Shown: one piece after another, positions 1-64,000 of the stretch | Numbering within the stretch: the stretch's first letter is position 1 | How the letters are laid out: each line of letters starts with the position of its first letter | Source: Owenweeksia sp. | GTDB lineage: Bacteria > Bacteroidota > Bacteroidia > Flavobacteriales > Schleiferiaceae | Length of the DNA: 64,000 bases | Direction of reading: 5' to 3' | NCBI GenBank assembly: GCA_002695025.1 | Contig: NZNV01000007.1 | Location: forward strand, 1 to 64,000 | The notes under the pieces: generated by a model | Told to the model about the DNA's origin: nothing | Seen by the model: the letters and a program-made list of their open reading frames with translations, nothing else | The model's database searches: none | Position numbers and translations under genes: made by a program

Positions 1-90
<90 letters not shown>

Positions 91-197
91 AGATTGTTTG
101 AAAATTTAGCTCAAAGGACGAGGTTGCATTTTACCTTCTTTTTTATGCTTCTTCAATATGTTTAAGAACTCTGTTCCGTTTTCAAAATTTCGGGCTG

Positions 198-227
198 CAA
201 ATGTACAAACAATTTTGACTCGTGCAA
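198..227 (-). promoter_or_regulatory. rRNA promoter, proximal
   Basis: Minus strand: TTG at 227-225, a spacer of exactly 19 bases, then TACATTTG at 205-198. This fits the Bacteroidota sigma-A consensus (-33 TTG, -7 TAnnTTTG). Transcription would start near base 191 and run into 16S rRNA about 100 bases downstream. The match is seen directly; activity is inferred. Confidence 0.75.
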
Positions 228-473
228 CCTTTTCGAAAAATTTTTTCAGAAATTTTATTTGACTTCTGATTTTCGGGAGGGCAAAGATATGATGAGTTTT
301 TGAATTGGTAAAAACCTTTTTTCAATTTTTTTCATCTCACTTTTAAAGAACACTCCGTTGTCTCAAACGGGGCGGCAAATATAAAGTGATTTCTTTTACT
401 CTACCTAGTCTTTTCGAAAAAATATTTCAACGTTTTTAAGAACCGCCCCACTCTGTTTTCCTGAATGGGGCGG

Positions 474-503
474 CAAATGTAAGCCGACTTTTGAAACCTG
501 CAA
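474..503 (-). promoter_or_regulatory. rRNA promoter, distal
   Basis: Minus strand: TTG at 503-501, 19 bases, TACATTTG at 481-474. Both core elements and the spacer length are identical to the proximal promoter. A third TATATTTG at 383-376 sits in a similar context (GGGGCGGCAAAT on the plus strand at both 368-379 and 467-477) but has no TTG at the right distance. Just after the expected start of the distal transcript, CCGCCCCA (443-450) can pair with TGGGGCGG (466-473). The rest of 91-569 shows AT-rich leader and no gene. Confidence 0.7.
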
Positions 504-569
504 GCACCTAATGAAATATTTTAGCGTAGTATTTCTCAACTACCTGATAATCCGCGGTAAAAATTTACA

Positions 570-1247
570 TCAGGGATTAGTTCTGCTTACTGATATGGTT
601 TTCCCCCGAATCACCTGGGGAGCGGTCAAAGCAAAATTCACGATGTACTGTGCCATATTCTGAGGACTGACAAGTGCCTTGTAAGAAGGAAAAGCGGCTT
701 CCAACATCTCCGTTTGCACCGCGCCAAGGGCAAGTGTATTAAAAGTAAGGTCCGTTTCGGCATACTCTGCCTGCAAGATTTCGGCCAGGCTACCCTGTGC
801 TGCTTTACTACTACTATAGGCCGTAAGTCCAGGAAATTTCTGCGAACCTGTAACTCCCCCTATGCTACTGATCATTATAATGTGTGCCTCCTTACTTAAT
901 AAAGGCAACAATTGTTGTGTTAATTGAAAAGGAGCAAATACGTTTACTTCATAAGTACGCAGAAGTTCTTCCCGTGATATTTCCGGGAAAGGCTTATTAA
1001 CCAAATAGCCGGCATTGTGAATGACAACATCCACTTCACCGAGCTCTTTACTTATATATAATGTATCCACGGCCTGGGTAAGGTCATGTTGCTTAATTAT
1101 GACATTACCTTCTGAACGTTCCTTAAGATCTTCCAGTAATTCAAGATTACGGGCCAGTGCGAGTACTTTATGCCCCTGGCGATTAAACTCCAGGGCGGTT
1201 GCAAAACCGATTCCCTTACTGGCCCCGGTAATAACTATATTCTTCAT
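570..1247 (-). CDS. Short-chain dehydrogenase/reductase (SDR)
   Basis: A 225-residue classical SDR, an NAD(P)-dependent oxidoreductase of the cytosol whose substrate cannot be read from the sequence. The Rossmann cofactor motif TGASKGIG is at residues 7-14, a variant HNAG of the usual NNAG motif at 77-80, and the catalytic serine (S127/S128), Y144 and K148 (YSSSK) are in place, so the enzyme looks intact. The family is usually 230-260 residues, so this is slightly short at the C-terminus. It lies downstream of the pyruvate dehydrogenase genes on the same strand, but a 13-base-arm hairpin at 1288-1314 separates them, so it may be a separate unit. Confidence 0.9.
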   Translation of the reverse strand: MKNIVITGASKGIGFATALEFNRQGHKVLALARNLELLEDLKERSEGNVIIKQHDLTQAVDTLYISKELGEVDVVIHNAGYLVNKPFPEISREELLRTYEVNVFAPFQLTQQLLPLLSKEAHIIMISSIGGVTGSQKFPGLTAYSSSKAAQGSLAEILQAEYAETDLTFNTLALGAVQTEMLEAAFPSYKALVSPQNMAQYIVNFALTAPQVIRGKTISVSRTNP

Positions 1248-1287
1248 ATTCCCAAAAATACTATCTAAACTAAAATGTCCTTAACGA

Positions 1288-1314
1288 CAGAGTCCCGCTT
1301 AAAGCGGGACTCTG
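1288..1314 (-). terminator. Hairpin between pdhC and the SDR gene
   Basis: CAGAGTCCCGCTT at 1288-1300 is exactly complementary to AAGCGGGACTCTG at 1302-1314. It follows the pdhC stop codon (1336) in the minus direction. There is no clean U-tract on the minus side, so termination is probable but not certain. Confidence 0.6.
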
Positions 1315-1335
1315 TATATATATATTATAAGATAG

Positions 1336-2601
1336 CTATACCAACATAGCGGCAGGGTTCTCCAGCATCCCTTTCAAGGTTTGCAGGAATGCGGCACCGG
1401 TAGCACCATCAACCGTACGGTGATCGCAACTCAAGGTTACTTTCATACGTTGACCTATTACAATCTGGCCATTTTTAACCACAGGTTCTTCACGAATAGC
1501 TCCCACAGCCAGAATGCAGCTGTTGGGTGGGTTTATAATGGCGGTGAATTCTTCAATGCCAAACATGCCCAGGTTGGACACGGCAAAAGTTCCACCTTCC
1601 ATATCTTCTGGCGGCAGCTTCTTATTGCGAGCTTTTCCGGCCATATCCTTAACCTCGGCATTTATAGCAGCTAAGCCTTTGATATCCGCATGACGAACCA
1701 CGGGGACCACTAGACCTTCGTCTACAGCCACGGCAACTCCTATATGTATATGTTCATTCCTACGAATCTTATCTCCCAGCCAGGCAGAATTCACTGCGGG
1801 GTGTTTTTTAAGAGCCGCAGCGCAGGCTTTTATGACCAGATCATTAAAGCTTACTTTATTCTCCATCATTTCATTGATGGCTTTCCTGGCCATGGAAGCA
1901 TTCTCCATGTCAATATCCAAAGTAAGGTAGAAGTGCGGAGCCGTGAATTTACTTTCCGCCAATCGCTTGGCGATGGTTTTACGCATTTGCGAAACCTTTA
2001 CATCCTCGTAACTCTCTTCACCCAGAGCAGTAGCTTTTGCAGCCGTTCCCTTAGCCGAAGGCTTATAATTATCAATGTCGCGCTTTACAATACGACCTCC
2101 TTCACCACTGCCTTCCACATCACTGATGTCGATACCTTTTTCTTCGGCCAGTTTTTTGGCCAATGGCGATGCCTTCAAACGTCTTCCATCCGAAGCCGAT
2201 ACTTCTTTGTCCTTGTCTGATTCTTTATTGTCGTCTTCATGATCCTCTTCGGCATCATCGGACTCTTCTTCTTTATCCGAACTATCGTTCTTCTTTTGCT
2301 TCTCCTCTTTCTGGTCGGATCCGGAAGAATCTCCTCCTTCAAGCAATCCACTGATGTCTTCACCTTTCTCACCCAATATGGCCAGTACTGAATCCACTGC
2401 TGCAGTATCACCTTCTTCCACACCTATATGCAACAGAACTCCTTCCTGGAAGGCTTCGAAATCCATTGTAGCCTTGTCGGTTTCAATTTCAGCCAGAAGA
2501 TCGCCTTCACTTACTTTATCTCCTACTTTTTTATGCCACTTGGCCACGGTACCTTCTTCCATGGTATCGCTTAGGCGAGGCATCTTTACAACTTCAGCCA
2601 T
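1336..2601 (-). CDS. pdhC: Pyruvate dehydrogenase E2, dihydrolipoamide acetyltransferase
   Basis: The 421-residue acetyltransferase core of the pyruvate dehydrogenase complex, which moves the acetyl group from lipoamide to CoA. One lipoyl domain occupies residues 1-80, with the lipoylated lysine at K43 in ETDKATM. A linker follows (about 88-142), then the peripheral-subunit binding domain (about 143-178, KASPLAKKLAEEKGIDISDV) and the catalytic domain, which ends with the active-site DHRTVDGA motif near residue 395. The linker is unusual: instead of the common Ala/Pro-rich hinge it is dense in Asp, Glu, Lys and Ser. It follows pdhA by 21 bases on the same strand, so the two are almost surely one operon. 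No E1-beta or E3 gene is nearby. Confidence 0.95.
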   Translation of the reverse strand: MAEVVKMPRLSDTMEEGTVAKWHKKVGDKVSEGDLLAEIETDKATMDFEAFQEGVLLHIGVEEGDTAAVDSVLAILGEKGEDISGLLEGGDSSGSDQKEEKQKKNDSSDKEEESDDAEEDHEDDNKESDKDKEVSASDGRRLKASPLAKKLAEEKGIDISDVEGSGEGGRIVKRDIDNYKPSAKGTAAKATALGEESYEDVKVSQMRKTIAKRLAESKFTAPHFYLTLDIDMENASMARKAINEMMENKVSFNDLVIKACAAALKKHPAVNSAWLGDKIRRNEHIHIGVAVAVDEGLVVPVVRHADIKGLAAINAEVKDMAGKARNKKLPPEDMEGGTFAVSNLGMFGIEEFTAIINPPNSCILAVGAIREEPVVKNGQIVIGQRMKVTLSCDHRTVDGATGAAFLQTLKGMLENPAAMLV

Positions 2602-2622
2602 TTCTTAAAATCTGTTTTGGTA

Positions 2623-3621
2623 TTAATGGTTTTTGATGAAAGGGTAATCTTCCTGTTTATATACGTGAGCGTAAATATTGGAGGCATCCGGAAAATCTGA
2701 TTCTTCCCCAAACTCCACACATTCATTTACCAGCTCCTTTACACGATCATCAATCTCTTCAATTTCTTTTTTGCTGGCGTACTTTTTATCCTTAATAACA
2801 TCCAATACAATAGTAATAGGATCTTTTTTCTGGTACTCAGCCACCTCATCCTTGGTGCGGTAATGTTGGGCATCACTCATGGAGTGACCTTTATAGCGAT
2901 AAGTTCTTACCTCCAGAAGAGTAGGACCTCCTTCATTTCTGGCACGATCTATAGCTTCATACATCGCATCGTACACCTTCACAGGATCCATGCCGTCCAC
3001 AGGAGCACAGGGCATTTCATACCCAAGACCTAATTTCCAGATATCCGTATGATTGGCGGTACGTGCCACACTGGTACCCATGGCGTAGCCATTATTCTCA
3101 ATTACAAATACTACCGGAAGATTCCAGAGCATAGCCAGGTTCATGGTTTCATGAAAAGATCCCTGACGCACCGCTCCATCACCCATATAACACAAGGTTA
3201 CGTTTTTACGACCAGCATACTTATCCGCAAAGGCCAAACCGGCACCTAAGGGTATTTGCCCCCCTACAATACCATGACCACCGTAAAAATGATGCTCTTT
3301 GGAAAACATGTGCATGGAACCACCATTACCTTCAGAAGTACCGGTTACCTTTCCCATGAGTTCGGCCATGATCTTTTTAGGGTCTACCCCCATACCGATA
3401 GGCTGAACGTGATTACGGTAAGCGGTGATCATTTTATCACCTTTTTCCATGGCCAGCAAGGAACCGGCCAATACAGCCTCCTGTCCATTATATAAATGCA
3501 GGAAACCACGGATCTTCTGTTGAATGTACAGCGCTGCTGCTTTATCCTCAAACTTTCTCCAGAACAGCATATCCTCATACCACTTGAGATATACTGATTT
3601 GGTAATTTTCTTTTTTGGCAT
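2623..3621 (-). CDS. pdhA: Pyruvate dehydrogenase E1 component, alpha subunit
   Basis: E1-alpha subunit, 332 residues, of the thiamine-diphosphate-dependent decarboxylase of pyruvate dehydrogenase. The TPP motif runs from GDG (147-149) to NN (176-177). The phosphorylation-loop-like YRYKGHSMSDAQHYR segment is in the last third. The open frame extends 10 codons further upstream, but MPKKKITK at 3621 is the typical N-terminus and is chosen as the start. E1-beta must be encoded elsewhere; separate alpha and E2 genes in this order are common in Flavobacteriia. pdhC is downstream by 21 bases, and the cdd terminator lies just upstream. Confidence 0.95.
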   Translation of the reverse strand: MPKKKITKSVYLKWYEDMLFWRKFEDKAAALYIQQKIRGFLHLYNGQEAVLAGSLLAMEKGDKMITAYRNHVQPIGMGVDPKKIMAELMGKVTGTSEGNGGSMHMFSKEHHFYGGHGIVGGQIPLGAGLAFADKYAGRKNVTLCYMGDGAVRQGSFHETMNLAMLWNLPVVFVIENNGYAMGTSVARTANHTDIWKLGLGYEMPCAPVDGMDPVKVYDAMYEAIDRARNEGGPTLLEVRTYRYKGHSMSDAQHYRTKDEVAEYQKKDPITIVLDVIKDKKYASKKEIEEIDDRVKELVNECVEFGEESDFPDASNIYAHVYKQEDYPFIKNH

Positions 3622-3660
3622 TGTATGTTTCGAATTAATGGCTGGGCGCAAATTTATAAC

Positions 3661-3687
3661 AAAAAGCCCGGTACAGCTTACCCGGGC
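3661..3687 (-). terminator. Intrinsic terminator of the porU-porV-cdd unit
   Basis: On the minus strand GCCCGG (3687-3682) pairs with CCGGGC (3671-3666) and is followed by TTTTTG (3665-3660). The left arm lies inside the last codons of cdd (Leu-Pro-Gly-stop), so the terminator overlaps the coding end. Confidence 0.8.
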
Positions 3688-4160
3688 AGATGCTCTTTTC
3701 TGAAAGCAAAGGGAAGCATATTTTCAACCGTATTGCTCATCAGAACCTTGCCACTTTTGCGATGGTACAACAGTATATTGTACGGACTTGTTTGACGTTG
3801 TGCAAATTCCACCATCACCTGCAGGCAACTACCGCATGGAAACGGAAATTCTCCTTCCTTTTCTTTTTCAACCACCACGGCAATGGAGTCAATCTCGGAG
3901 TTATACTGACCGGCTCCATAGTGAAAAAGAGCGGTGCGTTCGGCACAAAGACCGGATGGATAAGCGGCATTCTCCTGGTTGGAACCTTTAATGATAGAAC
4001 CGTTCTTAAGCAGTATAGCTGCTCCAACGGGAAAATGGCTATAGGGTGCATAGCTACTTTTAAGAGCTTCTTCAGCCTCCTTTACAACTTTATATTGATC
4101 CGGGCTGAGCTCATCCATAGTAAGCTCCCATAGTTCAATGGTCTTTTGGACTTTCTTCAA
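3678..4160 (-). CDS. cdd: Cytidine deaminase
   Basis: Zinc-dependent hydrolytic deamination of (deoxy)cytidine to (deoxy)uridine in pyrimidine salvage. The zinc and catalytic motifs are both present: CAE (C72, E74) and PCxxC (P108, C109, C112). The open frame runs back to 4232, but that would overlap the porV end. A TTG at 4160 gives MKKVQKTIEL and a 160-residue protein, the usual length and N-terminus of Bacteroidota cytidine deaminases. An ATG at 4118 would cut off conserved N-terminal sequence. With the TTG start, 7 bases separate it from the porV stop, so it is probably the last gene of the porU-porV-cdd transcript. Confidence 0.9.
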   Translation of the reverse strand: MKKVQKTIELWELTMDELSPDQYKVVKEAEEALKSSYAPYSHFPVGAAILLKNGSIIKGSNQENAAYPSGLCAERTALFHYGAGQYNSEIDSIAVVVEKEKEGEFPFPCGSCLQVMVEFAQRQTSPYNILLYHRKSGKVLMSNTVENMLPFAFRKEHLPG

Positions 4161-4167
4161 ACAGGAA

Positions 4168-5382
4168 TTAATTATCACTGGCGGCCACCTTCTCAAAGTC
4201 AAAGAGAAGGGTGAAGCGCAAGGTGTTTTCAAGCGGGCTTTTTACCAAAGCTGAGGCGGGAATAAGGTAAGCAAAGTCCATTCCGAATACGTTATAACGC
4301 AAGCCCAGGCCAATGGTGAAATACTTACGTCCCCCTTTTTCAGTATCCTCATACTGATATCCTCCACGGAAAGCAAAGCGGTCATCATACCAGAACTCTA
4401 CCCCGGTGTTGATCACGATTTCCTCCAGCTCTTCGCGGAAACCTCCGGGGGCATCATTAAAGGACTGAAAAATTCCCTGGAAGGCGTTGACATTATCATC
4501 TCTTCCGGCAATCACCTCATCAGGAACACCGTTTCCGTCTTCATCACCGTCTTCACGAACGGGAGGCGTAGGCACCAAAAGCTTATTCACATCCACCATA
4601 AAAGACATACGGTTATACCTGTCAAAGCGAAGGTTGTAGGCTCCACCGATCCTAAGGTTGGTAGGGATAAAATCGGAAGATGCATCATTGGAATAGGAAA
4701 TCTTGCCTCCAACATTCGAAATATTCAAACCGGCTGCAAAAGATTGACGCATTCCTCCTTCCATATTATACTCACGGCTGGTAAAATAATAGCCGATATC
4801 CGTAGCCACCGTTTGCCCAGGTTTGGTATTGCTACCCAAGCCCTGGTTACCGGCTGTAAGGTTACTATATATATAGCGTAAACCCACGGCCAAAGACATC
4901 GTTTGACTAAGCTTAAGAGCGTAGGCAGCATTTAACGTCATTTCATAGGGAAAAGCGCTGCCCAGGTCATCATTTTGTTCACTTTTAAAGTTGATCTCCC
5001 CTAGTGAGAAGTAACGCATGGCCAAAGCGGCTGCCTGATTATCACCAATCTTAACGGCCCCGGAAAGATAGGCTAGGTTAATATCGTTGACCAGCTTATT
5101 CAGCCAAGGGGTATACGAAATGGACAAAGCCCTGGTTCCGTCTTCCAGAAAAGCCAGTTTGGCAGGGTTCCAGTAAATGGAGTTGATATCCGGTTGAGAA
5201 GCAACACCCACGTCTCCCATACCTCCGGCCCGTGCATCAGGTGAAATGGCAATAATGGGCACGGCAGTAGTAATACTGCGCAGAGATTCGAAATAAGCGT
5301 TTTCGGTTTCAATATTTTCAAACTGCGCTTTAGCAGTAATACTTAATAAGAAAATGAAAGAAAGGTAAAGTAGCTTCTTCAT
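4168..5382 (-). CDS. porV: Type IX secretion outer-membrane protein PorV (LptO)
   Basis: A 404-residue outer-membrane beta-barrel of the FadL-like fold. PorV carries T9SS cargo from the translocon to the attachment complex containing the PorU sortase. A signal peptide ends near residue 20 (TAKAQ). The family-typical stretch SPDARAGGMGDVGVAS follows, then IYWNPAKLAF, and the chain ends in barrel strands with repeated aromatic-Gly patterns. It lies 53 bases downstream of porU and 7 bases upstream of the cdd start. The order gldJ-porU-porV is the one known from Flavobacterium johnsoniae, which supports the call strongly. Confidence 0.95.
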   Translation of the reverse strand: MKKLLYLSFIFLLSITAKAQFENIETENAYFESLRSITTAVPIIAISPDARAGGMGDVGVASQPDINSIYWNPAKLAFLEDGTRALSISYTPWLNKLVNDINLAYLSGAVKIGDNQAAALAMRYFSLGEINFKSEQNDDLGSAFPYEMTLNAAYALKLSQTMSLAVGLRYIYSNLTAGNQGLGSNTKPGQTVATDIGYYFTSREYNMEGGMRQSFAAGLNISNVGGKISYSNDASSDFIPTNLRIGGAYNLRFDRYNRMSFMVDVNKLLVPTPPVREDGDEDGNGVPDEVIAGRDDNVNAFQGIFQSFNDAPGGFREELEEIVINTGVEFWYDDRFAFRGGYQYEDTEKGGRKYFTIGLGLRYNVFGMDFAYLIPASALVKSPLENTLRFTLLFDFEKVAASDN

Positions 5383-5435
5383 CAGACGATTTATAAAAGG
5401 AGTACAAAAGTAGTTTTATTATTCAAAATGAGTGA

Positions 5436-8400
5436 TCAACGTAAGATAACCAGTTTTTCGTATTTCTCGGCCAAAACATTATCAGCCTGGGTCCTCACTT
5501 TAACCCGGTAAACGTAAACTCCCTTTCCAATTTTGTCACCGTAGTCATCCAGCCCATTCCAGGCTATACCGGTTACCCGGTTACCATTAGGCACTTTGGT
5601 GGTATTAATGGTCTTTACCAGTTTCCCTGATACGGTAAAAACCTGTATTTGTATATCCATAGGCTGGTTGGCCCGGTTGTGTTCAAACTGAAACTCGGTG
5701 TAGGTGGTAAACGGATTAGGATAATTAAGAACGTGCTTAAGCGCCAGGTCCTCATCATCGGTTACAATAAATTCCGTTTCGGCCTCGGAGAAATTATTGT
5801 ATACATCAAACACCTTTAATTTAAGAGTATGCTCACCCTCTTCCAGATCGAAGAACGGATAACGCACTGATCCGGACTGGTAACTATCAAGATCTGCTTC
5901 ATAGTATTCGTTCACCACATAGGACTGATCAGTTTGATTGTCCAATACAGCAACCAGATCATGCCCGATGCCTGTACCTACAGTATTTACCCCCGATGAA
6001 TCGGATATAACCGCATACAGTTCAGGGTTGTCATTCGTTATGCCGCCTCTTACAAAAGACTCATCATTAATATACAGTTTCACCTCCGGGCCGGTATTAT
6101 CAGCAGGGGCTTTATCATTAAAGCCTCCTACCACAATGGTATCGAACACACCAGCCGCGTCCACATCATTATTGGTGGCATAGTAGCTGATCTTACCAAA
6201 CCCGTATTGATAGGCAATGTCCAGTGGCACCAGGAACTCTACATTAAAGTCTCCGTTTATCACATTTACCTTACCACGATATATTAAACTATTCTGCAAC
6301 GAAAAATTCTGAGGGGCAGGCAGTACTTTATCATTATTGAGGGTTTGCCGCAAGGTGGGTTTATCAAAAACTGAAATATTCAAAACACCATTAAAGTCAT
6401 CCATTTTCTGATCATTGAGATCATTGATCTGCCCCTTCATGGTAATCTTGCTGAGCGCCTCCAAAGTGTCCAGATTTCCAGCGGCTACCGGTTTTCCATT
6501 GATCTCATTGGTCTGCACCCTAAAATACGGAATGGCCAACCTCAGGGAAGGGTCACCGAAAAGAGAGAACTTAAGGCGGGTGGGGTTATTTCTCAGACCG
6601 GTTCCGTTCTTAGCATCCTTAATGATCTCCCCGAGACGTTTAGGTAGATTATTGGGGCGAGTGAGAAGGCTGTCAAAAATATTCTGATTGATCTCACTGG
6701 CCGTTTCCACATCCACCACCCGGGTAGTGGAAACCAACGAAATAGCACCCCCATCAGGATTTAACAGTAGCTGCTCCCCTGCCGATACACGTTTGGGATC
6801 ATCAAAACGGGTAAACTCGCAGGTAATGGTAAGAAAGAGCGGCATTGCATCGTAATTGGTCCAGTTATTAATATCCGAAAGCTGCAGGAACTTTTCTGAA
6901 GCCAGACCTATTTCGCCCCCGTGACCAATGTAGTTTGTAACCAGGTTACCCTGCTGGATCTTGCGGAACATATCCTTACTTGCTTCGGGATAGGATTCAC
7001 TTCCGGAGGTGGTTACCTGTTTATAGGCATCTATATATATCTTATCTACGTTGAAGGCATTGGAAGACTGCAATGCAGCCTGCTCAAGGGAATTGGAAAT
7101 ATTCACAAACTTCCTTTCCCAGCCACTGGGATCGTCCAGGTCATCCGCCATCAGCAATATTTTATTCCGCCAATCCCCAAAGCGGTTATTACCGGTGGCA
7201 TAGTGAATTACCTTATCCACAAAACCCTGGGCCTGGCCCAGTGAGCCACATGGAACCCTTCCGATGCCGATATCCAATAATGCCGTTATCAGGTTGCTCC
7301 CCTCCGAAGGGTCCAGGTAACCGTAGTAATCGTCACTGATACTGGAGGCCTGGAGATTAAATGCCTCATAATCCCCGGGGCGCAGCCAAACCGGAACAAA
7401 ATTATTGTTATTGGTAAGCCGGTCCCGGTAATCATAACTGGCATCACCCATAAGGCACAAGTATTTAAGATCCGTACCTGATCCGTTGCTGCGTGTATAC
7501 AACATACGTACAAAGTCGCGGATAGCCGTTATATCCTGCCCTCCAGAACTGAATTCGTTAAACACCTCATTGGTAGTAACCACCCCTACTTCCATTCCGT
7601 CATTCGACTCGTGGAATTCCGCCAGACGTTCTGCGGCCGGTAAAAAATCCTTGTGGGTTACAATAACCATCTCCATGGGACTCATGGCATGTAAATTCTG
7701 GTTTTCCACCTTTCCTACACTGGTCGGAGCCGGGAAGTCATTGCCCTTAACAGCCACCATTTCCCGCAGCGAGTCCGTGGCAATACGTATTGAAAGATCA
7801 GTGCCATTTAACTGGCCATCTATACCAAAGGCCTGGTTGATATCCGTAACGTCCCAAACCTCTGTCTGGGCATTGGCGTTGGCTATCCTGAATTCCGTTA
7901 CATTACCACTTTGTACACTATTGATATCCCTGAATAACAAAGCGTTGTTCCGATAAATAAGATTTCTCTTCACCTGAACCTCAATGTAATCCAGCCAGGC
8001 CACACCAGTTGGGTTCAGACTGTTATCATAGCGGAGGTTGAGCGAGAAATTATCCGCGGCACTGGTAAAAGAGCTTTCATCCGCTCCTATGGTTACATAG
8101 GGTTGGTTTTCTCCGGACTGGTAAGGATCAAAGGCAATGGTCATGACCGTATTACCGGCCTGTTTTACTTCCATGAAAGTACCAGCCGTACTGGAACGCG
8201 CCACGGCCCGTACCAGGATATTCACGGGTACGGATCGCACCAGATCGGGAAAGTTAAAACCGTAATTATTATCCAGGTCAAAGTCGAAAACATCGCCTAC
8301 CCATACTCTTCCCGCACCCACCAGGTTTTCCAGGTCATCCTCTTTAAATTGGTAGTCATCATAGGTAGTGACTACGGCATCTGGGGTGGCTGAACTGCCG

Positions 8401-9296
8401 GGACGGTTTGCTATTCTAAGACCTTGTCCACTATTTACGGAAACAAAATAATAGTTGACATCCCTATAAAAATTCAGAGTATGCCTGAAGCGATCCTCAG
8501 ATGCGTCATAATTCCAAACGTGCGGACCACGGGCAAAAAATAAGGCATAGTCCGAGCCATCAAACAAACCATTATTATTAACGTCAACCACTTTAAGAGG
8601 AATATCCAGGAGATCATCCTTACGAGGAGCGCTGTTAGCCTCCGGCAATATACCATTGCCATTTCCGGCAACCCTCAGGCTGCTGATGGGAGTATTGTCC
8701 AACTTCACCCCTGATTCTTTCAAAAATGCCGGGGTTAATTTATAGACCCCATCTTTCTCAACCGAGAATTTATGCCAGTCATCTGTACTGAGAACGGATG
8801 TGTTTTTGAAATTCTGGACAGACAAGCGCCCGGTAAGATTAGAGCCCTTTAGTTTCAGGCGTGTGCTGAAACCGGTTATTTTCCTGATCATACCAGACTG
8901 CTTAACATAGGTGGTTACGCAGTACGAGACTTCAACCTGGCCCTGACTTTCACCATAACCTACCTCAATAATACGCGGTTGCGTGGGGAGCTCTTTATTT
9001 TGAAGAAGGCTTTGTTCCTGTGCTGTTGCGGATGTATAAGTCACCTCCGAGATTTCCACTTCATACTCTCCTGGCACATCTACCTTTTCAACGTGACAGG
9101 ACTTCAGAAGATCCGGCTGCTCATAAGTGAATACTGCATTTTTAAAGGAGGGAGCCCTCCCAATGTCGGTACTCCTTTCCTCCGACCATTCTATAGTGTG
9201 TTTTTGTTGTGCCATTAACCTAAAGGGCACTAAACCAAAAACTATCAGTACAACACTCAGCAATAAGCTTCTTCTCATCCGTAAAAATTTGTACAT
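5436..9296 (-). CDS. porU: Type IX secretion sortase PorU (gingipain-like C25 peptidase)
   Basis: A cell-surface sortase that removes the C-terminal domain of T9SS cargo and attaches the mature protein. It has 1,286 residues from the chosen start. Features in order: signal peptide (about 1-30), an N-terminal region resembling other PorU proteins, a C25 peptidase domain with catalytic His792 (GHGGE) and Cys826 (ITCEF), and a long C-terminal half. The C-terminus is itself a T9SS-like sorting domain (NYPNPF near the start, GKGVYVYRVKV near the end). The frame stays open to 9362, but the only good -7 promoter box is at 9360-9367, so the start must be downstream. MYKFLRMRRSLLL at 9296 is preferred; M7 at 9278 is the alternative. 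Confidence 0.93.
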   Translation of the reverse strand: MYKFLRMRRSLLLSVVLIVFGLVPFRLMAQQKHTIEWSEERSTDIGRAPSFKNAVFTYEQPDLLKSCHVEKVDVPGEYEVEISEVTYTSATAQEQSLLQNKELPTQPRIIEVGYGESQGQVEVSYCVTTYVKQSGMIRKITGFSTRLKLKGSNLTGRLSVQNFKNTSVLSTDDWHKFSVEKDGVYKLTPAFLKESGVKLDNTPISSLRVAGNGNGILPEANSAPRKDDLLDIPLKVVDVNNNGLFDGSDYALFFARGPHVWNYDASEDRFRHTLNFYRDVNYYFVSVNSGQGLRIANRPGSSATPDAVVTTYDDYQFKEDDLENLVGAGRVWVGDVFDFDLDNNYGFNFPDLVRSVPVNILVRAVARSSTAGTFMEVKQAGNTVMTIAFDPYQSGENQPYVTIGADESSFTSAADNFSLNLRYDNSLNPTGVAWLDYIEVQVKRNLIYRNNALLFRDINSVQSGNVTEFRIANANAQTEVWDVTDINQAFGIDGQLNGTDLSIRIATDSLREMVAVKGNDFPAPTSVGKVENQNLHAMSPMEMVIVTHKDFLPAAERLAEFHESNDGMEVGVVTTNEVFNEFSSGGQDITAIRDFVRMLYTRSNGSGTDLKYLCLMGDASYDYRDRLTNNNNFVPVWLRPGDYEAFNLQASSISDDYYGYLDPSEGSNLITALLDIGIGRVPCGSLGQAQGFVDKVIHYATGNNRFGDWRNKILLMADDLDDPSGWERKFVNISNSLEQAALQSSNAFNVDKIYIDAYKQVTTSGSESYPEASKDMFRKIQQGNLVTNYIGHGGEIGLASEKFLQLSDINNWTNYDAMPLFLTITCEFTRFDDPKRVSAGEQLLLNPDGGAISLVSTTRVVDVETASEINQNIFDSLLTRPNNLPKRLGEIIKDAKNGTGLRNNPTRLKFSLFGDPSLRLAIPYFRVQTNEINGKPVAAGNLDTLEALSKITMKGQINDLNDQKMDDFNGVLNISVFDKPTLRQTLNNDKVLPAPQNFSLQNSLIYRGKVNVINGDFNVEFLVPLDIAYQYGFGKISYYATNNDVDAAGVFDTIVVGGFNDKAPADNTGPEVKLYINDESFVRGGITNDNPELYAVISDSSGVNTVGTGIGHDLVAVLDNQTDQSYVVNEYYEADLDSYQSGSVRYPFFDLEEGEHTLKLKVFDVYNNFSEAETEFIVTDDEDLALKHVLNYPNPFTTYTEFQFEHNRANQPMDIQIQVFTVSGKLVKTINTTKVPNGNRVTGIAWNGLDDYGDKIGKGVYVYRVKVRTQADNVLAEKYEKLVILR

Positions 9297-9359
9297 GGTA
9301 AACGGTTGAACGGGCAATGTATTATGAAAATACAAAAGTGACGACAAAATTTTTCCGGC

Positions 9360-9367
9360 CAAAGTTA
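9360..9367 (-). promoter_or_regulatory. -7 box of the porU promoter
   Basis: TAACTTTG on the minus strand is a full match to TAnnTTTG, about 64 bases before the chosen porU start. No convincing TTG is seen at -33. The start of the divergent PorP-like gene is 120 bases away on the other side. Confidence 0.45.
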
Positions 9368-9487
9368 GTTTTCATTGAACAGGTTCTAAAAAATCATTTT
9401 ATTTGTAACCTTCTCCCGGGAGGAGCGCAAAAGTTTAATCAAACAGCAAAATATTTGTATACTTGTAGTTTGAAACCCTTAACTGGA

Positions 9488-10471
9488 ATGGGCAAGAAAT
9501 TACTGACTCTTATAATTGTATTGGCATGGTTTGCACCGGATGGCCTTAAGGCCCAGGATGCGCACTTTACACAGTATTATGCCAATCCCTTATATCTGAA
9601 CCCTGCTTTTGCGGGTGTTTCGAAATGTCCCAGAATTACGCTCAACTACCGTAATCAATATCCCGTACTGGACGTTTACCAAACGTATTCAGCTTCTTAT
9701 GACCAATATGTAAGCGGTTTGAATGGTGGGCTTGGTTTACTGGCTATTCGCGATGAAGCAGGTAACGGTGCACTGTCCACTACGGAGGTAAGCGGTATTT
9801 ATTCGTATCATTTAAAAGTGTCCAGGAAGTTCTCTTTCCTCACAGGTTTTCAGGCAACTTTCCGCCAAAGAGCTATAAACTGGGATGGTTTTACCTTCCC
9901 CGACCAGATAGACCCGTTTTTTGGTTTTGTTAAGGAATCCAATGAACTACCTCCGGGCAATAACGTCAATTCACATCTTGACCTTAGTGTGGGATTTCTA
10001 GGGTTTACAGAACGTTTCTACATAGGAGCCACCGTAAATCACATTACTCAGCCTGATGAGAGTTTTTTCAAAACCTCCAAATTGCCCATGAAAATTACCG
10101 GGCATGCCGGGGTAACAATTCCTCTTGGCCGTAAAAGACTTTCCAATAGCCTGCAGAATTACCTGATCCCCAACATAGTATACCAGGTTCAGGGGCCTTA
10201 TGATCAACTTACCCTCAGTACCGCTTTCAGCAGAGGTCCTATTTCAGGAGGACTGGGCTTCCGTACCAGTACTGCCAACCCTGATGCTATTGTAGTGCTG
10301 TTGGGATACGCTCCTGATGAACTGGCCTGGAAAATAGGTTACAGTTACGACATTACCATTTCGCAATTTGCCAATGATCTTGGTGGTGCTCATGAAATAT
10401 CCCTTTCTTATCAATTCCCTTGCCGGGTGAGAAGGAAGCAGATCAAAGCAATAAAATGTCCTAAATTTTAG
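9488..10471 (+). CDS. PorP/SprF-family type IX secretion membrane protein
   Basis: A 327-residue outer-membrane protein. The chosen start gives a clean signal peptide, MGKKLLTLIIVLAWF..., ending near GLKAQ (residue 23), directly followed by DAHFTQYYANPLYLNPAFAG, the hallmark of PorP/SprF proteins. The frame is open to 9317 but those 57 codons have no signal-peptide character. PorP/SprF proteins are outer-membrane partners of individual T9SS substrates or adhesins. This one sits between porU (divergent) and gldJ (27 bases downstream, same strand), so it probably shares a transcript with gldJ. Confidence 0.92.
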   Translation: MGKKLLTLIIVLAWFAPDGLKAQDAHFTQYYANPLYLNPAFAGVSKCPRITLNYRNQYPVLDVYQTYSASYDQYVSGLNGGLGLLAIRDEAGNGALSTTEVSGIYSYHLKVSRKFSFLTGFQATFRQRAINWDGFTFPDQIDPFFGFVKESNELPPGNNVNSHLDLSVGFLGFTERFYIGATVNHITQPDESFFKTSKLPMKITGHAGVTIPLGRKRLSNSLQNYLIPNIVYQVQGPYDQLTLSTAFSRGPISGGLGFRTSTANPDAIVVLLGYAPDELAWKIGYSYDITISQFANDLGGAHEISLSYQFPCRVRRKQIKAIKCPKF

Positions 10472-10498
10472 TTTTAGAACACAACACAATCTTGAAGG

Positions 10499-12088
10499 AT
10501 GAAGACTATGAACTTTAGAACCGTGTTTAGTTCCCTCTCGTTAGCCGGTGTGGCATTGCTCACTTCCTGCGGAGGATCCACCAGTAATACTACCGGCTGG
10601 TCCTATAACGATAAGGATAATGGAGGTTTTAGTATCAATGATGATTTTGACGGCATGCAAACCGGCCCCGGTCTTGTATTTGTTGAAGGAGGTACCTTCA
10701 CTATGGGCCGCGTGGAAGAAGATTTTTATAAAGATTGGAATAATATTCCCCGCCAGGTAACGGTGCAATCGTTTTACATTGACGAAAACGAGGTAACAAA
10801 CGTGGATTACCGCGAATACCTGTACTGGCTTATGCGCGTATTTGATTACGATTATTATCCCGAGATCTACAATAGCGCCTTGCCTGACACTTTGGTATGG
10901 AGGGACAAATTATCCTATAACGAAGCAATGGTGGAAAACTACTTCCGTTTTCCGGCCTATAACTTTTACCCTGTTGTTGGTGTTAGCTGGATACAGGCCA
11001 TGAAGTTCTGCTCCTGGCGTACCGACCGCGTTAACGAACAGATCCTGATTGAAGAAGGTGTTTTCAATGAATTCCCCGATCAACAGGATGCCGATCACTT
11101 CAACACTGAGGTTTACCTCTACAAGCCTGGTGAATATACTCAACAAAACCGCAAAGGTCTTAAGGACAACAACCCGAACAGTGCCTACGGTAAAGAAGGT
11201 CGTCCGGTACGTATGGAGGATGGTATCCTGCTTCCCAAGTATCGTCTGCCGACTGAGGCCGAGTGGGAATACGCTGCCTACGGAAACATCGGTGCCCGTA
11301 AATACAACCGTATTGCAGAAGGAAATAAGTACACATGGGCCGGTTCTTCCATGCGCAACCCCGAGAAAAACGAACGTGGTAACATGTTGGCCAACTTCAA
11401 AAGAGGCCGCGGTGACTATATGGGTCTTGGTGGATGGCTGAATGACCAGGCACAATATACTATGCAGGTTAAATTCTATCCTCCTAATGATTTCGGTTTG
11501 TATGATATGGCCGGTAACGTTGCCGAATGGGTAATGGACGTATATCGTCCTTTAAGCCCTGAGGATATGACCGACCTGAATCCTTTCCGTGGTAATCAGT
11601 TCACCACTTTTGATAAGAATTATCAGGACATCGGTGCTCTTGAAGTCCTACAGGAACCTCAGTATGATGATGACAGTGCCATTGCACGTCTACCGGGAGA
11701 GCTTCCTATTCGTCCTGTAACCGAAGAAGAAAACCTGGACCGCAGGAACTATCAATATTCTGATTACCGCGACTACCTCGATGGTGATAAGGAATCCAGT
11801 ATTTACTATGACCAGGAAGTACCCGAAGGCGAAGCCCTTATGTATGACTACGCTCAAACTACCCTGGTTGGTAATACCACCCGCGTATATAAAGGTGGTA
11901 GCTGGAAGGACAGGGCTTACTGGCTGAGCCCGGGCACCCGGAGGTATCTGGAAGAAGACCAGGCTACGGACTACATTGGTTTCCGTTGTGCTATGGATAA
12001 ACTCGGATTCCAGAACGAAGACGAAAAACGCGAACAAGATCCCGAGAAACCAAAACGGGATAAATTCGAACGGTACAGATATAATTAA
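10499..12088 (+). CDS. gldJ: Gliding motility / T9SS lipoprotein GldJ
   Basis: A 529-residue lipoprotein with signal peptide and lipobox LTSC (Cys24). Most of the chain is a formylglycine-generating-enzyme-like (sulfatase-modifying factor) fold: GPGLVFVEGGTFTMG at about 57-71, a conserved FYIDENEVTNVDYREYL block, YRLPTEAEWEYAA near 260, and GGSWKDRAYWLSPGTRRYLEE...IGFRCAM at the end. In gliding Flavobacteriia GldJ stabilises GldK and is needed for T9SS function. It differs from GldK by this N-terminal pattern and by the neighbouring porU and murF. A strong terminator follows at 12098. Confidence 0.93.
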   Translation: MKTMNFRTVFSSLSLAGVALLTSCGGSTSNTTGWSYNDKDNGGFSINDDFDGMQTGPGLVFVEGGTFTMGRVEEDFYKDWNNIPRQVTVQSFYIDENEVTNVDYREYLYWLMRVFDYDYYPEIYNSALPDTLVWRDKLSYNEAMVENYFRFPAYNFYPVVGVSWIQAMKFCSWRTDRVNEQILIEEGVFNEFPDQQDADHFNTEVYLYKPGEYTQQNRKGLKDNNPNSAYGKEGRPVRMEDGILLPKYRLPTEAEWEYAAYGNIGARKYNRIAEGNKYTWAGSSMRNPEKNERGNMLANFKRGRGDYMGLGGWLNDQAQYTMQVKFYPPNDFGLYDMAGNVAEWVMDVYRPLSPEDMTDLNPFRGNQFTTFDKNYQDIGALEVLQEPQYDDDSAIARLPGELPIRPVTEEENLDRRNYQYSDYRDYLDGDKESSIYYDQEVPEGEALMYDYAQTTLVGNTTRVYKGGSWKDRAYWLSPGTRRYLEEDQATDYIGFRCAMDKLGFQNEDEKREQDPEKPKRDKFERYRYN

Positions 12089-12097
12089 GAAATTAGT

Positions 12098-12125
12098 CCC
12101 CCGCACAAAAGCGGGGGATTTTTTT
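12098..12125 (+). terminator. Intrinsic terminator after gldJ, abutting murF
   Basis: CCCCCGC (12098-12104), a 6-base loop, GCGGGGG (12111-12117), then ATTTTTTTT up to 12125. The U-tract ends directly at the murF start codon (12126), so stem plus tract occupy the whole place where a leader for murF would be. Confidence 0.88.
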
Positions 12126-13403
12126 ATGGAACTATCTGATCTCTATGATGCCTTTGTCGCATCCAAGGGCATATCCACTGACACCAGATCCATCACTCCG
12201 GGCAGCATTTTCTTTGCCCTGAAGGGTGCCAATTTCAACGGCAATGAATTTGCCGGGCAGGCGTTGGAAGATGGTGCAGTGCTAGCCATAATTGATGAGG
12301 AGAAATACTCCGGTCCAAACCGGGTATTGGTACACAACAGTCTTGACACGCTACAGGAACTGGCTAAATTTCACCGGCAGCAGCTTAGTATTCCGGTTAT
12401 CGGGTTGACCGGCAGCAACGGTAAAACCACCACTAAGGAGCTGATGTATGCGGTGCTCTGTTGCCGCTATAAAACTCTGGCCACCAAAGGTAACCTCAAC
12501 AACCATATCGGTGTTCCCCTTACCCTGCTGAACATTCGGGATGAACATGAAATGGCTATTATTGAGATGGGCGCTAATCACCAGGGGGAAATAGCTTTCC
12601 TTTCCTCTATCTGCAAACCCGATATAGGATACATCACCAATTTCGGGCTGGCCCACCTAGAAGGCTTTGGTGGAAAGGAAGGAGTGATCAAAGGTAAATC
12701 AGAGCTCTACGCTTTTTTAAGGGCCAACCAGAAAAAGGTATTGGTCAATGCAGATGATCCTATTCAAATGGAGAAAACGGAAGGGCTGGAACGTTTTACT
12801 TTTGGAATGGACGAAAAAGACCATGATCTTCATTTCAAGAGCATTAATCCAGCCGATCCATTCCTTGCCCTGGAATATGAGGGCTTGGCTTTCAGGTCCA
12901 ACCTTACCGGAAAATACAATGCCTCTAACCTGGCAGCAGCAATAAGCATAGGCAAGTACTTTGACGTTCCCCTGGATAAAGCACAAGAAGCTATTGCCAA
13001 TTACCATCCTACCAACAATCGTTCACAGGTTCAAGAAACGGAGCGTAATACTTTGGTGGTTGATGCTTATAATGCCAACCCCAGCAGTATGGAAGCGGCT
13101 TTACGGAACTTTGCGGAGTTTCCGGGTAATCCTAAGTGGGTGATACTGGGTGATATGTTTGAGCTGGGTGAGTATGAAGCTGAGGAACACAACCGCATTG
13201 CCAAATTGCTAACGGAACTCAATCTTAACGAAGCTATCCTTATAGGTAAAGCTTTTATGACAACAACGGCCGGTAATCCCACTAAGTTTGAAACTACCGA
13301 GGCACTACTGGATTACCTGAAGCAGGTAAAACCAGAAGGCTGCACCATTCTGATAAAAGGAAGCCGAGGGATGCGCCTGGAGCGCACCCTGGAATACTTA
13401 TAG
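12126..13403 (+). CDS. murF: UDP-N-acetylmuramoyl-tripeptide--D-alanyl-D-alanine ligase
   Basis: A cytosolic Mur ligase that adds D-Ala-D-Ala to the peptidoglycan precursor. It has 425 residues, normal for Bacteroidota MurF. The N-terminal substrate domain carries STDTRSITPGSIFFALKG (17-34), the ATP loop TGSNGKTT is at 95-102, and the family signature EMGANHQGEI and DAYNANPSSM blocks follow. The open frame extends 50 codons upstream through gldJ and the terminator; MELSDLYDAF at 12126 is the family-like start. How it is transcribed is odd, because the gldJ terminator ends at its start codon. Confidence 0.95.
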   Translation: MELSDLYDAFVASKGISTDTRSITPGSIFFALKGANFNGNEFAGQALEDGAVLAIIDEEKYSGPNRVLVHNSLDTLQELAKFHRQQLSIPVIGLTGSNGKTTTKELMYAVLCCRYKTLATKGNLNNHIGVPLTLLNIRDEHEMAIIEMGANHQGEIAFLSSICKPDIGYITNFGLAHLEGFGGKEGVIKGKSELYAFLRANQKKVLVNADDPIQMEKTEGLERFTFGMDEKDHDLHFKSINPADPFLALEYEGLAFRSNLTGKYNASNLAAAISIGKYFDVPLDKAQEAIANYHPTNNRSQVQETERNTLVVDAYNANPSSMEAALRNFAEFPGNPKWVILGDMFELGEYEAEEHNRIAKLLTELNLNEAILIGKAFMTTTAGNPTKFETTEALLDYLKQVKPEGCTILIKGSRGMRLERTLEYL

Positions 13404-13417
13404 TAGTTTATTACTGA

Positions 13418-14560
13418 TCAATCGCGGAGTAGCGCACGGGAGATCACGATCTTCTGGATCTCGGAAGTTCCCTCATAGATCTGAGTGATCTTGGCATCAC
13501 GCATCAGGCGTTCCACGTGGTATTCTTTAACGTAGCCATACCCACCGTGAACCTGTACTGCTTCCACCGTAGTTCTCATAGCCACACTGGAGGCAAATAG
13601 TTTAGCCTGGGCACTGGCTTTGTCAAAGTTCTTACCTTGATCCTTTAACCAGGCTGCCTGGAGGCACATAAGACGGGCCGCTTCAATCTCGGTGGCCATA
13701 TCAGCCAGTTTAAAGCCTATGCCCTGGTGGTGACCGATCTCCTTGCCGAAAGTCTTACGTTCTTTGGCGTATTTAAGCGCCAGTTCATACGCACCGGAAG
13801 CAATACCCAGCGCCTGAGAAGCAATGCCAATACGACCTCCGCTCAATACCTTCATCGCAAACTTAAACCCGAATCCTTCTTCTCCAAGACGGTTTTCCTT
13901 GGGAACCTTCACGTCCTGGAACATCAATGAATGGGTGTCGGAACCACGTATGCCCAGCTTATCTTCTTTTTTACCCACGGTAAAACCCTCCATCTCGCGT
14001 TCAACAATAAGGCAGTTGATACCGTGGTGTCCTTTTTCGACATCCGTTTGGGCCATTACCAAATATACCGAGGCGCTGCCACCATTGGTGATCCAGTTTT
14101 TAGTGCCATTAAGAAGGTAGTGATCACCCTTATCAATAGCAGTCGTTTTTTGTGAAGTGGCATCTGAGCCAGCTTCAGGCTCCGAAAGGCAGAAAGCCCC
14201 GATGACCTCACCGGAAGCCAGCGGCTTCAGGTACTTCTGCTTTTGCTCTTCGGTACCGTATTTTTCAAGACCCCAGCAAACCAGGCTGTTGTTTACGGAC
14301 ATAATCACGGAGCAGGAAGCGTCTATTTTTGATATTTCCTCCATAGCCAGAACGTAGGAAATAGTATCCAAACCACTGCCGCCATATTCAGGGCTTACCA
14401 TCATGCCAAGGAAACCGAGCTCCCCCATTTTTTTCACCTGTTCCTTAGGGAACTGTTGTTTATCATCACGTTCAATTACGCCTGGCAGCAAGTCGTTCTG
14501 AGCAAAGTCGCGAGCAGCCTGTTGTATCATTAAATGTTCCTCAGTAAGTTGAAATTTCAT
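13418..14560 (-). CDS. Acyl-CoA dehydrogenase, short-chain/butyryl type
   Basis: A flavoprotein of fatty-acid or branched-chain amino-acid oxidation, 380 residues, the standard length. The N-terminal helical domain begins MKFQLTEEHLMIQQAARDFA. The FAD-binding signature GAFCLSEPEAGSDA is near residue 124, and WITNGG follows. The C-terminal signature is YEGTSEIQKIVISR, where the Glu of YEGT is the catalytic base of the short-chain group. The frame opens three codons earlier, but MKFQ is the family start. It converges with murF (14 bases between stops) and diverges from anmK. Confidence 0.93.
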   Translation of the reverse strand: MKFQLTEEHLMIQQAARDFAQNDLLPGVIERDDKQQFPKEQVKKMGELGFLGMMVSPEYGGSGLDTISYVLAMEEISKIDASCSVIMSVNNSLVCWGLEKYGTEEQKQKYLKPLASGEVIGAFCLSEPEAGSDATSQKTTAIDKGDHYLLNGTKNWITNGGSASVYLVMAQTDVEKGHHGINCLIVEREMEGFTVGKKEDKLGIRGSDTHSLMFQDVKVPKENRLGEEGFGFKFAMKVLSGGRIGIASQALGIASGAYELALKYAKERKTFGKEIGHHQGIGFKLADMATEIEAARLMCLQAAWLKDQGKNFDKASAQAKLFASSVAMRTTVEAVQVHGGYGYVKEYHVERLMRDAKITQIYEGTSEIQKIVISRALLRD

Positions 14561-14628
14561 GGAGTGCAATATTTAATTCAGAATCCTAATTTTGGAGCGG
14601 TGCAAAGGTAAGGCAAACCTTAGAAAAA

Positions 14629-15708
14629 ATGTTAAAAACACCCCCTATGGATTATGAAGTTCTTGGATTGATGTCGGGCACTTCGCTGGATGGCGTAGAC
14701 CTGGCACACGTGAAATTCCGTTTGGAGGACGGGCAATGGAGCTATCATATCCTGCATGCACAAACTTATCCCTATCCCAAAGAGTGGATACAGAAGCTAA
14801 GCTTTCGCCCTGATTTTTCGGCTCATGATCTCCTTGAACTGGATCATGATTATGGAAATTACCTGGGTCGTAACTGCCAGCTCTTCATGGATGAGCATTC
14901 CATCAATCCCACCCAACTGCTGCTTGTCGCTTCCCACGGCCATACCTTATTCCACCAGCCCGAGAAAGGTTACACTTTGCAAATAGGCAACGGAGCAGAG
15001 CTATTTGCCGCGCTCGGCATTCCGGTGGTCTGCAACTTCAGGGCACAGGACGTGGCCCTTGGCGGACAGGGAGCTCCACTGGTTCCCATCGGTGACCAGC
15101 TATTGTTCAACCAGTACGATGCCTGCCTCAACCTGGGTGGCTTTGCCAATATCTCTTTTGAGGAAAACGGGAAGAGATCGGCCTTTGACATTTGTCCTGT
15201 AAACTTCATCCTCAACTCCGAAGCACAAAAACTGGGTAGACCGTACGATGACCAGGGATCACTGGCCAGAGCAGGAGACCCCAATGAAGAATTACTGTCC
15301 AGGCTGGCGCAACTCCCCTACTATCAACAACCTCCACCCAAATCCCTTGGTGCGGAATGGGTAAATCAGCAATTTCTGCCAATGGCCGAAAAAGCATTAC
15401 CAGCCCCACAGGAAGCTTTAGCCAGCTATGCCCATCACATAGCAAAGCAGATTACGAAAACTCTGCAAAAGCACCAGTTGGAAAACATTCTGGTGACAGG
15501 CGGAGGTGCCTATAACCACTACCTGATCGAGCTCATCCGCGAGGACAGTAAAAGCAACCTGATACTACCCAACCCGGAAGTGATTGAGTTCAAGGAGGCG
15601 CTCATTTTTGCCCTCATGGGCATTTTAAAATGGAGGGGAGAAAATAACGTACTTGTCTCAGTTACGGGGGCCCAAAAAGATCATAGTGCTGGCGTAATTT
15701 ACAGTTAA
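14629..15708 (+). CDS. anmK: Anhydro-N-acetylmuramic acid kinase
   Basis: A cytosolic kinase of cell-wall recycling that converts 1,6-anhydro-MurNAc to MurNAc-6-phosphate. It has 359 residues. The phosphate-binding MSGTSLDGVD motif is at 15-24, VASHGHTLFHQP at about 102-113, LGGFANIS and the C-terminal VTGGGAYN motif are all present. The start could be M7 (MDYEVLGLMSG) at 14647; the longer form begins 68 bases from the divergent acyl-CoA dehydrogenase start. A TAATTTTG box at 14587-14594 suits a promoter. Confidence 0.93.
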   Translation: MLKTPPMDYEVLGLMSGTSLDGVDLAHVKFRLEDGQWSYHILHAQTYPYPKEWIQKLSFRPDFSAHDLLELDHDYGNYLGRNCQLFMDEHSINPTQLLLVASHGHTLFHQPEKGYTLQIGNGAELFAALGIPVVCNFRAQDVALGGQGAPLVPIGDQLLFNQYDACLNLGGFANISFEENGKRSAFDICPVNFILNSEAQKLGRPYDDQGSLARAGDPNEELLSRLAQLPYYQQPPPKSLGAEWVNQQFLPMAEKALPAPQEALASYAHHIAKQITKTLQKHQLENILVTGGGAYNHYLIELIREDSKSNLILPNPEVIEFKEALIFALMGILKWRGENNVLVSVTGAQKDHSAGVIYS

Positions 15709-15773
15709 CCAGCAAGCTCTCCCTTAACATTTACATAATGTGCGTTTCCTCCTACCTGATCCACCCTATTTAT

Positions 15774-15781
15774 TACTTTTG
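15774..15781 (+). promoter_or_regulatory. -7 box for the dehydrogenase-nhaD unit
   Basis: TACTTTTG matches TAnnTTTG and lies 19 bases before the ATG at 15801. No TTG is found at the expected -33 distance. Confidence 0.45.
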
Positions 15782-15800
15782 CCGCGACCAATAAAATGGA

Positions 15801-17027
15801 ATGAAAGATCTCCTTAAGATTTACGAGAATAAGCCGGCTGAAATTGTTTTTCACTGGCACGATAGTGAAACCATTGCGGAAGGCTGGGTAGTGATCAATT
15901 CTTTACGTGGTGGGGCAGCCGGAGGAGGCACACGCATGCGTGAAGGGCTGAACGAACACGAAGTACTTTCCCTGGCCAAAACTATGGAAATCAAGTTTAC
16001 CGTGGCCGGTCCTGCCATTGGCGGAGCCAAATCCGGTATCAACTTCAATCCCAATGATCCCCGTAAGAACGGAGTACTGGAACGTTGGTACAAAGCCGTA
16101 AAGCCGCTTCTCAAGAATTACTACGGCACTGGGGGCGACCTCAACGTAGACGAGATCCATGAAGTAATACCCATTACCCAGGAACTGGGTATTGAACACC
16201 CGCAGGAAGGTGTGCTAACCGGCCATTACAACCCTACCGGCAAAGCCAAAAAACAAAAGATCAAACAGCTACAGGAAGGTGTACTGTTCCCGGTAACCCG
16301 TGAGGAGCTCACTCCTACCGCTAACCGTGAATACACCGTGGCGGACATGATCACCGGTTATGGTACAGCAGAGTCCGTACGGCACTTTTATAATATTTAC
16401 GGAGGCAACCTCAAAGGCAAGCGCGTGATCATCCAGGGATGGGGTAACGTAGCGGCAGCTGCCGCCTATTACCTGGCTCAGGAGGGCGCCCTGATAGTAG
16501 GGATTATTGACCGTGTTGGCGGACTGATCAATGAAAAGGGATTTTCCTTTGAAGAGATCCGTAAGCTCTTTAACGCCAAGACCGGCAACTACCTGGTACA
16601 CGATAAACTGATCAGGTTTGACGAAGTGAACCAGCGCATCTGGAGCATTGGCGCAGAGATATTTATTCCAGCCGCTGCCTCAAGACTGGTAAGTAAAGAC
16701 AACCTGGACCAAATGCTGGACAACGGCCTGGAAGTGATTTCTTCCGGGGCTAACGTACCCTTTGCCGATAACGAGATATTCTACGGCCCTATTTCCGAAT
16801 ATGCTGACCAGCGCGCAAGCTGTATCCCCGATTTCATTAGCAATTGTGGTATGGCCCGTGTATTTGGTTACCTGATGGAAGATGATATTGAGATATCCGA
16901 TCGCGCCATTTTCATGGACGTTTCCAACCGGATAAAGCATGCCCTTCTGAAGTGCCATACCCGCAATTCCGATACCAGGCTACTGACCAAGACAGCTTAC
17001 GAAATAGCTCTAAAACAACTCATCTAA
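15801..17027 (+). CDS. Glu/Leu/Phe/Val dehydrogenase family protein
   Basis: An NAD(P)-dependent amino-acid dehydrogenase of 408 residues. The substrate-side glycine-rich GGAAGGGTRM (37-46) and the catalytic-lysine motif GGAKSGI (Lys77) are present, followed by GTGGDLNVDE. The Rossmann motif GWGNVAAAAAYYLAQ lies near residue 213. Leucine/valine-type enzymes in Bacteroidota look like this, but the substrate cannot be fixed by eye. Compared with the shortest leucine dehydrogenases (about 350) it has an extra segment around residues 134-170. nhaD starts 10 bases downstream, so the two are cotranscribed. Confidence 0.9.
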   Translation: MKDLLKIYENKPAEIVFHWHDSETIAEGWVVINSLRGGAAGGGTRMREGLNEHEVLSLAKTMEIKFTVAGPAIGGAKSGINFNPNDPRKNGVLERWYKAVKPLLKNYYGTGGDLNVDEIHEVIPITQELGIEHPQEGVLTGHYNPTGKAKKQKIKQLQEGVLFPVTREELTPTANREYTVADMITGYGTAESVRHFYNIYGGNLKGKRVIIQGWGNVAAAAAYYLAQEGALIVGIIDRVGGLINEKGFSFEEIRKLFNAKTGNYLVHDKLIRFDEVNQRIWSIGAEIFIPAAASRLVSKDNLDQMLDNGLEVISSGANVPFADNEIFYGPISEYADQRASCIPDFISNCGMARVFGYLMEDDIEISDRAIFMDVSNRIKHALLKCHTRNSDTRLLTKTAYEIALKQLI

Positions 17028-17037
17028 ACTTCCTGAC

Positions 17038-18444
17038 ATGTACATTTTAATGGTCATCATTTTTGTGCTGGGCTATGCCGCCATAGCCCTGGAGCACAAT
17101 ATTGGTATTGACAAAGCTGCATCCGCCCTGATCACCGGGGTGCTGTGCTGGACGGTTTACGTTCTCGGAGCACAGGGCATTGTCAACTTTGAAGCCATTC
17201 CCCACTTTGTCACGGAAATGTTCTTTGAGGAAGCACATATCGAAAACCGGATGGAACTCATTACACATTATGTAACGGAGTTCCAGATACTGGAGCATCT
17301 GGGCGAGATCGCCTCTATCCTCTTCTTCCTGTTAGGTGCTATGACCATTGTGGAATTGATCGATGCGCACGAAGGTTTTGCCGTAATTACCGACCGCATC
17401 AAAACCACTAAAAAGTCCAAATTGCTTTGGATCGTGTGTTTACTGACTTTCTTCTTCTCTGCAGCCCTGGATAACCTGACCACATCCATTGTGATGGTTT
17501 CCTTGCTACGCAAACTGATAGACGATAAAAAAGACCGCTGGATATTTGCGGGCATGGTGATACTGGCAGCCAATGCCGGGGGTGCCTGGTCGCCCATCGG
17601 TGACGTTACCACCACCATGCTCTGGATCGGTTCGCAGATCTCAGCCGGAGCCATAATTATTAAACTGATACTCCCCAGCCTGGTGTGCCTGGTGGTGCCG
17701 GTACTCATACTTTCCTTCCGGATGAAAGGAGATGTGAAGCGCCCGATCAAGTCCGAAGGTTTGGAGCACTACGTTAATCCAACCACTAACCGTGAGCGCA
17801 ACATCGTATTCTTTGCGGGTATTAGCGGATTGCTCTTTGTGCCTGTTTTCAAAACCTATACTCACCTTCCTCCCTTTATGGGCATGATGTTCAGCCTGGG
17901 AGTACTTTGGGCATTAACGGAGATCTTACACCGCGCTAAAAACCTGGAAGCCAAATACAAGCTAAGTGTAATCGGTGTGTTGCAAAAGGTAGATACGGCC
18001 AGTGTGCTTTTCTTCCTGGGCATCTTACTGGCCGTGGCCAGTTTACAATCTGCCGGGCAATTACGCACCATGGCCGGTTTCCTGGACAGTTCCTTCGGAA
18101 CCTCAGAGGAAAGCGGCATTTACGCCATCAGCATTATCATCGGTCTGCTGTCATCCATTGTGGATAACGTGCCACTGGTGGCTGCTGCGATGGGAATGTA
18201 TGACGTAAGCATGGTTGAAGGCTCTTTCTTTGCGCAGGACGGTCTTTTCTGGGAGTTCCTGGCCTATTGTGCCGGAACCGGTGGTAGTGCCCTCATTATA
18301 GGGTCTGCAGCCGGTGTGGCAGTTATGGGACTGGAAAACATTTCCTTTGGCTGGTATCTTAAAAAGATGTCCTTACTGGCATTGATCGGGTATGCGGCTG
18401 GTGCCATTACCTACATCATTCAGGAAAGCGTTTTCCATCTTTAA
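17038..18444 (+). CDS. nhaD: NhaD-type Na+/H+ antiporter
   Basis: A 468-residue inner-membrane protein with a dozen or so hydrophobic segments. The NhaD/ArsB-like (IT superfamily) signature is clear: FFSAALDNLTTSIVM near 140-154 and the second-half counterpart SSIVDNVPLVAAAMG near 373-387, plus AGGAWSPIGDVTTTMLW. The paired DN motifs are the ion-binding repeats. It expels Na+ in exchange for H+, in keeping with a marine organism. It is translationally close to the dehydrogenase upstream (10 bases). Confidence 0.93.
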   Translation: MYILMVIIFVLGYAAIALEHNIGIDKAASALITGVLCWTVYVLGAQGIVNFEAIPHFVTEMFFEEAHIENRMELITHYVTEFQILEHLGEIASILFFLLGAMTIVELIDAHEGFAVITDRIKTTKKSKLLWIVCLLTFFFSAALDNLTTSIVMVSLLRKLIDDKKDRWIFAGMVILAANAGGAWSPIGDVTTTMLWIGSQISAGAIIIKLILPSLVCLVVPVLILSFRMKGDVKRPIKSEGLEHYVNPTTNRERNIVFFAGISGLLFVPVFKTYTHLPPFMGMMFSLGVLWALTEILHRAKNLEAKYKLSVIGVLQKVDTASVLFFLGILLAVASLQSAGQLRTMAGFLDSSFGTSEESGIYAISIIIGLLSSIVDNVPLVAAAMGMYDVSMVEGSFFAQDGLFWEFLAYCAGTGGSALIIGSAAGVAVMGLENISFGWYLKKMSLLALIGYAAGAITYIIQESVFHL

Positions 18445-18471
18445 ACGATGCACTGTTAATTTTTTATTCTT

Positions 18472-18509
18472 CGCCCTATAATTAGGGCGTTGCATCCCCG
18501 TTATCTTTG
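18472..18509 (+). promoter_or_regulatory. exbB promoter with overlapping palindrome
   Basis: TATCTTTG at 18502-18509 is a full -7 box, 17 bases before the exbB ATG at 18526. Upstream, CGCCCTA (18472-18478) and TAGGGCG (18483-18489) form a perfect dyad with a 4-base centre. The dyad covers the -33 position, as an operator would; it could also be a terminator stem for nhaD, but no U-tract follows it. Confidence 0.5.
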
Positions 18510-18525
18510 AAGAAAAATAGGTTCA

Positions 18526-19224
18526 ATGCATATACCCTTTCTTCAAATTGATCTGGCTGATCCGGATACGGCTACCCAGGAACCCGTGGAACACACGCTT
18601 AGCATCCTGGAGCTTATTACCAGTGGCGGTATCGGTGGGATCATTATCATGAGCGTTCTGTTCATCCTCTCCATCCTTGCGGTCTACATCTTTGTAGAAC
18701 GTTACAACGCACTCAAGCGTGCCAATAAAGTAGATGACAACTTCATCAACCACATCAAGGATCATGTAGCCCATGGGCGCCTGGATGCCGCACGGGCTTT
18801 ATGCCAAAGCCAGGACACTCCTATTGCCCGGATGATCGAAAAAGGTATTTCCCGCATCGGTAAACCTTTAAAAGACATTAATGCCGCCATTGAGAATACC
18901 GGCAAGCTACAGGTCACCAAACTGGAAAAGAATATTCCCACCCTGGCTACAGTAGCTGGTGCGGCCCCCATGATTGGGTTCCTCGGCACGGTGATCGGGA
19001 TGATCCTGGCTTTCCACGAAATGGCCGTGGCCGGTGGACAGATCAACATTGAATTACTGGCCGAAGGCATTTATACAGCCATGACCACTACGGTAGCCGG
19101 TCTGGCGGTAGGTATTGTGGCTTATATTGGTTACAACTACCTGGTTAGCCGTGTGGATAAGGTGGTGTACAAGATGGAAGCCAACGCCATGGAATTTATG
19201 GACCTCCTGAACGAACCCGCTTAA
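18526..19224 (+). CDS. exbB: ExbB/TolQ/MotA-family proton channel
   Basis: Inner-membrane proton channel component that powers TonB-dependent outer-membrane transport. It has 232 residues with one membrane segment near 35-55 and two in the C-terminal half (about 135-165 and 175-200). The conserved APMIGFLGTVIGMI block (about 146-159) and TTTVAGLAVGI are typical of ExbB/TolQ. It heads an exbB-exbD-tonB-folC run with gaps of 1-3 bases. ExbB is preferred over TolQ because a TonB-like gene follows and no tolA, tolB or pal is seen. Confidence 0.92.
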   Translation: MHIPFLQIDLADPDTATQEPVEHTLSILELITSGGIGGIIIMSVLFILSILAVYIFVERYNALKRANKVDDNFINHIKDHVAHGRLDAARALCQSQDTPIARMIEKGISRIGKPLKDINAAIENTGKLQVTKLEKNIPTLATVAGAAPMIGFLGTVIGMILAFHEMAVAGGQINIELLAEGIYTAMTTTVAGLAVGIVAYIGYNYLVSRVDKVVYKMEANAMEFMDLLNEPA

Positions 19225-19225
19225 T

Positions 19226-19618
19226 ATGGATCTGAAACGAAGAAGTAAAGTAAGTGCAGAGTTCAGCATGTCCAGTATGACGGACATTGTGTTCCTGTTG
19301 CTTATTTTCTTTATGCTGGCCTCTACCCTGGTTACCACCAGCGCGCTGGACTTGGTATTGCCCAGCAGCAAGGCCCAAACCGTAAAGCGCAAGGATGTTA
19401 CTGTGAATATTTCTCCGGACCTGCGTTTTTCCGTAGGGAACCAGGTGGTTAGTGAAGCCGAACTGGAGCGTGAAGTGTTGAAGCAGGTACAAGGTAAGGA
19501 AGATGCCGTTCTGATATTACGGGCGGATAAATCGGTGCCTTATGAAAAAGTAGTAGCCGTTATGGACATTGCGTACCGAAACCGCCTGAAGATGATTGCG
19601 GCCACCGACCCAAAATAA
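19226..19618 (+). CDS. exbD: ExbD/TolR-family biopolymer transport protein
   Basis: A 130-residue single-pass inner-membrane partner of ExbB. The membrane helix (about 14-36) contains SMTDIVFLLLIFFML, whose Asp is the conserved proton-carrying residue of ExbD/TolR. The periplasmic domain ends in VMDIAYRNRLKMIAATDP. It starts one base after exbB stops, and tonB follows by 3 bases. Confidence 0.92.
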   Translation: MDLKRRSKVSAEFSMSSMTDIVFLLLIFFMLASTLVTTSALDLVLPSSKAQTVKRKDVTVNISPDLRFSVGNQVVSEAELEREVLKQVQGKEDAVLILRADKSVPYEKVVAVMDIAYRNRLKMIAATDPK

Positions 19619-19621
19619 GCT

Positions 19622-20482
19622 ATGAACGAAGAAACCCAAAATAAAAAGGATAAGCGCAGAGGCCTGATCAGTACAGCTGTATTTCACCTGGCCCTGCTCA
19701 TCATGTTCCTCTTTTTGGGTTTAACCTATTACGAGCCTAAACCCGAAGACGGCATTATCATCAACTTTGGCAACTCAGAGACCGGTCTGGGCAATGAAGC
19801 AGATGGTGCTCAAAGTATAAGCTCAGCTGTTCCTCAGCAGCAACAGCAACAAACTCAGCAGGAAGAGGTGGAAGAAACCGACAATGCTGAGGATCCTGTA
19901 ATGACCCAGGAAAATACTGAGGCCCCTTCGCTGGATACTAAACCCAACAAAACCGAAAAACCCAAAGAACCGGTAAAAACTGAGCCTACTCCCGAAGAGT
20001 TGGAGCGGCAGCGTATTGAAAAGGAAAGACTGGAAAAACAACGTAAACTGGACGAACAGTTCGGCAAAGTATCCAGCTCTAAATCCGGTGGTGAAGGTGT
20101 TACCCAAAGCGGTGGCGACCAAGGAGACCCCAACGGTGACCCCAACAGTCCTAACCGTACCGGAGGAAATTCTGGAGGTGGTGGTGGCAGTGGCAATTAT
20201 ATGCTTGGTAACCGCCAGGCGTTAACCAAGCCCGCTCCCGATCCCTGCCCCAATAACAGCGATGAAGGTCGTGTAGTGGTTAAGATCTACGTAGATCAGC
20301 AAGGGAACGTTACCCGTGCCATCCCCGGAGAAAAAGTTCCCGGTGGTGCAGCCACCACTACTACCAGCAGCTGCCTCTTTGACAAAGCCAAAGGTGCCGC
20401 TATGCGCACCAAATGGCAGGCAGATTCCGATGCTCCCAGCCTCCAGATCGGTTACATCATTTACAACTTCGTTAAGAATTAA
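19622..20482 (+). CDS. tonB: TonB-like energy transducer
   Basis: A 286-residue periplasm-spanning protein. There is a cytosolic basic start, one membrane helix (about 15-37), then a long low-complexity spacer rich in Gln, Glu, Pro and Lys (about 65-145), a Gly/Ser/Asn segment (150-190), and a C-terminal domain with GRVVVKIYVDQQGNV that looks like the TonB C-terminus. The end of the domain is less typical (IGYIIYNFVKN). Its place after exbB and exbD supports energy transduction to TonB-dependent receptors. Its stop overlaps the folC start (TAATG). Confidence 0.85.
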   Translation: MNEETQNKKDKRRGLISTAVFHLALLIMFLFLGLTYYEPKPEDGIIINFGNSETGLGNEADGAQSISSAVPQQQQQQTQQEEVEETDNAEDPVMTQENTEAPSLDTKPNKTEKPKEPVKTEPTPEELERQRIEKERLEKQRKLDEQFGKVSSSKSGGEGVTQSGGDQGDPNGDPNSPNRTGGNSGGGGGSGNYMLGNRQALTKPAPDPCPNNSDEGRVVVKIYVDQQGNVTRAIPGEKVPGGAATTTTSSCLFDKAKGAAMRTKWQADSDAPSLQIGYIIYNFVKN

Positions 20483-21693
20483 TGAACTACCAGGAAACCC
20501 TGGACTGGCTTTTTGCCCAGCTGCCCATGTACCAACGCGTAGGACAGGTGGCCTATAAAGCTGATATGAAGAATACTGAGCAACTGATGGAGTTGCTGGA
20601 TCATCCTGAAACGAGATTCAAAAGCATCCATATAGCCGGCACCAACGGTAAAGGTTCCGTATCCCACATGCTGGCGGCTATCTTTCAAAAAGCCGGCTAT
20701 AAGACCGGGCTTTATACTTCTCCGCACCTGGTGGATTTCCGCGAACGTATCCGCATTAACGGACAAATGATCCCCAAACAAACCGTGGTGGACTTTGTGG
20801 AGCGCCATCAATCCGATTTCACCTCCATAGGGCTCTCCTTCTTTGAAATGACGGTGGGTATGGCCTTCAATTATTTTGCACAGGAAAAGGTAGATATAGC
20901 CATTGTGGAGGTGGGAATGGGCGGCCGCCTGGACAGCACCAACGTGATCACTCCCGAGCTGAGCATTATTACCAACATCAGCCTGGACCACACACAGTTC
21001 CTGGGAAACACCCTGAACCTCATCGCGCGGGAAAAAGCGGGGATCATAAAACCCAATATTCCCGTGGTCATTGGGGAAGCCAACGAAGAAACGCAACCGG
21101 TTTTTGAGGAGATTGCCCGGGAACGAAACGCGCCACTTTATTATGCAAATGCCCCTGATCCGCAATGGTCAAGCGACCTCAACGGACCGTACCAACCTAA
21201 GAATCTAGCCACGGTACAAAAAAGCGTATCCGTTTTGGAAGAAATGGGTTATCCCCTATCGACTCATGCACTATCGGCTCTCCAGGAGGTAAAGCCCTTA
21301 ACCGGCCTGCGCGGACGTTGGGAGACCTTACAGGAAAACCCCAGGGCTATTGCCGATACCGGCCACAATGAAGCCGGGGTTAAAATGGTCATGGAGCAAC
21401 TAGGCAACGAAACCTTTAACCGCTTGCACATTGTATGGGGCATGGTGGGTGATAAAGACAGTTCTTCCATTTTAAAACTGCTGCCCCGGAAGGCTACTTA
21501 TTATTTCTGCAAACCCGATTTACCGCGTGGAAAAGACGCTGCCTTACTTCAACAGGAAAGTTCTGAGCTAGGTCTCCAGGGCGAGGTCTACTCTTCAGTA
21601 CAGGATGCCTATACTGCGGCACTACAGGCTGCAGAGCATAATGATCTGATCTTTGTAGGCGGCAGTACTTTTGTGGTGGCCGAGGTACTGTAA
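20482..21693 (+). CDS. folC: Folylpolyglutamate synthase / dihydrofolate synthase
   Basis: A cytosolic Mur-ligase-like enzyme of folate metabolism, 403 residues. The ATP loop AGTNGKGSVSHM is at 52-63, YTSPHLVDFRERIRING follows, and the FolC block EVGMGGRLDSTNVI is near 138-151. The C-terminal domain contains DTGHNEAG (usually DGAHNP), a mild deviation. It overlaps tonB by one base (TAATG), so translation is coupled, although the functions are unrelated. It ends the run; the next gene is 88 bases away and broken. Confidence 0.93.
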   Translation: MNYQETLDWLFAQLPMYQRVGQVAYKADMKNTEQLMELLDHPETRFKSIHIAGTNGKGSVSHMLAAIFQKAGYKTGLYTSPHLVDFRERIRINGQMIPKQTVVDFVERHQSDFTSIGLSFFEMTVGMAFNYFAQEKVDIAIVEVGMGGRLDSTNVITPELSIITNISLDHTQFLGNTLNLIAREKAGIIKPNIPVVIGEANEETQPVFEEIARERNAPLYYANAPDPQWSSDLNGPYQPKNLATVQKSVSVLEEMGYPLSTHALSALQEVKPLTGLRGRWETLQENPRAIADTGHNEAGVKMVMEQLGNETFNRLHIVWGMVGDKDSSSILKLLPRKATYYFCKPDLPRGKDAALLQQESSELGLQGEVYSSVQDAYTAALQAAEHNDLIFVGGSTFVVAEVL

Positions 21694-21714
21694 TCCTATT
21701 TTTAGTTCTGAAAT

Positions 21715-21784
21715 TTAAGCTCACAGGTTTTTAGCCTCCCTGTGTCCCTCCTTTATGAAGGAGGGAAATTTAAGGTGAGCTTAA
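21715..21784. repeat. Nested palindrome downstream of folC
   Basis: An outer inverted repeat TTAAGCTCAC (21715-21724) / GTGAGCTTAA (21775-21784) encloses a hairpin CCCTCCTT (21746-21753) / AAGGAGGG (21758-21765). The right outer arm overlaps the stop codon of the DUF559 pseudogene. The inner GGAGGG core resembles the palindrome on the other side of the pseudogene. Confidence 0.7.
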
Positions 21785-22143
21785 ACTGAACTCTGGAAAT
21801 TACTCCTGATCGAATCTAAAACCACATCAATTTGTTCAAATACCAGCTTATTCTCAAAACGAAGCACTATAATCCCCATTTCCGCCAAGTAATTATCTCG
21901 GACAGTATCTTTCTCCGCACCGGTTGGGGTAAAGTGCAGAGCTCCATCCAACTCAACCGCTAGTTTTTCAGAAGGACAGTAAAAGTCCAGGATGTAATTT
22001 CCAACACTATGTTGTCTTCTGAATTTACGACCTTCCAGTTACTTGCGTTGGAGGCATCTCCAAAGCGTGGCTTCTGCGGGAGTTAGATTGTTGCGGAGTT
22101 TTCTGCGGGTTTCTTTGAGGTACTTCCGGTTGTATAGAGTCAT
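21781..22143 (-). pseudogene. DUF559 (very-short-patch-repair-like) endonuclease gene with in-frame stop
   Basis: Translating the minus strand from the ATG at 22143 gives a 120-codon DUF559 protein, intact except for codon 35, which is TAA (22041-22039). Before the stop: MTLYNRKYLKETRRKLRNNL and TPAEATLWRCLQRK. After it, in the same frame: LEGRKFRRQHSVGNYILDFY, CPSEKLAVELDGALH and GIIVLRFENKLVF. The family normally has Gln at this point (KQLEGRKFRRQ), so a single CAA-to-TAA change explains it. DUF559 proteins share the restriction-endonuclease-like fold of Vsr, and their role is not settled. Loss looks recent because no other damage is visible. The gene lies between two palindromic repeats. 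Confidence 0.85.
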
Positions 22144-22184
22144 GACTTGTACAAGTTATACAAAATGAGGTTAATACCCGACAC

Positions 22185-22275
22185 GACCTCCCCTGCCCCT
22201 CCTGGGAGGAGGGGAGCTTTAAATAGGTTTACAAAACTGCTCCCCTCTTGCTTGCAGGAGGGGCCTGGGGAGGTC
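22185..22275. repeat. Long imperfect inverted repeat upstream of the DUF559 pseudogene
   Basis: Arms at 22185-22217 and 22239-22275 begin and end with GACCTCCCC...GGGGAGC and its complement, with a 21-base AT-rich centre. Each arm contains its own small dyad (CCCCTCC/GGAGGGG type). No protein is encoded. Such GGAGG-rich palindromes look like non-autonomous repeat units. Confidence 0.7.
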
Positions 22276-22279
22276 CGGA

Positions 22280-22870
22280 TTAATTCCCATAGCCTCGAAA
22301 AGTTAGATTGATACGATCCTGCTGAATAGAATTATCCGGCAGCAAGGCATGGGTATAACGTTCCTGGCAATTTTCACCCATTATCACCAAATCGCCATGG
22401 CATAACTGGAGGTCGTATTGTTGTTCTGGATGTTCAATATTCCGCAAACTAAAAGTGCGCGTAGCACCCAGACTCAGGGAAGGTATACAGGAAGTATCAC
22501 CAAAAGCACGCAGGTCGGAATGGTAATCCACACCGTTACTGCCATCGCGGTAATAAATGCCCACACATACCTGGAACTGCCGCTGGGTTGTTTCTTGCAG
22601 TTGTTGCCTGACGGAATAAAGTTCCGGGAACCAGGCTAAGCGTTCACCGAAAGCTTCCCTTAGCTCATCAGAATCAAATAGCTCAGGGTCCGTGAACATA
22701 GTTTTAGGGGTATCCAGGGTATGTATTTCACCACCAGGCAATACCATCTCCTGCTTGTGCAGGCATAGCTTTTCTTTTAGCAAGCGGTAAAGGCGGTCTG
22801 CTTGTTCCTTATTCAAGAAATCTGGTATAAGCCGCACTTCACAATCGTTGGGGAGCTTGGTTTGGTCCAT
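22280..22870 (-). CDS. AlkB-like 2-oxoglutarate/Fe(II) dioxygenase
   Basis: A 196-residue member of the AlkB family, which oxidatively removes alkyl groups from DNA or RNA bases. Iron ligands H117 and D119 (YHSDL) and H174 are present. The 2-oxoglutarate-binding arginines are in RINLTFRGYG (R186, R192), and the SLGATRTFSLR strand block fits AlkB. It is 5 bases from the palindrome at 22185-22275 and follows the terminator of the large phosphatase gene, so it needs its own promoter. The substrate is not predictable from sequence. Confidence 0.88.
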   Translation of the reverse strand: MDQTKLPNDCEVRLIPDFLNKEQADRLYRLLKEKLCLHKQEMVLPGGEIHTLDTPKTMFTDPELFDSDELREAFGERLAWFPELYSVRQQLQETTQRQFQVCVGIYYRDGSNGVDYHSDLRAFGDTSCIPSLSLGATRTFSLRNIEHPEQQYDLQLCHGDLVIMGENCQERYTHALLPDNSIQQDRINLTFRGYGN

Positions 22871-22906
22871 CTCACTAAAATAGGAAAGAAGGCATCATAC
22901 TCACCT

Positions 22907-22941
22907 AAAAAAAGAAAGCCGGTGCATTAATGCACCGGCTT
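22907..22941 (-). terminator. Intrinsic terminator of the PhoD-PhoX gene
   Basis: A perfect dyad with arms AAGCCGGTGCA and TGCACCGGCTT around TTAA (22916-22941), followed on the minus strand by TTTCTTTTTTT (22915-22907... reading down). It stands 25 bases after the stop at 22966. Confidence 0.9.
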
Positions 22942-22965
22942 GATAACACAAATTGAAAGAGAAAC

Positions 22966-25900
22966 TTATTTCACAAACTGGATAACATGGCGACTGCTCA
23001 GGTCATTCACCCGAATGCGTACAATAACGGATTGACTTCCGTTGATTACGTTATTCAGGTCAAAGATCCATTGCTGCTTGCCACCAGTGGCTTTCTCATT
23101 AACCAGTTCAGCCAGCTTGCGGGCGCCCAGGTCAAAGAGTTCCACTTCTACATCTTCACCTCCCAGCAAGTCCAGTTGCAGGGTTATGCGGCCAGAAGTA
23201 GGATTCGGATAGATACTCACCTTATCGGAAAGCGCATTTTCCAACAATGAAGTATTGTCAATAACCTCGATGTAAGCCACTTTGGTCTCCGGCAAACTGC
23301 TACCGGTAGCATTGGCAGTGATCAGGGTTACATCGTAAAAACCAGCCGCATTATAGGTAATGGTAGGCGTGGTATCATTGGACACCGAAGGTGTACCTCC
23401 GCTGAATACCCAGTTCCAGGTAGTTGGATTATTGGTACTCAGATCCGTAAAGGTTACCGAATCCCCTATCACTATCTGAGTAACATTCGCCACAAAATCC
23501 GCTACCGGAGCAGGTTCCACTACCGTGATGTACTGCGTTTTGGTAAGTGGAGTACTTCCACCAGCACGGTTGTAGGCCTCCAGGCTTACATCATACACAC
23601 CAGCGGTATTATAGGTTACCACTGGAGCAGCTGCGTCTGAATTGGTAGGGCTACCACCGTTAAATGTCCAGTACAAACTATCCGGACTGTTGGTGCTGAG
23701 ATCCGTAAAGCTTACAGTATTACCCGCAATAACATTGGTCACATTTGCCGTGAAGTCCGCCACTGGCGCAGGAGCAATTACCTCCATATACTGGGTTTTG
23801 GTCACCGGTACGCTGGCTCCCGCCTGGTTGTAGGCAATCAGGGTTACATCGTAAAAACCGGTTGTGCTATAGGTTACCGTTGGGCTCATAGCGCTGGAAA
23901 CGGCCGGGCTACCACCGGTAAACACCCAGAACAAGCTATCGGGACTGTGTGTACTCAGATCGGTAAAGAAAGTAGATGATCCTGCTACCACTACGGTAGT
24001 ATCGGCTTCAAAATCTGCAACCGGAGCAGGCTCTATTACTTCGATATACTGCGTTTTGGTGAGCGGAGTTCCGGCACCGGCACGGTTATAGGCCTCCAGG
24101 CTTACATCATATATACCAGGGGTATTATACGTAACGGAAGGCGAAAGCGCATCGGAATTGGCAGGACTACCCCCACTGAACGTCCAGTACAGGCTATCCG
24201 GGCTGTAAGTACTCAGATCGGTAAATGTGGCACTGTTTCCCTGTATCAGCAAGGTATTATCAGCACTAAAGTCAATGACCGGAGCGGGTTCAATTACTTC
24301 AATGTACTGCGTGTAAACTGCCGTATCCTTACCGGCAGAGTTGGCCACCGCCAGCTCCGTGGTATAGAAGCCCGGAGTGTTATAGGTAACCGTTTCATTC
24401 TTATTAGTGGATACAGCCGGTACCCCTCCGTTAAACACCCAGTTACGGGTGGCAGGATAGTTAAGGCTGGTATCCGAATAAGCTACACTGTTTCCTTGTA
24501 CCACCACGGTAGTGTCGGCTTCAAAACCGGCCACTGGAGCCTGGGCTCCCAACCACTTCTCACGTGAGAATACTACGGTAGCCGAAGCATTAAAGGTTAC
24601 GTTAGCACCGGTGGCATCCATCTGCGGGTTGTTGGAACTGCTGGGATGCTGTACGCTGAAGAAACCGAAACGATGATCCGGTGAGAACGTAAGACCGGTA
24701 GGTTCAGAGCCGGCCGGCATGGAGGCAAAGAGTTCAACCTTGGGTGAAGCCTGGCTGTGGTCCGGACGAACTACCCAAATGTAGTTGTTACCACCATCCT
24801 GCAATACCCAAAGGTTACCCTGATCATCAAAGGCCAGGTTGTCATTACCACTACCCCAAGGCTCGGTAAAGATACCCTGGTCGGTATTGAGGATATAGGA
24901 AGTACCTCCCACAAAGGTTTCAAAATTGCTCACATTAGCACCGTTATCCGTAAAGCGGAATACGCGGTTACGGCCCTTGGCTGTGAAATAGATCTTACCA
25001 TCCAAAGGACTGATCTCCACGTCTTCCACACCGTTGAAGTTGGTACCGCCCAGTGAGGCCGCAACGCTGTTCAGGTTGTTGCAATCCGTTTGGGTGGTAT
25101 TGGGTACCTGTACCCAGCTTCCGGTAGTAGAACCCGGCTCATTATTGGAGAAAGGCTGATCCAGCTTAAGCACATACACGCTGCCTGAGCTCAGGTCTCC
25201 AGGTGTATTGGCTACGAACTTGTACACACAGTGGGTACCTCCGTCCTCACCATAATAGGCGGTTACGTTGTCATGGGACACTACCACGTTCTCATGGTTC
25301 ATACGACCCATAGCCCAAAGCTTATCCGAGTTTCCGTCACCATCGTAATCCACTACTTTAGAAGTTACCGGGTCAATTTCCACTAACCAGCCCACATCCT
25401 GGTAACCATCCAGGTTCAGATCACCACCATTGGTGCTTTCTTCGGCCGTGATCACCGTTCCCCAGGGGGTAATACCACCGGAACAGTTACGCGTAGTAGT
25501 TACCAGGGAAGTTGTGAAGAAGTCCACGGCCTGTGAAGTATCCACCGTCCACAGGCGAGCGCTGTCGCTATAGCTGATGTCCAGCATGGATACACCACCA
25601 GGCGTATTCTCATGGTTTACGGAAAGATGTCCGAGTTCACTGCTACCGTTGATAGGTAAATAGGCGGTAAAGTCATGGTTACCGTTAACCACACCACCGC
25701 CTTTGGTGTAAAGGTCGCCCTGCTTGAAGATCATCTGGAATTTATGTGTTCCCTGTGGGATCAGCATATTTCCGGTTTGACCGGTAGGAGCGATAGACTG
25801 GAAACAGGCAATATGCTCAGCATTACCATTGGCGCAACCCAGGGCAGGAGAATTGATCACCGGGGCATCTTCAATATACATATCAAATACAAGGTCAGAG

Positions 25901-28900
25901 CTGGTATTATCCCGCTGGTGCAGTTCCACCGCAACCTGGTTACGGCCTTGCCTGAATACGGAACGGTGGAATTTGTACGTATAGAAAGTGGTTTCATCAC
26001 CACCACCTACCGTGCTGGCAGCATGGGTTTGATAGTCGATAGCCCCGGCTGGCATATTGGAACGGAAAAGTTCAGTACCGTTCAGATACACCACGGCACC
26101 ATCATCCCTGCGCAAACCAAACAATACGGTGTCTCCGGTTGCATTGGTATCGATGAGAATATCCCTGCGGAGGTAAGTAGTGATGTATTTGTTATTGGCG
26201 TCACTTCCGTACGACAAGGTAGTTGTAACCGGGTCACCGTAACCTAAAGGTGCGTTACCCAATCCCCAGCTATAGTCATTATAAAGAGTATCCTTCCATG
26301 CCACAGCATCCAGGTCACTGCCATTATCCAGGTAATGCCATTGCTCACCTTGTGCCATGGGATACGAAGCTGGTGCCAGCGGAGGATCGGTGGCCAGTAC
26401 TTCCATATCAAAACTCAGATCGGAGCTGTTGGCTGAAACCTGATGCAACTCTACGGCAATTACGTTCTCACCGGTTTGCAGCATGGGTCCTACGCGGGTC
26501 TCAAAGTATGTGGTTTCATCACCGCCTCCCACTGCCGTGGAAGCAAAAGTGTTAAACCCGATTGATCCGGAAGGCATATTCTGGCGGAAAGCCTCGGTGC
26601 CATTCACATAAACCACCACACCGTCATCGCGCATTACGCGGAAGATGAGTGAGTCATACTTAGAGGCATCATCCACATCAAAAATGTGGCGCAGGTAATG
26701 CGTAGTGTATTTGTTATTGGCATCCGCACCGTAATCCAAAGTGGTTACATCATTGCCATTTCCATAACCGAAGATGGCATCTCCGTAAGCCCAGGCACTG
26801 TCATTATAGCTCAACGATGTCCAGCTGGTGGCACTGAGATCAGTAGCCGTGGTATCGTATTTCCAGCTACCTCCTTTGGCGATAGGGAAAGTTCCGTTGT
26901 AATACCTTTCGGGTTTTATGTAACTTACCACAAGCCTGGCGGCTTTGGCCGGATCACTTTCATAGGAACGGGCGGTGCGTTTGCCGGTATTTCCGGAATA
27001 GCCGCTTATGCCCAATTGAGCAGGATCAGCCATCATGAAAAGCATGGCATTACCATCTTTCCAGTTGGGTTTATTCACCAGGTAGCTTACAAAAGCACTT
27101 ACATCAGGAGTGCGCTGGGCAGGTGTGGCATCATCAATAGTAGTAAAGGGTGACACGTTCCAGATCAGGGTATCACCCAGGTAGGGCGTGCGGTGGTAGA
27201 TGTCAAAGTCGAAACCGCTCATGGTAAGAGGGTCGTCCTGATCTTCCACTCCGATCAGCACATCCACATTACCACCGGTAGTCACTTCATCAACCGTAAA
27301 CTGGATATAAGCGCTGTTAATTACTGACCCCTGGGGAATGGTGATGTTGTCAAACCTCAAACCGATCAATTGCTCTGAACTGCCATCGGTGGTCAGCTCC
27401 AGATCTGAACTGTTCAGGTACATGGTACCGGCAGATACGTCCTGCTCAGCATCGTCATTACCAGCCAGAACGGGGAAAGCGTTGGTTACCGGAACTGCAC
27501 CGGTATCTACTCTCCAGGCGAGGCTGTACAAGGCCGAATCCAGGGTAAGCTGGTCAAAGCTCACTATATCGCCAATGGCCGAACCTTCGGCTTCAAAAGT
27601 GAAGCTTCCGGTTACATCACCCTTCAGCAGGAAAAAGGAGTTCACGTCCTGGGTAATGGAATCGGGATCATTGAAGAGTTTGGAAAGGTCAACCTCCACG
27701 GTTTGTGGGGTATTCAATGAACGCGGATCTACTAACCATGCTCCTCCCAGGTAGAATGTATCCTGACTACCCACCAGTTGACTGATCACTTTTGACCATT
27801 CACGTCCTACCACAATATTAGCATAGTCAGCAGCAGGTTTATTAGCCAAAGCAAAGCCATTGGCTCCATCCAGGTGAGTACTCCAGCTACCCGCAATCTT
27901 GCTGTTATAGGGCCCTGCAAAGTCAAAACGTACAGGATCTGTAGCCGGAATCAGTTCAGCATTAGAACCCGTGGGAATACTGTCAGCAAGGGCTCCGGTA
28001 TTGAAGTAATATCCGTGGTGTGATTCATTAAAACTGTAGTTGATCTTAAGGCTGGTATCCGTAGAATTACTCATTTCCTGATACATACCATTGCGGATCT
28101 CCTCACCTGTTCTGATTTGGTTCCAGATACGGAACTCATCAAAATCCACCTTATTTACCACATCGGAACTGAAGTAAACACTTCCTCCTAATTTCAGATC
28201 GTGAGGCGTAGAATAGTAATCACCAAATGGGGCACTTCCCATTTTAACACCATTTATGTACAGAGCAATGCTGTCATTTGGAGTGGATGTAACGGCAAGG
28301 TGATTCCACTCTCCCTGATTAAAGGTAGTGGTAGAAGGTACCACCGTCCATCCGCTGGCTGCACCAAAAGTGGCGGTAATGGTTCCGTTTCCGGGGAATT
28401 CCAGAGAAACCCCATAACCATGGTTTCCACCCTGCGCATTGGAGATAAGCTTCTGGTAGCTTCCTACCGATTGATTTAACTTAAACCAGGTCTCCATTGT
28501 AAATGAACCGTTGAAAAGAGGGTCTATCTGAGACTGTGGAATCAGTACATTATGCCCATTGCTCAAGGAAAGGGCTCCCCCAAACAGGTCAAGTGCCTTA
28601 TTTACATCGGCCTTCCAGGCCAGATAATGCACGCCAAAGCTTAAGGGAACATCATCAAAAGAAACAACATTCGCCACAGCGTTACCGCTGGCAATGATCT
28701 CGAATGTGCTTTGCGGATCGCCTTTTACCAGGTAGAATTCCTCTGCAAAGCGGCTCAATGAATCCGCATCGGTAACCACTCGGGTAAGATCGATCTCAAG
28801 GTCTGCCGTATCCAGGTTCATCTGGTTGATCAGCCAGCCACCGGATACATACATGGTATCGGTAGTTCCCACCAGATCCAGTATACGGGTAGCAGGTGCC

Positions 28901-31900
28901 CTTCCAGCCACTAAATTGCTGGTAAAGCCAGGGATGTTGCTGCTCACGTATAAACCGTTATCCGCATTTACTGCGGCACTCCAGCTACCACGAACATTTT
29001 GGTATGCCAGATCCAGGTTACTGACAGCCGCAGTGGCTGATACCAGGGAAGCATTACTGAAAGGCAGGCTATCCAAATTGGCGATGTGGTTTATCAGATA
29101 ACCATTATTCTCCTGATCAAAAGTAAAGTTATACCAAAGATTATTTTGTGTACCATCCAGGCTAAGGTGCATCTGATCCTTGATTTCCTCCCTGGTCTTC
29201 ACTTTGTTCCACAAACGGAACTCATCCATTTCAGCAATAAGCTGGCCGCCATAGTTGATGCTTTTACCAAAAGCGAGGTCCCAGTTATTATTCACCACGT
29301 AATTATCGAACTTTTTAACTGCGGTGAGTTCTCCGTTCACATATACCCTGAAACTATCGTTGGGCGTTACCGTAACGGCCAGGTGATTCCATTCACCGAT
29401 GTTGAAGGTGGCGTTGACACCGGTTGCATTCCAGCTTCCTGTATTAGTTCCGAAAACCACATTCATAGAACTGCTGTTCGGGAACTCAAAAGACATACCG
29501 GTGGTGTTGTTGTTCACCCTCCCATGTGTAGAAAAAAGAGGTGTATTGCCACTGGTAGCCTGCATGGTGCGGAACCATGTTTCTATGGTGAACGGTCCGG
29601 TTAATATAGGATCCACATCCGCGTGCGGGATGGTTACATTATGACCGCTATTAAGCGAAAGGGCACTACCGCGGCCAATGGTGCCGGTACTGTCTGCACT
29701 CCACGCTAAAAAGTAAATACCACCTTCTATGTAGGTGTTGAAGAAGCTTACATTCTGTCCATCAAAACTACCGTTAGCCACGGTGGAAAAATACCCGGCT
29801 GAATCTTCGTGTACCAGATAATAAGAACTGGCTACATTCAGGATAGAATCATGATGATGCAGAGCCTGCGCCAGGTTAATACGGATATTGGCAAAGGGCA
29901 GGTTAAGCTGTTCCAGCTGCCATCCTGATCTGGCATAAAAAGTATGGTTCGCAGCACTCAGGACTGCAAAAGTGGTATCAACATTACGGCCCACTACCAG
30001 GTTGGTAATGTAATCATTAACCGGATCTACCAGGGTAAGGCCCCCGTTGGTGGTATTCCGGATGCTCCAGTTACCTATAACCTTCTCTTTAAAATCATTG
30101 GCAATATCTGCCACGGGCGCAGTGGAGCCTATAAAAGAACCGCCATTCAGTTGCATCTCAAAGGCGGTAGCCCCGGTACTTATAAAGGATGTATCGGTAT
30201 TATCATTGAAATCGAAGTTCAGTTGCAGGCCGGCTTCCGTTCCGGCAAGGCCGTAGTGCATCCTTTTCACAATACTGTCTGCAGGAAGGGCTACGTTCCA
30301 GATGCGGATCTGATCCACATCGGCCTGTACTTCGCTACCGTAAGAAGGACTGTCACCTATACCAAGCCCCCAACTGTTGGTGATATAGCTGCCTACCGCC
30401 TGCTTACCCACTAATATCCCGTTGATGTAAACCCGGGCCGAATCATTCTTAGTAAAGGATAAAGCCAGATGGTTCCATTCGCCAATCTGCCAGGTATTAC
30501 CCAGGTTGGTCTTTGAATTCCAGCCGCTGGTGCCCGTTCCAATAACCATGTTCACTTTATTCTGATCACTGAACTCAAATGCCCAGCCAGTAGTGTTGTT
30601 ATTTACACGGCCATTGCTGGCAATCAGCTTACAGTTGGTGCAGGGATCTCCGTTAAACCGGGCCCAAAGCTCCAAGGTAAAATCATCAGCAAAAATAGGG
30701 TTGATCACACTGCCGGGAATGTGCATGTTTTGTCCACCGCCCAGCTTCAGAGCACTTCCGGCTGCACTTTTCACTCCGGCTACCTCCTGGATGTTTTCTA
30801 TGGAGATCAGTTTCCCGTAAAGCTCCAATTCATCCAGTAAACCGCTGAAGTTCTTGCCCTGGTAATTGCTTCCCAGCATAAAATCCGCGTTAGAAGCCAG
30901 GCTTGACGTTACCCCGGTAAAGAGTTCTATTTGTTGTCCGTTGAAGAAAAGCTTCAACTGACGCTTAACATTATCGTAGGTCCAGGCCAGGTGCGCCCAC
31001 TTGTTCTTCAGCAGCTTCCGCGAAGCGGTATATGCGATACCGGTAGCATGGTCGGTGTATTCGGGGTAGCCTTCACTGTCAAAGCCGATGGAAAAACCAT
31101 TAGTAGCTGTTCCTTTGGATAATACTACGGATCCGTTAGTCCCGAAATCGGAAGGGCGCACCCAATAGGTTAAGCTGTAGGCACGATCATGCATGTTCAC
31201 ATCTACGGCATGAGGTACCGTAAAGCTGGAAGAAGGGCCGAATACCGCGGCACTTGCGGCATTGCCATCTTTATCGGGACCAAAGTTCACCCCACTGGCG
31301 TTTACAGTGCGGTTATCAGCTGAATCCACCAGGCTGTTGGCAAAGGCAAACGCCAGTTTTTTCACACTGTCGTCCACACTAACCAGCATGTCGCTGTGTA
31401 CCAAAACCTCAAAGTACGGTACACCAAACTCATCTTTATACTGAATACGCATCCTGCGGTCAGCAGCATCTCCTTCAAAAGAGGTCTTTACGAAGGTTTG
31501 TTTTACACCCCCCATCAAGCGATCATTATTATAGTCGATGGATACGGATGGATTACTACCTATATCGGAATTCAGGTTACCAGAAAGAATATCATACAAG
31601 GGATATTTGGCACTATATCGTCCGTAGAATTCCTGGCCATGAATATCGGCATCATAAGCTAACACCCCATTGATATTATGATCCTGGATAAACTGAAGCA
31701 GCTCTGTTCCCTGAGACGAAACTGCGTAATTTCTACCCCCTTTTGGGTTAAAAACCGGGGTTCCGGAAATAATTACTTTAAAAGTAGCGGTAGAATTTAA
31801 AAGGGCTTGTTTCAACCAGGCTTGCTGGTCGGGACCAAAATGTGCCAACGTACCGGTACGGTAGCTACGGTTATCGGTTAAGAAGAACTCTACATCATTA

Positions 31901-32736
31901 TATACATAGGATGAGAAAAGACCCTGCCCTTCAGGGGTACTTTTATACTCAGGGTTTGGCCACCAGTCCATAAAGATCTCCTTCATCAATCCCAAGGTGG
32001 GCATAGTCTTGTCAAATTCGTTGGGACCAGTATCGTGATTATCCGTAATGGATAACTGAGGCATGGCGCGGGTAAGTGAATCATGAAACTGCCGATAGAA
32101 CATATACCGGTCAAAAGCCTGGTCCTTATTAGCCCAGTCATCAATACCATTGGGACATTGTCCACCGGCATGCTGTAATCCCAGCAGGTAGGTAGCATCG
32201 CCCAACCAAACCATCAGGTCACTGTCTTCCGTGGCCATCTGGTTAAAAATTTCGGGGGTACCATTAATATGTGCTCCGGAAGTAGCTTCAGGAATATCTA
32301 TACAACGGGTGGTATCATAAATACGACCACAACCTCCCGCTAAAAAAGAGAAATCGTTAAACCCTACTGCCGTATTCTTGATAGAAGAAGTGCGATGGTG
32401 TACGGTTCCGTTCTCTTTCAAAACCGCAGTATAGGTTTCGCCATCCACCAGGCCACCGTATACGTATGACCTTAAGTTATAACCTAAACGACTGTCCGTA
32501 TTGTGTACAGTGCCGCTTAAGGGTGTGGACGAAGAAGCCGGGGTCAATTCCAGCGTTAAGGTATTCCCACTTCCGGTGGCATCCTTGGTTAGGACCCATA
32601 CGCGCACGGAATTATTATACACGGGGCTGAACATAGGCCCAAATACAATGGAATCTCCCGGCAAGGTTTGTGCTGAAAGCAAAGTACTCAGCATCATAAT
32701 CAAGCTCAGAAAAGTCCATTTGGTAATTTTCCTCAT
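22966..32736 (-). CDS. Giant secreted PhoD-LamG-PhoX-PKD protein with T9SS sorting domain
   Basis: 3,256 residues from the start MRKITKWTFLSL (10 codons inside the open frame). Order by eye: signal peptide (1-23); PhoD-like phosphatase/phosphodiesterase domain (about 25-460; motifs WLGDATYLLG, TDNHDTGPNEFD, DADIHGQEFYG); four LamG/ConA-like domains near 462, 662, 1024 and 1387; a DNRLRE-like domain near 1750; two near-identical jelly-roll units near 1947 and 2125; a PhoX-like domain (about 2298-2730; VNHENTPGG, TPWGTVITAEES, YYGEDGG, GNLWVLQDG, FFSVQHPS); five PKD repeats (about 2734-3160); and a T9SS type A sorting domain (IYPNPTSG near 3177). The likely role is cell-surface hydrolysis of organic phosphorus, with the LamG and PKD domains holding it to polymers. 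Both phosphatase cores retain their key acidic and His motifs. Codon use is like that of the neighbours. Confidence 0.9.
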   Translation of the reverse strand: MRKITKWTFLSLIMMLSTLLSAQTLPGDSIVFGPMFSPVYNNSVRVWVLTKDATGSGNTLTLELTPASSSTPLSGTVHNTDSRLGYNLRSYVYGGLVDGETYTAVLKENGTVHHRTSSIKNTAVGFNDFSFLAGGCGRIYDTTRCIDIPEATSGAHINGTPEIFNQMATEDSDLMVWLGDATYLLGLQHAGGQCPNGIDDWANKDQAFDRYMFYRQFHDSLTRAMPQLSITDNHDTGPNEFDKTMPTLGLMKEIFMDWWPNPEYKSTPEGQGLFSSYVYNDVEFFLTDNRSYRTGTLAHFGPDQQAWLKQALLNSTATFKVIISGTPVFNPKGGRNYAVSSQGTELLQFIQDHNINGVLAYDADIHGQEFYGRYSAKYPLYDILSGNLNSDIGSNPSVSIDYNNDRLMGGVKQTFVKTSFEGDAADRRMRIQYKDEFGVPYFEVLVHSDMLVSVDDSVKKLAFAFANSLVDSADNRTVNASGVNFGPDKDGNAASAAVFGPSSSFTVPHAVDVNMHDRAYSLTYWVRPSDFGTNGSVVLSKGTATNGFSIGFDSEGYPEYTDHATGIAYTASRKLLKNKWAHLAWTYDNVKRQLKLFFNGQQIELFTGVTSSLASNADFMLGSNYQGKNFSGLLDELELYGKLISIENIQEVAGVKSAAGSALKLGGGQNMHIPGSVINPIFADDFTLELWARFNGDPCTNCKLIASNGRVNNNTTGWAFEFSDQNKVNMVIGTGTSGWNSKTNLGNTWQIGEWNHLALSFTKNDSARVYINGILVGKQAVGSYITNSWGLGIGDSPSYGSEVQADVDQIRIWNVALPADSIVKRMHYGLAGTEAGLQLNFDFNDNTDTSFISTGATAFEMQLNGGSFIGSTAPVADIANDFKEKVIGNWSIRNTTNGGLTLVDPVNDYITNLVVGRNVDTTFAVLSAANHTFYARSGWQLEQLNLPFANIRINLAQALHHHDSILNVASSYYLVHEDSAGYFSTVANGSFDGQNVSFFNTYIEGGIYFLAWSADSTGTIGRGSALSLNSGHNVTIPHADVDPILTGPFTIETWFRTMQATSGNTPLFSTHGRVNNNTTGMSFEFPNSSSMNVVFGTNTGSWNATGVNATFNIGEWNHLAVTVTPNDSFRVYVNGELTAVKKFDNYVVNNNWDLAFGKSINYGGQLIAEMDEFRLWNKVKTREEIKDQMHLSLDGTQNNLWYNFTFDQENNGYLINHIANLDSLPFSNASLVSATAAVSNLDLAYQNVRGSWSAAVNADNGLYVSSNIPGFTSNLVAGRAPATRILDLVGTTDTMYVSGGWLINQMNLDTADLEIDLTRVVTDADSLSRFAEEFYLVKGDPQSTFEIIASGNAVANVVSFDDVPLSFGVHYLAWKADVNKALDLFGGALSLSNGHNVLIPQSQIDPLFNGSFTMETWFKLNQSVGSYQKLISNAQGGNHGYGVSLEFPGNGTITATFGAASGWTVVPSTTTFNQGEWNHLAVTSTPNDSIALYINGVKMGSAPFGDYYSTPHDLKLGGSVYFSSDVVNKVDFDEFRIWNQIRTGEEIRNGMYQEMSNSTDTSLKINYSFNESHHGYYFNTGALADSIPTGSNAELIPATDPVRFDFAGPYNSKIAGSWSTHLDGANGFALANKPAADYANIVVGREWSKVISQLVGSQDTFYLGGAWLVDPRSLNTPQTVEVDLSKLFNDPDSITQDVNSFFLLKGDVTGSFTFEAEGSAIGDIVSFDQLTLDSALYSLAWRVDTGAVPVTNAFPVLAGNDDAEQDVSAGTMYLNSSDLELTTDGSSEQLIGLRFDNITIPQGSVINSAYIQFTVDEVTTGGNVDVLIGVEDQDDPLTMSGFDFDIYHRTPYLGDTLIWNVSPFTTIDDATPAQRTPDVSAFVSYLVNKPNWKDGNAMLFMMADPAQLGISGYSGNTGKRTARSYESDPAKAARLVVSYIKPERYYNGTFPIAKGGSWKYDTTATDLSATSWTSLSYNDSAWAYGDAIFGYGNGNDVTTLDYGADANNKYTTHYLRHIFDVDDASKYDSLIFRVMRDDGVVVYVNGTEAFRQNMPSGSIGFNTFASTAVGGGDETTYFETRVGPMLQTGENVIAVELHQVSANSSDLSFDMEVLATDPPLAPASYPMAQGEQWHYLDNGSDLDAVAWKDTLYNDYSWGLGNAPLGYGDPVTTTLSYGSDANNKYITTYLRRDILIDTNATGDTVLFGLRRDDGAVVYLNGTELFRSNMPAGAIDYQTHAASTVGGGDETTFYTYKFHRSVFRQGRNQVAVELHQRDNTSSDLVFDMYIEDAPVINSPALGCANGNAEHIACFQSIAPTGQTGNMLIPQGTHKFQMIFKQGDLYTKGGGVVNGNHDFTAYLPINGSSELGHLSVNHENTPGGVSMLDISYSDSARLWTVDTSQAVDFFTTSLVTTTRNCSGGITPWGTVITAEESTNGGDLNLDGYQDVGWLVEIDPVTSKVVDYDGDGNSDKLWAMGRMNHENVVVSHDNVTAYYGEDGGTHCVYKFVANTPGDLSSGSVYVLKLDQPFSNNEPGSTTGSWVQVPNTTQTDCNNLNSVAASLGGTNFNGVEDVEISPLDGKIYFTAKGRNRVFRFTDNGANVSNFETFVGGTSYILNTDQGIFTEPWGSGNDNLAFDDQGNLWVLQDGGNNYIWVVRPDHSQASPKVELFASMPAGSEPTGLTFSPDHRFGFFSVQHPSSSNNPQMDATGANVTFNASATVVFSREKWLGAQAPVAGFEADTTVVVQGNSVAYSDTSLNYPATRNWVFNGGVPAVSTNKNETVTYNTPGFYTTELAVANSAGKDTAVYTQYIEVIEPAPVIDFSADNTLLIQGNSATFTDLSTYSPDSLYWTFSGGSPANSDALSPSVTYNTPGIYDVSLEAYNRAGAGTPLTKTQYIEVIEPAPVADFEADTTVVVAGSSTFFTDLSTHSPDSLFWVFTGGSPAVSSAMSPTVTYSTTGFYDVTLIAYNQAGASVPVTKTQYMEVIAPAPVADFTANVTNVIAGNTVSFTDLSTNSPDSLYWTFNGGSPTNSDAAAPVVTYNTAGVYDVSLEAYNRAGGSTPLTKTQYITVVEPAPVADFVANVTQIVIGDSVTFTDLSTNNPTTWNWVFSGGTPSVSNDTTPTITYNAAGFYDVTLITANATGSSLPETKVAYIEVIDNTSLLENALSDKVSIYPNPTSGRITLQLDLLGGEDVEVELFDLGARKLAELVNEKATGGKQQWIFDLNNVINGSQSVIVRIRVNDLSSRHVIQFVK

Positions 32737-32991
32737 GATGTTTTTTGGATTTTTAATGAGCCACAAAAGTGGGTGTCTTAGTTTCCTTGAGTCTTAGCAC
32801 GATATTACCAGAGCCTTAAAATTTGCAGGTGCTGGAAGCCCTGTTTCAGGAAGCACAATGCTTTGAATGCCAATTAAAAAGAAAGGATCTCGGTTAAAAT
32901 AATACGCTGAGAAGTTTAATTAATCCTTAAGCCGGATTTAAAGCGCACTTAATACCACCCACTCCCGGGATTACCGAATGCTGGCGCTTCA

Positions 32992-34983
32992 TTACTTAAA
33001 TTTCTGTATTGCAACTGAATCGGTCAGAGCTTCCAGGAAAACTAGCAGGGCTTCCTTCTCGTTCTCAGTTAAACCCAAAGGTTCCCCCGGAAGGGTCTGA
33101 TGTGGCACCTCATACTCCAGTCCCAGGCCAAACGCTCCACCCTGGTCGTAAAAATCAATTACTTCCTCCAGGCTGGAATAGGCTCCATTATGGAAATAAG
33201 GAGCAGTAAGTGTTGCGTTACGTACCGTAACGGTCTTAAATGAGTTGCGGTAAATATCCTGGTCTTCAAACTTAACCCGGTTAGCTACCCTTCCCATATC
33301 ACCATCAATAGTATAGGTACCGGGTTTCGCCAACACCCCCAACACTTCACTTTCATTTTCGTGGTACAGCGGGGGCACCAGCCCGCTGAAGGTAGGAGCA
33401 AAATGACAGGTGCCGCAGGCCGCTTTACCCATAAAAAGGTTAAAGCCCTGCCTGGCCTTCGGGTCCAGGGAATCCTGCTCTCCCCGCACATACCGGTCAA
33501 AGGGGCTATTCAGTGAAACCAGCGACATTACGTACGAGGCAAGGGCCTCTGAAAACTGATACCGCGTAATGGTGTTGTCCACACCGTACACCGCGGCAAA
33601 AGCATTTTGGTAGTCCGCATTACCGTTGAGCTTCGCTATGATCTCCTCAAAGCTGGTATTAAACTCCAGGTGGTTGCCCACTACGTGAGCGGCCTGATCC
33701 TGCAGGTCAAAAGCACGGAGATCGTAAAAAAAACGATCGGCAAACACAGCGTTCAACAAGCCCGGGGAATTCCTTTGTACGGTTTTTCCTTTTTCAGAAG
33801 CTGAGGATTTAGGCATTCCATCCGAAAAGGCCAACTCTGGCCGATGGCAGCTACTGCAGCTCATCGCTCCACTCCTGCTCAGGAGTTTTTCATAAAAAAG
33901 GCGTTTCCCCAGTTTTTGCAATGCATCGCTATTGTGGTCTCTGCGCAGGGTTACATAATAATAAGGGTTCAGGAAATCCTCCGCAAAAATGTTGATGCTT
34001 TCCGGGTTCCATGAATTCTCGCGCTGGCTCACACTGGCCGAAGTGGGTAAACGGAGTTCCGCCCCAAGCTCACCCAACACCTTATATATAGGGTTGATAA
34101 ATTCCTTTAAAAAATAAAGGCGGTCCAGCTGCTCAAAGTCTGCCTCACGCTCCAGGAAAGTAACCGCTCCTCGCAGCAGTGTATTCAATCCATGCCTCTT
34201 TGAAGCGGATGCCTCACTAAACAGAGGTGGCAATAATTCCTGCATTGATTCTAATGAAGCCTTAGCCTCAGCTATGGCGTTCAGCGAGCCGGGTGTATCA
34301 AAACCGGTAATTCCCAGGGTAAAAATGCGCACCAACTGCAAACGGCTTGCTTCCAGTACCTCCCAATCCAGGGTATACTTACGGATTTCCATAGCCCTGT
34401 TCAGTACGGCAAACTTAACCACCAGTTCATCGGCCAGCTCACGGATATGTTTTTTGGCGGTGACCGCCTCGTCCGAAAAAACCCATTCATCCAGAACCTG
34501 TAAACCCACCGGCTTTACCACCCTGTTTTGCCCCAGGTAATGCCCACCTTCCAGGAGATCCAGGGGCTGGCTGTTCAGATACGCCAGGGGTCCACCGGGG
34601 TAATAGCTCTCCTGGCTGTTGGAATCCAGTGGGTAGGGATCCGGATGATCCAGGGGCGCCCCGTTGATATAGGCTTGGCAATGTTCCGGGTAATAATAGG
34701 TAAGAATAAACTCAACCCTTTTATAGGAAAGGCGTGTATCCGTCAAGCTCTCTCTGAGTTGTTGGAGAGAAATTTTTCCTTCTTCAAACGCATGAGCATC
34801 ACTTCTGAATTCCTGAATATTCGCTTTACAGGTGTTTACCCATGAAACGATCTTTTGCCGGCTTTCATGATGACCATCAGATAAAGCGGAGAAAGCCCAA
34901 TGCAGCGAAACCATTAAGAGGGTAACTCCGCTCATCACCAATTTTCCGGTACTCCCAAGGCATTTTTTATTTCCTCCTGGCAT
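32992..34983 (-). CDS. Di-haem cytochrome c peroxidase family protein
   Basis: A periplasmic or surface protein of 663 residues. The C-terminal 340 residues are a CcpA/MauG-type di-haem peroxidase with CxxCH at 376-380 (CSSCH) and 523-527 (CGTCH), and the block VRNATLTAPYFHNGAYSSLEEVIDFY near the end. The N-terminal half (about 40-330) is helical and resembles the extra domain of the longer Bacteroidota family members; its role is unknown. The N-terminal hydrophobic stretch (about 13-33) is a signal or anchor. It reads toward the giant phosphatase gene, with 255 bases between, in which I see no gene; cotranscription is possible. Confidence 0.88.
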   Translation of the reverse strand: MPGGNKKCLGSTGKLVMSGVTLLMVSLHWAFSALSDGHHESRQKIVSWVNTCKANIQEFRSDAHAFEEGKISLQQLRESLTDTRLSYKRVEFILTYYYPEHCQAYINGAPLDHPDPYPLDSNSQESYYPGGPLAYLNSQPLDLLEGGHYLGQNRVVKPVGLQVLDEWVFSDEAVTAKKHIRELADELVVKFAVLNRAMEIRKYTLDWEVLEASRLQLVRIFTLGITGFDTPGSLNAIAEAKASLESMQELLPPLFSEASASKRHGLNTLLRGAVTFLEREADFEQLDRLYFLKEFINPIYKVLGELGAELRLPTSASVSQRENSWNPESINIFAEDFLNPYYYVTLRRDHNSDALQKLGKRLFYEKLLSRSGAMSCSSCHRPELAFSDGMPKSSASEKGKTVQRNSPGLLNAVFADRFFYDLRAFDLQDQAAHVVGNHLEFNTSFEEIIAKLNGNADYQNAFAAVYGVDNTITRYQFSEALASYVMSLVSLNSPFDRYVRGEQDSLDPKARQGFNLFMGKAACGTCHFAPTFSGLVPPLYHENESEVLGVLAKPGTYTIDGDMGRVANRVKFEDQDIYRNSFKTVTVRNATLTAPYFHNGAYSSLEEVIDFYDQGGAFGLGLEYEVPHQTLPGEPLGLTENEKEALLVFLEALTDSVAIQKFK

Positions 34984-35093
34984 ATAAACTTAAACCCCCA
35001 AAATTGACGTGCTTCGGGAAAGTCCGTCTTACGTGAAGGTTAAGGATTTATTAAAAAGTCGTTGATTCAAGGGTCAGCACCTGGCTGAAAAAC

Positions 35094-35109
35094 CAGGTAG
35101 TACTACCTG
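35094..35109. promoter_or_regulatory. Operator-like palindrome 1A (CAGGTAGTACTACCTG)
   Basis: A perfect 16-base palindrome, 24 bases upstream of a near-consensus -7 box TATCTTTA (35133-35140) and 58 bases before the ATG at 35168. A second copy (15 of 16 identical) stands at 37981-37996, in front of the lipase gene. The two copies bracket the operon that encodes a NarL-type regulator, so that regulator is the natural candidate to bind them. Confidence 0.7.
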
Positions 35110-35167
35110 TTTCATTTCAAACCACAGACCCCTATCTTTAGACTGTTTAAAAACCAATCCAAACACC

Positions 35168-35866
35168 ATGACAACAAACATCATCACAGGGAACACCATT
35201 ACCAGGGAAGAAGCCATTGAGCAGATCAATAACTGGCAGGAGTATCGCAATAATTTTGCCCTGGTAAAGCAACTCTTGATTGACAGTGGTTACAGTTTTG
35301 TGATAAGCCCAAACCTGAACCCTGAAAAATTTCAAAACCAAAAGGCACACGCCTACTTTGGCGTGCACCGCCATGTTGAAGATGCCAAAGGCCTTATTTT
35401 ACGACTTAGCCTTCTGTTGATTCCGGAAGCAGAGGACGTGCCCGATGTGGAAGAACCTTATATATACTGCGCGCCCTTTTCACGCCAGGGTTTTGTAGCA
35501 CCTCAGCGGGATGCGTGTGACCCTTCAGAAGAAGACCTGGTTCAATTGGAGGAAAACTGGGCGGATAGTGGTGAGAATTGGTTGTTTTTTATGGTAAACA
35601 GTGAAGACGGCATGACCCTGGTATCCGATGTGCCCTTTGCCGATATTGATATATCTCCGGAAAATGAAAATGGGCTCTACGTTTTCTTTGGTTTGCGTGA
35701 TGAAACCGATGAAGATATTCACAGCCAGCTTTCCTTACTTTTTTACGATGGCAACTCCCACAATTTCGTTCACCTGGACGGGGCCGATTTTACAACGCCC
35801 AAACCTCCCTTCGGTACCGATCAGGCGGATCGTTACAGTCTTTTATCCTCCTATTTTGACCAGTGA
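35168..35866 (+). CDS. Hypothetical acidic cytosolic protein, first gene of two-component operon 1
   Basis: A 232-residue protein with no signal peptide, membrane segment or motif that I recognise. It is acidic and rich in aromatic residues, with several Asp/Glu clusters (EEDLVQLEENWADSGENW; DISPENENG). It starts an apparent operon: its stop overlaps the GTG start of the membrane protein by four bases (GTGA), and the kinase and regulator follow with overlaps. Upstream lies palindrome 1A with a promoter box. It may be a modulator or ligand-responsive partner of the sensor, but nothing in the sequence proves that. Confidence 0.75.
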   Translation: MTTNIITGNTITREEAIEQINNWQEYRNNFALVKQLLIDSGYSFVISPNLNPEKFQNQKAHAYFGVHRHVEDAKGLILRLSLLLIPEAEDVPDVEEPYIYCAPFSRQGFVAPQRDACDPSEEDLVQLEENWADSGENWLFFMVNSEDGMTLVSDVPFADIDISPENENGLYVFFGLRDETDEDIHSQLSLLFYDGNSHNFVHLDGADFTTPKPPFGTDQADRYSLLSSYFDQ

Positions 35867-36555
35867 AACCGGCCGACCTAATTGAGGGTATCGCACTGGC
35901 AGACCTTGCCATGACCTGGGCCGGAGTACTGAGCTGCCTCTTGATATGGAAATGGTTGATCTCCTCCCTTAAATGGTTGTGGGGCTACCTTCTGTCCGTG
36001 GGGATCATAGAATTGACAGCAAAGCTCTACGTGTATGAATGGCTGGAGGGAAGCAACCTATATCTTTTTCATATTTATACGGTTCTTGAATTTGCTCTTC
36101 TGGCCTGGATGTATACCCGTATCTTTTCGCGTAGAATGAGCAAGGTGCTAAAGGTATTTTTGCTATTGGCTTTCTTTTCGGTAGCCGCCTATTCCATTGC
36201 CCACCTGGCTCTAAACAATTGGTCTCCCGAAACTTTCCAGACCTACCACAAACTTCTTGTAAATGGAACGTTGGCGGGCTTAGCCCTCACTTTTTTTATC
36301 CAAAGCCTCAAGGAGCCTACGCGCTATCTCGACCATTTTCACGCTCTGGGCTATGCCAACTCGGGTATATTACTCTATTTCATCGGAAGTTTTATCATAT
36401 TCCTTATTATGAACCAAATGGTTAGCAGTGACCTTTCAAAGGTTATGTACCTTTGGATCATTCATGCTTTGCTTACTTTTATCTTCCACCTCACCTGTAT
36501 TATTGCCCTATGGCAGAAGGACAGTCGCCTAACGAAGATTTCACCTTATGGATGA
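35863..36555 (+). CDS. Multi-pass membrane protein, putative split sensor of system 1
   Basis: 230 residues with about seven hydrophobic segments, starting at a GTG overlapping the previous stop. It is clearly related to the membrane protein of system 2 (41027-41671): shared patterns are FHxYxxxE (LFHIYTVLEF versus FFHLYIAVES), SGxxLYFxG (NSGILLYFIG versus SSGLVLYFGG) and WxIHxxL (LWIIHALLTF versus IWTIHSVLNI) followed by AL at the end. Because the kinase next door has only one membrane helix and no sensor domain, this protein is inferred to be its sensory half. The coding end overlaps the kinase start by 46 bases. Confidence 0.8.
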   Translation: MKPADLIEGIALADLAMTWAGVLSCLLIWKWLISSLKWLWGYLLSVGIIELTAKLYVYEWLEGSNLYLFHIYTVLEFALLAWMYTRIFSRRMSKVLKVFLLLAFFSVAAYSIAHLALNNWSPETFQTYHKLLVNGTLAGLALTFFIQSLKEPTRYLDHFHALGYANSGILLYFIGSFIIFLIMNQMVSSDLSKVMYLWIIHALLTFIFHLTCIIALWQKDSRLTKISPYG

Positions 36556-37280
36556 CCGTAGCTGTATTGGCCATGACCACTCTGGCCGTGCTGGTTATTG
36601 TAATTTTCAGGCTGGCCATCCGCAGGGTAATGCAGGAACGGGAACGAATGCGGCAGGCTGAACTGACACATCAGCAAAAGCTTTTATACAACAGTATTAA
36701 TATCCAGGAAAGGGAGCGCCAGCGTATTGCTGCCAACCTGCATGATGAGCTTTCATCACGCCTTACCATACTGAAGCTGAATCTTCACCAGTTAAAGCAG
36801 GGAGATACGGAGGTTACCGGACAAATGGTTCCGTTGCTTGATGAGACCCTGCGCCTGTCGCGAAATATTTCCCACGACCTCTACCCTCCCCTCCTGGCGG
36901 AATTGGGCCTGGTGGAAACCATCAAAGATTACCTGCTTCCCTTAAAAGGAAAAGTTGAAACCGAATTCCATACTAACCAAAATGGAGAGCCTCCGCAAGG
37001 TGAGATATCCTTACAATTGTTTCGGATTATACAGGAATTGATACAGAACGTACTGAAACATGCTCAAGCTTCAGTCATCTCCGTACAACTCAGGATCACC
37101 ACCACATATACAAGCTTGCTGGTGAAAGATAATGGTTGTGGATTTAAGCTTTCAAATACCAAAGGCGGGCTGGGGCTGGGAAATATTGAATCACGTGTTC
37201 AGTTGCTTAATGGCCTTTACCGCATAAAGAGTTCCCTTGGTAAGGGAACCTCAACTCTAATTCTGATACCCCATGGATAA
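36510..37280 (+). CDS. HisKA_3-type sensor histidine kinase, system 1
   Basis: 256 residues. One membrane helix (about 13-34), a short coiled segment, then a HisKA_3 dimerisation/phosphoacceptor domain with His78 in RIAANLHDELSSRL, and a HATPase_c domain (ELIQNVLKHA N-box, KDNGCGF and GLGLGNIESR G-boxes). The start is MAEGQSPNEDF; the frame is open to 36453. No periplasmic or PAS sensing domain exists, which points to the neighbouring membrane protein as sensor. It overlaps the regulator gene by 8 bases. Confidence 0.92.
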   Translation: MAEGQSPNEDFTLWMTVAVLAMTTLAVLVIVIFRLAIRRVMQERERMRQAELTHQQKLLYNSINIQERERQRIAANLHDELSSRLTILKLNLHQLKQGDTEVTGQMVPLLDETLRLSRNISHDLYPPLLAELGLVETIKDYLLPLKGKVETEFHTNQNGEPPQGEISLQLFRIIQELIQNVLKHAQASVISVQLRITTTYTSLLVKDNGCGFKLSNTKGGLGLGNIESRVQLLNGLYRIKSSLGKGTSTLILIPHG

Positions 37281-37965
37281 GATCAAGATCGTAATGGCTG
37301 ATGATGAAGAACTTTTCCTTAATGGCCTAAAAGCCCTTCTTGAAAAGGACAAGAAGCTGCAGATCCTCTTTACCGCCAATGATGGTGAAGAATTATTGGA
37401 AAAGCTGGAAGGTGCTGTTGAAAAACCGCACATTGCCGTGGTTGACCTCCGTATGAAGAAGAAAGACGGCATTGCTACCACCGAACAACTGAAGAAGCTT
37501 TGCCCCGAACTGAAGATCATCATTCTCTCCAGCCACTACCGTGAAACCTTTGTGGGGTATATGCTAAAGCTGGGGGTTAATGCCTTTTTACCGAAAGATA
37601 TAAATCCTGATCTATTACAGGAAGTCATAGCTCAGGTTCAGGCCAGGGGCCTTTATTTTACTGATGATCAGTTAAAAGGCCTGCAGGAGCAGTTAAGCTC
37701 GGGCTCCGGAATGAAAGCCCCCCCTACTACGGACAGCCACGAGCTGACCGGGCGGGAAACGGAAATCCTGCAGCTTATTTGTGAGCAATATACCAATGCC
37801 GAGATCGCGGAAAAACTCTTTATCAGCATTCGTACGGTGGAAGGCCACCGCAATAATTTACTCTTGAAGACTGAAGCTAAAAACACCGCTGGCCTGGTAC
37901 TTTTTGCCCTCGCTCATAACCTGATTGACTGGAACGCTAAACTATTGGAATTCGGCATCCGATAA
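37273..37965 (+). CDS. NarL/FixJ-type response regulator, system 1
   Basis: A 230-residue DNA-binding regulator. The receiver domain has the acidic pocket MADDEE and the phospho-acceptor Asp58 (VVDLRM). The LuxR-type HTH (about 158-222) contains LTGRETEILQLICEQYTNAE and IAEKLFISIRTVEGHRNNLL. It is the last gene of the operon, ending 15 bases before palindrome 1B. Palindromes 1A and 1B suggest it controls its own operon and the lipase. Confidence 0.93.
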   Translation: MDKIKIVMADDEELFLNGLKALLEKDKKLQILFTANDGEELLEKLEGAVEKPHIAVVDLRMKKKDGIATTEQLKKLCPELKIIILSSHYRETFVGYMLKLGVNAFLPKDINPDLLQEVIAQVQARGLYFTDDQLKGLQEQLSSGSGMKAPPTTDSHELTGRETEILQLICEQYTNAEIAEKLFISIRTVEGHRNNLLLKTEAKNTAGLVLFALAHNLIDWNAKLLEFGIR

Positions 37966-37980
37966 ACTTTCTACCCCAAC

Positions 37981-37996
37981 CGGGTAGTACTACCTG
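37981..37996. promoter_or_regulatory. Operator-like palindrome 1B (CGGGTAGTACTACCTG)
   Basis: The inner 12 bases GGTAGTACTACC (37983-37994) are a perfect palindrome, and 15 of 16 bases match copy 1A. It lies between the regulator stop (37965) and the lipase (ATG at 38144). No full -7 box is seen after it; TAGTTGTG at 38012 has one mismatch. Confidence 0.7.
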
Positions 37997-38143
37997 ATTT
38001 TAAGAAAAGGGTAGTTGTGCGCTAACTCTCTCCCTCCTTCTTTTTCACTTTTGGTAACGCCTTTACTCCTAAGGCAGGCCGAAGCCGAAAAGCCTTCCCA
38101 ATTGGAAAACCGAGTAGGTGAAACCAACAAAATTCAGTGCATT

Positions 38144-39433
38144 ATGTACTCTAAACCGCAAATTATCCACTGCCTTTCCCTGGCCAGCAATTCCGCACTC
38201 GGGCTTAAGTTTTCTTCCTTTAGCGCCCTCCAAAACTATGTTCAAAAAGTAAACACCGATGTTCTGGGCGACTTAACCTGCCAGAGTTTTATCGGCAGCG
38301 ACTGGAAACCCGTATGGGGCCCCTATGTGTATTCGCAGGATCAGACCTCTTCTTTCGCACATGCTGATAACGTAATGAGCCTCCTCCACAGCCCTTCTCA
38401 AAACCTTTTGGTCATTGCTATTGCCGGCACCAACAGCGTTTCCATGTTTGGCTGGATGGATGAGGATTTTGATGTAAGTACCACCAAAGCCTGGAAAGAT
38501 ATTTCAGGGCCATCGAATTCAGGAGCCGTATCTACAGGAACCTACAATGGCCTTGACATTTTGTTGAACAAGATGCCGGAACCTCAAACCAAAGGAAGCT
38601 CCATTGTGGATGCCCTGGGAAATTTCCTGGCGTCCAATTCTGACATTCAGAATGCTGAATTATCGGTTGCCGGTCACAGTTTAGGCGGGGCTCTTTCACC
38701 CGTTCTGGCGTTATACCTGCAAAATAACCAGGACCAATGGAACAGCAAAGGACAGGTGACTACCATTTCTACCTACCCTACGGCCGGTGCCACCCCCGGC
38801 ACCAAGGATTTTGCCGACTATTACGGAAACCTCATCCAGGATGGTAAAATTGACTACCACAGTGAATACAATACCTTTGATGTGGTGCCCCATGGGTACC
38901 AACCGGATACCATAGATAAGATCCCCACCCTTTATTCTCCCGAAAATGGTGGCCAAATAGATTCTCCATCCGATGCCAATCCCCAAAACCCGGTCATAGG
39001 TATGATTGCAACCGGATTATCCCTTGATGCTTACAAAGCAGGTATACAATGGGGACGTATTCCAGGAAATCCTTACCGTCAGGTTCAACCCTGGACCGCC
39101 CTGGCCAATTGTGCGTTCAACCAGGATACGGATAATGAAGTGCAGAAGAAGCTGGCTTTTGTCAGCCCCCTTATTTTGCCTCCAGGTCTACAGGATTACA
39201 GTGACACGTTCAAAGAAACCGTACGCTATCTCTATCAGGCGCTTACCCAGCATACCACGGAGTACAATCGCCTGCTTGACATTGAAGGATTTATGAATCG
39301 CTACAACACCATCCGGAGTAACGATAAGCCCTCTTCTTCACAGGAAGTAGACCTGGCCGCTGAAATGGTCAAACGGGCCACCGGAGTAGATTTAACTAAT
39401 CTTCCTCAGGCAAACGAGGTGAAAACAGTCTAA
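38144..39433 (+). CDS. Class 3 lipase-like alpha/beta hydrolase
   Basis: 429 residues with the nucleophile elbow GHSLGGA (Ser179) preceded by the oxyanion-side strand VIAIAGTNS (90-98), as in the fungal-type lipase_3 fold. The Asp and His of the triad probably lie in the later YNTFDVVPHGY region and beyond. The start MYSKPQIIHC has no signal peptide. The frame is open back to a TTG at 38015 (43 extra codons) whose weakly hydrophobic stretch is not a convincing export signal. It is preceded by palindrome 1B, so it is a likely target of system 1. A terminator follows at 39454. Confidence 0.82.
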   Translation: MYSKPQIIHCLSLASNSALGLKFSSFSALQNYVQKVNTDVLGDLTCQSFIGSDWKPVWGPYVYSQDQTSSFAHADNVMSLLHSPSQNLLVIAIAGTNSVSMFGWMDEDFDVSTTKAWKDISGPSNSGAVSTGTYNGLDILLNKMPEPQTKGSSIVDALGNFLASNSDIQNAELSVAGHSLGGALSPVLALYLQNNQDQWNSKGQVTTISTYPTAGATPGTKDFADYYGNLIQDGKIDYHSEYNTFDVVPHGYQPDTIDKIPTLYSPENGGQIDSPSDANPQNPVIGMIATGLSLDAYKAGIQWGRIPGNPYRQVQPWTALANCAFNQDTDNEVQKKLAFVSPLILPPGLQDYSDTFKETVRYLYQALTQHTTEYNRLLDIEGFMNRYNTIRSNDKPSSSQEVDLAAEMVKRATGVDLTNLPQANEVKTV

Positions 39434-39453
39434 ACCCTAAAATCGCTAATACT

Positions 39454-39477
39454 AAAGCCCCTCGTTTGAGGGGCTTT
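39454..39477 (+). terminator. Intrinsic terminator after the lipase gene
   Basis: AAAGCCCCTC (39454-39463) pairs perfectly with GAGGGGCTTT (39468-39477) around GTTT, followed by a T-rich stretch GTATTATATTTT. Confidence 0.85.
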
Positions 39478-39597
39478 GTATTATATTTTAAATATGTTCT
39501 AAAAGAGTAAAAGTTAAAATCAGGCTTACACTAGTACCCTTTATACATCCGCGTTTTTCCCGGAATTCTTAATCTTCTCTTTCTGCGGCCGGTTCGT

Positions 39598-40251
39598 TTA
39601 TTTCTTAACCAATCCCTTTTGCACGGCAAAAATGGCCAGTTCCACCGTGTTTTTGGTTCCCGTTTTTTCGGTGAGGCGTTTGCGGTAACCTTCTATGGTT
39701 CGCGGACTTAAAAACAAGCGGTCGGCTACCGCCTGGGTGGTAAGTCCATCGCACAGTAATTTCAGTACTTCCAATTCCCGTTCACTGAACTTTACTATCC
39801 CGGCAAAATCAGGGACTTCTATTTTCATAAAACCCTGGGTGGCATTGGTCATAAGGGCTTTATAGCTTGCATCGGAAGCATAAAACCCCTTTTCATAAAC
39901 CGCTTCCACACACCTTTCCAATTCTTCGGGTTCAGCATCTTTAAGAAGGTAGCCATTGGCTCCATGTTGCATTAGGTGTATAATGAACTGTTCATCCCGG
40001 TGCATCGTAAGGATCACCACCCTAACATCCTGAAACTTTTCCTTCAGTACCGCGAGGGTTTCCACCCCGTCCATTTCCGGCATTTCCAAATCCAGCAATA
40101 CTACATCGGCCGGATTTTCCGATAACGCTTTTACCAGGTCTTTGCCATTGGATGCTTCGCTCACCAGTTGCAGATTTTCTGCTTCGTTAATGATCATGGC
40201 AATTCCTCTCCTGAAGAGGCTGTGATCATCGGCAATAGCTATCCTTATCAT
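39598..40251 (-). CDS. NarL/FixJ-type response regulator, system 2
   Basis: 217 residues from the ATG at 40251, which overlaps the kinase stop by four bases (ATGA). The frame opens 12 codons earlier. Acidic pocket IADDH, phospho-acceptor Asp54 (LLDLEM), and LuxR-type HTH (about 148-210) with FSERELEVLKLLCDGLTTQ and VADRLFLSPRTIEGYRKRL. It is the distal gene of the lipoprotein-membrane protein-kinase-regulator operon; the CGGGTTTTCCCG dyads upstream of the operon are its most likely sites. Confidence 0.93.
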   Translation of the reverse strand: MIRIAIADDHSLFRRGIAMIINEAENLQLVSEASNGKDLVKALSENPADVVLLDLEMPEMDGVETLAVLKEKFQDVRVVILTMHRDEQFIIHLMQHGANGYLLKDAEPEELERCVEAVYEKGFYASDASYKALMTNATQGFMKIEVPDFAGIVKFSERELEVLKLLCDGLTTQAVADRLFLSPRTIEGYRKRLTEKTGTKNTVELAIFAVQKGLVKK

Positions 40252-41051
40252 AGCGGGATATGGTTTGAAACAGGAATGTGTATCCATACATCCAGGCCTT
40301 CACCGGGGGTAGAATCAAAACGAACTTCTCCATTCATCATCAGCACCCGGCTGCGAATATTGCGGAGCCCTGCTCCTTTATATTTTCTCTGGCTGTCAAA
40401 ACCTTTCCCATCATCGCTATACTGCAATAGCAGACCATCGCTGCTTTGTTTTAAAACTATCCGGATTATTTGAGCACCGGCATGCTTTAATGAGTTGGTC
40501 AGTAATTCCTTTACCATACGGTACAGGGCCACAGCCGTTTCCTTGGAAAGACCGGAAAGTTCTTCACCCTGAAACTGTAATTGAATATCAGGTCCCGAAG
40601 TTTGCGAAATTGTTTGGATCAGATCCTTGAGAGCAGGAATAAGCCCCCATTTTTCAAGTGAGGAAGGCATAAGATTAGCGGCTACCGACCTTACATTGTG
40701 AATGCTATCATCCAATAACTTACGGGCCTCGTCCACAAACTCCTGGTATAAAGAATCATGCGGAACCTTACGCGCAAATTGTTGCAAGTGCAACTTCACC
40801 GCCAGCAGCGTTACCCCAATATCATCGTGAAGATCCTTGGCAATACGGCTGCGCTCTTCTTCCTGGGTGGCAATGCTACTTTTTAAAAGATCAATCTGGT
40901 AGCGGTGTTCTGCGGCCTTTAACCGGCTTTGCTGCGCGAGAAGTTTACGTTGATACACCACCACAAAAAGCACCAGGCATACCACCAACAGCAAAGTGAT
41001 AACCGTGCTGGTAAAAAAAAGGGTGGTTACTTCTGATGTGGATCCCGGCAT
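40248..41051 (-). CDS. HisKA_3-type sensor histidine kinase, system 2
   Basis: 267 residues: one membrane helix (about 12-33), HisKA_3 with His75 in RIAKDLHDDIG, and HATPase_c with ELLTNSLKHA, SDDGKGF and GAGLRNIRSR. Same size and domain plan as the system 1 kinase, and again no sensing domain. It overlaps the membrane protein gene upstream by 25 bases and the regulator by 4, so the three are translationally linked. Confidence 0.92.
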   Translation of the reverse strand: MPGSTSEVTTLFFTSTVITLLLVVCLVLFVVVYQRKLLAQQSRLKAAEHRYQIDLLKSSIATQEEERSRIAKDLHDDIGVTLLAVKLHLQQFARKVPHDSLYQEFVDEARKLLDDSIHNVRSVAANLMPSSLEKWGLIPALKDLIQTISQTSGPDIQLQFQGEELSGLSKETAVALYRMVKELLTNSLKHAGAQIIRIVLKQSSDGLLLQYSDDGKGFDSQRKYKGAGLRNIRSRVLMMNGEVRFDSTPGEGLDVWIHIPVSNHIPL

Positions 41052-41671
41052 AGTAAGGCAATAGCGTACATGGTATATAATATTATGTTAAGTACGGAAT
41101 GTATAGTCCATATCTGGATGAACACTTCACGTTCCTGCTCCCCCACGTAATTACTAAATATAAATAACATGAGGTTACCCCCAAAGTAAAGCACCAGCCC
41201 GCTACTCAACCAAAACATAAAGGATTGTTCCAGCTTTACAGCTGATAATTTTTCCAGTGTAAAGTAAAAATACAGTAAGCACAAGCCGATAATCACCACA
41301 CTTTCCAGGGCCCGTATATTGGATGGGAATTCAGTAAACGGCTGCACCCATAAGCCGTTTATAAGCACCAAACCTACCATTATTAAACCTCCGGCTTTAA
41401 GCCAACGTTCTTTGAGTCTCCAGCTTAGTTCATACCGGAACAGCCAGAGCAGGAAAAAGCTTTCCACCGCTATGTAAAGATGGAAGAACGGAAGGTTGTT
41501 AATATGGAAAAAGTAGATCAGCCCTTTAGCCAGTAATTGATTGGTGGCCACAATGGCCAGCATCAATACCAACCAACGTTGACTGCCCGAAAGATTCCGG
41601 TACCGAAAAACTGCTACAACCAGTGGCAGTAGTACCACAAACACGCCCATATTTAGTATCAGGTGGCTCAA
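41027..41671 (-). CDS. Multi-pass membrane protein, putative split sensor of system 2
   Basis: 214 residues, about seven hydrophobic segments, homologous to the system 1 membrane protein (motifs listed there). The start used is TTG at 41671, 6 bases after the lipoprotein stop; an ATG at 41650 (MGVFVVLLPL) is an alternative that gives a slightly shorter first helix. The paired occurrence with a sensor-less kinase in both systems supports a split-receptor role, which is inference. Confidence 0.8.
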   Translation of the reverse strand: MSHLILNMGVFVVLLPLVVAVFRYRNLSGSQRWLVLMLAIVATNQLLAKGLIYFFHINNLPFFHLYIAVESFFLLWLFRYELSWRLKERWLKAGGLIMVGLVLINGLWVQPFTEFPSNIRALESVVIIGLCLLYFYFTLEKLSAVKLEQSFMFWLSSGLVLYFGGNLMLFIFSNYVGEQEREVFIQIWTIHSVLNIILYTMYAIALLCRDPHQK

Positions 41672-41677
41672 CCGCTC

Positions 41678-42475
41678 TTATAAATTTTCAAGTGCACAGG
41701 TCATCAACTCCGAATCATTATCACAGAGTTGTGGACAGGGCATGGCAAAATCCATATACGTACGGTCAGCAGGGTCATCTTCAGCGTTCAGCACCAGGTC
41801 CAGTGCCATATGCCCGTTAATGTTGGCATCAACAGGAGTGCCGTACACCACATTTCCGATGGAAACGGAGTGTACCGCAAATGAGAATCTCAACGTATTG
41901 GACACCAGTAGGTCTTCCACTATTTCTCTTTTAAAGGTATACCCATAGATCGGCACGAATACCGAATCCGGTGACCCACCAAAACGATTAGCCCAGCTGC
42001 AGCACATCCCCTTGGCGGCAGCCACACTCATGAAGACCCCGCCTTCTGAAGACAACACGGGTAATTTCTCACCCAGTACATCTTTACATTGCTTCATATT
42101 CACCAAAAGCAGTTCAGGAATTACAGGCTCTACCATTTCGGCCGGCAGGGCAAAGTACACCCGTACAGCATCGCAGTCTTCACATTGGTTGAGCAATTTT
42201 TCTACTTTTTTACTGGTGAAACTCCGGCCACCTATCTCCTTACGCCTTTGATCGTTCAGCTCTTTACTACAGGTTCCCAGCAAATAGTACCAGGAGTTTT
42301 CCCAGATACCCACGGTTTCACTGTACACCTCAGAGTCAAAATACACACAGTCCGTATCGGCCTGCGGTTTCTTTTTGCGGGATTGGGTTTGTTCCCAGGT
42401 TTGACCGACCGGGTTTTTAGGGGCATCGCAGGATACCATTAGGATCATCAGAATTACAAAAGGAAAGGTTCTCAT
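41678..42475 (-). CDS. Lipoprotein of unknown function, first gene of two-component operon 2
   Basis: 265 residues. MRTFPFVILMILMVSC gives a lipoprotein signal with Cys16. The frame is open to 42586, but that part has no signal character. The mature part is cysteine-rich (about a dozen Cys, with CxxC-like pairs such as QCEDCD and GMCCSW), which suggests disulfides in the periplasm. No family is recognised. As the first gene of the operon it may sense a ligand for the downstream membrane protein and kinase. A -7 box TATTTTTG (42510-42503, minus) precedes it. Confidence 0.75.
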   Translation of the reverse strand: MRTFPFVILMILMVSCDAPKNPVGQTWEQTQSRKKKPQADTDCVYFDSEVYSETVGIWENSWYYLLGTCSKELNDQRRKEIGGRSFTSKKVEKLLNQCEDCDAVRVYFALPAEMVEPVIPELLLVNMKQCKDVLGEKLPVLSSEGGVFMSVAAAKGMCCSWANRFGGSPDSVFVPIYGYTFKREIVEDLLVSNTLRFSFAVHSVSIGNVVYGTPVDANINGHMALDLVLNAEDDPADRTYMDFAMPCPQLCDNDSELMTCALENL

Positions 42476-42524
42476 AATATGTTTTTTTACAGCGGTAAAA
42501 TTCAAAAATACCGCAAACCGGGCA

Positions 42525-42564
42525 TAGCGGGTTTTCCCGCTATGGTAAACGGGTTTTCCCGCTA
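42525..42564. promoter_or_regulatory. Tandem operator-like dyads 2A and 2B (CGGGTTTTCCCG)
   Basis: TAGCGGG-TTTT-CCCGCTA at 42525-42542 is a perfect 7+4+7 dyad. A second copy with the same core CGGGTTTTCCCG is at 42550-42561 and ends CTA. The centres are 22 bases apart, two helical turns. They lie between the divergent starts of operon 2 (42475, minus) and the small gene at 42663 (plus). Near-consensus -7 boxes exist on both strands (TATTTTTG at 42510-42503; TAACTTTA at 42563-42570). Confidence 0.72.
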
Positions 42565-42662
42565 ACTTTAAAAACGGTGTAAACACGCTGTTTTCAAAGA
42601 TCTCACCAAAGCACCTTTGGCCTCGTCAAAAAATCCAATAACTAATCTTAAAAAAAGAAATC

Positions 42663-43013
42663 ATGGCAAATGACAACAGTCTTTACGTAAAAATAGGAAA
42701 TCAACAATCTGGTTCCAGCGCCCTGGAAGTTCGGGTAACTAATGGATCTTCACCAGCTCCTACTCCGGTTGATACCGGTTGGCAAACCGTTGCTCACAAT
42801 GGAGAACCTTTTGTCTTTGATCGCAACGACCTGGCTCCGGGACATTACACGGTAAGTATTAAGTGGGATGAAGGCTATCACAATGTAGCCCATGGCGTAG
42901 ACGGAAACACAATTACTATAAATGGCAACAACATTCTTTTTCAGGTATTAGGAACAGCTGACGATAGTTCCCACTTTATCCAGGGCATGTTTGACGCTTA
43001 CATCCAAGGGTAG
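42663..43013 (+). CDS. Small orphan protein divergent from operon 2
   Basis: 116 residues without signal peptide, membrane helix or cysteine. The composition (many Asn, Gly, Ser, Val, alternating hydrophobic residues) suggests an all-beta fold. I do not recognise a family. It is flanked by the tandem CGGGTTTTCCCG dyads upstream and a terminator downstream, so it is a single-gene unit and the obvious target of system 2. Being strongly bounded by a promoter and terminator, it is very probably a real gene. Confidence 0.75.
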   Translation: MANDNSLYVKIGNQQSGSSALEVRVTNGSSPAPTPVDTGWQTVAHNGEPFVFDRNDLAPGHYTVSIKWDEGYHNVAHGVDGNTITINGNNILFQVLGTADDSSHFIQGMFDAYIQG

Positions 43014-43041
43014 GATTACTCCTTTGATCCACACTAACTTG

Positions 43042-43069
43042 AATCCTCCGCAATGCGGGGGATTTCTAT
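43042..43069 (+). terminator. Intrinsic terminator of the small orphan gene
   Basis: AATCCTCCGC (43042-43051) pairs with GCGGGGGATT (43055-43064) with one T-G pair, followed by TCTATTTC. Confidence 0.7.
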
Positions 43070-43087
43070 TTCAAAAAGCATAGAAGT

Positions 43088-45082
43088 TCAGGCCGAGCGC
43101 TCCACCGGACGCAAGCCTTTTAGCGGTAACCCCATCTCGATAACCGTTCCCTTCCCTGGTTCACTATCCAGCTTGAATTCACCATGATTCTCCGTTACTC
43201 TTTCCTTCATGTTCTTCAGGCCGTAGCTGCCGCTCCTTTCCAGACCCGCATCAAAGCCCTTCCCATCATCTTCAATGCGCAGTTGCAGGCCATCTTCGGC
43301 TACCGTTATCTGAATCGAAAAATGATCACAGGCGGCATGCTTCACCGCATTCTGAAAAGCTTCCTGGCACACCCGGAAAACGGCCAGGGCCTTTTCCGGC
43401 CCCACCTGTTGCCTACCATTTCCAGAGACGTTCACTTGACAGCTACCGGCATAAACCGTTTCATACTTTGCCATAAATTCTTTCAGCTTTTCAGAAATAT
43501 CATCTACGGAAATAACCTCTTCGCTCATCACCCAAATGGTTTCCCTAAGATCAGCCATAACTACCCGTGCTTGTTCGCTGAGCTTATCCAGTTCTCCTTT
43601 TTCCTGTAACTCCTGGTGCTTCAAACCCAGGTAATCCAGGCTGTTTACAATGGTGTAGATCTTACCGCCTACATTATCGTGCAACTCCCGCCCGATGCGT
43701 TTCCGTTCCTTATCCAGATTCTTTTGGGCTTCTTCACGGGCCTGGGCTTCCCGCAGATCAGCTTCAGCGGTTAACTGTTTTTCCTTAAGCTTTTGCTGAC
43801 GTCTGAAGAAAAACACCGCTATCAATACTAATAATAGCAAGGCTGCTAAACCAATGATCCAGTTTTGCCGCGACTTTAAGCGCACTTCTTTCCGGGCTAC
43901 CTCAGCCGCTGTTTCGGCTAGCTGGGCTCGTGATTGCAGGAGCTCCTCCTCCCGCTGGGCGGTTTCAAAGCGACTCCTGGCCATCGCCAGTTCTTCCGAA
44001 AAATTCTCTCGTTGAACTTTATTGTTCCAGTAATAAGCCAGTGGCCAGTGTTGGAGCAAAGCCGGTTCATCCTGGCTCAGGGAATCAATGGTGATTTGAA
44101 CATTGTAATTCTTAGCTAATTCCTGATCAGCTTCAATATTGGTAGCAAAGGTGATGGCCGAATCTATATACAGCTGGGCTTTTTCCAGCCTTCCAAGTTG
44201 TGCATACACCCTGGCCAATCCGCGATAGTTACCTATGGATAAGCTGTTGTCATCTATTTTTCTAAGAAAACCCAGGGCTTTTAAATAGTGTGATTCCGCC
44301 TCTTTTAAGTGGTGCGGATAGGCCATTGCTGCCAGGTTATTATAAATAATGGCTAAACCTCTATAATCAGGGAGGGCCTCTTTCCATTGGATGGCTTTGC
44401 GGTAATAATAAAGGCTACTATCCTGGTTTTTACCGGTAAGATTGTACAGATCAGCAATATTCACGTACGAAGCAGTTATACCATATCCATCATCGGTATT
44501 TTTTCTGATCTCCAGAACTTTCCGCTGGATCTTCAGAGCTTCGTCATAATCTTCCTGGTCCTGGTATATCAAGGCTATATTACCCAAAGCATTGGCCGTA
44601 TATACGGCAATACCGCTCTCTTCAAACTGCTCTTTAGCCAGCAAATAATTTTGCAAAGCCTTCTTAAGATCTCCTATTTGATGGTAAATAAGCCCCAGGT
44701 TATTGTAAGGACTTCCCAAAACTCCTTTTTGCTTGCCCTGGTACTTTTTAAGGTTTTCTATAGCCTTGGTATAGGCCACAATAGCACTATCCAGCTTACC
44801 CGCAATGTCATAATAAATGCCCCAACCGTTATAGGCACTCCCCATTAGATAGTAGCTGTTTAAATTTTGGGCCAACTCCAGGGCTTCCTTTGCCTGCTCC
44901 CTGCCTCTCTCAGGTTCACTGTAGGCCACATTTGGTACCTGGGTAGCCAGTTGATACGCCAACATACTGTCCAAACCATTTTCACGGGCGTAGATGATCA
45001 GGCTATCCTGGGCGGTTAAAGCAGGTATGGAAAAAATAAACGTGAGGGTTAAGGACAGTAAGGTATGGTTAAGATTTCTCAT
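43088..45082 (-). CDS. TPR-containing HisKA_3 sensor histidine kinase, system 3
   Basis: 664 residues: signal peptide (about 1-24, LTAQ), a periplasmic array of tetratricopeptide repeats (about 60-340), coiled coil, one membrane helix (about 402-423, QNWIIGLAALLLLVLIAVFF), second coiled coil, HisKA_3 with His468 (RIGRELHDNVGG), and HATPase_c (EAFQNAVKHA, EDDGKGF, GLKNMKERV). Unlike systems 1 and 2, sensor and kinase are in one chain, a common Bacteroidota design. It lies 20 bases downstream of its regulator. Confidence 0.93.
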   Translation of the reverse strand: MRNLNHTLLSLTLTFIFSIPALTAQDSLIIYARENGLDSMLAYQLATQVPNVAYSEPERGREQAKEALELAQNLNSYYLMGSAYNGWGIYYDIAGKLDSAIVAYTKAIENLKKYQGKQKGVLGSPYNNLGLIYHQIGDLKKALQNYLLAKEQFEESGIAVYTANALGNIALIYQDQEDYDEALKIQRKVLEIRKNTDDGYGITASYVNIADLYNLTGKNQDSSLYYYRKAIQWKEALPDYRGLAIIYNNLAAMAYPHHLKEAESHYLKALGFLRKIDDNSLSIGNYRGLARVYAQLGRLEKAQLYIDSAITFATNIEADQELAKNYNVQITIDSLSQDEPALLQHWPLAYYWNNKVQRENFSEELAMARSRFETAQREEELLQSRAQLAETAAEVARKEVRLKSRQNWIIGLAALLLLVLIAVFFFRRQQKLKEKQLTAEADLREAQAREEAQKNLDKERKRIGRELHDNVGGKIYTIVNSLDYLGLKHQELQEKGELDKLSEQARVVMADLRETIWVMSEEVISVDDISEKLKEFMAKYETVYAGSCQVNVSGNGRQQVGPEKALAVFRVCQEAFQNAVKHAACDHFSIQITVAEDGLQLRIEDDGKGFDAGLERSGSYGLKNMKERVTENHGEFKLDSEPGKGTVIEMGLPLKGLRPVERSA

Positions 45083-45102
45083 ATCAGTTCAGATCCAGTT
45101 TT

Positions 45103-45762
45103 TCAATCATCAGACAGCCAGCCGTTTTCAATAGCAATGCGCGAAGCTTCCACCCGGGAATGCACGTTTAACTTCCGGTAAATATTTTCGGTGTGATTAC
45201 GAACGGTTTTCGGGGCTATGAATAGTTCTTCGGAAATTTGCTGGTGATTTTTACCCGCACTCAACTGACGTAGCACATCCATTTCGCGGGTGGTCAAACC
45301 GTAGCTTTCCGGCTCCTTCTTCAGCTTTTGACTATCCCGTAACATCTGCATGGCTTTCCCCGCCATTTGGGGCGACATGGCCATACGTCCTTCCAGCGTA
45401 TCGCGGATCAGTTCCACCATTTTCAGAGGCTTTTCACCCTTTACCAGGTAGCCATCGGCCCCGTTGGCCAGTGCCTTTTCCAGGTTCTTACGGCCTTCCG
45501 TTACGCTGAGGATAAGCACCTTAACTTCCGGCTTATGCGCCTTGATGATACGGGTGGCTTCCAATCCGTTCATGTGGTGCATTTCCACGTCCATTAAAAA
45601 AAGGTCCGGGCAATGCTTGCCGTTTTTTACGTGATCCACGGCTTCCTGGCCGTCTCTTGCTTCGTAGATCACCTCCAGGTCATCAAATAAACTCAGGATC
45701 TGTTTTAGCCCTTCACGTATTTCAATATTGTCATCCACTATACCAATAGTGCTCATGGTCAA
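45103..45762 (-). CDS. NarL/FixJ-type response regulator, system 3
   Basis: 219 residues (217 if the second ATG at 45756 is used). Receiver with VDDN pocket and phospho-acceptor Asp58 (LMDVEM; Asp56 from the second ATG), then LuxR-type HTH (about 150-215) with LTTREMDVLRQLSAGKNHQQ and ISEELFIAPKTVRNHTENIY. It precedes the TPR kinase in the operon. The intergenic DNA toward the divergent secreted-protein gene carries two related dyad-like sites. Confidence 0.93.
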   Translation of the reverse strand: MTMSTIGIVDDNIEIREGLKQILSLFDDLEVIYEARDGQEAVDHVKNGKHCPDLFLMDVEMHHMNGLEATRIIKAHKPEVKVLILSVTEGRKNLEKALANGADGYLVKGEKPLKMVELIRDTLEGRMAMSPQMAGKAMQMLRDSQKLKKEPESYGLTTREMDVLRQLSAGKNHQQISEELFIAPKTVRNHTENIYRKLNVHSRVEASRIAIENGWLSDD

Positions 45763-45802
45763 CCGGTTTGAGGGGTTAAAATAATACTATCTCTCAATTT
45801 GG

Positions 45803-45871
45803 TGGGGCATCTGCCTCATGAAAGCTGTCTTCCTGGTACCGAGCCCCCTAAAATCAGGGCGTATGCCTCAT
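45803..45871. promoter_or_regulatory. Paired dyad-like sites between system 3 and its divergent neighbour
   Basis: TGGGGCA-TC-TGCCTCA (45803-45818) is a dyad with one mismatch. A second element at 45856-45871 matches it as a direct repeat in 13 of 16 positions (GGGGCATCTGCCTCAT versus AGGGCGTATGCCTCAT). The centres are 52 bases apart, five turns. By analogy with systems 1 and 2 these are candidate sites of the system 3 regulator. Confidence 0.5.
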
Positions 45872-45918
45872 TTCAAAAAGTGATGACTCTCAGCAACTTG
45901 CGTACAAATTAACTTCAC

Positions 45919-47583
45919 ATGAAAAATAAGATTTACCTAAGTCTCAGTTTACTGCTCCTACTAGGGTTTACCCATCTTCCGGCCCAGAAGTTGGACGTAA
46001 GCGAAATTGAAATTGAACTGAGTAAAGACGCCAGAAAAGCGCAAAAAAAACGTAAAAGCACTTTTACAGACCTGGGCGTATACTGGAACCAGGATCGCAC
46101 CGAGCTCTACAAGATTTTTGTCTACCAGATCAAAGACGATCCTAAGATGTACGAGCTCTTCATTTTTGATGAGACCGGACACTTGAAAAACAGTGAAACG
46201 GGTGAATTCACCGCTAATGCCCTGAAGAAATACAACCTGCAACCAGCGGGTGAGTTATTAAGCAACGAAGGACCTGATATCAGTGAACAACAGTACGGCT
46301 ATTTCCGCAGAAGCACCCTGGCGGGGAGGCCCACCCTCAACATCGGCCATTTTGAGAACCGTTACTACAAGGGGGTGTGGTATGGCTATCGTTTTGAAGA
46401 AGACGAGGATTATAAACTGGAGGAGCGCTTTTGGCCGGATTTCTCTTTTGCCGTTCAGGGTTCTTCCGTTCAAAACACCTCCAGTCATCTCTTAAAGAAA
46501 CGCACTGGCCTGGGGCGGATACTACAAGGGGAGCGCAACTACATCCCCATGGATGGCAAAGTTGTACTGGGTGGCCTGATGGCCACTACGGAACAGAAAA
46601 CCTACCTCACCGGCATCTACGATCTTCAGAAAGGTATCTGGGAGGTAAAGCATGAAAACCCGATGGAAAGCAAGGTAAACTTTACCGGAGCCTACCTCGA
46701 AAAAGACAACAATCAAGGTGCTTACACCCTGCTGGTGTGTGAAAAAGGCTACCTGCTGCTGGACATTGGCTCCGAGGGAAAGATACGTCACCAAACCTGG
46801 TTACCCCTGGAGAACACCCAGAAGAACGGCACGCCCCAGTTTTGGGAAATGCAGCTTACGGATCAAGGCGGTCTTTTTCTATTTCACCCTATACCCGGAG
46901 GCTATACCACCAAAAAAATGGACCTGGCTCTATTTGAGGTTAAGGACGGTAAGGTGCTGAACCAGGCACTTATTCCGTATGACGAACAAAAGGAAAAGCT
47001 GGTGGAAGCTCCTAAAACCAAATCCAGTTACTCCAGGATCATCGGCTTTCATGTAGATGGTCTGGAAAAACTGAGCAATGGTAACCTTCTGATCATGGCA
47101 CATACCTCCTCCCCGGTTATCACCAACCTGATATTTCAGGTGCAGCCTGATCTCTCACTGCAAAACATTTTTATGATAGATGCGGTGCCGCATACCCGTG
47201 AAAAAACCATTGAAGACCCTTTTGCCGGCTTTTTACCGGGACAGCTTTACCCGGCTGGCAATAACTCCTATTATTGGATTACCAGGGATATACCGGGAAA
47301 ACTATTACCGGGGATTCATACCAGTACCAGTTCCTCCGGTGGCAAAGGCGGTCCCGGGAGTATAAAGACGGTTACCACCACCACCCTCCGCGTTGATGAA
47401 GTGTACGCTTATTTCAAAGTAGTCAAAATTGATCTTGCCGAGGGCTCTATCAGCAAAATCTTTTATCCTGAAAAATTACTGTCACTGGGAGCTGAGCCTG
47501 CAGAAACCAGTAAAAACAACAATCTATTCATCAATGTACTGGGCAGCAAAAGCGGCCAGTATTACAACTTGATTCTTAAATAA
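45919..47583 (+). CDS. Secreted hypothetical protein, probable beta-propeller
   Basis: 554 residues with a signal peptide (MKNKIYLSLSLLLLLGFTHL...PAQ, cleaved near 23). Alternating strand-like blocks with periodic Gly, Trp and Tyr across the mature part (YLTGIYDLQKGIWEVKHEN; GNLLIMAHTSSPVITNLIFQ) look like a WD/kelch-type propeller, but no family is recognised. No T9SS sorting domain is seen, so it is probably periplasmic. It is divergent from system 3 and shares the intergenic dyads. The next gene follows 20 bases after. Confidence 0.72.
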   Translation: MKNKIYLSLSLLLLLGFTHLPAQKLDVSEIEIELSKDARKAQKKRKSTFTDLGVYWNQDRTELYKIFVYQIKDDPKMYELFIFDETGHLKNSETGEFTANALKKYNLQPAGELLSNEGPDISEQQYGYFRRSTLAGRPTLNIGHFENRYYKGVWYGYRFEEDEDYKLEERFWPDFSFAVQGSSVQNTSSHLLKKRTGLGRILQGERNYIPMDGKVVLGGLMATTEQKTYLTGIYDLQKGIWEVKHENPMESKVNFTGAYLEKDNNQGAYTLLVCEKGYLLLDIGSEGKIRHQTWLPLENTQKNGTPQFWEMQLTDQGGLFLFHPIPGGYTTKKMDLALFEVKDGKVLNQALIPYDEQKEKLVEAPKTKSSYSRIIGFHVDGLEKLSNGNLLIMAHTSSPVITNLIFQVQPDLSLQNIFMIDAVPHTREKTIEDPFAGFLPGQLYPAGNNSYYWITRDIPGKLLPGIHTSTSSSGGKGGPGSIKTVTTTTLRVDEVYAYFKVVKIDLAEGSISKIFYPEKLLSLGAEPAETSKNNNLFINVLGSKSGQYYNLILK

Positions 47584-47603
47584 TAAATGCTAAAAATCTA
47601 CAC

Positions 47604-48857
47604 ATGAAAACTATAAGTCTATTTAAATTTAACGTTTGGCTACTCGGATTCATCATTCTTTTCGGCCTCCTCGCTACCAGCTCCAAAGCCCAGTATACCT
47701 GGCAATACATTGAAAACTTTGATAATGTAATGGGCCTGTATGATGCACAGCATTTTGTGGTGGAAGACGGCAACCGCAAGTATAAATACACTACGGATGG
47801 CGGCACCACGCTCCTGAATTTAGGACTCCCCATTTCCTCTCCCCGCAGATTGAGTACCGTGGAATACCTGAGCCCTACAGAAATGATGGCCCTGGTTTTT
47901 ACGGGGAGTAGCTTTGAGTTCCATAAGAGTACGGATGGCGGAGCCACGTTTAGCCCGGCCGTTAATGTACTCTCTCCGGGCATGGCCCCGCTCAACCTAC
48001 CCCAAATGGTGTTTTTTGACAATATGGAAGGTGTGGTTTATGATAAGGTCTCGTATAAAAGCGACCTGATTCCCGTACTTTTTAAAACTACCGATGGTGG
48101 AGCCAGCTGGAACCTGGCCACTGCGGACACTTTTGCTTTTGAAGATGCCTATGATATGGAAATATACCGGGCCGGACACTTTGTGGTAGCCAGCAATTTA
48201 CCGCAGGGTATTGAAATCAGTACCGATCGCGGAGCTACTTTTACTTCCCTGGCCAGCCTCCCTCCTATTACCAGCGGTATCCGCATGGCTTACGATGGCC
48301 AGCAAAACATATGGGCTACCAACATAGCCGGTTCTCAAAACGCCAACTGCTATGTTTCAGCGGATGGTGGTAACTCCTGGAACCCCTGGACAGCCGTACC
48401 GGATGGTGATGACGTGCAATTTACCCAACCCTCCAACCTGCTCATCTTCGGTTCAGCGGATACCACTGCACTGAGTACAGACGGTGGCTCCACTTTTTCT
48501 ACCGTTCACTTCCCGGCCACCAAACCCGTGGGTAGCTTATTGCGCATCCGCACCGGAGGTGACCAGCAAACCTTTTATGTGATAGACGGTACCGCCCGGT
48601 TATGGATATTAACCAATAGCCCTGGCGTAGGTATGGAGGAGTTAACCACAGCTAACCCTATCCAGCTTTACCCCAACCCGGCTCACGATCAGTTAACTAT
48701 ACAAGGTTACCAGGGTGAGGCCCGTATTTATACCCTCAACGGACAGTTATCTCAAAAATTAATGGTTGATGACCAACCTATCGATATCTCCGGCCTTACA
48801 CCCGGGATCTATTTTATAGAACTGGAAAACAGCCGCGTGAAATTCCTTAAACACTAA
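47604..48857 (+). CDS. Secreted BNR/Asp-box repeat protein with T9SS sorting domain
   Basis: 417 residues. Signal peptide to about residue 30 (SSKAQ). The mature part has repeated Asp-box motifs S/TTDGGxxF/W (KYTTDGGTTL, KSTDGGATFS, KTTDGGASWN, STDRGATFT, SADGGNSW, STDGGSTFS), as in sialidase- or sortilin-type propellers. The C-terminal 80 residues are a T9SS type A sorting domain (LYPNPAHDQLTIQG, then GLTPGIYFIELEN). Exported through the T9SS to the surface or medium. Cotranscribed with the gene 20 bases upstream; a terminator follows. Confidence 0.88.
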   Translation: MKTISLFKFNVWLLGFIILFGLLATSSKAQYTWQYIENFDNVMGLYDAQHFVVEDGNRKYKYTTDGGTTLLNLGLPISSPRRLSTVEYLSPTEMMALVFTGSSFEFHKSTDGGATFSPAVNVLSPGMAPLNLPQMVFFDNMEGVVYDKVSYKSDLIPVLFKTTDGGASWNLATADTFAFEDAYDMEIYRAGHFVVASNLPQGIEISTDRGATFTSLASLPPITSGIRMAYDGQQNIWATNIAGSQNANCYVSADGGNSWNPWTAVPDGDDVQFTQPSNLLIFGSADTTALSTDGGSTFSTVHFPATKPVGSLLRIRTGGDQQTFYVIDGTARLWILTNSPGVGMEELTTANPIQLYPNPAHDQLTIQGYQGEARIYTLNGQLSQKLMVDDQPIDISGLTPGIYFIELENSRVKFLKH

Positions 48858-48905
48858 TTACCACTTTAAGATAAAGCCATGCTCAAGCGTGGTTTCATGT
48901 GAAGG

Positions 48906-48930
48906 CGCGTCCCTTAAAAGGGCGCGTTTT
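48906..48930 (+). terminator. Intrinsic terminator after the Asp-box protein gene
   Basis: CGCG-T-CCCTT (48906-48915) pairs with AAGGG-CGCG (48918-48926) with one bulged T, followed by TTTT. Confidence 0.7.
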
Positions 48931-48980
48931 CGCATTTCAGGAAGAAGTGTAACTAAGTTTGGATTGACCTATTTTGATCA

Positions 48981-49003
48981 GAATTATCCGTTTTGGATAA
49001 TTC
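48981..49003. repeat. GGATAATTC palindrome in the 48858-49202 gap
   Basis: GAATTATCC-GTTTT-GGATAATTC is a perfect dyad. Related TTTTGGATAAT/TATT sequences occur at about 50370, 58393 and 58791. Apart from the terminator at 48906 and this palindrome, I see nothing that codes in the 345-base gap. Confidence 0.6.
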
Positions 49004-49202
49004 CTCTTAAGCAACTTTAATCTGAAAAAGTTTGTACCACCACCCGGTTCATGGGCCAGAGCCAGGTTATGCGGACGGCTCATTCTATTTACCAGACCAC
49101 TAGCTTAGAGACGTACGTACAGCCAATACCGCGCCTATGTATCCGGCCCAGGGTATTTCTACCAAAGTTATATACCGGTTTCCCCTGGCTAATTCCAGGT
49201 AA

Positions 49203-50000
49203 CTATTTGATCTCCCTGTATTTTATATTCAACACCATAGGTTCCAAAGTCTCTACGTCTTTCCATTTTGTTTCAATGGTTTCCGGCAGACCGTGTTCGT
49301 TGTACTCATAAATCCATTTATCTCCTCCTACTAATTCAAGCATATTGTGTTCAGAAGCGTTCTTCGGAATTACCGCAGCTGTACCAAAGTACGGGAGAGG
49401 CTCAAACTGAAAAATACCTTCGATACCAAAATCAGGTTTCTTCTTATCATCATATATGTAATAGCCATGTATTTCTCTGTACCCGTTTTTATACCCGACA
49501 TACCCGTCATCAGGGACCTTACGCACCAGTTCTTCAATATTTCCGGTTTCCCCGTAAAAAAAAGTAATATGCTCCTTGCCTTCTGCGTTCAGTAAACCCT
49601 TAATCTTCCCGTCTTCATAAAGAGTATAGTCCTGCGCTCCTACAAGAACCCCCTTCTGATAGGTTTCATCTCTGACAATATTTCCTTCCTGGTTGTAAAT
49701 AATATCAATGGTATGGTTGAACTGCGGGAAGGTATAATCAATATACCGGATCTTTGAAACCCTATTGTTCTCATATTCAAATTCATAATCAGAGCTTCGG
49801 TTGTGTACCGGGTCTGTGGTGATGCGCTTTACAAGTTGATTGTTTTCGTTATACACATAGTCAGCCAGTAGATTGTGGTTGTAGTCGTAGATCTTATCCA
49901 CTAAAAATTTAGCTTCCGGCTCTTGTAACTCCTTAGGCGCCTCTTTTTTGCAAGCTATTAAGAGGGTAAGACATGCGATGATCAAAAATTTGTAGTTCAT
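49203..50000 (-). CDS. Surface-type lipoprotein with YD-like repeats
   Basis: 265 residues. The lipoprotein signal MNYKFLIIACLTLLIAC puts the lipidated Cys at 17, followed by KKEAPKE. The mature part is a run of short hairpin-like units (DYNHNLLADYVYNENNQLVKR; YEFEYENNRVSKIRY; YEYNEHGLPETIE) of the kind found in YD/RHS-like proteins of Bacteroidota. Its function is unknown. It stands alone: the upstream 600 bases have no intact gene and the downstream gene converges. Confidence 0.78.
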   Translation of the reverse strand: MNYKFLIIACLTLLIACKKEAPKELQEPEAKFLVDKIYDYNHNLLADYVYNENNQLVKRITTDPVHNRSSDYEFEYENNRVSKIRYIDYTFPQFNHTIDIIYNQEGNIVRDETYQKGVLVGAQDYTLYEDGKIKGLLNAEGKEHITFFYGETGNIEELVRKVPDDGYVGYKNGYREIHGYYIYDDKKKPDFGIEGIFQFEPLPYFGTAAVIPKNASEHNMLELVGGDKWIYEYNEHGLPETIETKWKDVETLEPMVLNIKYREIK

Positions 50001-50072
50001 TTTAGGATGTTTTTAGAAATTCGTTACTCCGTCTTTTACAAAAGATTCAAAAATCATGGAAGAGGTTGCGTG

Positions 50073-50260
50073 CTAAGGGTGCTCCACTTTCCGCTTGCTG
50101 AGGAAATCGGTAAGGCTTAGCTCTATGTCATCGCCACCTAACAGGCATGCAGGTAGGCCAGGCGTTTTTTAAGGTCAGGGGGTTCACGGGGTGAAGATGC
50201 CTCTTCCTTGTATAAAGACAAGCTCGTTTTATCCTTGGAACAAGTTGAGATGCTCCTATT
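50073..50260 (-). pseudogene. Possible degraded coding remnant, two frames
   Basis: On the minus strand one frame reads KTSLSLYKEEASSPREPPDL then KKRLAYLHAC and stops at 50138. Immediately after, another frame reads GDDIELSLTDFLSKRKVEHP and stops at 50073. The two segments read like one protein tail broken by a frameshift and a stop. I do not recognise the protein, and chance cannot be excluded at this length. Confidence 0.3.
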
Positions 50261-50422
50261 TAATAAATTGAAGTATATACTTAAATAAGGCAGTCTTATT
50301 TAAGAAAAATGACCTAATGCTTAAATAAAGAGAGGGTGGATGGTTCACCCTTGGGGTGAGATGCCATCGCCATTTTGGATAATCGCTTTAACTATCCTCT
50401 TATAAATCCGGGAAGGATATAG

Positions 50423-50445
50423 CGGTGTAGTTACAAACTACACCG
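50423..50445. repeat. REP-like palindrome at the left side of the AT-rich island
   Basis: CGGTGTAGTT (50423-50432) and AACTACACCG (50436-50445) form a perfect 10-base stem with loop ACA. It is followed by GAGGGAGGG. It lies in the 611-base gap 50001-50611, which otherwise contains AT-rich DNA, the degraded remnant at 50073-50260 and the dyad at 50553-50601. Confidence 0.6.
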
Positions 50446-50552
50446 AGGGAGGGTTGTTTTGGCGGGAGTGAAGGCTAAACTCTAAAGAATCATCAACCTA
50501 AGCAACAACCATTCTTACATAACCTCACCTTTGCAATATCATTCCTAAATAT

Positions 50553-50601
50553 TTTAAACTCATCATTAATTTTTGTAAAATTGATGATATAAGAGTTTAA
50601 A
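50553..50601. promoter_or_regulatory. Large nested dyad upstream of the DUF4062-HAD gene
   Basis: Outer arms TTTAAACTC (50553-50561) and GAGTTTAAA (50593-50601) are perfectly complementary. Inner arms ATCATTAA (50562-50569) and TTGATGAT (50581-50588) match in 7 of 8. The right arm ends 10 bases before the ATG at 50612. It could be an operator for the HTH domain encoded downstream, or a hairpin that hides the translation start. Confidence 0.6.
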
Positions 50602-50611
50602 TCTTTTGAAT

Positions 50612-52192
50612 ATGCCATTTCCTCGTGTTTTTGTAAGTTCAACCTATGTAGATTTAGTAGATGCTAGGGATACAGTAACTAATTGCCTAGAGAACCTCAA
50701 AGCCAAACCTATTGTATTTGAGCGGTCGGGAATAAGTTATGATCATTCTAAACCTATGGATCTTTCCTGCTATGAATCCGTTAAAGAATGTGATATGGTT
50801 GTCTTAATAATTGGGGGTCGCTACGGAAGCTCATCTTCTAATCCAAACTCGTCCACAAATGGACTAACAATCAACTCGATAACTAAAACAGAATATTTAG
50901 AAGCTCTTGCAGCTAATATAAAAGTATTAACCTTTATTAAGGAATCTGTTCTTTATGAATATAGCACATTTAAAAATCAAACTAAAGCCCAACAAAAGAA
51001 TTTCAAACCTACTTACGTAGACAATCTCGCTATTTTTGATCTTATAACTGAAATTCATCAGCTAAAAAAAAATAACGCAATATATCGCTATCATAAAGCA
51101 TCAGACATTGAGGATGTTATTCGAAAAGAATTCTCCTTATTAGCTCAACAGGCACTTAAATCTAGCAGAAATACTCAATCCGAAAAAAAGGTATTAATTA
51201 ATGCCTACAAAATGTTCTATTATCGCAGGCAAGGTCAAATATCACTAACTAAGCTTAGCAGTATAACGAGACTAAAACGAAATTTTATATCTAGTCTTGA
51301 GAAAGTAAAAAATATAAAAAAGGAAGATAATCCTGATAAATTACCATTTAGAATGTGCGAGCTATCAGATCTTAAAAATATTGAACGAGCCTTAAATTGT
51401 GAAAATGAACTAGAAGTCGGCAAAGAAGATGATCTTCTGTCGCACTATATCAACTACTACCATTGTAACAGGGGCAAACAACCTGCTACTAAAACCAAGG
51501 CCCACAATGAGCAAATACATTTTCCAAAAAAGGCTGTAGTATTAGATTTTGATGGCACTATGACCACTAGAAATAATCGAACCACATGGGAAATGTTATG
51601 GGTGAATTTAGGCTATTCCATTAATGAATGTAACTTATATCACCGGCAGTATAGTAACAAACTCATATCCCACGAACAGTGGTGCAGAATTACTAAAGAG
51701 AAATTCCAAGCTCAAGAACTATCGGAATTAACTCTTAATTCAGTTGCTTCTGAAATTGATCTCGTAGATGGAGTTAAAGATCTTGTTGAGATATTAAACA
51801 AAAATAATATTGAAATTCATATTCTATCAGGTTCGGTTGAACAAATAATAACAAGAGTATTAGGCCCAGTACTTACCAAGAAGTTTACTCACATTCAAGC
51901 CAACAGTTTTAAGTTCACAAACAATCAGCTTTCTCATATCCAAGGAACTCCATACGATTTTGAAGGTAAAGCTACATATATTACCAACTTACTTAAAGAT
52001 CGTGGTTATAGTCCACAGGAAGTTCTTTTTGTTGGCAATTCAAGTAATGATAAATGGGCCAGTAGATCTGGAGCCGTAACATTGTGTGTCAATCCGCATT
52101 TTACAGATGGAACTGATATTAAAGAATGGTTATACTGTATTAGAGAAATGGATAGCTTAATGGAAATTTTAACATATATTCCACTGAGCTAA
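50612..52192 (+). CDS. DUF4062-HTH-HAD phosphatase fusion protein
   Basis: 526 residues in three parts. Residues 4-112: DUF4062, a TIR-like domain (RVFVSSTYVDLVDARD, FERSGISYDHSKPMDLSCYE, CDMVVLIIGGRYGS, SITKTEYLEAL). Residues 198-280: an HTH of Cro/XRE type (MFYYRRQGQISLTKLSSITR, then FISSLEK). Residues 307-510: a HAD phosphatase of the SerB-like IB group with all four motifs: DFDGT (Asp312, Asp314), LSGS (Ser406), Lys453, and GNSSND (Asp480). No membrane segment or NTPase. Codon use and base composition are far more AT-rich than in the flanking genes, which suggests acquisition. DUF4062 is often found in anti-phage NTPases; here a phosphatase takes that place. The ATG at 50612 is chosen over TTG 50606. 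Confidence 0.85.
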   Translation: MPFPRVFVSSTYVDLVDARDTVTNCLENLKAKPIVFERSGISYDHSKPMDLSCYESVKECDMVVLIIGGRYGSSSSNPNSSTNGLTINSITKTEYLEALAANIKVLTFIKESVLYEYSTFKNQTKAQQKNFKPTYVDNLAIFDLITEIHQLKKNNAIYRYHKASDIEDVIRKEFSLLAQQALKSSRNTQSEKKVLINAYKMFYYRRQGQISLTKLSSITRLKRNFISSLEKVKNIKKEDNPDKLPFRMCELSDLKNIERALNCENELEVGKEDDLLSHYINYYHCNRGKQPATKTKAHNEQIHFPKKAVVLDFDGTMTTRNNRTTWEMLWVNLGYSINECNLYHRQYSNKLISHEQWCRITKEKFQAQELSELTLNSVASEIDLVDGVKDLVEILNKNNIEIHILSGSVEQIITRVLGPVLTKKFTHIQANSFKFTNNQLSHIQGTPYDFEGKATYITNLLKDRGYSPQEVLFVGNSSNDKWASRSGAVTLCVNPHFTDGTDIKEWLYCIREMDSLMEILTYIPLS

Positions 52193-52201
52193 TTGCCCCG
52201 C

Positions 52202-52227
52202 TGGTGCGAGAATCCTTGCATGCACCA
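52202..52227. repeat. REP-like palindrome at the end of the DUF4062-HAD gene
   Basis: TGGTGC (52202-52207) and GCACCA (52222-52227) form the stem of a hairpin with further pairing inside (GAGAATCCTT). It lies 10 bases after the stop codon and 7 before the converging phospholipase-D remnant, so it may serve both as a terminator stem. Confidence 0.5.
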
Positions 52228-52233
52228 CCCCCT

Positions 52234-52578
52234 TCAGCACAACACCACTACTGTTTTTACTACCCCCCACAACCGCTCAAACTCCCGCTCATAGGCCTTA
52301 AAAGCTTTGGTATCATTTAGCACAATCACGTTCTCATAATTATGATCCGCAGCAGAGCGGGTCCAGTTGTAGCTACCGGTTAAAAGGTAATCATCGTCAA
52401 AGAGGGCAAATTTGTGATGCATATGTACACTGGTACGGTCTTCCACCACTTTGATCCCCGACAAAGCCAGGCGGTCAATGTCGGAGCCCAGATCAGCGGT
52501 TTTATCATTATCGGTGATAATGCGGATATCCTTCCCTAGGCGGTGCGCCAGCAACAGCTCGTCACTGATTTTTTGAGC
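52234..52578 (-). pseudogene. Phospholipase D-like (PLDc_2) gene, N-terminus missing
   Basis: The C-terminal part of a small PLD-family nuclease/hydrolase: KISDELLLAHRLGKDIRIIT, then DLGSDIDRL, the HKD motif HMHHKFALFDDD, and LLTGSYNWTRSAADHNYENV. Intact single-domain members have about 60 more residues before this point, including the first strand and helix. Here the frame is closed by a TGA at 52579-52581, and the DNA upstream belongs to a different, AT-rich membrane-protein gene. The only possible starts are TTG codons. The HKD half that remains is complete, but without the first strands the fold should not form. Confidence 0.78.
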
Positions 52579-53041
52579 TCAATGAGATCATTGATGATGT
52601 AAAAACAATTATAATCACTTCTATAGTAAGAAGGAAAATGACCCCCCACTTCAGGTTCGTATCGAAAAAAAATTTAATCAGCAAGGGGATATAAAAAAGC
52701 ACAAGATTATACAAACTACCAAAAACAGCTCCCATACCAGCAGTCTCAGATATATCGTCATCTTCTTCCTCTTTATCTTCTTTTTCATCCTTCTTTTGAT
52801 CAGAATTCCTTTGGCTATTATTATCCTCACTAGATACTAAAGTCGATAAAAAACTATTAATAAGCCAAGGAGGTCCTGCAATTGATATCGATAAGATCAA
52901 TACATAACCAAAATTATATGTTGATGCCAAGTCAGGTATGAACATATGAATAAATAATAAGCCCGGTGGAATTACAGAGATGAGCACACAGACAGCGAAG
53001 AAAATGCTAATTCCCTTAAGATTAGAAAAGCTAAAGTTCAT
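52562..53041 (-). CDS. Small multi-pass membrane protein
   Basis: 159 residues with four hydrophobic segments (about 9-32, 44-66, 104-121, 130-152) and a highly charged cytosolic loop between the second and third (SEDNNSQRNSDQKKDEKEDK). No family recognised. AT-rich like the DUF4062-HAD gene, and it ends inside the open frame of the truncated PLD gene (17 bases of overlap), which suggests the two were joined by rearrangement. It may be an accessory protein of the island. The 130 bases upstream contain AGTATACTTCT and AGAAGTATACT as an inverted pair (53059-53069, 53129-53139). Confidence 0.65.
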   Translation of the reverse strand: MNFSFSNLKGISIFFAVCVLISVIPPGLLFIHMFIPDLASTYNFGYVLILSISIAGPPWLINSFLSTLVSSEDNNSQRNSDQKKDEKEDKEEEDDDISETAGMGAVFGSLYNLVLFYIPLLIKFFFDTNLKWGVIFLLTIEVIIIVFTSSMISLSSKNQ

Positions 53042-53171
53042 TTCAAAAGTGACTCATCAGTATACTTCTCTCAAAAATAAAAAATACTCATCACCTTGAG
53101 CCTTTAATAAGCTAAACTTTTAGTTTAGAAGAAGTATACTACTCAATTGCATTACAAATAAGTTCACATTC

Positions 53172-53945
53172 TTAGCCCTGACGATTTTTAAGCGTACGCA
53201 CTTCGTTCTCCAATTCTCGCAGGCGCAAACGGAAAGCATCCGGGTTACCAATATTTTTAGTCACCACCAAACACACCTGCCATACTCTTTGAACCTCTTT
53301 AGAGGCTACGGTGACTTGGTAATGATCGGGATGAAGTGGTTCCAATACAAGATTGCTCAGGTTTTTAGCATTCAGCCTGCGGTAATACAATTGCTTCCTG
53401 GTTTCAAAGATGTAGAGCTTACTGCTTTCCACTTGGTTCAGGTCAAACTTATCCGGGCGGCAGCCCACCACTACATCTTGTTTACCGGCTCCGGAACCGT
53501 GGTACACCATAGCATCATCGTTCAGCTCAAAAGCCCGGTAATTCATGCCCTTTAGGAGAGGTAGCTGGATTACCGGCAAAACGGACGATTTAATTTCTCC
53601 GGCCAGGTAAGCCTGCTGCTCGGCCTGTGACACATAAGGCACCGGGATAATATCCACCGGTACTTTGGAAGGCGATAAATTGTGCTTCACCTCCCCGGCC
53701 AGCTCTTCCTTAAAGATGTCGAAACGGGAAAGATCGTTCACGGAAAGCTCCTTGGTGAGCAGGTCATCTATACTAATGCCAAAATGATTAGCAATTTGTA
53801 GAACAGTAGCTATTTTAGGTTCCGCCCTACCCTCTTCATACGAGCCAATACTGGCCCGCTTCATATCGAACAAGTCCGCAAAGTCACTCTGACTAAGGTT
53901 TTTCACGCCCCGTATTTTCTTTATATTGGTTCCGATCACTGACAT
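53172..53945 (-). CDS. XRE-family regulator with S24/LexA-like C-terminal domain
   Basis: 257 residues. The N-terminal Cro/CI-type HTH (about 6-62) reads IKKIRGVKNLSQSDFADLFD and MKRASIGSYEEGRAEPKIAT. The C-terminal domain (about 95-220) resembles the S24 peptidase-like domain of phage repressors (VPYVSQAEQQAYL, GRAF-like ELNDDAMV), but a catalytic Ser-Lys pair is not evident, so it is probably a sensing domain. A short coiled end follows. Its promoter region holds a dyad, in keeping with autoregulation. Base composition is normal for the chromosome. Confidence 0.85.
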   Translation of the reverse strand: MSVIGTNIKKIRGVKNLSQSDFADLFDMKRASIGSYEEGRAEPKIATVLQIANHFGISIDDLLTKELSVNDLSRFDIFKEELAGEVKHNLSPSKVPVDIIPVPYVSQAEQQAYLAGEIKSSVLPVIQLPLLKGMNYRAFELNDDAMVYHGSGAGKQDVVVGCRPDKFDLNQVESSKLYIFETRKQLYYRRLNAKNLSNLVLEPLHPDHYQVTVASKEVQRVWQVCLVVTKNIGNPDAFRLRLRELENEVRTLKNRQG

Positions 53946-53975
53946 AGCTCAAAATATTTTTGCTAACTTTTTTGG

Positions 53976-54016
53976 CAAATCTAAAAATATTAGTAAATTA
54001 GCTCTGTAAAGCTAAT
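53976..54016 (-). promoter_or_regulatory. Promoter and operator-like dyad of the XRE regulator
   Basis: TAGATTTG (53983-53976, minus) is a full -7 box about 31 bases before the ATG. ATTAGC (53997-54002) and GCTAAT (54011-54016), 8 bases apart, form a dyad over the -33 position, where a repressor would block transcription. A further GCTAA copy is at 53962. Confidence 0.55.
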
Positions 54017-54163
54017 AAAAATATCATGAACACCTTCTTCACCTTCCTCAGTTTACCACCACCATAAAGGTAGAATGTCATATATTGATCGCGCTTTTCG
54101 CAGACCTTAACCAACTAGCTGTGAACGCACTGAACTTTATTTTCATAACCTAAACCCGTTAAT

Positions 54164-54559
54164 ATGACAGATTCCTTCGAAAAAGTGAAGTCCTACCTCG
54201 TTGACCTGGAATACACCATTACCCATGAAGATGCTGACGAAGCCGTTTTTGTAGTGGAAAGTGAAGATGCCGGCATCCGCAACCTCGTAATTGCCTGTGC
54301 CGATCCCATCCTCATCCTGGAGCAGTACCTCTTTGAAATGAAAAATGCCTCGGCAGACATTTACAGGAACCTGCTTATGAAGAACCGCGACATTGTACAC
54401 GGTGCCTTTGCCCTGGATGAAGGCGGACAAAGAGTGATCTTCCGCGACACTTTACAACTGGAGAACCTGGACCTCAACGAACTGGAAGGCACCCTGAACT
54501 CCCTGAGCCTGTTGCTCAGTGAATACTCGGATGAGCTCATCGCTTTTTCAAAACATTAG
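54164..54559 (+). CDS. YbjN-domain-like small protein
   Basis: 131 residues, soluble. The pattern MTDSFEKVKSYLVDLEYTI, then VFVVESEDAGIRNLVIACAD, NADIYRNLLMKNR-like and HGAFALDEGGQRVIFRDTL fits the YbjN/T3SS-chaperone-like fold. In Bacteroidota such genes head operons with PspA, flotillin and a large ATPase, exactly as here. It may act as a chaperone or adaptor; this is inferred from context. 49 bases separate it from the PspA gene. Confidence 0.8.
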   Translation: MTDSFEKVKSYLVDLEYTITHEDADEAVFVVESEDAGIRNLVIACADPILILEQYLFEMKNASADIYRNLLMKNRDIVHGAFALDEGGQRVIFRDTLQLENLDLNELEGTLNSLSLLLSEYSDELIAFSKH

Positions 54560-54608
54560 ATCATACGGTAAGGCAACTTACCCTTCAATAACCTTTAATT
54601 GTAGAACC

Positions 54609-55340
54609 ATGAATATTTTCAAGAGACTGTTTACCATCGGTAAAGCCGAATCACATTCGGCCCTGGACAAACTGGAAGATCCTATCAAAATGACGGAACA
54701 GGGTATCCGCGACCTTAAGTCTGACCTGGACAAGGCGTTACACGCTTTAGCCGAGATCAAGGCCCTGAGCATCCGCGCCCGTAACGATATGCAGACCTAC
54801 TCCAACAAGGCTGAGGATTATGAGCAAAAAGCCATGCTCCTGTTGCAACAAGCCCAAAAAGGCGAAATGGACGCTACTGAAGCCGACCGACTGGCTACCG
54901 AGGCCCTCACCAAAAAAGAGGAAAACCAGAAAAGTCACGCCCAGAGCAAAGCCGATAAGGAGAAGTTTGACGGAAACATCGCCACTATGGAGTCCAACAT
55001 CAAACGGCTGAAAAGTCAGATCAGCCAGTACGAGAACGAATTACGTACCCTGAAGGCCCGCGTAAAAGTGGGAACCGCTACCAAGAACATCAACAAGCAA
55101 ATGGCGCAGATTGATGGTTCCAGCACCATTTCCATGCTGGAACGCATGAAGGAAAAAGTGGCCCAGGAAGAAGCCCTGGCCGAGAGCTACGGTGAAATTG
55201 CCAATGAGAGCAGGAGTGTGGACGAAGAGATTGACAAGGCTTTAGAAGGCGCTCAGCAAAGCAAAGCCAAAGATGAGCTGGCTGCCTTGAAAAAGAAAAT
55301 GGGCTTATCCGGTGACGATAGTACCGAAGCCGGAAAATGA
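54609..55340 (+). CDS. pspA: PspA/IM30 family membrane-remodelling protein
   Basis: 243 residues, almost entirely helical and coiled-coil, the bacterial ESCRT-III-like fold. The N-terminal amphipathic start MNIFKRLFTIGKAESHSAL and the block LEDPIKMTEQGIRDLKSDLD are typical. It forms filaments or rings that protect and bend membranes under stress. The frame is open to 54519, but MNIFKRLF is the conserved start. Its stop overlaps the start of the next gene (ATGA), so the two are translationally coupled. Confidence 0.93.
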   Translation: MNIFKRLFTIGKAESHSALDKLEDPIKMTEQGIRDLKSDLDKALHALAEIKALSIRARNDMQTYSNKAEDYEQKAMLLLQQAQKGEMDATEADRLATEALTKKEENQKSHAQSKADKEKFDGNIATMESNIKRLKSQISQYENELRTLKARVKVGTATKNINKQMAQIDGSSTISMLERMKEKVAQEEALAESYGEIANESRSVDEEIDKALEGAQQSKAKDELAALKKKMGLSGDDSTEAGK

Positions 55341-55993
55341 AAGAGTTCATAGACCTGATCTTTAGTGGAGCCAATGTTGTACCCACGGCATTGCTCCTCT
55401 TCATCCTCCTCTACTGGGTCATCGTGATCTTTGGCCTGGTAGGCACCGACTTCCTGGATATTGACCTGGACGTGGATACCGATGCCGACCTGGATGCCGA
55501 TGCGGGAGGTGGAGGCAGCAGCAGCGCTGACGTTTCCTGGATCAACAACGCCCTGACCTTTTTTAACCTCGGCAAGATCCCCCTGATGATATGGCTCAGC
55601 TTTGTAGCCTTCCCTCTCTGGATCATTTGCATCAACGTGAACGGCCTCCTCGGCATTCACAACTTTTTCCTCGGGCTTATTGTGCTCTTACCGGCACTCT
55701 TTGCAAGCCTCTTCATCGCCAAGTTTTTGACCTGGCCCTTTGTAAAGTTCTTTCAGAAGATCGATGAAGACTCAAAGGAAAAAGACATCGTTGGACAGGT
55801 AGGCATTGTAACCCTCTCTGCCAACCACAGCAGCAAAGGACAGGCTGAAGTAAACTATGGTGGAACGCACCTGCGGTTCTACATTATTACCCGCGAAGGG
55901 ATTGAAGTACAAAAAGGACAAACCGTGCTTTTTATACAACGTATGGGCGACCAGGGCATCTACCTGGTGGAACCCTATGACACAATGGATTAA
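55337..55993 (+). CDS. OB-fold (NfeD/YqiJ-like) membrane protein, flotillin partner
   Basis: 218 residues. Membrane segments near 14-36 and two near 78-125, separated by an acidic loop (DIDLDVDTDADLDADAG) and a Gly/Ser patch. The C-terminal soluble domain (about 145-215) has DIVGQVGIVTLSANHSSKG and KGQTVLFIQ, matching the OB-fold domain of YqiJ/NfeD proteins, which pair with flotillins. The order PspA, OB-fold protein, flotillin supports the call. 24 bases separate it from the flotillin gene. Confidence 0.85.
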   Translation: MKEFIDLIFSGANVVPTALLLFILLYWVIVIFGLVGTDFLDIDLDVDTDADLDADAGGGGSSSADVSWINNALTFFNLGKIPLMIWLSFVAFPLWIICINVNGLLGIHNFFLGLIVLLPALFASLFIAKFLTWPFVKFFQKIDEDSKEKDIVGQVGIVTLSANHSSKGQAEVNYGGTHLRFYIITREGIEVQKGQTVLFIQRMGDQGIYLVEPYDTMD

Positions 55994-56017
55994 TACGAAC
56001 ACTAACCTTAATTTACA

Positions 56018-58192
56018 ATGGAGATTTTTGAGAATACGATGATGTTGTCGGTAGTTATTGGCGTGGTCCTTATTTTCGGGATCATAGCCATGTTCTCCCG
56101 CTTTTACCACAAGGCCTCGCAAGGCCAGGCTTTGGTGCGCACCGGTGTAGGTGGCATCAAGGTATCTTTTAACGGCATGGTAGTGATACCCGTGCTGCAC
56201 AAACTGGAGATCATGGATATCTCCCTGAGCACCATAACCATAGAACGTGACGGCAAGGACGGCCTGGTGTGTAAGGACAACTTACGGGCCGATATTAAAG
56301 TAGCCTTCTTCGTCCGCGTGAACGAGATGGTGGAAGACGTGAAGAAAGTAGCCCAGTCCGTGGGGTGCGCCCGCGCTTCTTCCAAAGAAGCCCTGCGCCT
56401 GCTCTTTGACGCCAAGTTTTCGGAAGCCCTGAAAACGGTGGGTAAGAAGTTTGAATTTGTAGACCTCTACAATCAGCGCGATGAGTTCCGCAAGGAGATC
56501 ATCGAGATCATCGGTACCGACCTGAACGGTTACGTACTGGATGATGCCGCCATCGACTTCCTGGAGCAAACCCCACTCAATTCTCTCGACCCCAGCAACA
56601 TCCTGGATGCCGAGGGTATCAAGAAAATCACCGAGATCACGGCTCGCGAAGCCGTGAAGGCCAACTTCATCCAGCGCGATAAGGAAAAGACCATCAAGCA
56701 ACAGGATGTGGAAGCCCGCGAGGCCATCCTGGTTCTGGAAAAACAACTGGCCGAAACCGAAGAAAAGCAGAAACGCGAAGTAGCCAATATTAAATCGCGC
56801 GAAGAAGCGGAGATTCTCAAGGTAGCCGAGGAAGAACGCTTGAAATCCGAAAAGGCCCGTATTGCCACCGATGAGGAAGTACTGGTGGCCGAGGAGAACA
56901 AACTGCGCCAGGTGATCGTGGCCGCCAAGAACAAGGAGCGCACCGAAGCCGTGGAGAACGAACGCGTGGAGAAAGACCGCGCCCTGGAAGCTACCGAGCG
57001 CGAGCGCATCGTTACTCTCGCCCAGATCGAGAAGGAAAAAGCGGTAGAAGCCGAGAAGAAGAACATACAAGAGGTGATCCGTGAGCGTGTAGCCATCGAG
57101 AAAACCGTGGTGGACGAAGAAGAGCGCATCAAGGACACCCGCGCCTTTGCCGAAGCCGACCGTATGAAGAAAGTGGCCGTAACCAAAGCCGAGGAAGATG
57201 CCGAAGCTGCCCTGGTGCAACAGATCAAGAAAGCCGAAGCCGCCCAACAAGCCGCAGAATTCCTGGCCAAGCAGAAGATCATTGATGCCGATGCCGAGCA
57301 GAAAGCTGCCGTACAGAAAGCCGAAGCCGTGAAAACCCTGGCTGAAGCTGAAGCTGCCCGCTTTGCTTCTTCCGGACTGGCTGAAGCTAAAGTAATGGAA
57401 GCCAAAGCCGAGGCCCGCGAGAAACAGGGAGAAGCCGAAGCCTCCGTACTGGAAGATCAGGCCATAGCCGAAGCCCGCGGTATTGAAGCCAAGTCACTGG
57501 CCCAGGCCGAAGCGGACCTGCGCATTGGTAATGCCGCTGCCGAAGTGGATAAAGCCAAAGGACTGGCCGAAGCGGAAGTGATCCGCAAAAAAGCCGATGC
57601 CGAACTGGAAAAAGGACTGGCCGAGGCCAAGGTGGATTACGAAAAAGCCCAGGCCGAAGCCGAGGGTATCGACAAGAAGGCGGCCGCTATGAAAAACTAC
57701 AACGATGCCGGTAAGGATCACGAAGAGTTCAAGCTGCGCCTGAGCAAAGACAAAGAGATCGAGCTGGCCCAGATCAACATACAGAAGGCCATAGCCGATG
57801 CCCAGGCCGATGTGCTGGGCACTGCCCTCAAATCCGCCAAGATCGATATTGTAGGTGGTGAGAACGTCTTCTTCGACAAGATCGTAGGCGCCATCAGCAA
57901 CGGTAAAGCTTTTGATCGCACGGTGAACAACAGCGAGGTCTTCTCCCAGGTACGCCATCAACTGCTGGACGACCCCAACCAATCGCTGGTGCAGCAGATC
58001 CGCGGTTTCATTAAAGATGCCGATGTGGATAGCGAGGACATCAAGAACCTCTCGGTAACGGCCCTGATCGTGAAGATTATGAGCCAGACCAACGACCCGG
58101 AGAAGAAAGGCATGCTGCAGCAACTGCTGGACCTCGCCCGCGGCTCCGGTTTCGGTGACCGCTCTGCCGGAGACCTCGGTCTGATCGAATAA
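56018..58192 (+). CDS. Flotillin-like (YqiK) band-7 protein
   Basis: 724 residues. One membrane helix (about 9-28), an SPFH/band-7 domain (about 35-215, with VRTGVGGIKVSFNGMVVIPV), then a very long Ala/Glu/Lys-rich coiled coil (about 220-560) with many AEA repeats, and a C-terminal region that is more ordered (NVFFDKIVGAISNG). The family usually has 500-700 residues, so it is at the long end. It organises membrane microdomains together with the OB-fold partner. The Ala/Glu codon repetition makes the opposite strand look open, but that is only a by-product. Confidence 0.93.
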   Translation: MEIFENTMMLSVVIGVVLIFGIIAMFSRFYHKASQGQALVRTGVGGIKVSFNGMVVIPVLHKLEIMDISLSTITIERDGKDGLVCKDNLRADIKVAFFVRVNEMVEDVKKVAQSVGCARASSKEALRLLFDAKFSEALKTVGKKFEFVDLYNQRDEFRKEIIEIIGTDLNGYVLDDAAIDFLEQTPLNSLDPSNILDAEGIKKITEITAREAVKANFIQRDKEKTIKQQDVEAREAILVLEKQLAETEEKQKREVANIKSREEAEILKVAEEERLKSEKARIATDEEVLVAEENKLRQVIVAAKNKERTEAVENERVEKDRALEATERERIVTLAQIEKEKAVEAEKKNIQEVIRERVAIEKTVVDEEERIKDTRAFAEADRMKKVAVTKAEEDAEAALVQQIKKAEAAQQAAEFLAKQKIIDADAEQKAAVQKAEAVKTLAEAEAARFASSGLAEAKVMEAKAEAREKQGEAEASVLEDQAIAEARGIEAKSLAQAEADLRIGNAAAEVDKAKGLAEAEVIRKKADAELEKGLAEAKVDYEKAQAEAEGIDKKAAAMKNYNDAGKDHEEFKLRLSKDKEIELAQINIQKAIADAQADVLGTALKSAKIDIVGGENVFFDKIVGAISNGKAFDRTVNNSEVFSQVRHQLLDDPNQSLVQQIRGFIKDADVDSEDIKNLSVTALIVKIMSQTNDPEKKGMLQQLLDLARGSGFGDRSAGDLGLIE

Positions 58193-58389
58193 CCAATCTT
58201 GCTAGTGAAGCCGGAAGAGTGTGTCCCAAGCCTCCCACCCAGCCTTAACCTCAGCCCCACTCACCATTTTGGAGAGTGGGCAACCGATGGGCGCCACGGT
58301 GCGGGATGCTCTCCCCGGTTTTTCAGTAGAAGTGAGATTTGAGAAGTTAGAGTTTAGATTTCTTGTTTTAAGCTTAGTAAGCTAATTAA

Positions 58390-58434
58390 CCATTTTGGAT
58401 ATTATTAACCGCAATGGATAACCACCAACTCTAA
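58390..58434. repeat. Direct repeat A (TTTGGATATTAT family)
   Basis: A 45-base segment that matches 58789-58833 in 35 positions. Its fixed parts are TTTGGATATTAT and AATGGATAA. The two copies stand on either side of the hairpin-rich segment at 58540-58730. Confidence 0.65.
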
Positions 58435-58445
58435 AGTATAAAGAC

Positions 58446-58480
58446 CGTTCGCCCTTCGACTCCGCTCAGGATGACCGGCC
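58446..58480 (+). repeat. CTTCGACTC-type dispersed repeat, short copy
   Basis: CGTTCGCCCTTCGACTC joined to CTCAGG and TGACCGGCC. The same ends, inverted, occur at 58884-58941 with about 24 extra bases inside. CTTCGACTCCGCTCAGG-type sequences are common dispersed repeats in Bacteroidota. Confidence 0.75.
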
Positions 58481-58539
58481 GAATAAAGAATAGAGAACAC
58501 AAATGATCATAATGAATAGCAACTTTAACCAGAGTCACT

Positions 58540-58730
58540 GCTTCTCTTCTTTTGGTTACGGACATCATTCTAATTTTAAAGGAGTCCGTGAGCTCCCACG
58601 CTCTGCGTGGATCGGTTGTCCAAAAGAAGAGAGAAGAAAAGGACACTTTTACCGAAGGAATTTTTACCCCGGTGAACCGGGGTAAAACCGCTTGGCAAAC
58701 TCTGCGGAAATGCACAACAGCGCATTTCCT
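58540..58730. other. Hairpin-rich non-coding segment, possible structured RNA or non-autonomous element
   Basis: An outer stem TCTCTTCTTTTGG (58543-58555) / CCAAAAGAAGAGA (58620-58632) encloses two hairpins: ACGGAC (58558-58563) / GTCCGT (58584-58589) and CCACGC (58596-58601) / GCGTGG (58605-58610). That makes a three-way junction. Two more hairpins follow: TTTTACCCCGGT (58662-58673) / ACCGGGGTAAAA (58676-58687) and GGAAATGC (58706-58713) / GCATTTCC (58722-58729). All arms are perfect. Short open frames here have no protein-like features. Confidence 0.6.
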
Positions 58731-58788
58731 GGATCTCAGAGCTTTGCCTTCACTATTCTGCCGGAAAAGAAAAACTCAAACAAATTAT

Positions 58789-58833
58789 CCAATTTGGATA
58801 TTATGAATAAAAATGGATAATGACTAACTCGAA
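58789..58833. repeat. Direct repeat B (TTTGGATATTAT family)
   Basis: Second copy of repeat A, 399 bases further on, 35 of 45 positions identical. It is preceded by AATTATCC, so its left part is also a small dyad with TTTGGATA. Confidence 0.65.
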
Positions 58834-58883
58834 TGAAACCGACCTTCAGGAAAAAAGTGTTTTGATCACGTCCTAAGCAAATG

Positions 58884-58941
58884 GGCCGGTCACCCTGAGC
58901 GCCTGTGCTGAGCCTGACGAAGTAGAGTCGAAGGGCGAACG
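58884..58941 (-). repeat. CTTCGACTC-type dispersed repeat, long inverted copy
   Basis: On the minus strand it begins CGTTCGCCCTTCGACTC, then has about 24 bases not present in the short copy (TACTTCGTCAGGCTCAGCAC...), then CTCAGG and TGACCGGCC. With 58446-58480 it forms inverted repeats about 400 bases apart. Confidence 0.75.
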
Positions 58942-58999
58942 ACCGAACTTGGATGAGCAAAGAACAGGTTGCTGTTTTCCTGTAAGTCTTGACCTTTTG

Positions 59000-59027
59000 G
59001 TTCCTTTTGGGTCAAGCCAAAAGGAAC
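59000..59027. repeat. CCAAAAGGAAC palindrome
   Basis: GTTCCTTTTGG (59000-59010) and CCAAAAGGAAC (59017-59027) form a perfect 11-base stem with a 6-base loop, 32 bases before the next gene. No U-tract follows, so it is not an ordinary terminator. It is the last of the repeats in the 866-base gap 58193-59058. Confidence 0.65.
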
Positions 59028-59058
59028 ATTAAAAAAGAAGAAAAGAGAAATAAAACCC

Positions 59059-59325
59059 ATGAAACCCCTTTACACCTTACTCCTCATAATCACCTTCACC
59101 GCCCTTTCCATCTGGAAGGTATGTGAACTGTACCGGCCTGCGGAGCAAGCCAAGCCGGAAAGCGGGCAGTTCATTGTGATCCACCGGAGTGAGGCCGTAA
59201 CCCAAACCGATAGCACCAAAGAAGAAGAAAGCAACTTCTGGCCTTCTATGACCAACTCCAGGCAAACCCGCACCATCAGTCCCTGGTCCGTTTTAAAAAC
59301 CTACACCCCCTCATTTAATCTGTAA
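59059..59325 (+). CDS. Small membrane-anchored protein upstream of the DUF3686 ATPase
   Basis: 88 residues: MKPLYTLLLIITFTALSIWK is an N-terminal signal anchor, followed by a hydrophilic tail rich in Ser, Thr, Glu and Gln with no recognised motif. Its stop codon TAA (59323-59325) directly abuts the ATG of the large ATPase gene, so the two are translationally linked, which is the best evidence that it is real. It might tether the ATPase complex to the membrane. Confidence 0.65.
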   Translation: MKPLYTLLLIITFTALSIWKVCELYRPAEQAKPESGQFIVIHRSEAVTQTDSTKEEESNFWPSMTNSRQTRTISPWSVLKTYTPSFNL

Positions 59326-62300
59326 ATGGCAACGAACGAAAAAGAAAATACCCACGATAAAACCCAACTCGAAAGCGGTTCCTACGAGATCATCCGCGAC
59401 CGCCTCGAAAAACACGGCAGCGACCTCCGTCAACGCATCCAGCAGCTCAACGAAGCCCGCAAGGAGGTATTCGGCTCCATAGAGACCAAACTCCTCACCA
59501 CCGAGCGCGTAACCACCGAGAACAACTGCTACGCCCGCGACATCGTTCCCCTGGGCAACAACCGCTTTATCTTCGGCTACAACGTCCACATGGGCCTCAA
59601 GACCGAAACCCACGTATCCGATGTGTTTAGCCTGTACCGCTACGACAGTGAAAAGCAGGTGTTCCACCGCGAGGAGAACGATACCCTGCAAAACGACAAC
59701 TTCCTGCAGGACTTTGCCAACCTCTACAAATACTACCGGGGCACCCGCTTCGCCAAGTTTGCCCAGATAGGGCCGCACATCTTCATGGTGTTCCAGGTGG
59801 GCAAGACCGCAGACGATATTAAAACCTTCAAATGGACGCTGAAGCCGGACGGCACGCTGGTGTACGTGGACAACCGCAGCGACCATGAATTTGTATTTCC
59901 CAACCAGCATGAATTCCGCTGGAAGCGCGTGGTGCGCGATATGCAACGCAAGGGAACCCACCCCCACATTTCCATTGAAGACCGCCTTTTTGTGGAAACC
60001 ATCGGGGGCGACCTCACCATTAAGGTGGAAGACAATACCGACACCGGACGCGGTATTTACGAAGAGCCGGTGGAGGATCCGGATCAGACTTTGGACGATG
60101 CCGAGATCCATTACGCCATCATCGGCAACCTCATTGTGCTGAAAATCCGCCCCTACCAGGAAAAGGATTTCCGCTACATCGTGTTCAACGAGAAGATACA
60201 GGAAGCCGTGCGCGTGGATGCCCTGGAAGACTCCTGCGTACTGCTGCCGGACGACCAGGGGATCATCTTTGCCAAGGGCTATTATATCCAGACCGGGGAA
60301 GTGAAGCTGTTTGACAACCAGCTGGAGAACATGCTCTTTGAAAAGCGCATCATCTCCCCCAACGGGGAGGATTTCCTCTACGTATTCTACGAAAAGGAGA
60401 GCGGACTGTACGCCCTCATGCCCTATAACCTCATCACCCAGGAGGTGGACACGCCCATCATCTGCCACGGCTATTCTTTTTTTGACAACGGAGAAATGAT
60501 CTTCTTCAAATCCGAAGCCGAGCAGAAGAAACACCACCTCATCCAGATCTGGCAGACCCCCTTCTACTCCCCCAACCAAACCGTGGAGGTGGAAAATAAA
60601 TCCTACCTCTTCAAGCTGGGGAATAAAGAGATTGTGCAGGCGATGGCCGAAGCCGGGGAAGTGCTCAAACTCCTCCGCAAGGAAGACAGCTACAGCAACC
60701 TCTACATTGACCTGGTGAAGGCCACCACCGGTATTCTGGACAGCTACCACTGGCTGAACAATGCCGATGCCTTTACCCTGGCCGAGCCGCTGCGTGAGAT
60801 CAAAGCCTCTGCCTCCCAGGCCATTGAGGAGTACGAAAAGGTGATCCGCATTAAAAAGAACACCCACGAACGGGCGGGTGAGGTCACCCAAAAAGCCGAT
60901 GAGATCATCAGCCGCGCCAAACGGGGTGATGCCAAAACCATTTACGAATTCGTGGAGCGCCTTGCGCTCTTGCGCACCTCCAAGGGCGAGGTGGTTTCCC
61001 TCAAGGAACTCCGCTATATGGATCCGGAAGTGGTCTCCGACTACGAGCAAAAGCTGGCGGAGATCACCGATACCGTATCCCAGAACACCGTTAAATTCCT
61101 GCTGAAGAAGGAAGCCCTGGCACCCTACCGTGAAAAGGTGGAGCAGCTCAGCAAGGAAGTGGAAAAAGTGCAAAAGGTGGTGGACGCCACCCGCCTGGGT
61201 GAAGACATCGCCAAAGTGTCCAAAGACCTGGAGATGCTCATCGAGATCGTGAGCAACCTCAAGATCGAGGATGCCACGCAAACCACCCGTATCATCGACA
61301 GTATTTCGGCCATTTACGCTCAGTTTAACCGCATCAACGCCAGCCTGAAGAAAAAGCGCAGAGAGCTGATCGGCAAGGAAGGCGAAGCCGAGTTCAACGC
61401 CCAACTGAAACTGATCAGCCAGGGGCTCACCAATTACCTGGACATTTCCGACACGCCCGAAAAGTGTGAAGACTACCGCAACAAGCTCATGGTGCAACTG
61501 GAAGAGCTGGAAGGCCGCTTTGCGGAATTCGAGCAGTTCATCACCCGCATCAACGAGAGGCGTGAAGATGTGTACAATGCCTTTGAGACCAAAAAGGTGC
61601 AGCTCACCGAAGCCCGCAACAAGCGCTCACTGGCCCTGCAACAGTCCGGGGAGCGCATCATCAGCGGCATCCGCAAACGCCTTGGCAGCTTTGGCACTTT
61701 AGAGGAGATCAACGCCTATTACGCCTCCGACCTGATGGTGGATAAGGTGCGCGACATTTCCAGGCAGCTTTTGGAGATGGACGACTCCGTAAAAGCCGAT
61801 GACCTGCAAAGTCAGCTCAAATCCGCTTACGAGGAAGCCACGCGCCAGCTCAAGGATAAGAAAGAGCTCTTTGTAGACGGTGAGGAAGTGATCCGCCTGG
61901 GCAAGCACAGCTTTAACGTAAACACCCAGGAGATCGACCTTTCCCTGGTGAACCGCAAGGGTGACATGTACTTCCACATCAACGGCACCAACTTTTTTGA
62001 AAGGGTACAGAACGAAGCTTTCAACGCCACGAAGGACGTTTGGGAACAATCGCTGGTGTCCGAGAACGAGAAGGTGTACCGGGGCGAATACCTCGCCTGG
62101 CAACTCTTCCGCGAAGCAGAGAAGGCTCCCGATCCTGAGGACAATGAAGTTGAGACTTTGGAAACCTTGCACCAGATGTCACCCAAGGCCTTGCAGGGCT
62201 ACGTACAGCGCAGGATGAGCACCCGCTACGATGAAGGTTACGTGAAGGGCGTCCACGACAAGGATGCTACTTTGATCCTGCGTGAACTTCTCACCTTTTA

Positions 62301-64000
62301 CCACACCATCGGACTGCTGCGCTATTCCGCCACCAGCCGCGTGCTGGCCTACCTCTTCTGGAACCACCTCATCAGCGGGGAAGAGCGCCAGGAATGGGAA
62401 CGCCACTTTGAAGGCATCCGCAGCATCCTCAGCGTATTCCCGGACGGTCGCCATTTCAGCGACACCCTGGATGAACTGACCGCCAGCATTACCGCCTCCG
62501 CTCCGGCTATGGACTGGATCGGTGCGCATACGCCCCGGGAAGCAGCCGAATTCCTCTTTCACCACCTGGCCGAGGAAGCGGACTTTGTGTTCTCCCTGGA
62601 AGCCTGGAACCTCAGCGATAGTTTCCAGACCCACCTGAAAAAACAAAGCAGCCTGCGTGCTTTTGAGCAATCCTTAAAAGCGCATGAAGGCAATATCCTC
62701 GACTCCTTCCGACTGGTGCGCAACTGGCTGCGCTCCTTTACCCGCCAACTCAAGGAAACGAATAGTAGCGATGTACAGCTGGCGGCCACCATCATCCTGA
62801 TGGACAAACGTACTTCGCCCAAAACGGAGCATAAGATCTCGCTACACACGGAGATCAGCGGCCTGCATGGCGATCACCCCCGCATCAGTGAGGGTAAGCT
62901 CAGCCTGCATTACAACCGTTTTATGCAGCACCTGGAACATTACGAGCAGGAAGATGCTACCCGCTTCCGGAGCTTTACGGAACTCAAAAAAGAACTACTG
63001 CACCAGGCCAGGGCCGAAATGCGCCTGAACGAATTCAAGCCCCGTGTGATGAGCTCCTTTGTGCGCAACCAGCTCATCAATGATGTGTACCTGCCCCTCA
63101 TTGGCGACAACCTCGCCAAGCAGATGGGTGCAGCCGGCAGCAACAAACGCACCGACCTCATGGGTCTGCTGCTGCTCATCTCCCCGCCCGGTTACGGTAA
63201 AACCACGCTGATGGAATACATCGCCAGCCGCCTGGGACTGGTCTTTATGAAGATCAACGGTCCCGCCATTGGCCATTCCGTCACCAACCTCGACCCCGCA
63301 GCTGCTACCAACTCGGCCGCCCGGGAGGAACTGGAAAAGCTGAACCTGGCTTTTGAGATGGGCGACAACGTCATGATCTACCTGGACGATATCCAGCACT
63401 GCAACCCTGAGCTGCTGCAGAAATTCATTTCCCTCTGCGATGCCCAACGCAAGGTGGAGGGTGTGTACAAAGGCGTAAGCAAGACCTACGACCTGCGCGG
63501 CAAAAAGGTAGCCGTGGTGATGGCCGGAAACCCCTATACCGAGAGTGGCGAGAAATTCCGCATCCCCGACATGCTGGCCAACCGTGCCGACATCTACAAC
63601 CTGGGTGACATTATTGGTGGTAAGGCCCGTGCCTTTGAACTCAGCTACCTGGAGAACAGCCTTACCTCCAACCCCGTGATGAACGGCCTGCACGGCAAAA
63701 GCCAGCAGGACCTTTACACCCTCATCCGCATGGCGGAGACCGGGGAGCGTGACGGGGCCGATTTTGAATCCGGGCACAGCCCCGAGGAGATCAGCGATTA
63801 CCTCAACCTGCTGGACAAAATGCTGCTGGTGCGCAACATCATCCTCAAGGTGAACCGACAGTATATCCTCTCTGCCGGGCAGGCGGAGGAATACCGCACC
63901 GAACCTGCTTTTAAGCTACAGGGCTCCTACCGCGATATGAACAAGATCACCGAAAAGCTCAACCCCCTGCTCAACGAGCAGGAACTGCAAACCCTGCTCC
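59326..64000 (+). CDS. DUF3686-type DNA repair ATPase-like AAA protein, 3' end outside window
   Basis: An uninterrupted plus-strand frame of 1,558 codons from the ATG at 59326 to the window edge. N-terminal coiled coil (about 15-45), then a large beta-rich region (about 50-430), coiled-coil segments (about 500-780), and a C-terminal AAA domain with Walker A SPPGYGKTT (1286-1294, Lys1292) and Walker B MIYLDDIQ (Asp1354, Asp1355), followed by VAVVMAGNPYTESGEKF, an AAA-like sensor strand. Proteins of this kind are annotated as DNA repair ATPase (DUF3686), but their place beside PspA and flotillin suggests a membrane role. The opposite strand is also largely open because of codon bias, but the AAA motifs settle the strand. 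Confidence 0.88.
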   Translation, partial: MATNEKENTHDKTQLESGSYEIIRDRLEKHGSDLRQRIQQLNEARKEVFGSIETKLLTTERVTTENNCYARDIVPLGNNRFIFGYNVHMGLKTETHVSDVFSLYRYDSEKQVFHREENDTLQNDNFLQDFANLYKYYRGTRFAKFAQIGPHIFMVFQVGKTADDIKTFKWTLKPDGTLVYVDNRSDHEFVFPNQHEFRWKRVVRDMQRKGTHPHISIEDRLFVETIGGDLTIKVEDNTDTGRGIYEEPVEDPDQTLDDAEIHYAIIGNLIVLKIRPYQEKDFRYIVFNEKIQEAVRVDALEDSCVLLPDDQGIIFAKGYYIQTGEVKLFDNQLENMLFEKRIISPNGEDFLYVFYEKESGLYALMPYNLITQEVDTPIICHGYSFFDNGEMIFFKSEAEQKKHHLIQIWQTPFYSPNQTVEVENKSYLFKLGNKEIVQAMAEAGEVLKLLRKEDSYSNLYIDLVKATTGILDSYHWLNNADAFTLAEPLREIKASASQAIEEYEKVIRIKKNTHERAGEVTQKADEIISRAKRGDAKTIYEFVERLALLRTSKGEVVSLKELRYMDPEVVSDYEQKLAEITDTVSQNTVKFLLKKEALAPYREKVEQLSKEVEKVQKVVDATRLGEDIAKVSKDLEMLIEIVSNLKIEDATQTTRIIDSISAIYAQFNRINASLKKKRRELIGKEGEAEFNAQLKLISQGLTNYLDISDTPEKCEDYRNKLMVQLEELEGRFAEFEQFITRINERREDVYNAFETKKVQLTEARNKRSLALQQSGERIISGIRKRLGSFGTLEEINAYYASDLMVDKVRDISRQLLEMDDSVKADDLQSQLKSAYEEATRQLKDKKELFVDGEEVIRLGKHSFNVNTQEIDLSLVNRKGDMYFHINGTNFFERVQNEAFNATKDVWEQSLVSENEKVYRGEYLAWQLFREAEKAPDPEDNEVETLETLHQMSPKALQGYVQRRMSTRYDEGYVKGVHDKDATLILRELLTFYHTIGLLRYSATSRVLAYLFWNHLISGEERQEWERHFEGIRSILSVFPDGRHFSDTLDELTASITASAPAMDWIGAHTPREAAEFLFHHLAEEADFVFSLEAWNLSDSFQTHLKKQSSLRAFEQSLKAHEGNILDSFRLVRNWLRSFTRQLKETNSSDVQLAATIILMDKRTSPKTEHKISLHTEISGLHGDHPRISEGKLSLHYNRFMQHLEHYEQEDATRFRSFTELKKELLHQARAEMRLNEFKPRVMSSFVRNQLINDVYLPLIGDNLAKQMGAAGSNKRTDLMGLLLLISPPGYGKTTLMEYIASRLGLVFMKINGPAIGHSVTNLDPAAATNSAAREELEKLNLAFEMGDNVMIYLDDIQHCNPELLQKFISLCDAQRKVEGVYKGVSKTYDLRGKKVAVVMAGNPYTESGEKFRIPDMLANRADIYNLGDIIGGKARAFELSYLENSLTSNPVMNGLHGKSQQDLYTLIRMAETGERDGADFESGHSPEEISDYLNLLDKMLLVRNIILKVNRQYILSAGQAEEYRTEPAFKLQGSYRDMNKITEKLNPLLNEQELQTLL

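Follow-up and report, generated by a model that had tools for sequence, protein, structure and literature searches.

A PhoD-PhoX phosphatase fusion of Owenweeksia and the MauG-like di-haem enzymes encoded beside iron phosphatases

Results

Two phosphatase modules in one open reading frame

We analysed a window of 64,000 nucleotides from Owenweeksia sp. (Schleiferiaceae; assembly GCA_002695025.1, contig NZNV01000007.1, positions 1 to 64,000). An initial annotation, made from the letters alone, had described in this window a PhoD-like and a PhoX-like phosphatase fused in one protein of 3,256 residues. The frame is there, uninterrupted and on the minus strand, and a gene for a MauG-like di-haem enzyme, MauG_B, lies 255 bases upstream of it on the same strand. 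The features of the locus are as follows.

22966..32736, minus strand: fusion gene, from its ATG at 32736 to its stop at 22966, 3,256 aa without internal stop
32668..32736, minus strand: Sec-type signal peptide, aa 1-23, from the sequence by eye, no twin-arginine motif
31357..32676, minus strand: PhoD module, aa 21-460, from Pfam and profile alignment
32329..32331, minus strand: codon of Cys136, which aligns with the Fe(III)-thiolate cysteine of PhoD
27517..31356, minus strand: four LamG domains (Laminin_G_3), aa 461-1740, from Pfam, with an arabinanase domain match too
25867..27516, minus strand: linker, aa 1741-2290, two jelly-roll-like copies, from the sequence
24517..25866, minus strand: PhoX module, aa 2291-2740, from Pfam, PDB match and alignment
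25483..25485, minus strand: codon of Cys2418 in the motif NCSGGITPW; P. fluorescens PhoX has this motif too, and the two cysteines align
23242..24516, minus strand: five PKD domains (PKD_4), approximately aa 2741-3165, from Pfam
22966..23214, minus strand: T9SS type A-like sorting tail with a YPNP motif, below curated cut-offs in the window protein
32992..34983, minus strand: MauG_B, 663-aa di-haem MauG-like enzyme with two CxxCH motifs and an axial-type Tyr612

The modules of the fusion come in the order signal peptide, PhoD, four LamG, linker, PhoX, five PKD and T9SS-type tail. The Sec-type N-terminus was read by eye. Pfam returns Laminin_G_3 four times and PKD_4 five times, just as many LamG and PKD domains as had been announced. 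The description of the linker as a DNRLRE-like domain with two jelly rolls fares less well: two jelly-roll-like copies are visible by eye only, and no Pfam family matches residues 1741-2290 at E<=0.1. Similarly, the proposed sorting domain has a visible YPNP tail but scores below the cut-offs in the window protein (19.2 against 27 in Pfam, 16.4 against 23 in NCBIfam); the tail of one relative of the fusion (L009) is above the cut-off, with 35.2. The same window encodes a PorU-type C25 peptidase of 1,308 aa along with a PorP/SprF membrane protein (5436-10471), hence parts of a T9SS are present in the genome carrying the fusion.

Conservation of the metal sites

PhoD and PhoX are unrelated in fold, as the initial annotation stated, and both modules pass their Pfam thresholds. 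The PhoX match (PF05787, residues 2409-2698) reaches 128 bits for a cut-off of 24, and the six fusion proteins known to us, i.e. this one and five homologues presented below, range from 121 to 142 bits. The PDB match of the domain is P. fluorescens PhoX (E 5e-17). AlphaFold models of the two modules are poor (pLDDT 49 and 51) and their Foldseek matches are supportive only: P. fluorescens PhoX (3zwu) comes on top for the PhoX model, whose pLDDT is only 51 (E 1e-14), and on the PhoD side the low-confidence models match purple acid phosphatases (E 2e-7). The candidate metal ligands of PhoX are C2418, E2376, E2433, E2482, D2498, E2571, D2632, D2647 and E2678, and each of these nine positions, the cysteine and the eight acidic ones, is kept in no fewer than 90 of 91 PhoX, whether of Tat, Sec or MauG-linked type. 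We take Cys2418 to correspond to the iron ligand Cys179 of P. fluorescens PhoX. An arginine found in 24/24 Tat-type PhoX is a glycine in the fusion.

The PhoD match (PF09423, residues 153-367) reaches 29.3 bits for a cut-off of 27. The five homologues score between 30.3 and 44.8 bits, so that all six proteins are above the cut-off, and profile-profile comparison (hhalign) of the six domains with canonical PhoDs gives probabilities of 99.9% (A4) and 95.3% (A3). Profile alignment to canonical PhoD places the metal site at C136, D180, Y183, D232, N233, D364 and H366. It shows that the Cys, Asp, Tyr and His positions of the Fe(III) ligands are kept (C136, D180, Y183 and H366); the cysteine providing the Fe(III)-thiolate ligand in B. 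subtilis PhoD is Cys180, according to excerpts of the structure paper (PMC4223295). The calcium ligand Asp266 of B. subtilis PhoD, the mutation of which cuts activity (excerpts of PMC4223295), is replaced by Asn233 in 6/6 fusion proteins, and the counterpart of Asn271/272 is unsure. The initial annotation had both enzymes retaining their motifs, and most ligand positions are indeed kept. Because of the Asp to Asn233 change in PhoD and the Arg to Gly change in PhoX, substrate or rate may differ from those of the canonical enzymes.

One might speculate that the PhoD module is degenerate, or retuned for binding, and that PhoX is the sole phosphatase of the protein. The Pfam score barely above the cut-off and the asparagine in place of a mutationally important aspartate would fit such a role. 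Yet, six ligand positions (C136, D180, Y183, D232, D364 and H366) do not vary among the six species, which belong to several families, and the PhoD modules of the six fusions have 79% mean column identity, which argues for selection on function. We thus find it very unlikely that PhoX acts alone, and prefer to regard the fusion as a double phosphatase. The genome also contains a standalone PhoD-like gene, ended by a contig edge (C26:1-868).

The fusion recurs in other Bacteroidota

We scanned the genomes of 84,980 species with a pattern-based method that finds close relatives only. It revealed the whole PhoD-LamG-PhoX chain in one frame in each of five other Bacteroidota species: Parachryseolinea silvisoli, Dawidia soli and Pustulibacterium marinum, with four LamG domains each, and Niastella populi and Cesiribacter sp. 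SM1, with two each. Since five other species carry the same modules in one open frame, an assembly or frameshift artefact can be rejected. In the genome samples of the family, the phylum and the class, which overlap, the full fusion was found only in the Owenweeksia genome itself (1/88, 1/395 and 1/395, respectively). PhoX-only homologues with the same linker, in frames of 1,165-1,653 aa, occur in seven other genomes of the family and on another contig of the Owenweeksia genome. We found no description of a PhoD-PhoX fusion in the open-licence literature.

In the homologue of Cesiribacter (L011:10001-17497), the PKD domain is followed by two cellulose-binding domains (CBM_3), and these, together with the LamG and PKD domains, suit attachment to particles or polysaccharides. 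On particles the protein might, as the initial annotation proposed, hydrolyse diesters and then monoesters in sequence. A chance meeting of two enzymes in a large adhesin is not favoured: module order is conserved in six species, and MauG_B tracks along.

MauG-like neighbours of the fusion

The MauG-like partners are a genomic context that the initial annotation did not note. In the five relatives, MauG_A, MauG_B, the fusion and then a gene of ~300 aa all lie on one strand; three of the five were scanned for this last gene (L007, L009 and L010), and it encodes an LRR protein in each. The set is split in the Owenweeksia genome, where MauG_B is beside the fusion and MauG_A and the LRR gene flank the PhoX-only paralogue (contig C7). 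A third MauG adjoins a third, divergent PhoX on C27. Among the 20 PhoX-only loci first fetched, 12 have a MauG and 18 an LRR gene. These LRR proteins of ~300 aa have a Sec-type signal and lie beside PhoX (e.g. L007:18817-19725 and L012:1402-2406); their NCBIfam effector matches reflect LRR similarity only and are far below the cut-off.

MauG_B has CxxCH motifs at 376 and 523, and a tyrosine (Tyr612), not a methionine, at the axial position. Its first 350 residues include ~340 N-terminal residues without any Pfam family. Its best PDB matches are di-haem peroxidases, and it falls outside the MauG (TTQ maturase) equivalog (169 for an NCBIfam cut-off of 443.85) and far below the cut-off for MbnH (184 for 363). 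The axial-type tyrosine is present in 77/77 of the MauGs that we aligned, where the classical peroxidase shown aligns a methionine, and this suits chemistry of the MauG type better than that of a plain peroxidase. At the Tyr612 end the alignment points to position 296 of MauG, and we take Tyr294 of MauG to be its axial haem ligand.

MauG_A and MauG_B follow different phosphatase modules

Sequence identity alone does not separate MauG_A from MauG_B. We built a quick tree of 77 MauG rows and a careful one of 58 of 90 rows, from which four long or odd sequences (L147, L148, L224 and L239) had been dropped beforehand. In the careful tree, the six MauG_B of fusion loci form a clade without any other member (bootstrap 100, SH-aLRT 98). 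In its sister group (99/96) are the MauG_A of all five relatives together with the 11 MauGs of PhoX-only loci of the fusion type that the tree includes. The MauG_B clade thus includes 6/6 fusion loci against 0/11 PhoX-only ones, and none of 17 rows of the C27 type. This grouping indicates that MauG_A goes with the PhoX half, fused to PhoD or not, and that MauG_B is found only where the PhoD half is present. A common lineage of PhoD-type MauGs was considered and rejected; the MauGs beside canonical PhoD sit apart from MauG_B in the tree.

A tree of PhoX, made without L147, L189, L184, L213, L211, L212 and the Flavobacterium-type rows, nests the PhoX-only L092, L093 and L099 beside the Pustulibacterium fusion (98). 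Given this position, a joint loss of PhoD and MauG_B in these three loci is possible, as is more than one gain of the two.

These results bear on the idea that the MauG-like proteins are peroxidases or electron carriers of an ordinary kind, with no tie to the phosphatases other than a common phosphate-starvation regulon. Di-haem peroxidases are indeed the best PDB matches, and in F. johnsoniae the MauG-like Fjoh_2477 and the phoX gene Fjoh_2478 are both induced by phosphate depletion, according to excerpts of PMC8115612. But the tyrosine conserved in place of the methionine of the classical peroxidase speaks against this idea, and one would not expect of a general peroxidase that it forms partner-specific clades, with MauG_B only where there is a PhoD half. 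We therefore regard it as quite improbable, and favour enzymes that would act on the phosphatases.

MauG genes beside PhoX, PhoD and purple acid phosphatases

We searched the class sample with MauG_B (E<=1e-80), scoring up to three candidates per genome, and obtained 57 MauG matches in 52/395 genomes. A phosphatase of the PhoX, PhoD or purple acid (PAP) type lies within 4 kb of 48 of them. The nearest partner is PhoX for 36, a PAP-type enzyme for 8 (3/8 on the opposite strand), PhoD for 3 and the fusion for one, and there is none for nine (L221, L220, L236, L214, L215, L217, L219, L235 and L239). In L221, the MauG has as its neighbour an M14 peptidase carrying a T9SS tail. These counts must be interpreted with care: sequences of these very MauG neighbours served as seeds of the PhoD and PAP HMMs and of the HMM for one PhoX type, the PhoX label of L225 comes only from such an HMM, Pfam finding nothing there, and in L148 two frames are confused. 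In the loci scanned, 0/110 ORFs of at least 400 aa located more than 4 kb away from the MauG match the phosphatase HMMs. Pfam scans of neighbours gave 339-359 bits for PhoD, and Metallophos and Pur_ac_phosph_N for the PAP type, of which every member keeps the motifs GDN[AS]Y, GNHD and GHSH. In the family of Owenweeksia, 26 MauG matches occur in 20/88 genomes, of which 25 are beside PhoX and one is at a contig end.

The locus L228 has two MauGs (81-2009 and 7288-9213), with a PhoX-type gene at 77 bases from one of them and a purple acid-type gene at 11 bases from the second, i.e. again one MauG per phosphatase. We found no description in the open-licence literature of a MauG beside PhoD or a purple acid phosphatase. 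The parts of the system are from known families and the pairing of PhoX with MauG is already in print; what is added here is a link of MauG with PhoD and with PAP-type enzymes, and the presence of two MauGs beside a double enzyme.

Export route and presence of MauG

In excerpts of the PhoD structure paper (PMC4223295), both PhoD and PhoX are given as exported by Tat, and insertion of the iron in the cytoplasm, ahead of export, is put forward as a speculation. PhoX occurs at 97 places in 73/395 genomes of the class sample. Of these, 26 are Tat-like by the stricter of two rules, the looser one having given false matches such as L092, 69 are Sec-type or other and 2 are cut. On visual inspection two of the 26, L200 and L181, seem to be false, and 24 were used in the tree. 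A MauG on the same strand within 1.5 kb accompanies 0/26 Tat-like PhoX and 28/69 Sec-type PhoX (p 2.5e-5, Fisher test ignoring descent), a contrast which is not independent of phylogeny since the Tat PhoX fall into just two clades and the MauG-linked ones into a few. The other 41/69 Sec-type PhoX lack a MauG within this distance, which argues against a strict requirement for MauG in cis. L153 carries two Tat-type PhoX genes in tandem.

Discussion

In soils and seas, PhoX and PhoD rank among the main enzymes of phosphate scavenging, and they depend on iron. From what is known of their families, Fe(III) is common to PhoX, PhoD and the PAP-type partners of MauG. For PhoX and PhoD the resemblance goes further: thiolate-ligated Fe(III) with Ca(II) is a rare chemistry common to both, and the authors of the PhoD structure knew of no other proteins with a thiolate-bound redox-inactive Fe(III), nor with the combination of iron and calcium (excerpts of PMC4223295).

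We propose that the fusion is a secreted double phosphatase, with an N-terminal PhoD of the Fe/Ca2 type and a C-terminal PhoX of the Fe2/Ca3 type, joined by modules that would bind sugars or particles. It would be exported by Sec and attached by the T9SS. In other bacteria PhoD and PhoX leave the cytoplasm folded, by Tat. Given the Sec-type signal of the fusion, its iron sites would have to form outside the cytoplasm, where the adjacent MauG-like di-haem enzymes might perform an oxidative maturation, for instance by oxidising Fe(II) to Fe(III) where Cys or Tyr binds the iron. There would be one such enzyme per module, MauG_A for PhoX and MauG_B for the PhoD half. In the Owenweeksia genome, where MauG_A is beside the PhoX-only paralogue on another contig, it would act in trans on the fusion. 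That a Sec- and T9SS-exported double Fe(III)/Ca phosphatase has each iron site matured outside the cytoplasm by its own MauG-like enzyme is our best explanation, and we give it an even chance of being right.

Alternatively, the MauG-like enzymes might oxidise not iron but the phosphatase itself, installing an organic cofactor or cross-link derived from Trp, Tyr or Cys, as MauG does in methylamine dehydrogenase. Lidbury et al. suggest a MauG-made cofactor for the PhoX of Flavobacterium, which alone was inactive in P. putida (excerpts of PMC8812569), and membership in the MauG superfamily and the axial-type tyrosine are also in line with it. Yet, when we looked in PhoX for a MauG-specific Trp or Tyr that could be the target of such a modification, none set the 26 MauG-linked PhoX apart from the 65 others; only two columns differ, one Thr and one Ser. 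Besides, the partners have unrelated folds (PhoX on one side, PhoD and PAP on the other), and the feature common to them is Fe(III), not one aromatic site. We find an organic cofactor unlikely. Oxidative maturation of the iron site is favoured because the partners share Fe(III), and neither a fold nor an aromatic residue specific to the MauG-linked enzymes.

More generally, this branch of MauG-like proteins could be a maturation system for iron phosphatases exported unfolded, be they PhoX, PhoD or purple acid-type, which would replace the loading of iron in the cytoplasm by Tat substrates. There would be one enzyme per module, and the PhoD-PhoX fusion with MauG_A and MauG_B would be the case showing this one-to-one rule. 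We put forward this generalisation tentatively, as a possibility that we lean somewhat against. If it is true, a function can be assigned to a branch of MauG-like enzymes, the simple rule of a MauG gene next to each Sec-exported iron phosphatase would explain why the Flavobacterium PhoX was inactive in Pseudomonas, and there is guidance for the expression of Sec-exported iron phosphatases in active form. The fusion and its MauG partners hint at a way in which iron enzymes might be completed once they have left the cytoplasm.

The closest precedent is the PhoX of F. johnsoniae, a secreted relative of the PhoX module, whose gene (Fjoh_2478) is in one operon with the MauG-like di-haem gene Fjoh_2477; phoX and a MauG-like gene share an operon in all Flavobacterium genomes (excerpts of PMC8812569 and PMC8115612). 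There are differences: in the excerpts of these papers it is a single lipoprotein with one MauG, a PhoD half, LamG domains and a second MauG are not described, and what Lidbury et al. report on PhoX and MauG concerns Flavobacterium only. B. subtilis PhoD (PDB 2yeq) shares with the fusion the metallophosphatase family and the Cys, Asp, Tyr and His positions of the iron site, but it is a single Tat-exported enzyme with a C-terminal cap helix (excerpts of PMC4223295), and its Asp266 is an Asn in the fusion. P. fluorescens PhoX (PDB 3zwu and 4a9v) belongs to the same family as the second module, with the cysteine and the acidic positions conserved, but it is also a single enzyme, with an Arg where the fusion has a Gly, and PhoX is Tat-exported according to excerpts of PMC4223295, unlike the Sec-type fusion. 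Finally, the di-haem enzymes MauG and MbnH have in common with MauG_B the CCP_MauG domain, the two CxxCH motifs and the axial-type tyrosine, from which MauG_B departs by its N-terminal extension, its phosphatase neighbours and scores under the cut-offs of both families.

What the first reader, a model, noticed from the sequence alone, without database searches (positions are those of the whole stretch)
35094..37996. Identical 16-base palindromes bracket two-component operon 1 and its lipase
CAGGTAGTACTACCTG before the first gene and CGGGTAGTACTACCTG before the lipase agree in 15 of 16 positions, and the inner 12 bases are a perfect palindrome in both. Nothing else explains them. They are the expected footprint of the dimeric NarL-type regulator encoded between them, and they define a small regulon: the operon itself plus a lipase.
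Basis: partly seen in the sequence, partly recalled or inferred. Interest (0 to 1): 0.7.

Follow-up and report, generated by a model that had tools for sequence, protein, structure and literature searches.

The report
Paired operators of a lipase-controlling two-component system
The two matching 16-base palindromes look like genuine switch sites, conserved in two related bacteria, through which a sensor system turns on itself, a lipase and a few other genes, most of which also carry a shared RNA element of unknown function in their messages.

Summary
GGTAGTACTACC occurs at 3 places in the 4.46-Mb genome, all intergenic: before operon 1, before the lipase, and before a 174-aa gene on another contig. 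The orthologous operon in two related genomes carries the same dyad, CRGGTA-N4-TACYYG, 72-73 bp before gene 1; the N4 centre varies and the arms are kept. The only class-3 lipase found in each of those genomes also has the dyad upstream, although it is not beside the operon there. Nine promoters in three genomes share one rigid layout: a proximal site 40-41 bp before the TTTG of a Bacteroidota -7 box (centre about -42.5) and, in the six target promoters, another site 27 bp further up. Five of those six also carry the orphan DUF805b RNA just before the start codon. A PI-PLC-like gene belongs to the set. Best explanation: class-II activation by the NarL-type regulator encoded between the palindromes. 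Binding is inferred, not shown; a paralogous regulator with a near-identical recognition helix could share the sites in this genome. The geometry resembles the ComA box. New member of a known kind; the tie to DUF805b RNA is the surprising part.

The parts
35094..35109 (+). Operator of operon 1: CAGGTA-GTAC-TACCTG, promoter-proximal position
   Evidence: same place in G002 (CGGGTAGAAGTACCCG) and G020 (CAGGTAGTTCTACTCG), 72-73 bp before the ATG
35133..35140 (+). Predicted -7 box TATCTTTA of operon 1
   Evidence: TTTA 41 bp after GGTA; 40 bp in the orthologs G002 (TACCTTTA) and G020 (TACCTTTC); consensus from PMC6847099
35168..35866 (+). Operon 1 gene 1: 232-aa protein of unknown function, no TM segment by hydropathy
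   Evidence: orthologs 45-50% identical; 3 of 88 family genomes; no Pfam or NCBIfam match
35863..36555 (+). Operon 1 gene 2: 230-aa polytopic membrane protein
   Evidence: 5 TM-like segments by hydropathy; no Pfam match above cut-off
36510..37280 (+). Operon 1 gene 3: short histidine kinase (HisKA_3 + HATPase_c), one TM segment, no separate sensor domain seen
37273..37965 (+). Operon 1 gene 4: NarL/FixJ-type response regulator (Response_reg + GerE)
   Evidence: helix-turn-helix stretch identical in three orthologs; best solved relatives VraR, NarL, DevR
37981..37996 (+). Distal operator (site A) of the lipase: CGGGTA-GTAC-TACCTG
   Evidence: identical GGTAGTACTACC before the G002 lipase
38010..38021 (+). 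Proximal, weaker operator (site B) of the lipase: GGTAGTTGTGCG, 27 bp after site A
   Evidence: same 27-bp offset in all six target promoters
38046..38053 (+). Predicted -7 box CACTTTTG of the lipase
   Evidence: TTTG 40 bp after site B, as in 8 of 9 promoters
38075..38120 (+). DUF805b RNA (Rfam RF02914) in the lipase 5'UTR, with an 11-nt insertion
   Evidence: 21.9 bits, below the gathering score 35.6; E 0.00041 in a 261-base search, 0.1 in the whole window
38144..39433 (+). Class-3 lipase, 429 aa, GHSLGG nucleophile motif, no signal-peptide-like start by hydropathy
   Evidence: Lipase_3 E 6e-11; 32-34% identical to the G002 and G020 lipases; hydropathy

Best explanation
The palindromes are operators of the NarL/FixJ-type response regulator at 37273-37965. 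A phosphorylated dimer recognises RGGTA-N4-TACCY. In operon 1 a strong dyad sits at about -43 (SHOWN: position relative to a conserved -7 box; INFERRED: transcription start and binding) and gives positive autoregulation. In the target genes (lipase here; 174-aa gene on C7; PI-PLC-like gene on C24) a strong dyad sits one step up at about -69.5 and a weaker one at about -42.5, so that a dimer bound firmly to the distal site would help a second one onto the proximal site, which replaces the missing -33 element (INFERRED). The expected behaviour is that low activator levels switch on the operon first and the lipid-attacking enzymes later. In most targets the message then carries a DUF805b RNA ending 17-23 nt before the start codon (SHOWN), which probably adds a step of control at translation (INFERRED).
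For: Three exact 12-mers in 4.46 Mb, all intergenic. Dyad kept at the same distance before the orthologous operon in G002 and G020 while its N4 centre changes, GTAC, GAAG, GTTC. Dyad before the only Lipase_3 found in G002 and in G020, not linked to the operon there. The composite A-27-B-40-TTTG gave 30 places with up to 2 mismatches in four genomes: 6 lie outside ORFs of 120 aa or more, 24 overlap one, and the 6 are exactly the proposed targets. Best -7 match at offset 40 in 8 of 9 promoters and 41 in 1. GerE stretch identical in three orthologs that are 62-81% identical overall. In five other genomes without the operon that hold the 12-mer once each, 4 of 5 copies lie inside ORFs. ComA, another NarL/FixJ-type regulator, binds 6-bp arms with an optimal 4-nt spacer plus a weaker element downstream (passages of PMC4797271).
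Against: No binding, expression or start-site data exist. The composite pattern was drawn from the three G000 promoters, so only the G002 and G020 cases test it independently. The G020 sites are weak on their own: shuffles reach the same score in 128, 182 and 242 of 2000. The G002 lipase site B has 2 of 4 GGTA letters changed. Seven of 11 loose dyads in G000 are inside ORFs. A C34 paralog (51% identical) has TVEGHKNNLLLKT against TVEGHRNNLLLKT, so it could be the real or a second binder in G000. Eight of the nine -7 boxes have one mismatch to TAnnTTTG. Repression rather than activation is not excluded by sequence.
Confidence: 0.82

Rival explanations
1. The dyads are real operators, but the main binder is the paralogous NarL-type regulator on contig C34 or another paralog; several regulators share one operator.
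For: C34 regulator is 51% identical with a recognition helix differing by one residue (R to K). The genome has 14 matches to the regulator at E below 1e-10.
Against: G002 and G020 keep the sites but show no second regulator like the C34 one: their next best matches are 38% and 34%. Operon 1 carries the site next to its own regulator in all three genomes. No GGTA-N4-TACC with 0 mismatches was seen in the first 9000 bases of C34.
Confidence: 0.12
2. The sites repress: the dimer blocks polymerase until the signal arrives.
For: The proximal site overlaps the region where a -33 element would lie.
Against: All six target promoters have a distal site at about -69.5 and 8 of 9 promoters an imperfect -7 box, the usual layout for activators; the phasing is fixed at 40-41 bp from the -7 box in nine promoters.
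Confidence: 0.12
3. The palindromes act as RNA hairpins (terminator or 5'UTR stem) rather than as DNA operators.
For: The 16-mer can pair as a 6-bp stem with a 4-nt loop; CGGGTAGTACTACCTGATTTT follows the regulator's stop codon by 15 bases.
Against: In all nine promoters the dyad lies upstream of the predicted -7 box, so it is not transcribed from that promoter. The operon 1 site lies between divergently arranged genes and the C7 site likewise.
Confidence: 0.03
4. Chance or low-complexity coincidence.
For: The loose N4 dyad also occurs inside genes (7 of 11).
Against: Exact 12-mer 3 against less than 1 expected; conservation before orthologous operons and lipases in two other genomes.
Confidence: 0.01

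Closest known systems
ComA box of Bacillus subtilis (NarL/FixJ-type regulator)
   Same: Hexamer arms in inverted repeat with a 4-nt spacer, and a second, more degenerate element on the promoter side in target genes (passages of PMC4797271).
   Different: Arm sequence (TTGCGG there, CRGGTA here); ComA's second element is a direct repeat with a 5-nt spacer, here it fits an imperfect inverted repeat better (by eye); different phylum and promoter type.
DosR/DevR, NarL and VraR operators
   Same: Same regulator family; DosR box GGGAC-N4-GTCCC and NarL half-site TACYY are recalled, from no call.
   Different: Letters differ, and the half-site orientation differs from the NarL 7-2-7 site (recalled); no comparison of sites was run.
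Bacteroidota sigma-A promoters, TAnnTTTG -7 box
   Same: All nine promoters have a match with at most one mismatch at a fixed place; TTTG at -8 to -5 (PMC6847099).
   Different: No clear -33 TTTG element; an operator occupies its place (inference).
DUF805b RNA (Rfam RF02914)
   Same: Five of six target promoters carry it in the 5'UTR.
   Different: 3 of those 5 score below Rfam's gathering cut-off; an association with a two-component regulon was not found in print.

Membership tests
NarL/FixJ-type response regulator and its operator | Receiver plus GerE/LuxR DNA-binding domain | tested here: met
   PF00072 E 1.5e-19, PF00196 E 3.5e-14
NarL/FixJ-type response regulator and its operator | Cognate HisKA_3 kinase in the same operon | tested here: met
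   36510-37280, HisKA_3 25.6 bits (cut-off 24) and HATPase_c
NarL/FixJ-type response regulator and its operator | Dyad operator at the regulator's own promoter, conserved with it | tested here: met
   three of three genomes with the operon
NarL/FixJ-type response regulator and its operator | Direct binding of the regulator to the dyad | not testable with these tools
   needs EMSA, footprint or ChIP
Bacteroidota sigma-A promoter | -7 box TAnnTTTG | tested here: met
   0 mismatches in 1 of 9 and 1 mismatch in 8 of 9 promoters
Bacteroidota sigma-A promoter | -33 TTTG/TTG element | not tested
   not scored; none obvious by eye
DUF805b RNA (RF02914) | Score at or above Rfam gathering cut-off 35.6 | tested here: inconclusive
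   2 of 5 targets above (46.7, 45.0), 3 of 5 below (31.6, 31.1, 21.9); 0 of 20 control loci gave a DUF805b match
Class-3 lipase (PF01764) | Pfam match above cut-off and nucleophile motif | tested here: met
   42.9 bits, cut-off 22; GHSLGG. G020 ortholog is just below cut-off
PI-PLC X domain (C24 526-aa protein) | Match to solved PI-PLCs | tested here: inconclusive
   single sequence: no PLC match in Pfam or PDB; profile of three sequences: PI-PLC chains at E 1.8e-6

The most novel reading that the evidence does not exclude
The two-component system and the orphan DUF805b RNA form one two-layer control circuit for a class of leaderless, lipid-attacking or surface-active proteins: the dyad pair sets when the genes are transcribed, and DUF805b RNA, placed 17-23 nt before the start codon, acts as a translation element that stands in for the Shine-Dalgarno signal that these bacteria lack. 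The spread of the same promoter-plus-RNA cassette to unrelated genes would mean that new genes are recruited to the regulon by acquiring this cassette.
Probability: 0.3. Interest if true: 0.7.

Novelty: new member of a known kind. Interest (0 to 1): 0.5.

Why it matters
Operator sequences of NarL-type regulators in Bacteroidota outside the model species are seldom known (recalled). Here one can be written down from comparative genomics alone, with its spacing to the promoter, its target genes and a testable order of activation. It also ties an orphan RNA family to one defined regulon, which gives a way to ask what DUF805b RNA does.

Tried and rejected
RNA hairpin or terminator reading: rejected because the dyads lie upstream of the predicted -7 boxes and, at operon 1 and C7, between divergent genes. 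The loose dyad CRGGTA-N4-TACYYG alone as a regulon finder: rejected as too noisy, 7 of 11 inside ORFs in G000; the composite with site B and TTTG was used instead. A direct-repeat reading of site B after the ComA example was considered by eye; the inverted form fits better. Structure of the 232-aa first gene: AlphaFold with three sequences gave mean pLDDT 39, useless; no fold search was made. Orthologs of the PI-PLC-like and 174-aa genes in 59 relatives: none for the first, only four weak partial matches at E 0.003-0.01 for the second, so their promoters could not be compared. Pfam and NCBIfam gave nothing useful for gene 1, gene 2, the 174-aa protein or the C24 and op2 first genes. Paper searches for DUF805b, DUF805 with structured RNAs, DUF805 with riboswitch, and a Bacteroidetes LuxR-type regulator with palindrome and lipase found no paper.
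Full report
WHAT IS THERE. CAGGTAGTACTACCTG lies at 35094-35109 and CGGGTAGTACTACCTG at 37981-37996. Between them is a four-gene set on the + strand: a 232-aa protein without known relatives in Pfam, a 230-aa polytopic membrane protein, a short histidine kinase, and a NarL/FixJ-type response regulator. A class-3 lipase follows. The window is the first 64 kb of contig 10 of a 4.46-Mb genome. Named relatives of the regulator lie in records titled Cryomorphaceae bacterium and Owenweeksia sp., so this is a member of the Bacteroidota; the species itself was not identified.

MORE THAN CHANCE. The 12-mer GGTAGTACTACC occurs at 3 places in the genome: the two in the window and one on contig 7. Markov models of order 1 to 4 trained on the window expect 0.13, 0.27, 0.54 and 0.99 places. 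All three are outside ORFs. With one mismatch allowed there are 21 places against 16 for the reversed control, so only the exact core or the spaced dyad carries signal. CRGGTA-N4-TACYYG gives 11 places against 0 for the control, 4 intergenic and 7 inside ORFs. In G002, G001 and G020 the same loose pattern gave as many or nearly as many control matches as real ones in two of three genomes. The fourth intergenic place in G000, on contig 24, has the centre CTTC and stands before a 526-aa gene.

PHYLOGENETIC FOOTPRINT. Gene 1 of the operon was found in 3 of 60 relatives and in 3 of the 88 family genomes held: G000 (own), G002 and G020. A scan of the genome collection for the regulator returned three relatives, at 81%, 62% and 34%; the first two are in the same operon context. 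Both carry the dyad at -72 and -73 from the first ATG, against -72 here, as CGGGTAGAAGTACCCG and CAGGTAGTTCTACTCG. Arms are kept (one arm letter is off in G020) and the four central bases change. The DNA-binding stretch of the regulator, QLICEQYTNAEIAEKLFISIRTVEGHRNNLLLKT, is identical in the three.

LIPASE. The family PF01764 was sought in 7 genomes: one match each in G000, G002, G020, G005 and G018, none in G001 and G019; the G020 match is just under the family cut-off. The G002 lipase (30% identical by BLASTP; 32% in alignment) has the only exact GGTAGTACTACC of its genome 146 bp before its ATG. The G020 lipase (34%) has CGTAGTTCTACC at 148 bp. Neither is next to the operon. The G005 lipase, in a genome without the operon, has nothing better than 2 mismatches (842 of 2000 shuffles do as well). 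The G018 match was not examined for sites.

PROMOTER GRAMMAR. In the three non-operon G000 promoters a second GGTA follows the first by exactly 27 bp and TTTG follows that by exactly 40 bp. This composite, with up to 2 mismatches, was searched in G000, G002, G020 and G001: 30 places. The reversed control gave similar totals, so the raw count is no evidence; the location is. Six of the 30 do not overlap an ORF of 120 aa or more, and 24 do. The six are the three G000 promoters that defined the pattern, the G002 lipase, the G020 lipase, and a G020 gene for a 137-aa protein. In operon 1 and its two orthologs the single strong dyad occupies the proximal position: TTT lies 41, 40 and 40 bp after GGTA. 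Over nine promoters the best match to TAnnTTTG is at offset 40 in 8 and 41 in 1. In Flavobacterium johnsoniae the TTTG of this box is at -8 to -5 (passage of PMC6847099; same box in passages of PMC9723704), which puts the proximal dyad centre at about -42.5 and the distal one at about -69.5. That is where class-II activators bind (established knowledge, recalled). The start sites themselves are predicted, not mapped.

TARGETS. Besides the lipase they are a 174-aa protein of unknown kind (C7), a 526-aa protein on C24, and in G020 a 137-aa protein. The 526-aa protein has no PLC match alone, but a profile made with two plasmid-borne relatives finds solved PI-specific phospholipases C at E 1.8e-6. 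None of the lipases, the PI-PLC-like protein or the two small proteins has a signal-peptide-like start by hydropathy, which is a crude test. The PI-PLC-like gene has no relative, and the 174-aa gene no clear one, in 59 relatives searched, so these promoters may sit before recently acquired genes (inference).

SHARED RNA. Rfam scans put DUF805b RNA (RF02914) in the 5'UTR of five of the six targets: window lipase 21.9 bits, C7 gene 31.6, G002 lipase 45.0, G020 lipase 31.1, G020 137-aa 46.7, with a gathering score of 35.6. Only two are above the cut-off; the alignment of ten copies shows GAAAAGC and GAGTA in all. The PI-PLC-like gene has none, but the two genes before it on C24 do, as do two small genes next to the C34 paralogous system and a lipoprotein gene on C24. 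No exact or loose dyad was found before these, so the RNA is wider than the regulon. Twenty loci whose dyad-like or composite match was mostly inside ORFs gave 0 DUF805b matches. The RNA ends 17-23 nt before the ATG in the cases aligned. No held paper has the name DUF805b; the paper that I recall as its source is not held.

WHO BINDS. The operon 1 regulator is the simplest choice: it is next to the site in three of three genomes and its reading helix is invariant. The caveat is a C34 regulator, 51% identical, with TVEGHKNNLLLKT in place of TVEGHRNNLLLKT. It was not seen in G002 or G020, whose next best matches are 38% and 34%, so the operon 1 regulator should suffice there.

COMPARISON. ComA of Bacillus subtilis recognises hexamers in inverted repeat with an optimal 4-nt spacer and a degenerate second element downstream, which contributes to activation (passages of PMC4797271). 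The arrangement here works like that. It is a different site, in another phylum, with another sigma factor. By sequence the regulator is nearest to VraR, NarL and DevR among solved structures.

VERDICT. It is a new member of a known kind. The point that would surprise a specialist is the shared DUF805b RNA; its role is open.

Noticed in passing
42523-42544 (- strand), second copy 42550-42563: The neighbouring paralogous two-component operon (39598-42475, - strand) has its own dyad, CATAGCGGGAAAACCCGCTATG, also with a 4-nt centre (AAAA), a second copy 22 bp upstream and TATTTTTG downstream: probably the paralog's own operator with another specificity.
   Followed up: partly
L091 and L123 (contigs C24 and C34); window 39598-42475: At least four paralogous sets of membrane protein, short HisKA_3-type kinase and NarL-type regulator exist in this genome, three of them with a first gene ending in a similar DF-rich, proline-rich tail; small proteins lie beside them.
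   Followed up: partly
L091:693-727(-), 4933-4968, 5472-5504; L123:729-763(-), 1251-1285(-): DUF805b RNA stands before several small-protein genes and one lipoprotein gene that have no dyad of this kind, so the RNA is shared beyond this regulon.
   Followed up: partly
36510-37280 with 35863-36555: The kinase has a single TM segment and no sensor domain, and its gene overlaps that of a polytopic membrane protein: sensing may be split between the two proteins.
   Followed up: no
L072:1685-2098: The G020 137-aa protein before which the composite was found has only sub-threshold Pfam matches (Big_1, PUD1_2).
   Followed up: no
1-89 (- strand): The window starts inside a 16S rRNA gene (RF00177, cut at its 3' side).
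   Followed up: no

What the first reader, a model, noticed from the sequence alone, without database searches (positions are those of the whole stretch)
50612..52192. DUF4062-HTH-HAD: an apparently new three-domain effector in an AT-rich island
Seen: a full DUF4062 domain, an internal Cro/XRE-like HTH and a HAD phosphatase with all four motifs (DFDGT, LSGS, Lys453, GNSSND) in one 526-residue chain, in DNA much richer in A and T than its surroundings. Known: DUF4062 is TIR-like and is often joined to STAND or other NTPases in anti-phage proteins. Inference: this may be a one-gene defence or nucleotide-signalling module in which DUF4062 senses or makes an NAD-derived product and the HAD domain removes a phosphate, with the HTH controlling expression. 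I know of no described system with this order of domains.
Basis: partly seen in the sequence, partly recalled or inferred. Interest (0 to 1): 0.82.

Follow-up and report, generated by a model that had tools for sequence, protein, structure and literature searches.

The report
NAD-cutting defence-like protein with phosphatase tail
A Bacteroidota bacterium carries a recently acquired gene that joins a domain type now known to destroy NAD during phage attack to a DNA-binding-type domain and a phosphatase-like domain whose metal site is altered, a very rare combination that is probably a one-protein antiviral alarm with a new kind of trigger.

Summary
Window 50612-52192 (+) encodes one 526-aa chain: DUF4062 (Pfam 8e-19), an XRE-like helix-turn-helix and a HAD-IB (SerB-type) domain, at 33.7% GC against 47.8% for neighbouring genes. 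The architecture is real: a full-length homologue (37% identity, all three domains) exists in Taibaiella lutea. It is very rare: none was found in about 1,290 further Bacteroidota genome searches, nor elsewhere in one pattern-limited scan of 85k species. A sister species has the same locus without it, so it looks acquired.

DUF4062 is no longer unknown. A 2026 preprint (PMC13174449) shows that it is a TIR-like NADase, founding the Swarozyc anti-phage system. Our Glu94 aligns with its catalytic Glu97. The HAD domain is not a complete phosphatase: the motif IV Mg2+ aspartate is Asn476, also Asn in Taibaiella and Glu in a separate TIR-HAD fusion that I found, but Asp in all 27 comparators. In SerB2 this Asp-to-Asn change cuts kcat/Km about 12-fold.

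Best reading: a single-gene NADase effector of abortive-infection type, with HTH plus HAD as sensor or regulator. Shown: domains, homology, rarity, acquisition, altered motif. Inferred: NADase activity here, defence, sensing. A new variant of a known kind.

The parts
50612..52192 (+). Complete gene, 526 aa: DUF4062 - XRE-like HTH - HAD-IB
50612..51166 (+). DUF4062 TIR-like module (residues 1-185; Pfam match 5-97), predicted NADase domain
   Evidence: PF13271 8e-19; about 190-aa module shared with 80 loci; model fold matches DNPH1/NDT Z 14.4 and SARM1 TIR Z 12.0
50891..50893 (+). Codon of Glu94, predicted catalytic residue, invariant in 42 DUF4062 sequences
   Evidence: aligned to the mutated position (E97A) of the KpSwz structure
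51200..51406 (+). XRE/Cro-like helix-turn-helix region (residues about 197-265)
51530..52171 (+). HAD-IB (SerB-type) domain, residues 307-520
51545..51559 (+). HAD motif I DFDGT (Asp312, Asp314)
52034..52051 (+). HAD motif IV GNSSND; Asn476 replaces the usual Mg2+-binding Asp
50553..50601 (+). Long imperfect inverted repeat just before the start codon: candidate operator or leader hairpin (not conserved in Taibaiella)
   Evidence: z -4.3
52234..52554 (-). Truncated PLD-family gene (106 aa), remnant at the synteny break; intact 230 aa in the sister species
53172..53945 (-). XRE regulator gene, syntenic in the sister species; conserved edge of the insertion region

Best explanation
A horizontally acquired, single-gene NAD-cleaving effector of the DUF4062 (Swarozyc-like, TIR-like) kind, probably acting by abortive infection. 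The N-terminal domain would hydrolyse NAD+ through Glu94 once molecules are brought together. The C-terminal HTH plus HAD would be the regulatory and sensing part: the HAD domain keeps its nucleophile (Asp312), Ser406 and Lys453 but has lost a Mg2+-binding Asp (Asn476), so it should bind a phosphorylated ligand, or form a long-lived phospho-state, better than it turns one over. Binding of an infection-linked ligand or phage protein there would switch on the NADase. Shown: architecture, conservation in a second species, catalytic Glu alignment, altered motif IV, recent acquisition. Inferred from a described relative: NADase activity and phage defence. Inference only: the sensor role of HTH-HAD.
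For: DUF4062 proteins are NADases and Swarozyc gives anti-phage abortive infection, with an HTH/winged auxiliary domain binding the phage portal (PMC13174449). Glu94 and Ser9, Ser10, Thr11, Asp14, Arg19, Ser89 are kept; Glu94 aligns with E97A of the KpSwz structure. Two full-length homologues 37% identical, HAD the best conserved part (43.5% against 32.2% for DUF4062 and 28.2% for HTH). Motif IV Asp replaced by Asn, Asn and Glu in three TIR/DUF4062-linked HADs, Asp in 27 of 27 others; Asp-to-Asn there leaves MtSerB2 with residual activity (kcat/Km 0.0187 to 0.0016; PMC4270767). Independent canonical TIR-HAD fusion in a Chitinophagales genome. Low GC, absent from the sister species at the same locus. 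Taibaiella copy lies beside a ThsB-type TIR gene (380 bits) and an FtsK/SspH-like gene.
Against: No phage or NADase test exists for this architecture. The human DUF4062 proteins NWD1, NWD2 and NPHP3 showed no NADase activity, so the domain does not guarantee it. No known defence system was found near the window copy. The strong conservation of HAD motifs I-III could equally mean that catalysis is retained. DUF4062 modules of the pair sit on long branches, so function may have drifted.
Confidence: 0.45

Rival explanations
1. The HAD domain is a working phosphatase that processes the NADase product (for example ADP-ribose phosphate from NADP+, or a nucleotide monophosphate) or destroys a signal, making a two-step NAD/nucleotide-consuming effector or a self-limiting switch.
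For: Motifs I-III intact; HAD is the best conserved domain; profile matches phosphoserine phosphatase over the whole domain (E 1e-15) and cytosolic 5'-nucleotidase III in part; HAD 5'-nucleotidases are reported in ADP-ribose-processing neighbourhoods (PMC9503650); TEP1 DUF4062 makes ADP-ribose phosphate from NADP+; an independent TIR-HAD fusion exists.
Against: A Mg2+ ligand of motif IV is Asn or Glu in all three fused HADs, and Asp-to-Asn there leaves about 9% of kcat/Km in SerB2.
Confidence: 0.25
2. The DUF4062 domain here is not an NADase but a nucleotide N-glycosidase like DNPH1 or MilB, and the HAD removes the phosphate: a nucleotide-pool or modified-nucleotide sanitising or depleting enzyme.
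For: The predicted domain fits DNPH1/NDT structures best (Z 14.4 against 12.0 for SARM1 TIR); from general knowledge both families use a catalytic glutamate; HAD 5'-nucleotidase similarity.
Against: The described DUF4062 proteins with activity use NAD(P)+; DUF4062 as a family has similarity to both TIR and NDT folds, so the fold score does not discriminate; KpSwz was not among the fold matches listed.
Confidence: 0.13
3. The HTH is a true DNA-binding domain and the protein is an autoregulated toxin: it represses its own promoter at the inverted repeat 50553-50601 and is released by infection or ligand binding to HAD.
For: XRE-type profile similarity; long inverted repeat directly upstream.
Against: HTH is the least conserved domain (28%), degenerate in this copy and without a Pfam hit; the Taibaiella upstream region has no comparable repeat.
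Confidence: 0.12
4. Housekeeping metabolic phosphatase that happens to carry extra domains.
For: HAD-IB/SerB similarity.
Against: Absent from close relatives and from the syntenic locus, low GC, altered motif IV, SerB equivalog cut-off far from met (44.6 of 144 bits), no metabolic operon.
Confidence: 0.05

Closest known systems
Swarozyc (KpSwz; PDB 10wc, 11cq, 11cv), PMC13174449
   Same: N-terminal DUF4062 TIR-like domain with the aligned catalytic Glu; one-gene layout; C-terminal auxiliary part that includes an HTH-type fold
   Different: KpSwz is 326 aa in the solved form, with a helical stalk and an HTH/winged AUX domain and no enzyme-like domain; ours has an XRE-like HTH with little stalk and a 220-aa HAD domain
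Taibaiella lutea DUF4062-HTH-HAD protein (L087:8001-9566)
   Same: All three domains, 37% identity end to end, same motif IV Asn
   Different: Lies beside a ThsB-type TIR gene and an FtsK-like gene; uncharacterised
TIR-HAD fusion of a Chitinophagales genome (L171:964-2163)
   Same: Related HAD (24% identity over 196 aa, E 8e-19 in a two-sequence comparison) fused to a TIR NADase-type domain; motif IV also altered (GEGFND)
   Different: Canonical TIR_2 instead of DUF4062; no HTH; orphan gene
HAD-IB phosphoserine phosphatase (SerB, M. jannaschii PSP 1f5s)
   Same: Fold and motifs I-III
   Different: Motif IV Asp missing; different cap sequence (TTWE..W..LGY); below the SerB cut-off
DNPH1/NDT nucleotide N-glycosidases
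   Same: Fold of the DUF4062 domain (Z 14.4)
   Different: About 12% identity; different substrate expected

Membership tests
Swarozyc / DUF4062 TIR-like NADases | DUF4062 domain | tested here: met
   PF13271 68 bits, cut-off 24.7
Swarozyc / DUF4062 TIR-like NADases | Catalytic glutamate (E97 in KpSwz) | tested here: met
   Glu94 invariant in 42 sequences and aligned to the E97A position of KpSwz
Swarozyc / DUF4062 TIR-like NADases | KpSwz-like C-terminal auxiliary HTH/winged domain | tested here: inconclusive
   No significant sequence match outside DUF4062; model of this region is of low confidence
Swarozyc / DUF4062 TIR-like NADases | NAD+ hydrolysis and abortive infection triggered by a phage protein | not testable with these tools
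   Needs an experiment
HAD-IB phosphatase (SerB-type) | Motifs I (DxD), II (Ser) and III (Lys) | tested here: met
   Asp312/Asp314, Ser406, Lys453
HAD-IB phosphatase (SerB-type) | Motif IV acidic Mg2+ ligand (GDxxND) | tested here: not met
   Asn476, also Asn in Taibaiella; Asp in 27 of 27 comparators
HAD-IB phosphatase (SerB-type) | Curated SerB equivalog score | tested here: not met
   44.6 bits against 144.15
XRE/Cro HTH | Profile match above a curated cut-off | tested here: inconclusive
   No hit in this protein; below cut-off in the homologue; two-row profile finds XRE repressors in PDB at E 0.0036
Defence-island gene | Known defence genes nearby | tested here: inconclusive
   No system among the proteins scanned around the window copy; ThsB-type TIR and SspH-like gene beside the Taibaiella copy

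The most novel reading that the evidence does not exclude
A recurrent, undescribed class of immune proteins in which a TIR or TIR-like NADase is governed by a repurposed HAD domain with an altered metal site. The HAD acts as a phospho-ligand sensor or timer rather than a housekeeping phosphatase, and it was joined to DUF4062 (with an HTH) and to canonical TIR in separate events.
Probability: 0.3. Interest if true: 0.7.

Novelty: new variant of a known kind. Interest (0 to 1): 0.52.

Why it matters
DUF4062 has only just been shown to be an NADase family shared between bacterial phage defence and the human vault protein TEP1, and how its members are triggered is known for one case only (phage portal). 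A DUF4062 protein whose trigger part is a HAD domain with a conserved change at the metal site would be a new sensing logic, possibly for a metabolite rather than a phage structural protein, and the separate TIR-HAD fusion suggests that the pairing is not an accident. The gene is a single ORF, so expression with E94A and D312N mutants tests it directly.

Tried and rejected
Close relatives by single-protein scan of viral contigs: none. Scans of viral contigs with the full-length pair and with a HAD alignment: none; a wider HAD alignment had no searchable stretch. Full-length homologues in 395 Bacteroidota, 99 relatives, 398 Chitinophagales-level and 396 genomes of the Taibaiella family (sets that overlap in part): only Taibaiella itself. 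TIR-HAD relatives in the family of its host: none. Plasmid and phage records: DUF4062 part only. SerB genes with ACT domains that match the HAD profile were set aside as housekeeping. Prophage origin: nothing phage-specific beyond unknown-function PHROGs over DUF4062, no tRNA in the window, no Rfam match. Assembly or fusion artefact: rejected by the Taibaiella homologue with the same domain joints. A second structure model of HTH-HAD alone was poor (mean pLDDT 50), so its fold hits (SerB/HAD) are only consistent, not proof. A tree of DUF4062 modules does not place the pair firmly together or apart (p-AU 0.29 for one clade, long branches). KpSwz did not appear among the fold matches listed; the library ends in April 2026.

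Full report
WHAT IS THERE. Window 50612-52192 (+) is one open frame of 526 codons. Pfam finds DUF4062 at residues 5-97 (E 8e-19, nearly the whole model) and a HAD hydrolase at 307-480. NCBIfam places the HAD among the HAD-IB, MtnX-like and SerB groups without reaching any cut-off. The middle (about 197-265) gets no Pfam hit by itself. The same region of the homologue matches HTH_3 and HipB-type models weakly, and a profile of the two finds almost only XRE-type repressors among solved structures (best E 0.0036). The gene has 33.7% GC and 26% GC3, about 4.2 and 4.4 standard deviations below the other window ORFs.

IS THE ARCHITECTURE REAL. One scan of 84,980 species genomes with a DUF4062-derived pattern returned a full-length homologue in Taibaiella lutea, matching residues 1-525, 37% identical with the domain joints in register. 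The other 79 loci matched only about residues 1-190 (a few slightly further). Their proteins are mostly 310-390 aa, with coiled-coil-like stalks and small C-terminal parts, as in viral-contig relatives. The scan used a single pattern that matched 195 stretches, so further homologues may have been missed. Searches of 395 Bacteroidota, 99 relatives, 398 genomes of the Taibaiella order and 396 of its family found no third full-length copy. HAD is the most conserved part of the pair (43.5%), then DUF4062 (32.2%), then HTH (28.2%).

HOW IT GOT HERE. A sister species of the same genus is collinear with the window from about 52267 onward. There the XRE gene is followed by an intact 230-aa PLD-family gene and then unrelated genes, with no DUF4062 gene. 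In the window the PLD gene is cut to 106 aa next to an inserted small gene (52562-53041), and the DUF4062 gene ends 42 bp from the PLD remnant. With the base composition, this makes recent acquisition at a variable site likely.

WHAT DUF4062 DOES. A preprint of May 2026 (PMC13174449) reports that DUF4062 is a family of TIR-like NADases. Klebsiella KpSwz defends against phages by NAD+ depletion, needs Glu97 and its auxiliary HTH/winged domain, and is switched on by the phage portal. It also says that some DUF4062 proteins carry additional enzymatic domains, without naming HAD in the text I could read. Here Glu94 is invariant over 42 sequences, and in a profile alignment it falls on the alanine of the E97A KpSwz structure (the chain position counts as 84, which would be residue 97 if the construct starts one residue before 15, my count). 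Ser9, Ser10, Thr11, Asp14, Arg19 and Ser89 are also kept. The predicted domain (pLDDT about 90) fits DNPH1/NDT structures (Z 14.4) and the SARM1 TIR domain (Z 12.0). The preprint notes similarity to both folds, so this does not separate NADase from nucleotide N-glycosidase.

THE HAD DOMAIN. Profile search hits M. jannaschii phosphoserine phosphatase over the whole domain (E 1e-15) and part of cytosolic 5'-nucleotidase III; the model fits HAD phosphatases at Z about 11 despite lower confidence. Motifs I-III are intact. Motif IV is GNSSND here and GNSLND in Taibaiella: the Mg2+-binding Asp is Asn. All 27 comparator HAD proteins gathered during this work have Asp. In M. tuberculosis SerB2 the same Asp-to-Asn change (D341N) lowers kcat/Km from 0.0187 to 0.0016 in the paper's units (PMC4270767), and the paper says that replacing the corresponding residue by Asn in another phosphoserine phosphatase or in Ca-ATPase abolishes the phosphoenzyme.

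A SECOND, SEPARATE FUSION. A Chitinophagales genome encodes a 399-aa protein with a canonical TIR_2 domain (E 1.5e-20) joined to a related HAD, E 8e-19 against ours in a two-sequence comparison. Its motif IV is GEGFND, also without the usual Asp. It is an orphan among housekeeping genes. That HADs with an altered metal site are joined to two different NADase-type domains is the most interesting lead here, but it rests on three sequences.

CONTEXT. No known defence system was found among the proteins scanned around the window copy. The Taibaiella copy follows a ThsB-type TIR gene (380 bits to PADLOC) and an FtsK/SspH-like gene. A long inverted repeat lies at 50553-50601, just before the start codon (z -4.3), but Taibaiella shows none, so autoregulation is only possible.

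VERDICT. Most likely a one-gene NADase effector with HTH-HAD as its control part; sensor-type HAD 0.45, working phosphatase 0.25, nucleotide N-glycosidase 0.13, autoregulated toxin 0.12. It is a new variant of the DUF4062/Swarozyc kind, not a member in full: the auxiliary domain could not be matched and activity is untested.

Noticed in passing
L171:964-2163 (same gene at L213:8163-9362): TIR_2 domain fused to a HAD-IB domain with motif IV GEGFND, an undescribed-looking fusion that parallels the DUF4062-HTH-HAD protein.
   Followed up: partly
window 52234-53041: PLD-family nuclease gene cut to its last 106 aa next to an inserted AT-rich stretch that carries a small predicted membrane protein; the sister species has the intact gene.
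   Followed up: partly
window 50278-50302 and 50423-50445: Two further short inverted repeats with 10-bp arms (CTTAAATAAG/CTTATTTAAG and CGGTGTAGTT/AACTACACCG) in the long ORF-free stretch upstream of the gene.
   Followed up: no
L031:421-1803 (same genome, another contig): A second, only distantly similar DUF4062 protein of 460 aa in the same genome, of a type also seen in L008 and L012 with a long conserved C-terminal region.
   Followed up: no
L098:7992-9224 (Methanosarcina): DUF4062 protein whose C-terminal part looks by eye like a phosphoribosyltransferase (VLCISHGSLNG..., IDYKIETGRTA); Pfam gives no hit there.
   Followed up: no
L039, L113, L128, L152 and many others: A large subgroup of DUF4062 proteins ends in a strikingly conserved acidic tail D-D-D-x-P-F, possibly a protein-interaction signal.
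   Followed up: no
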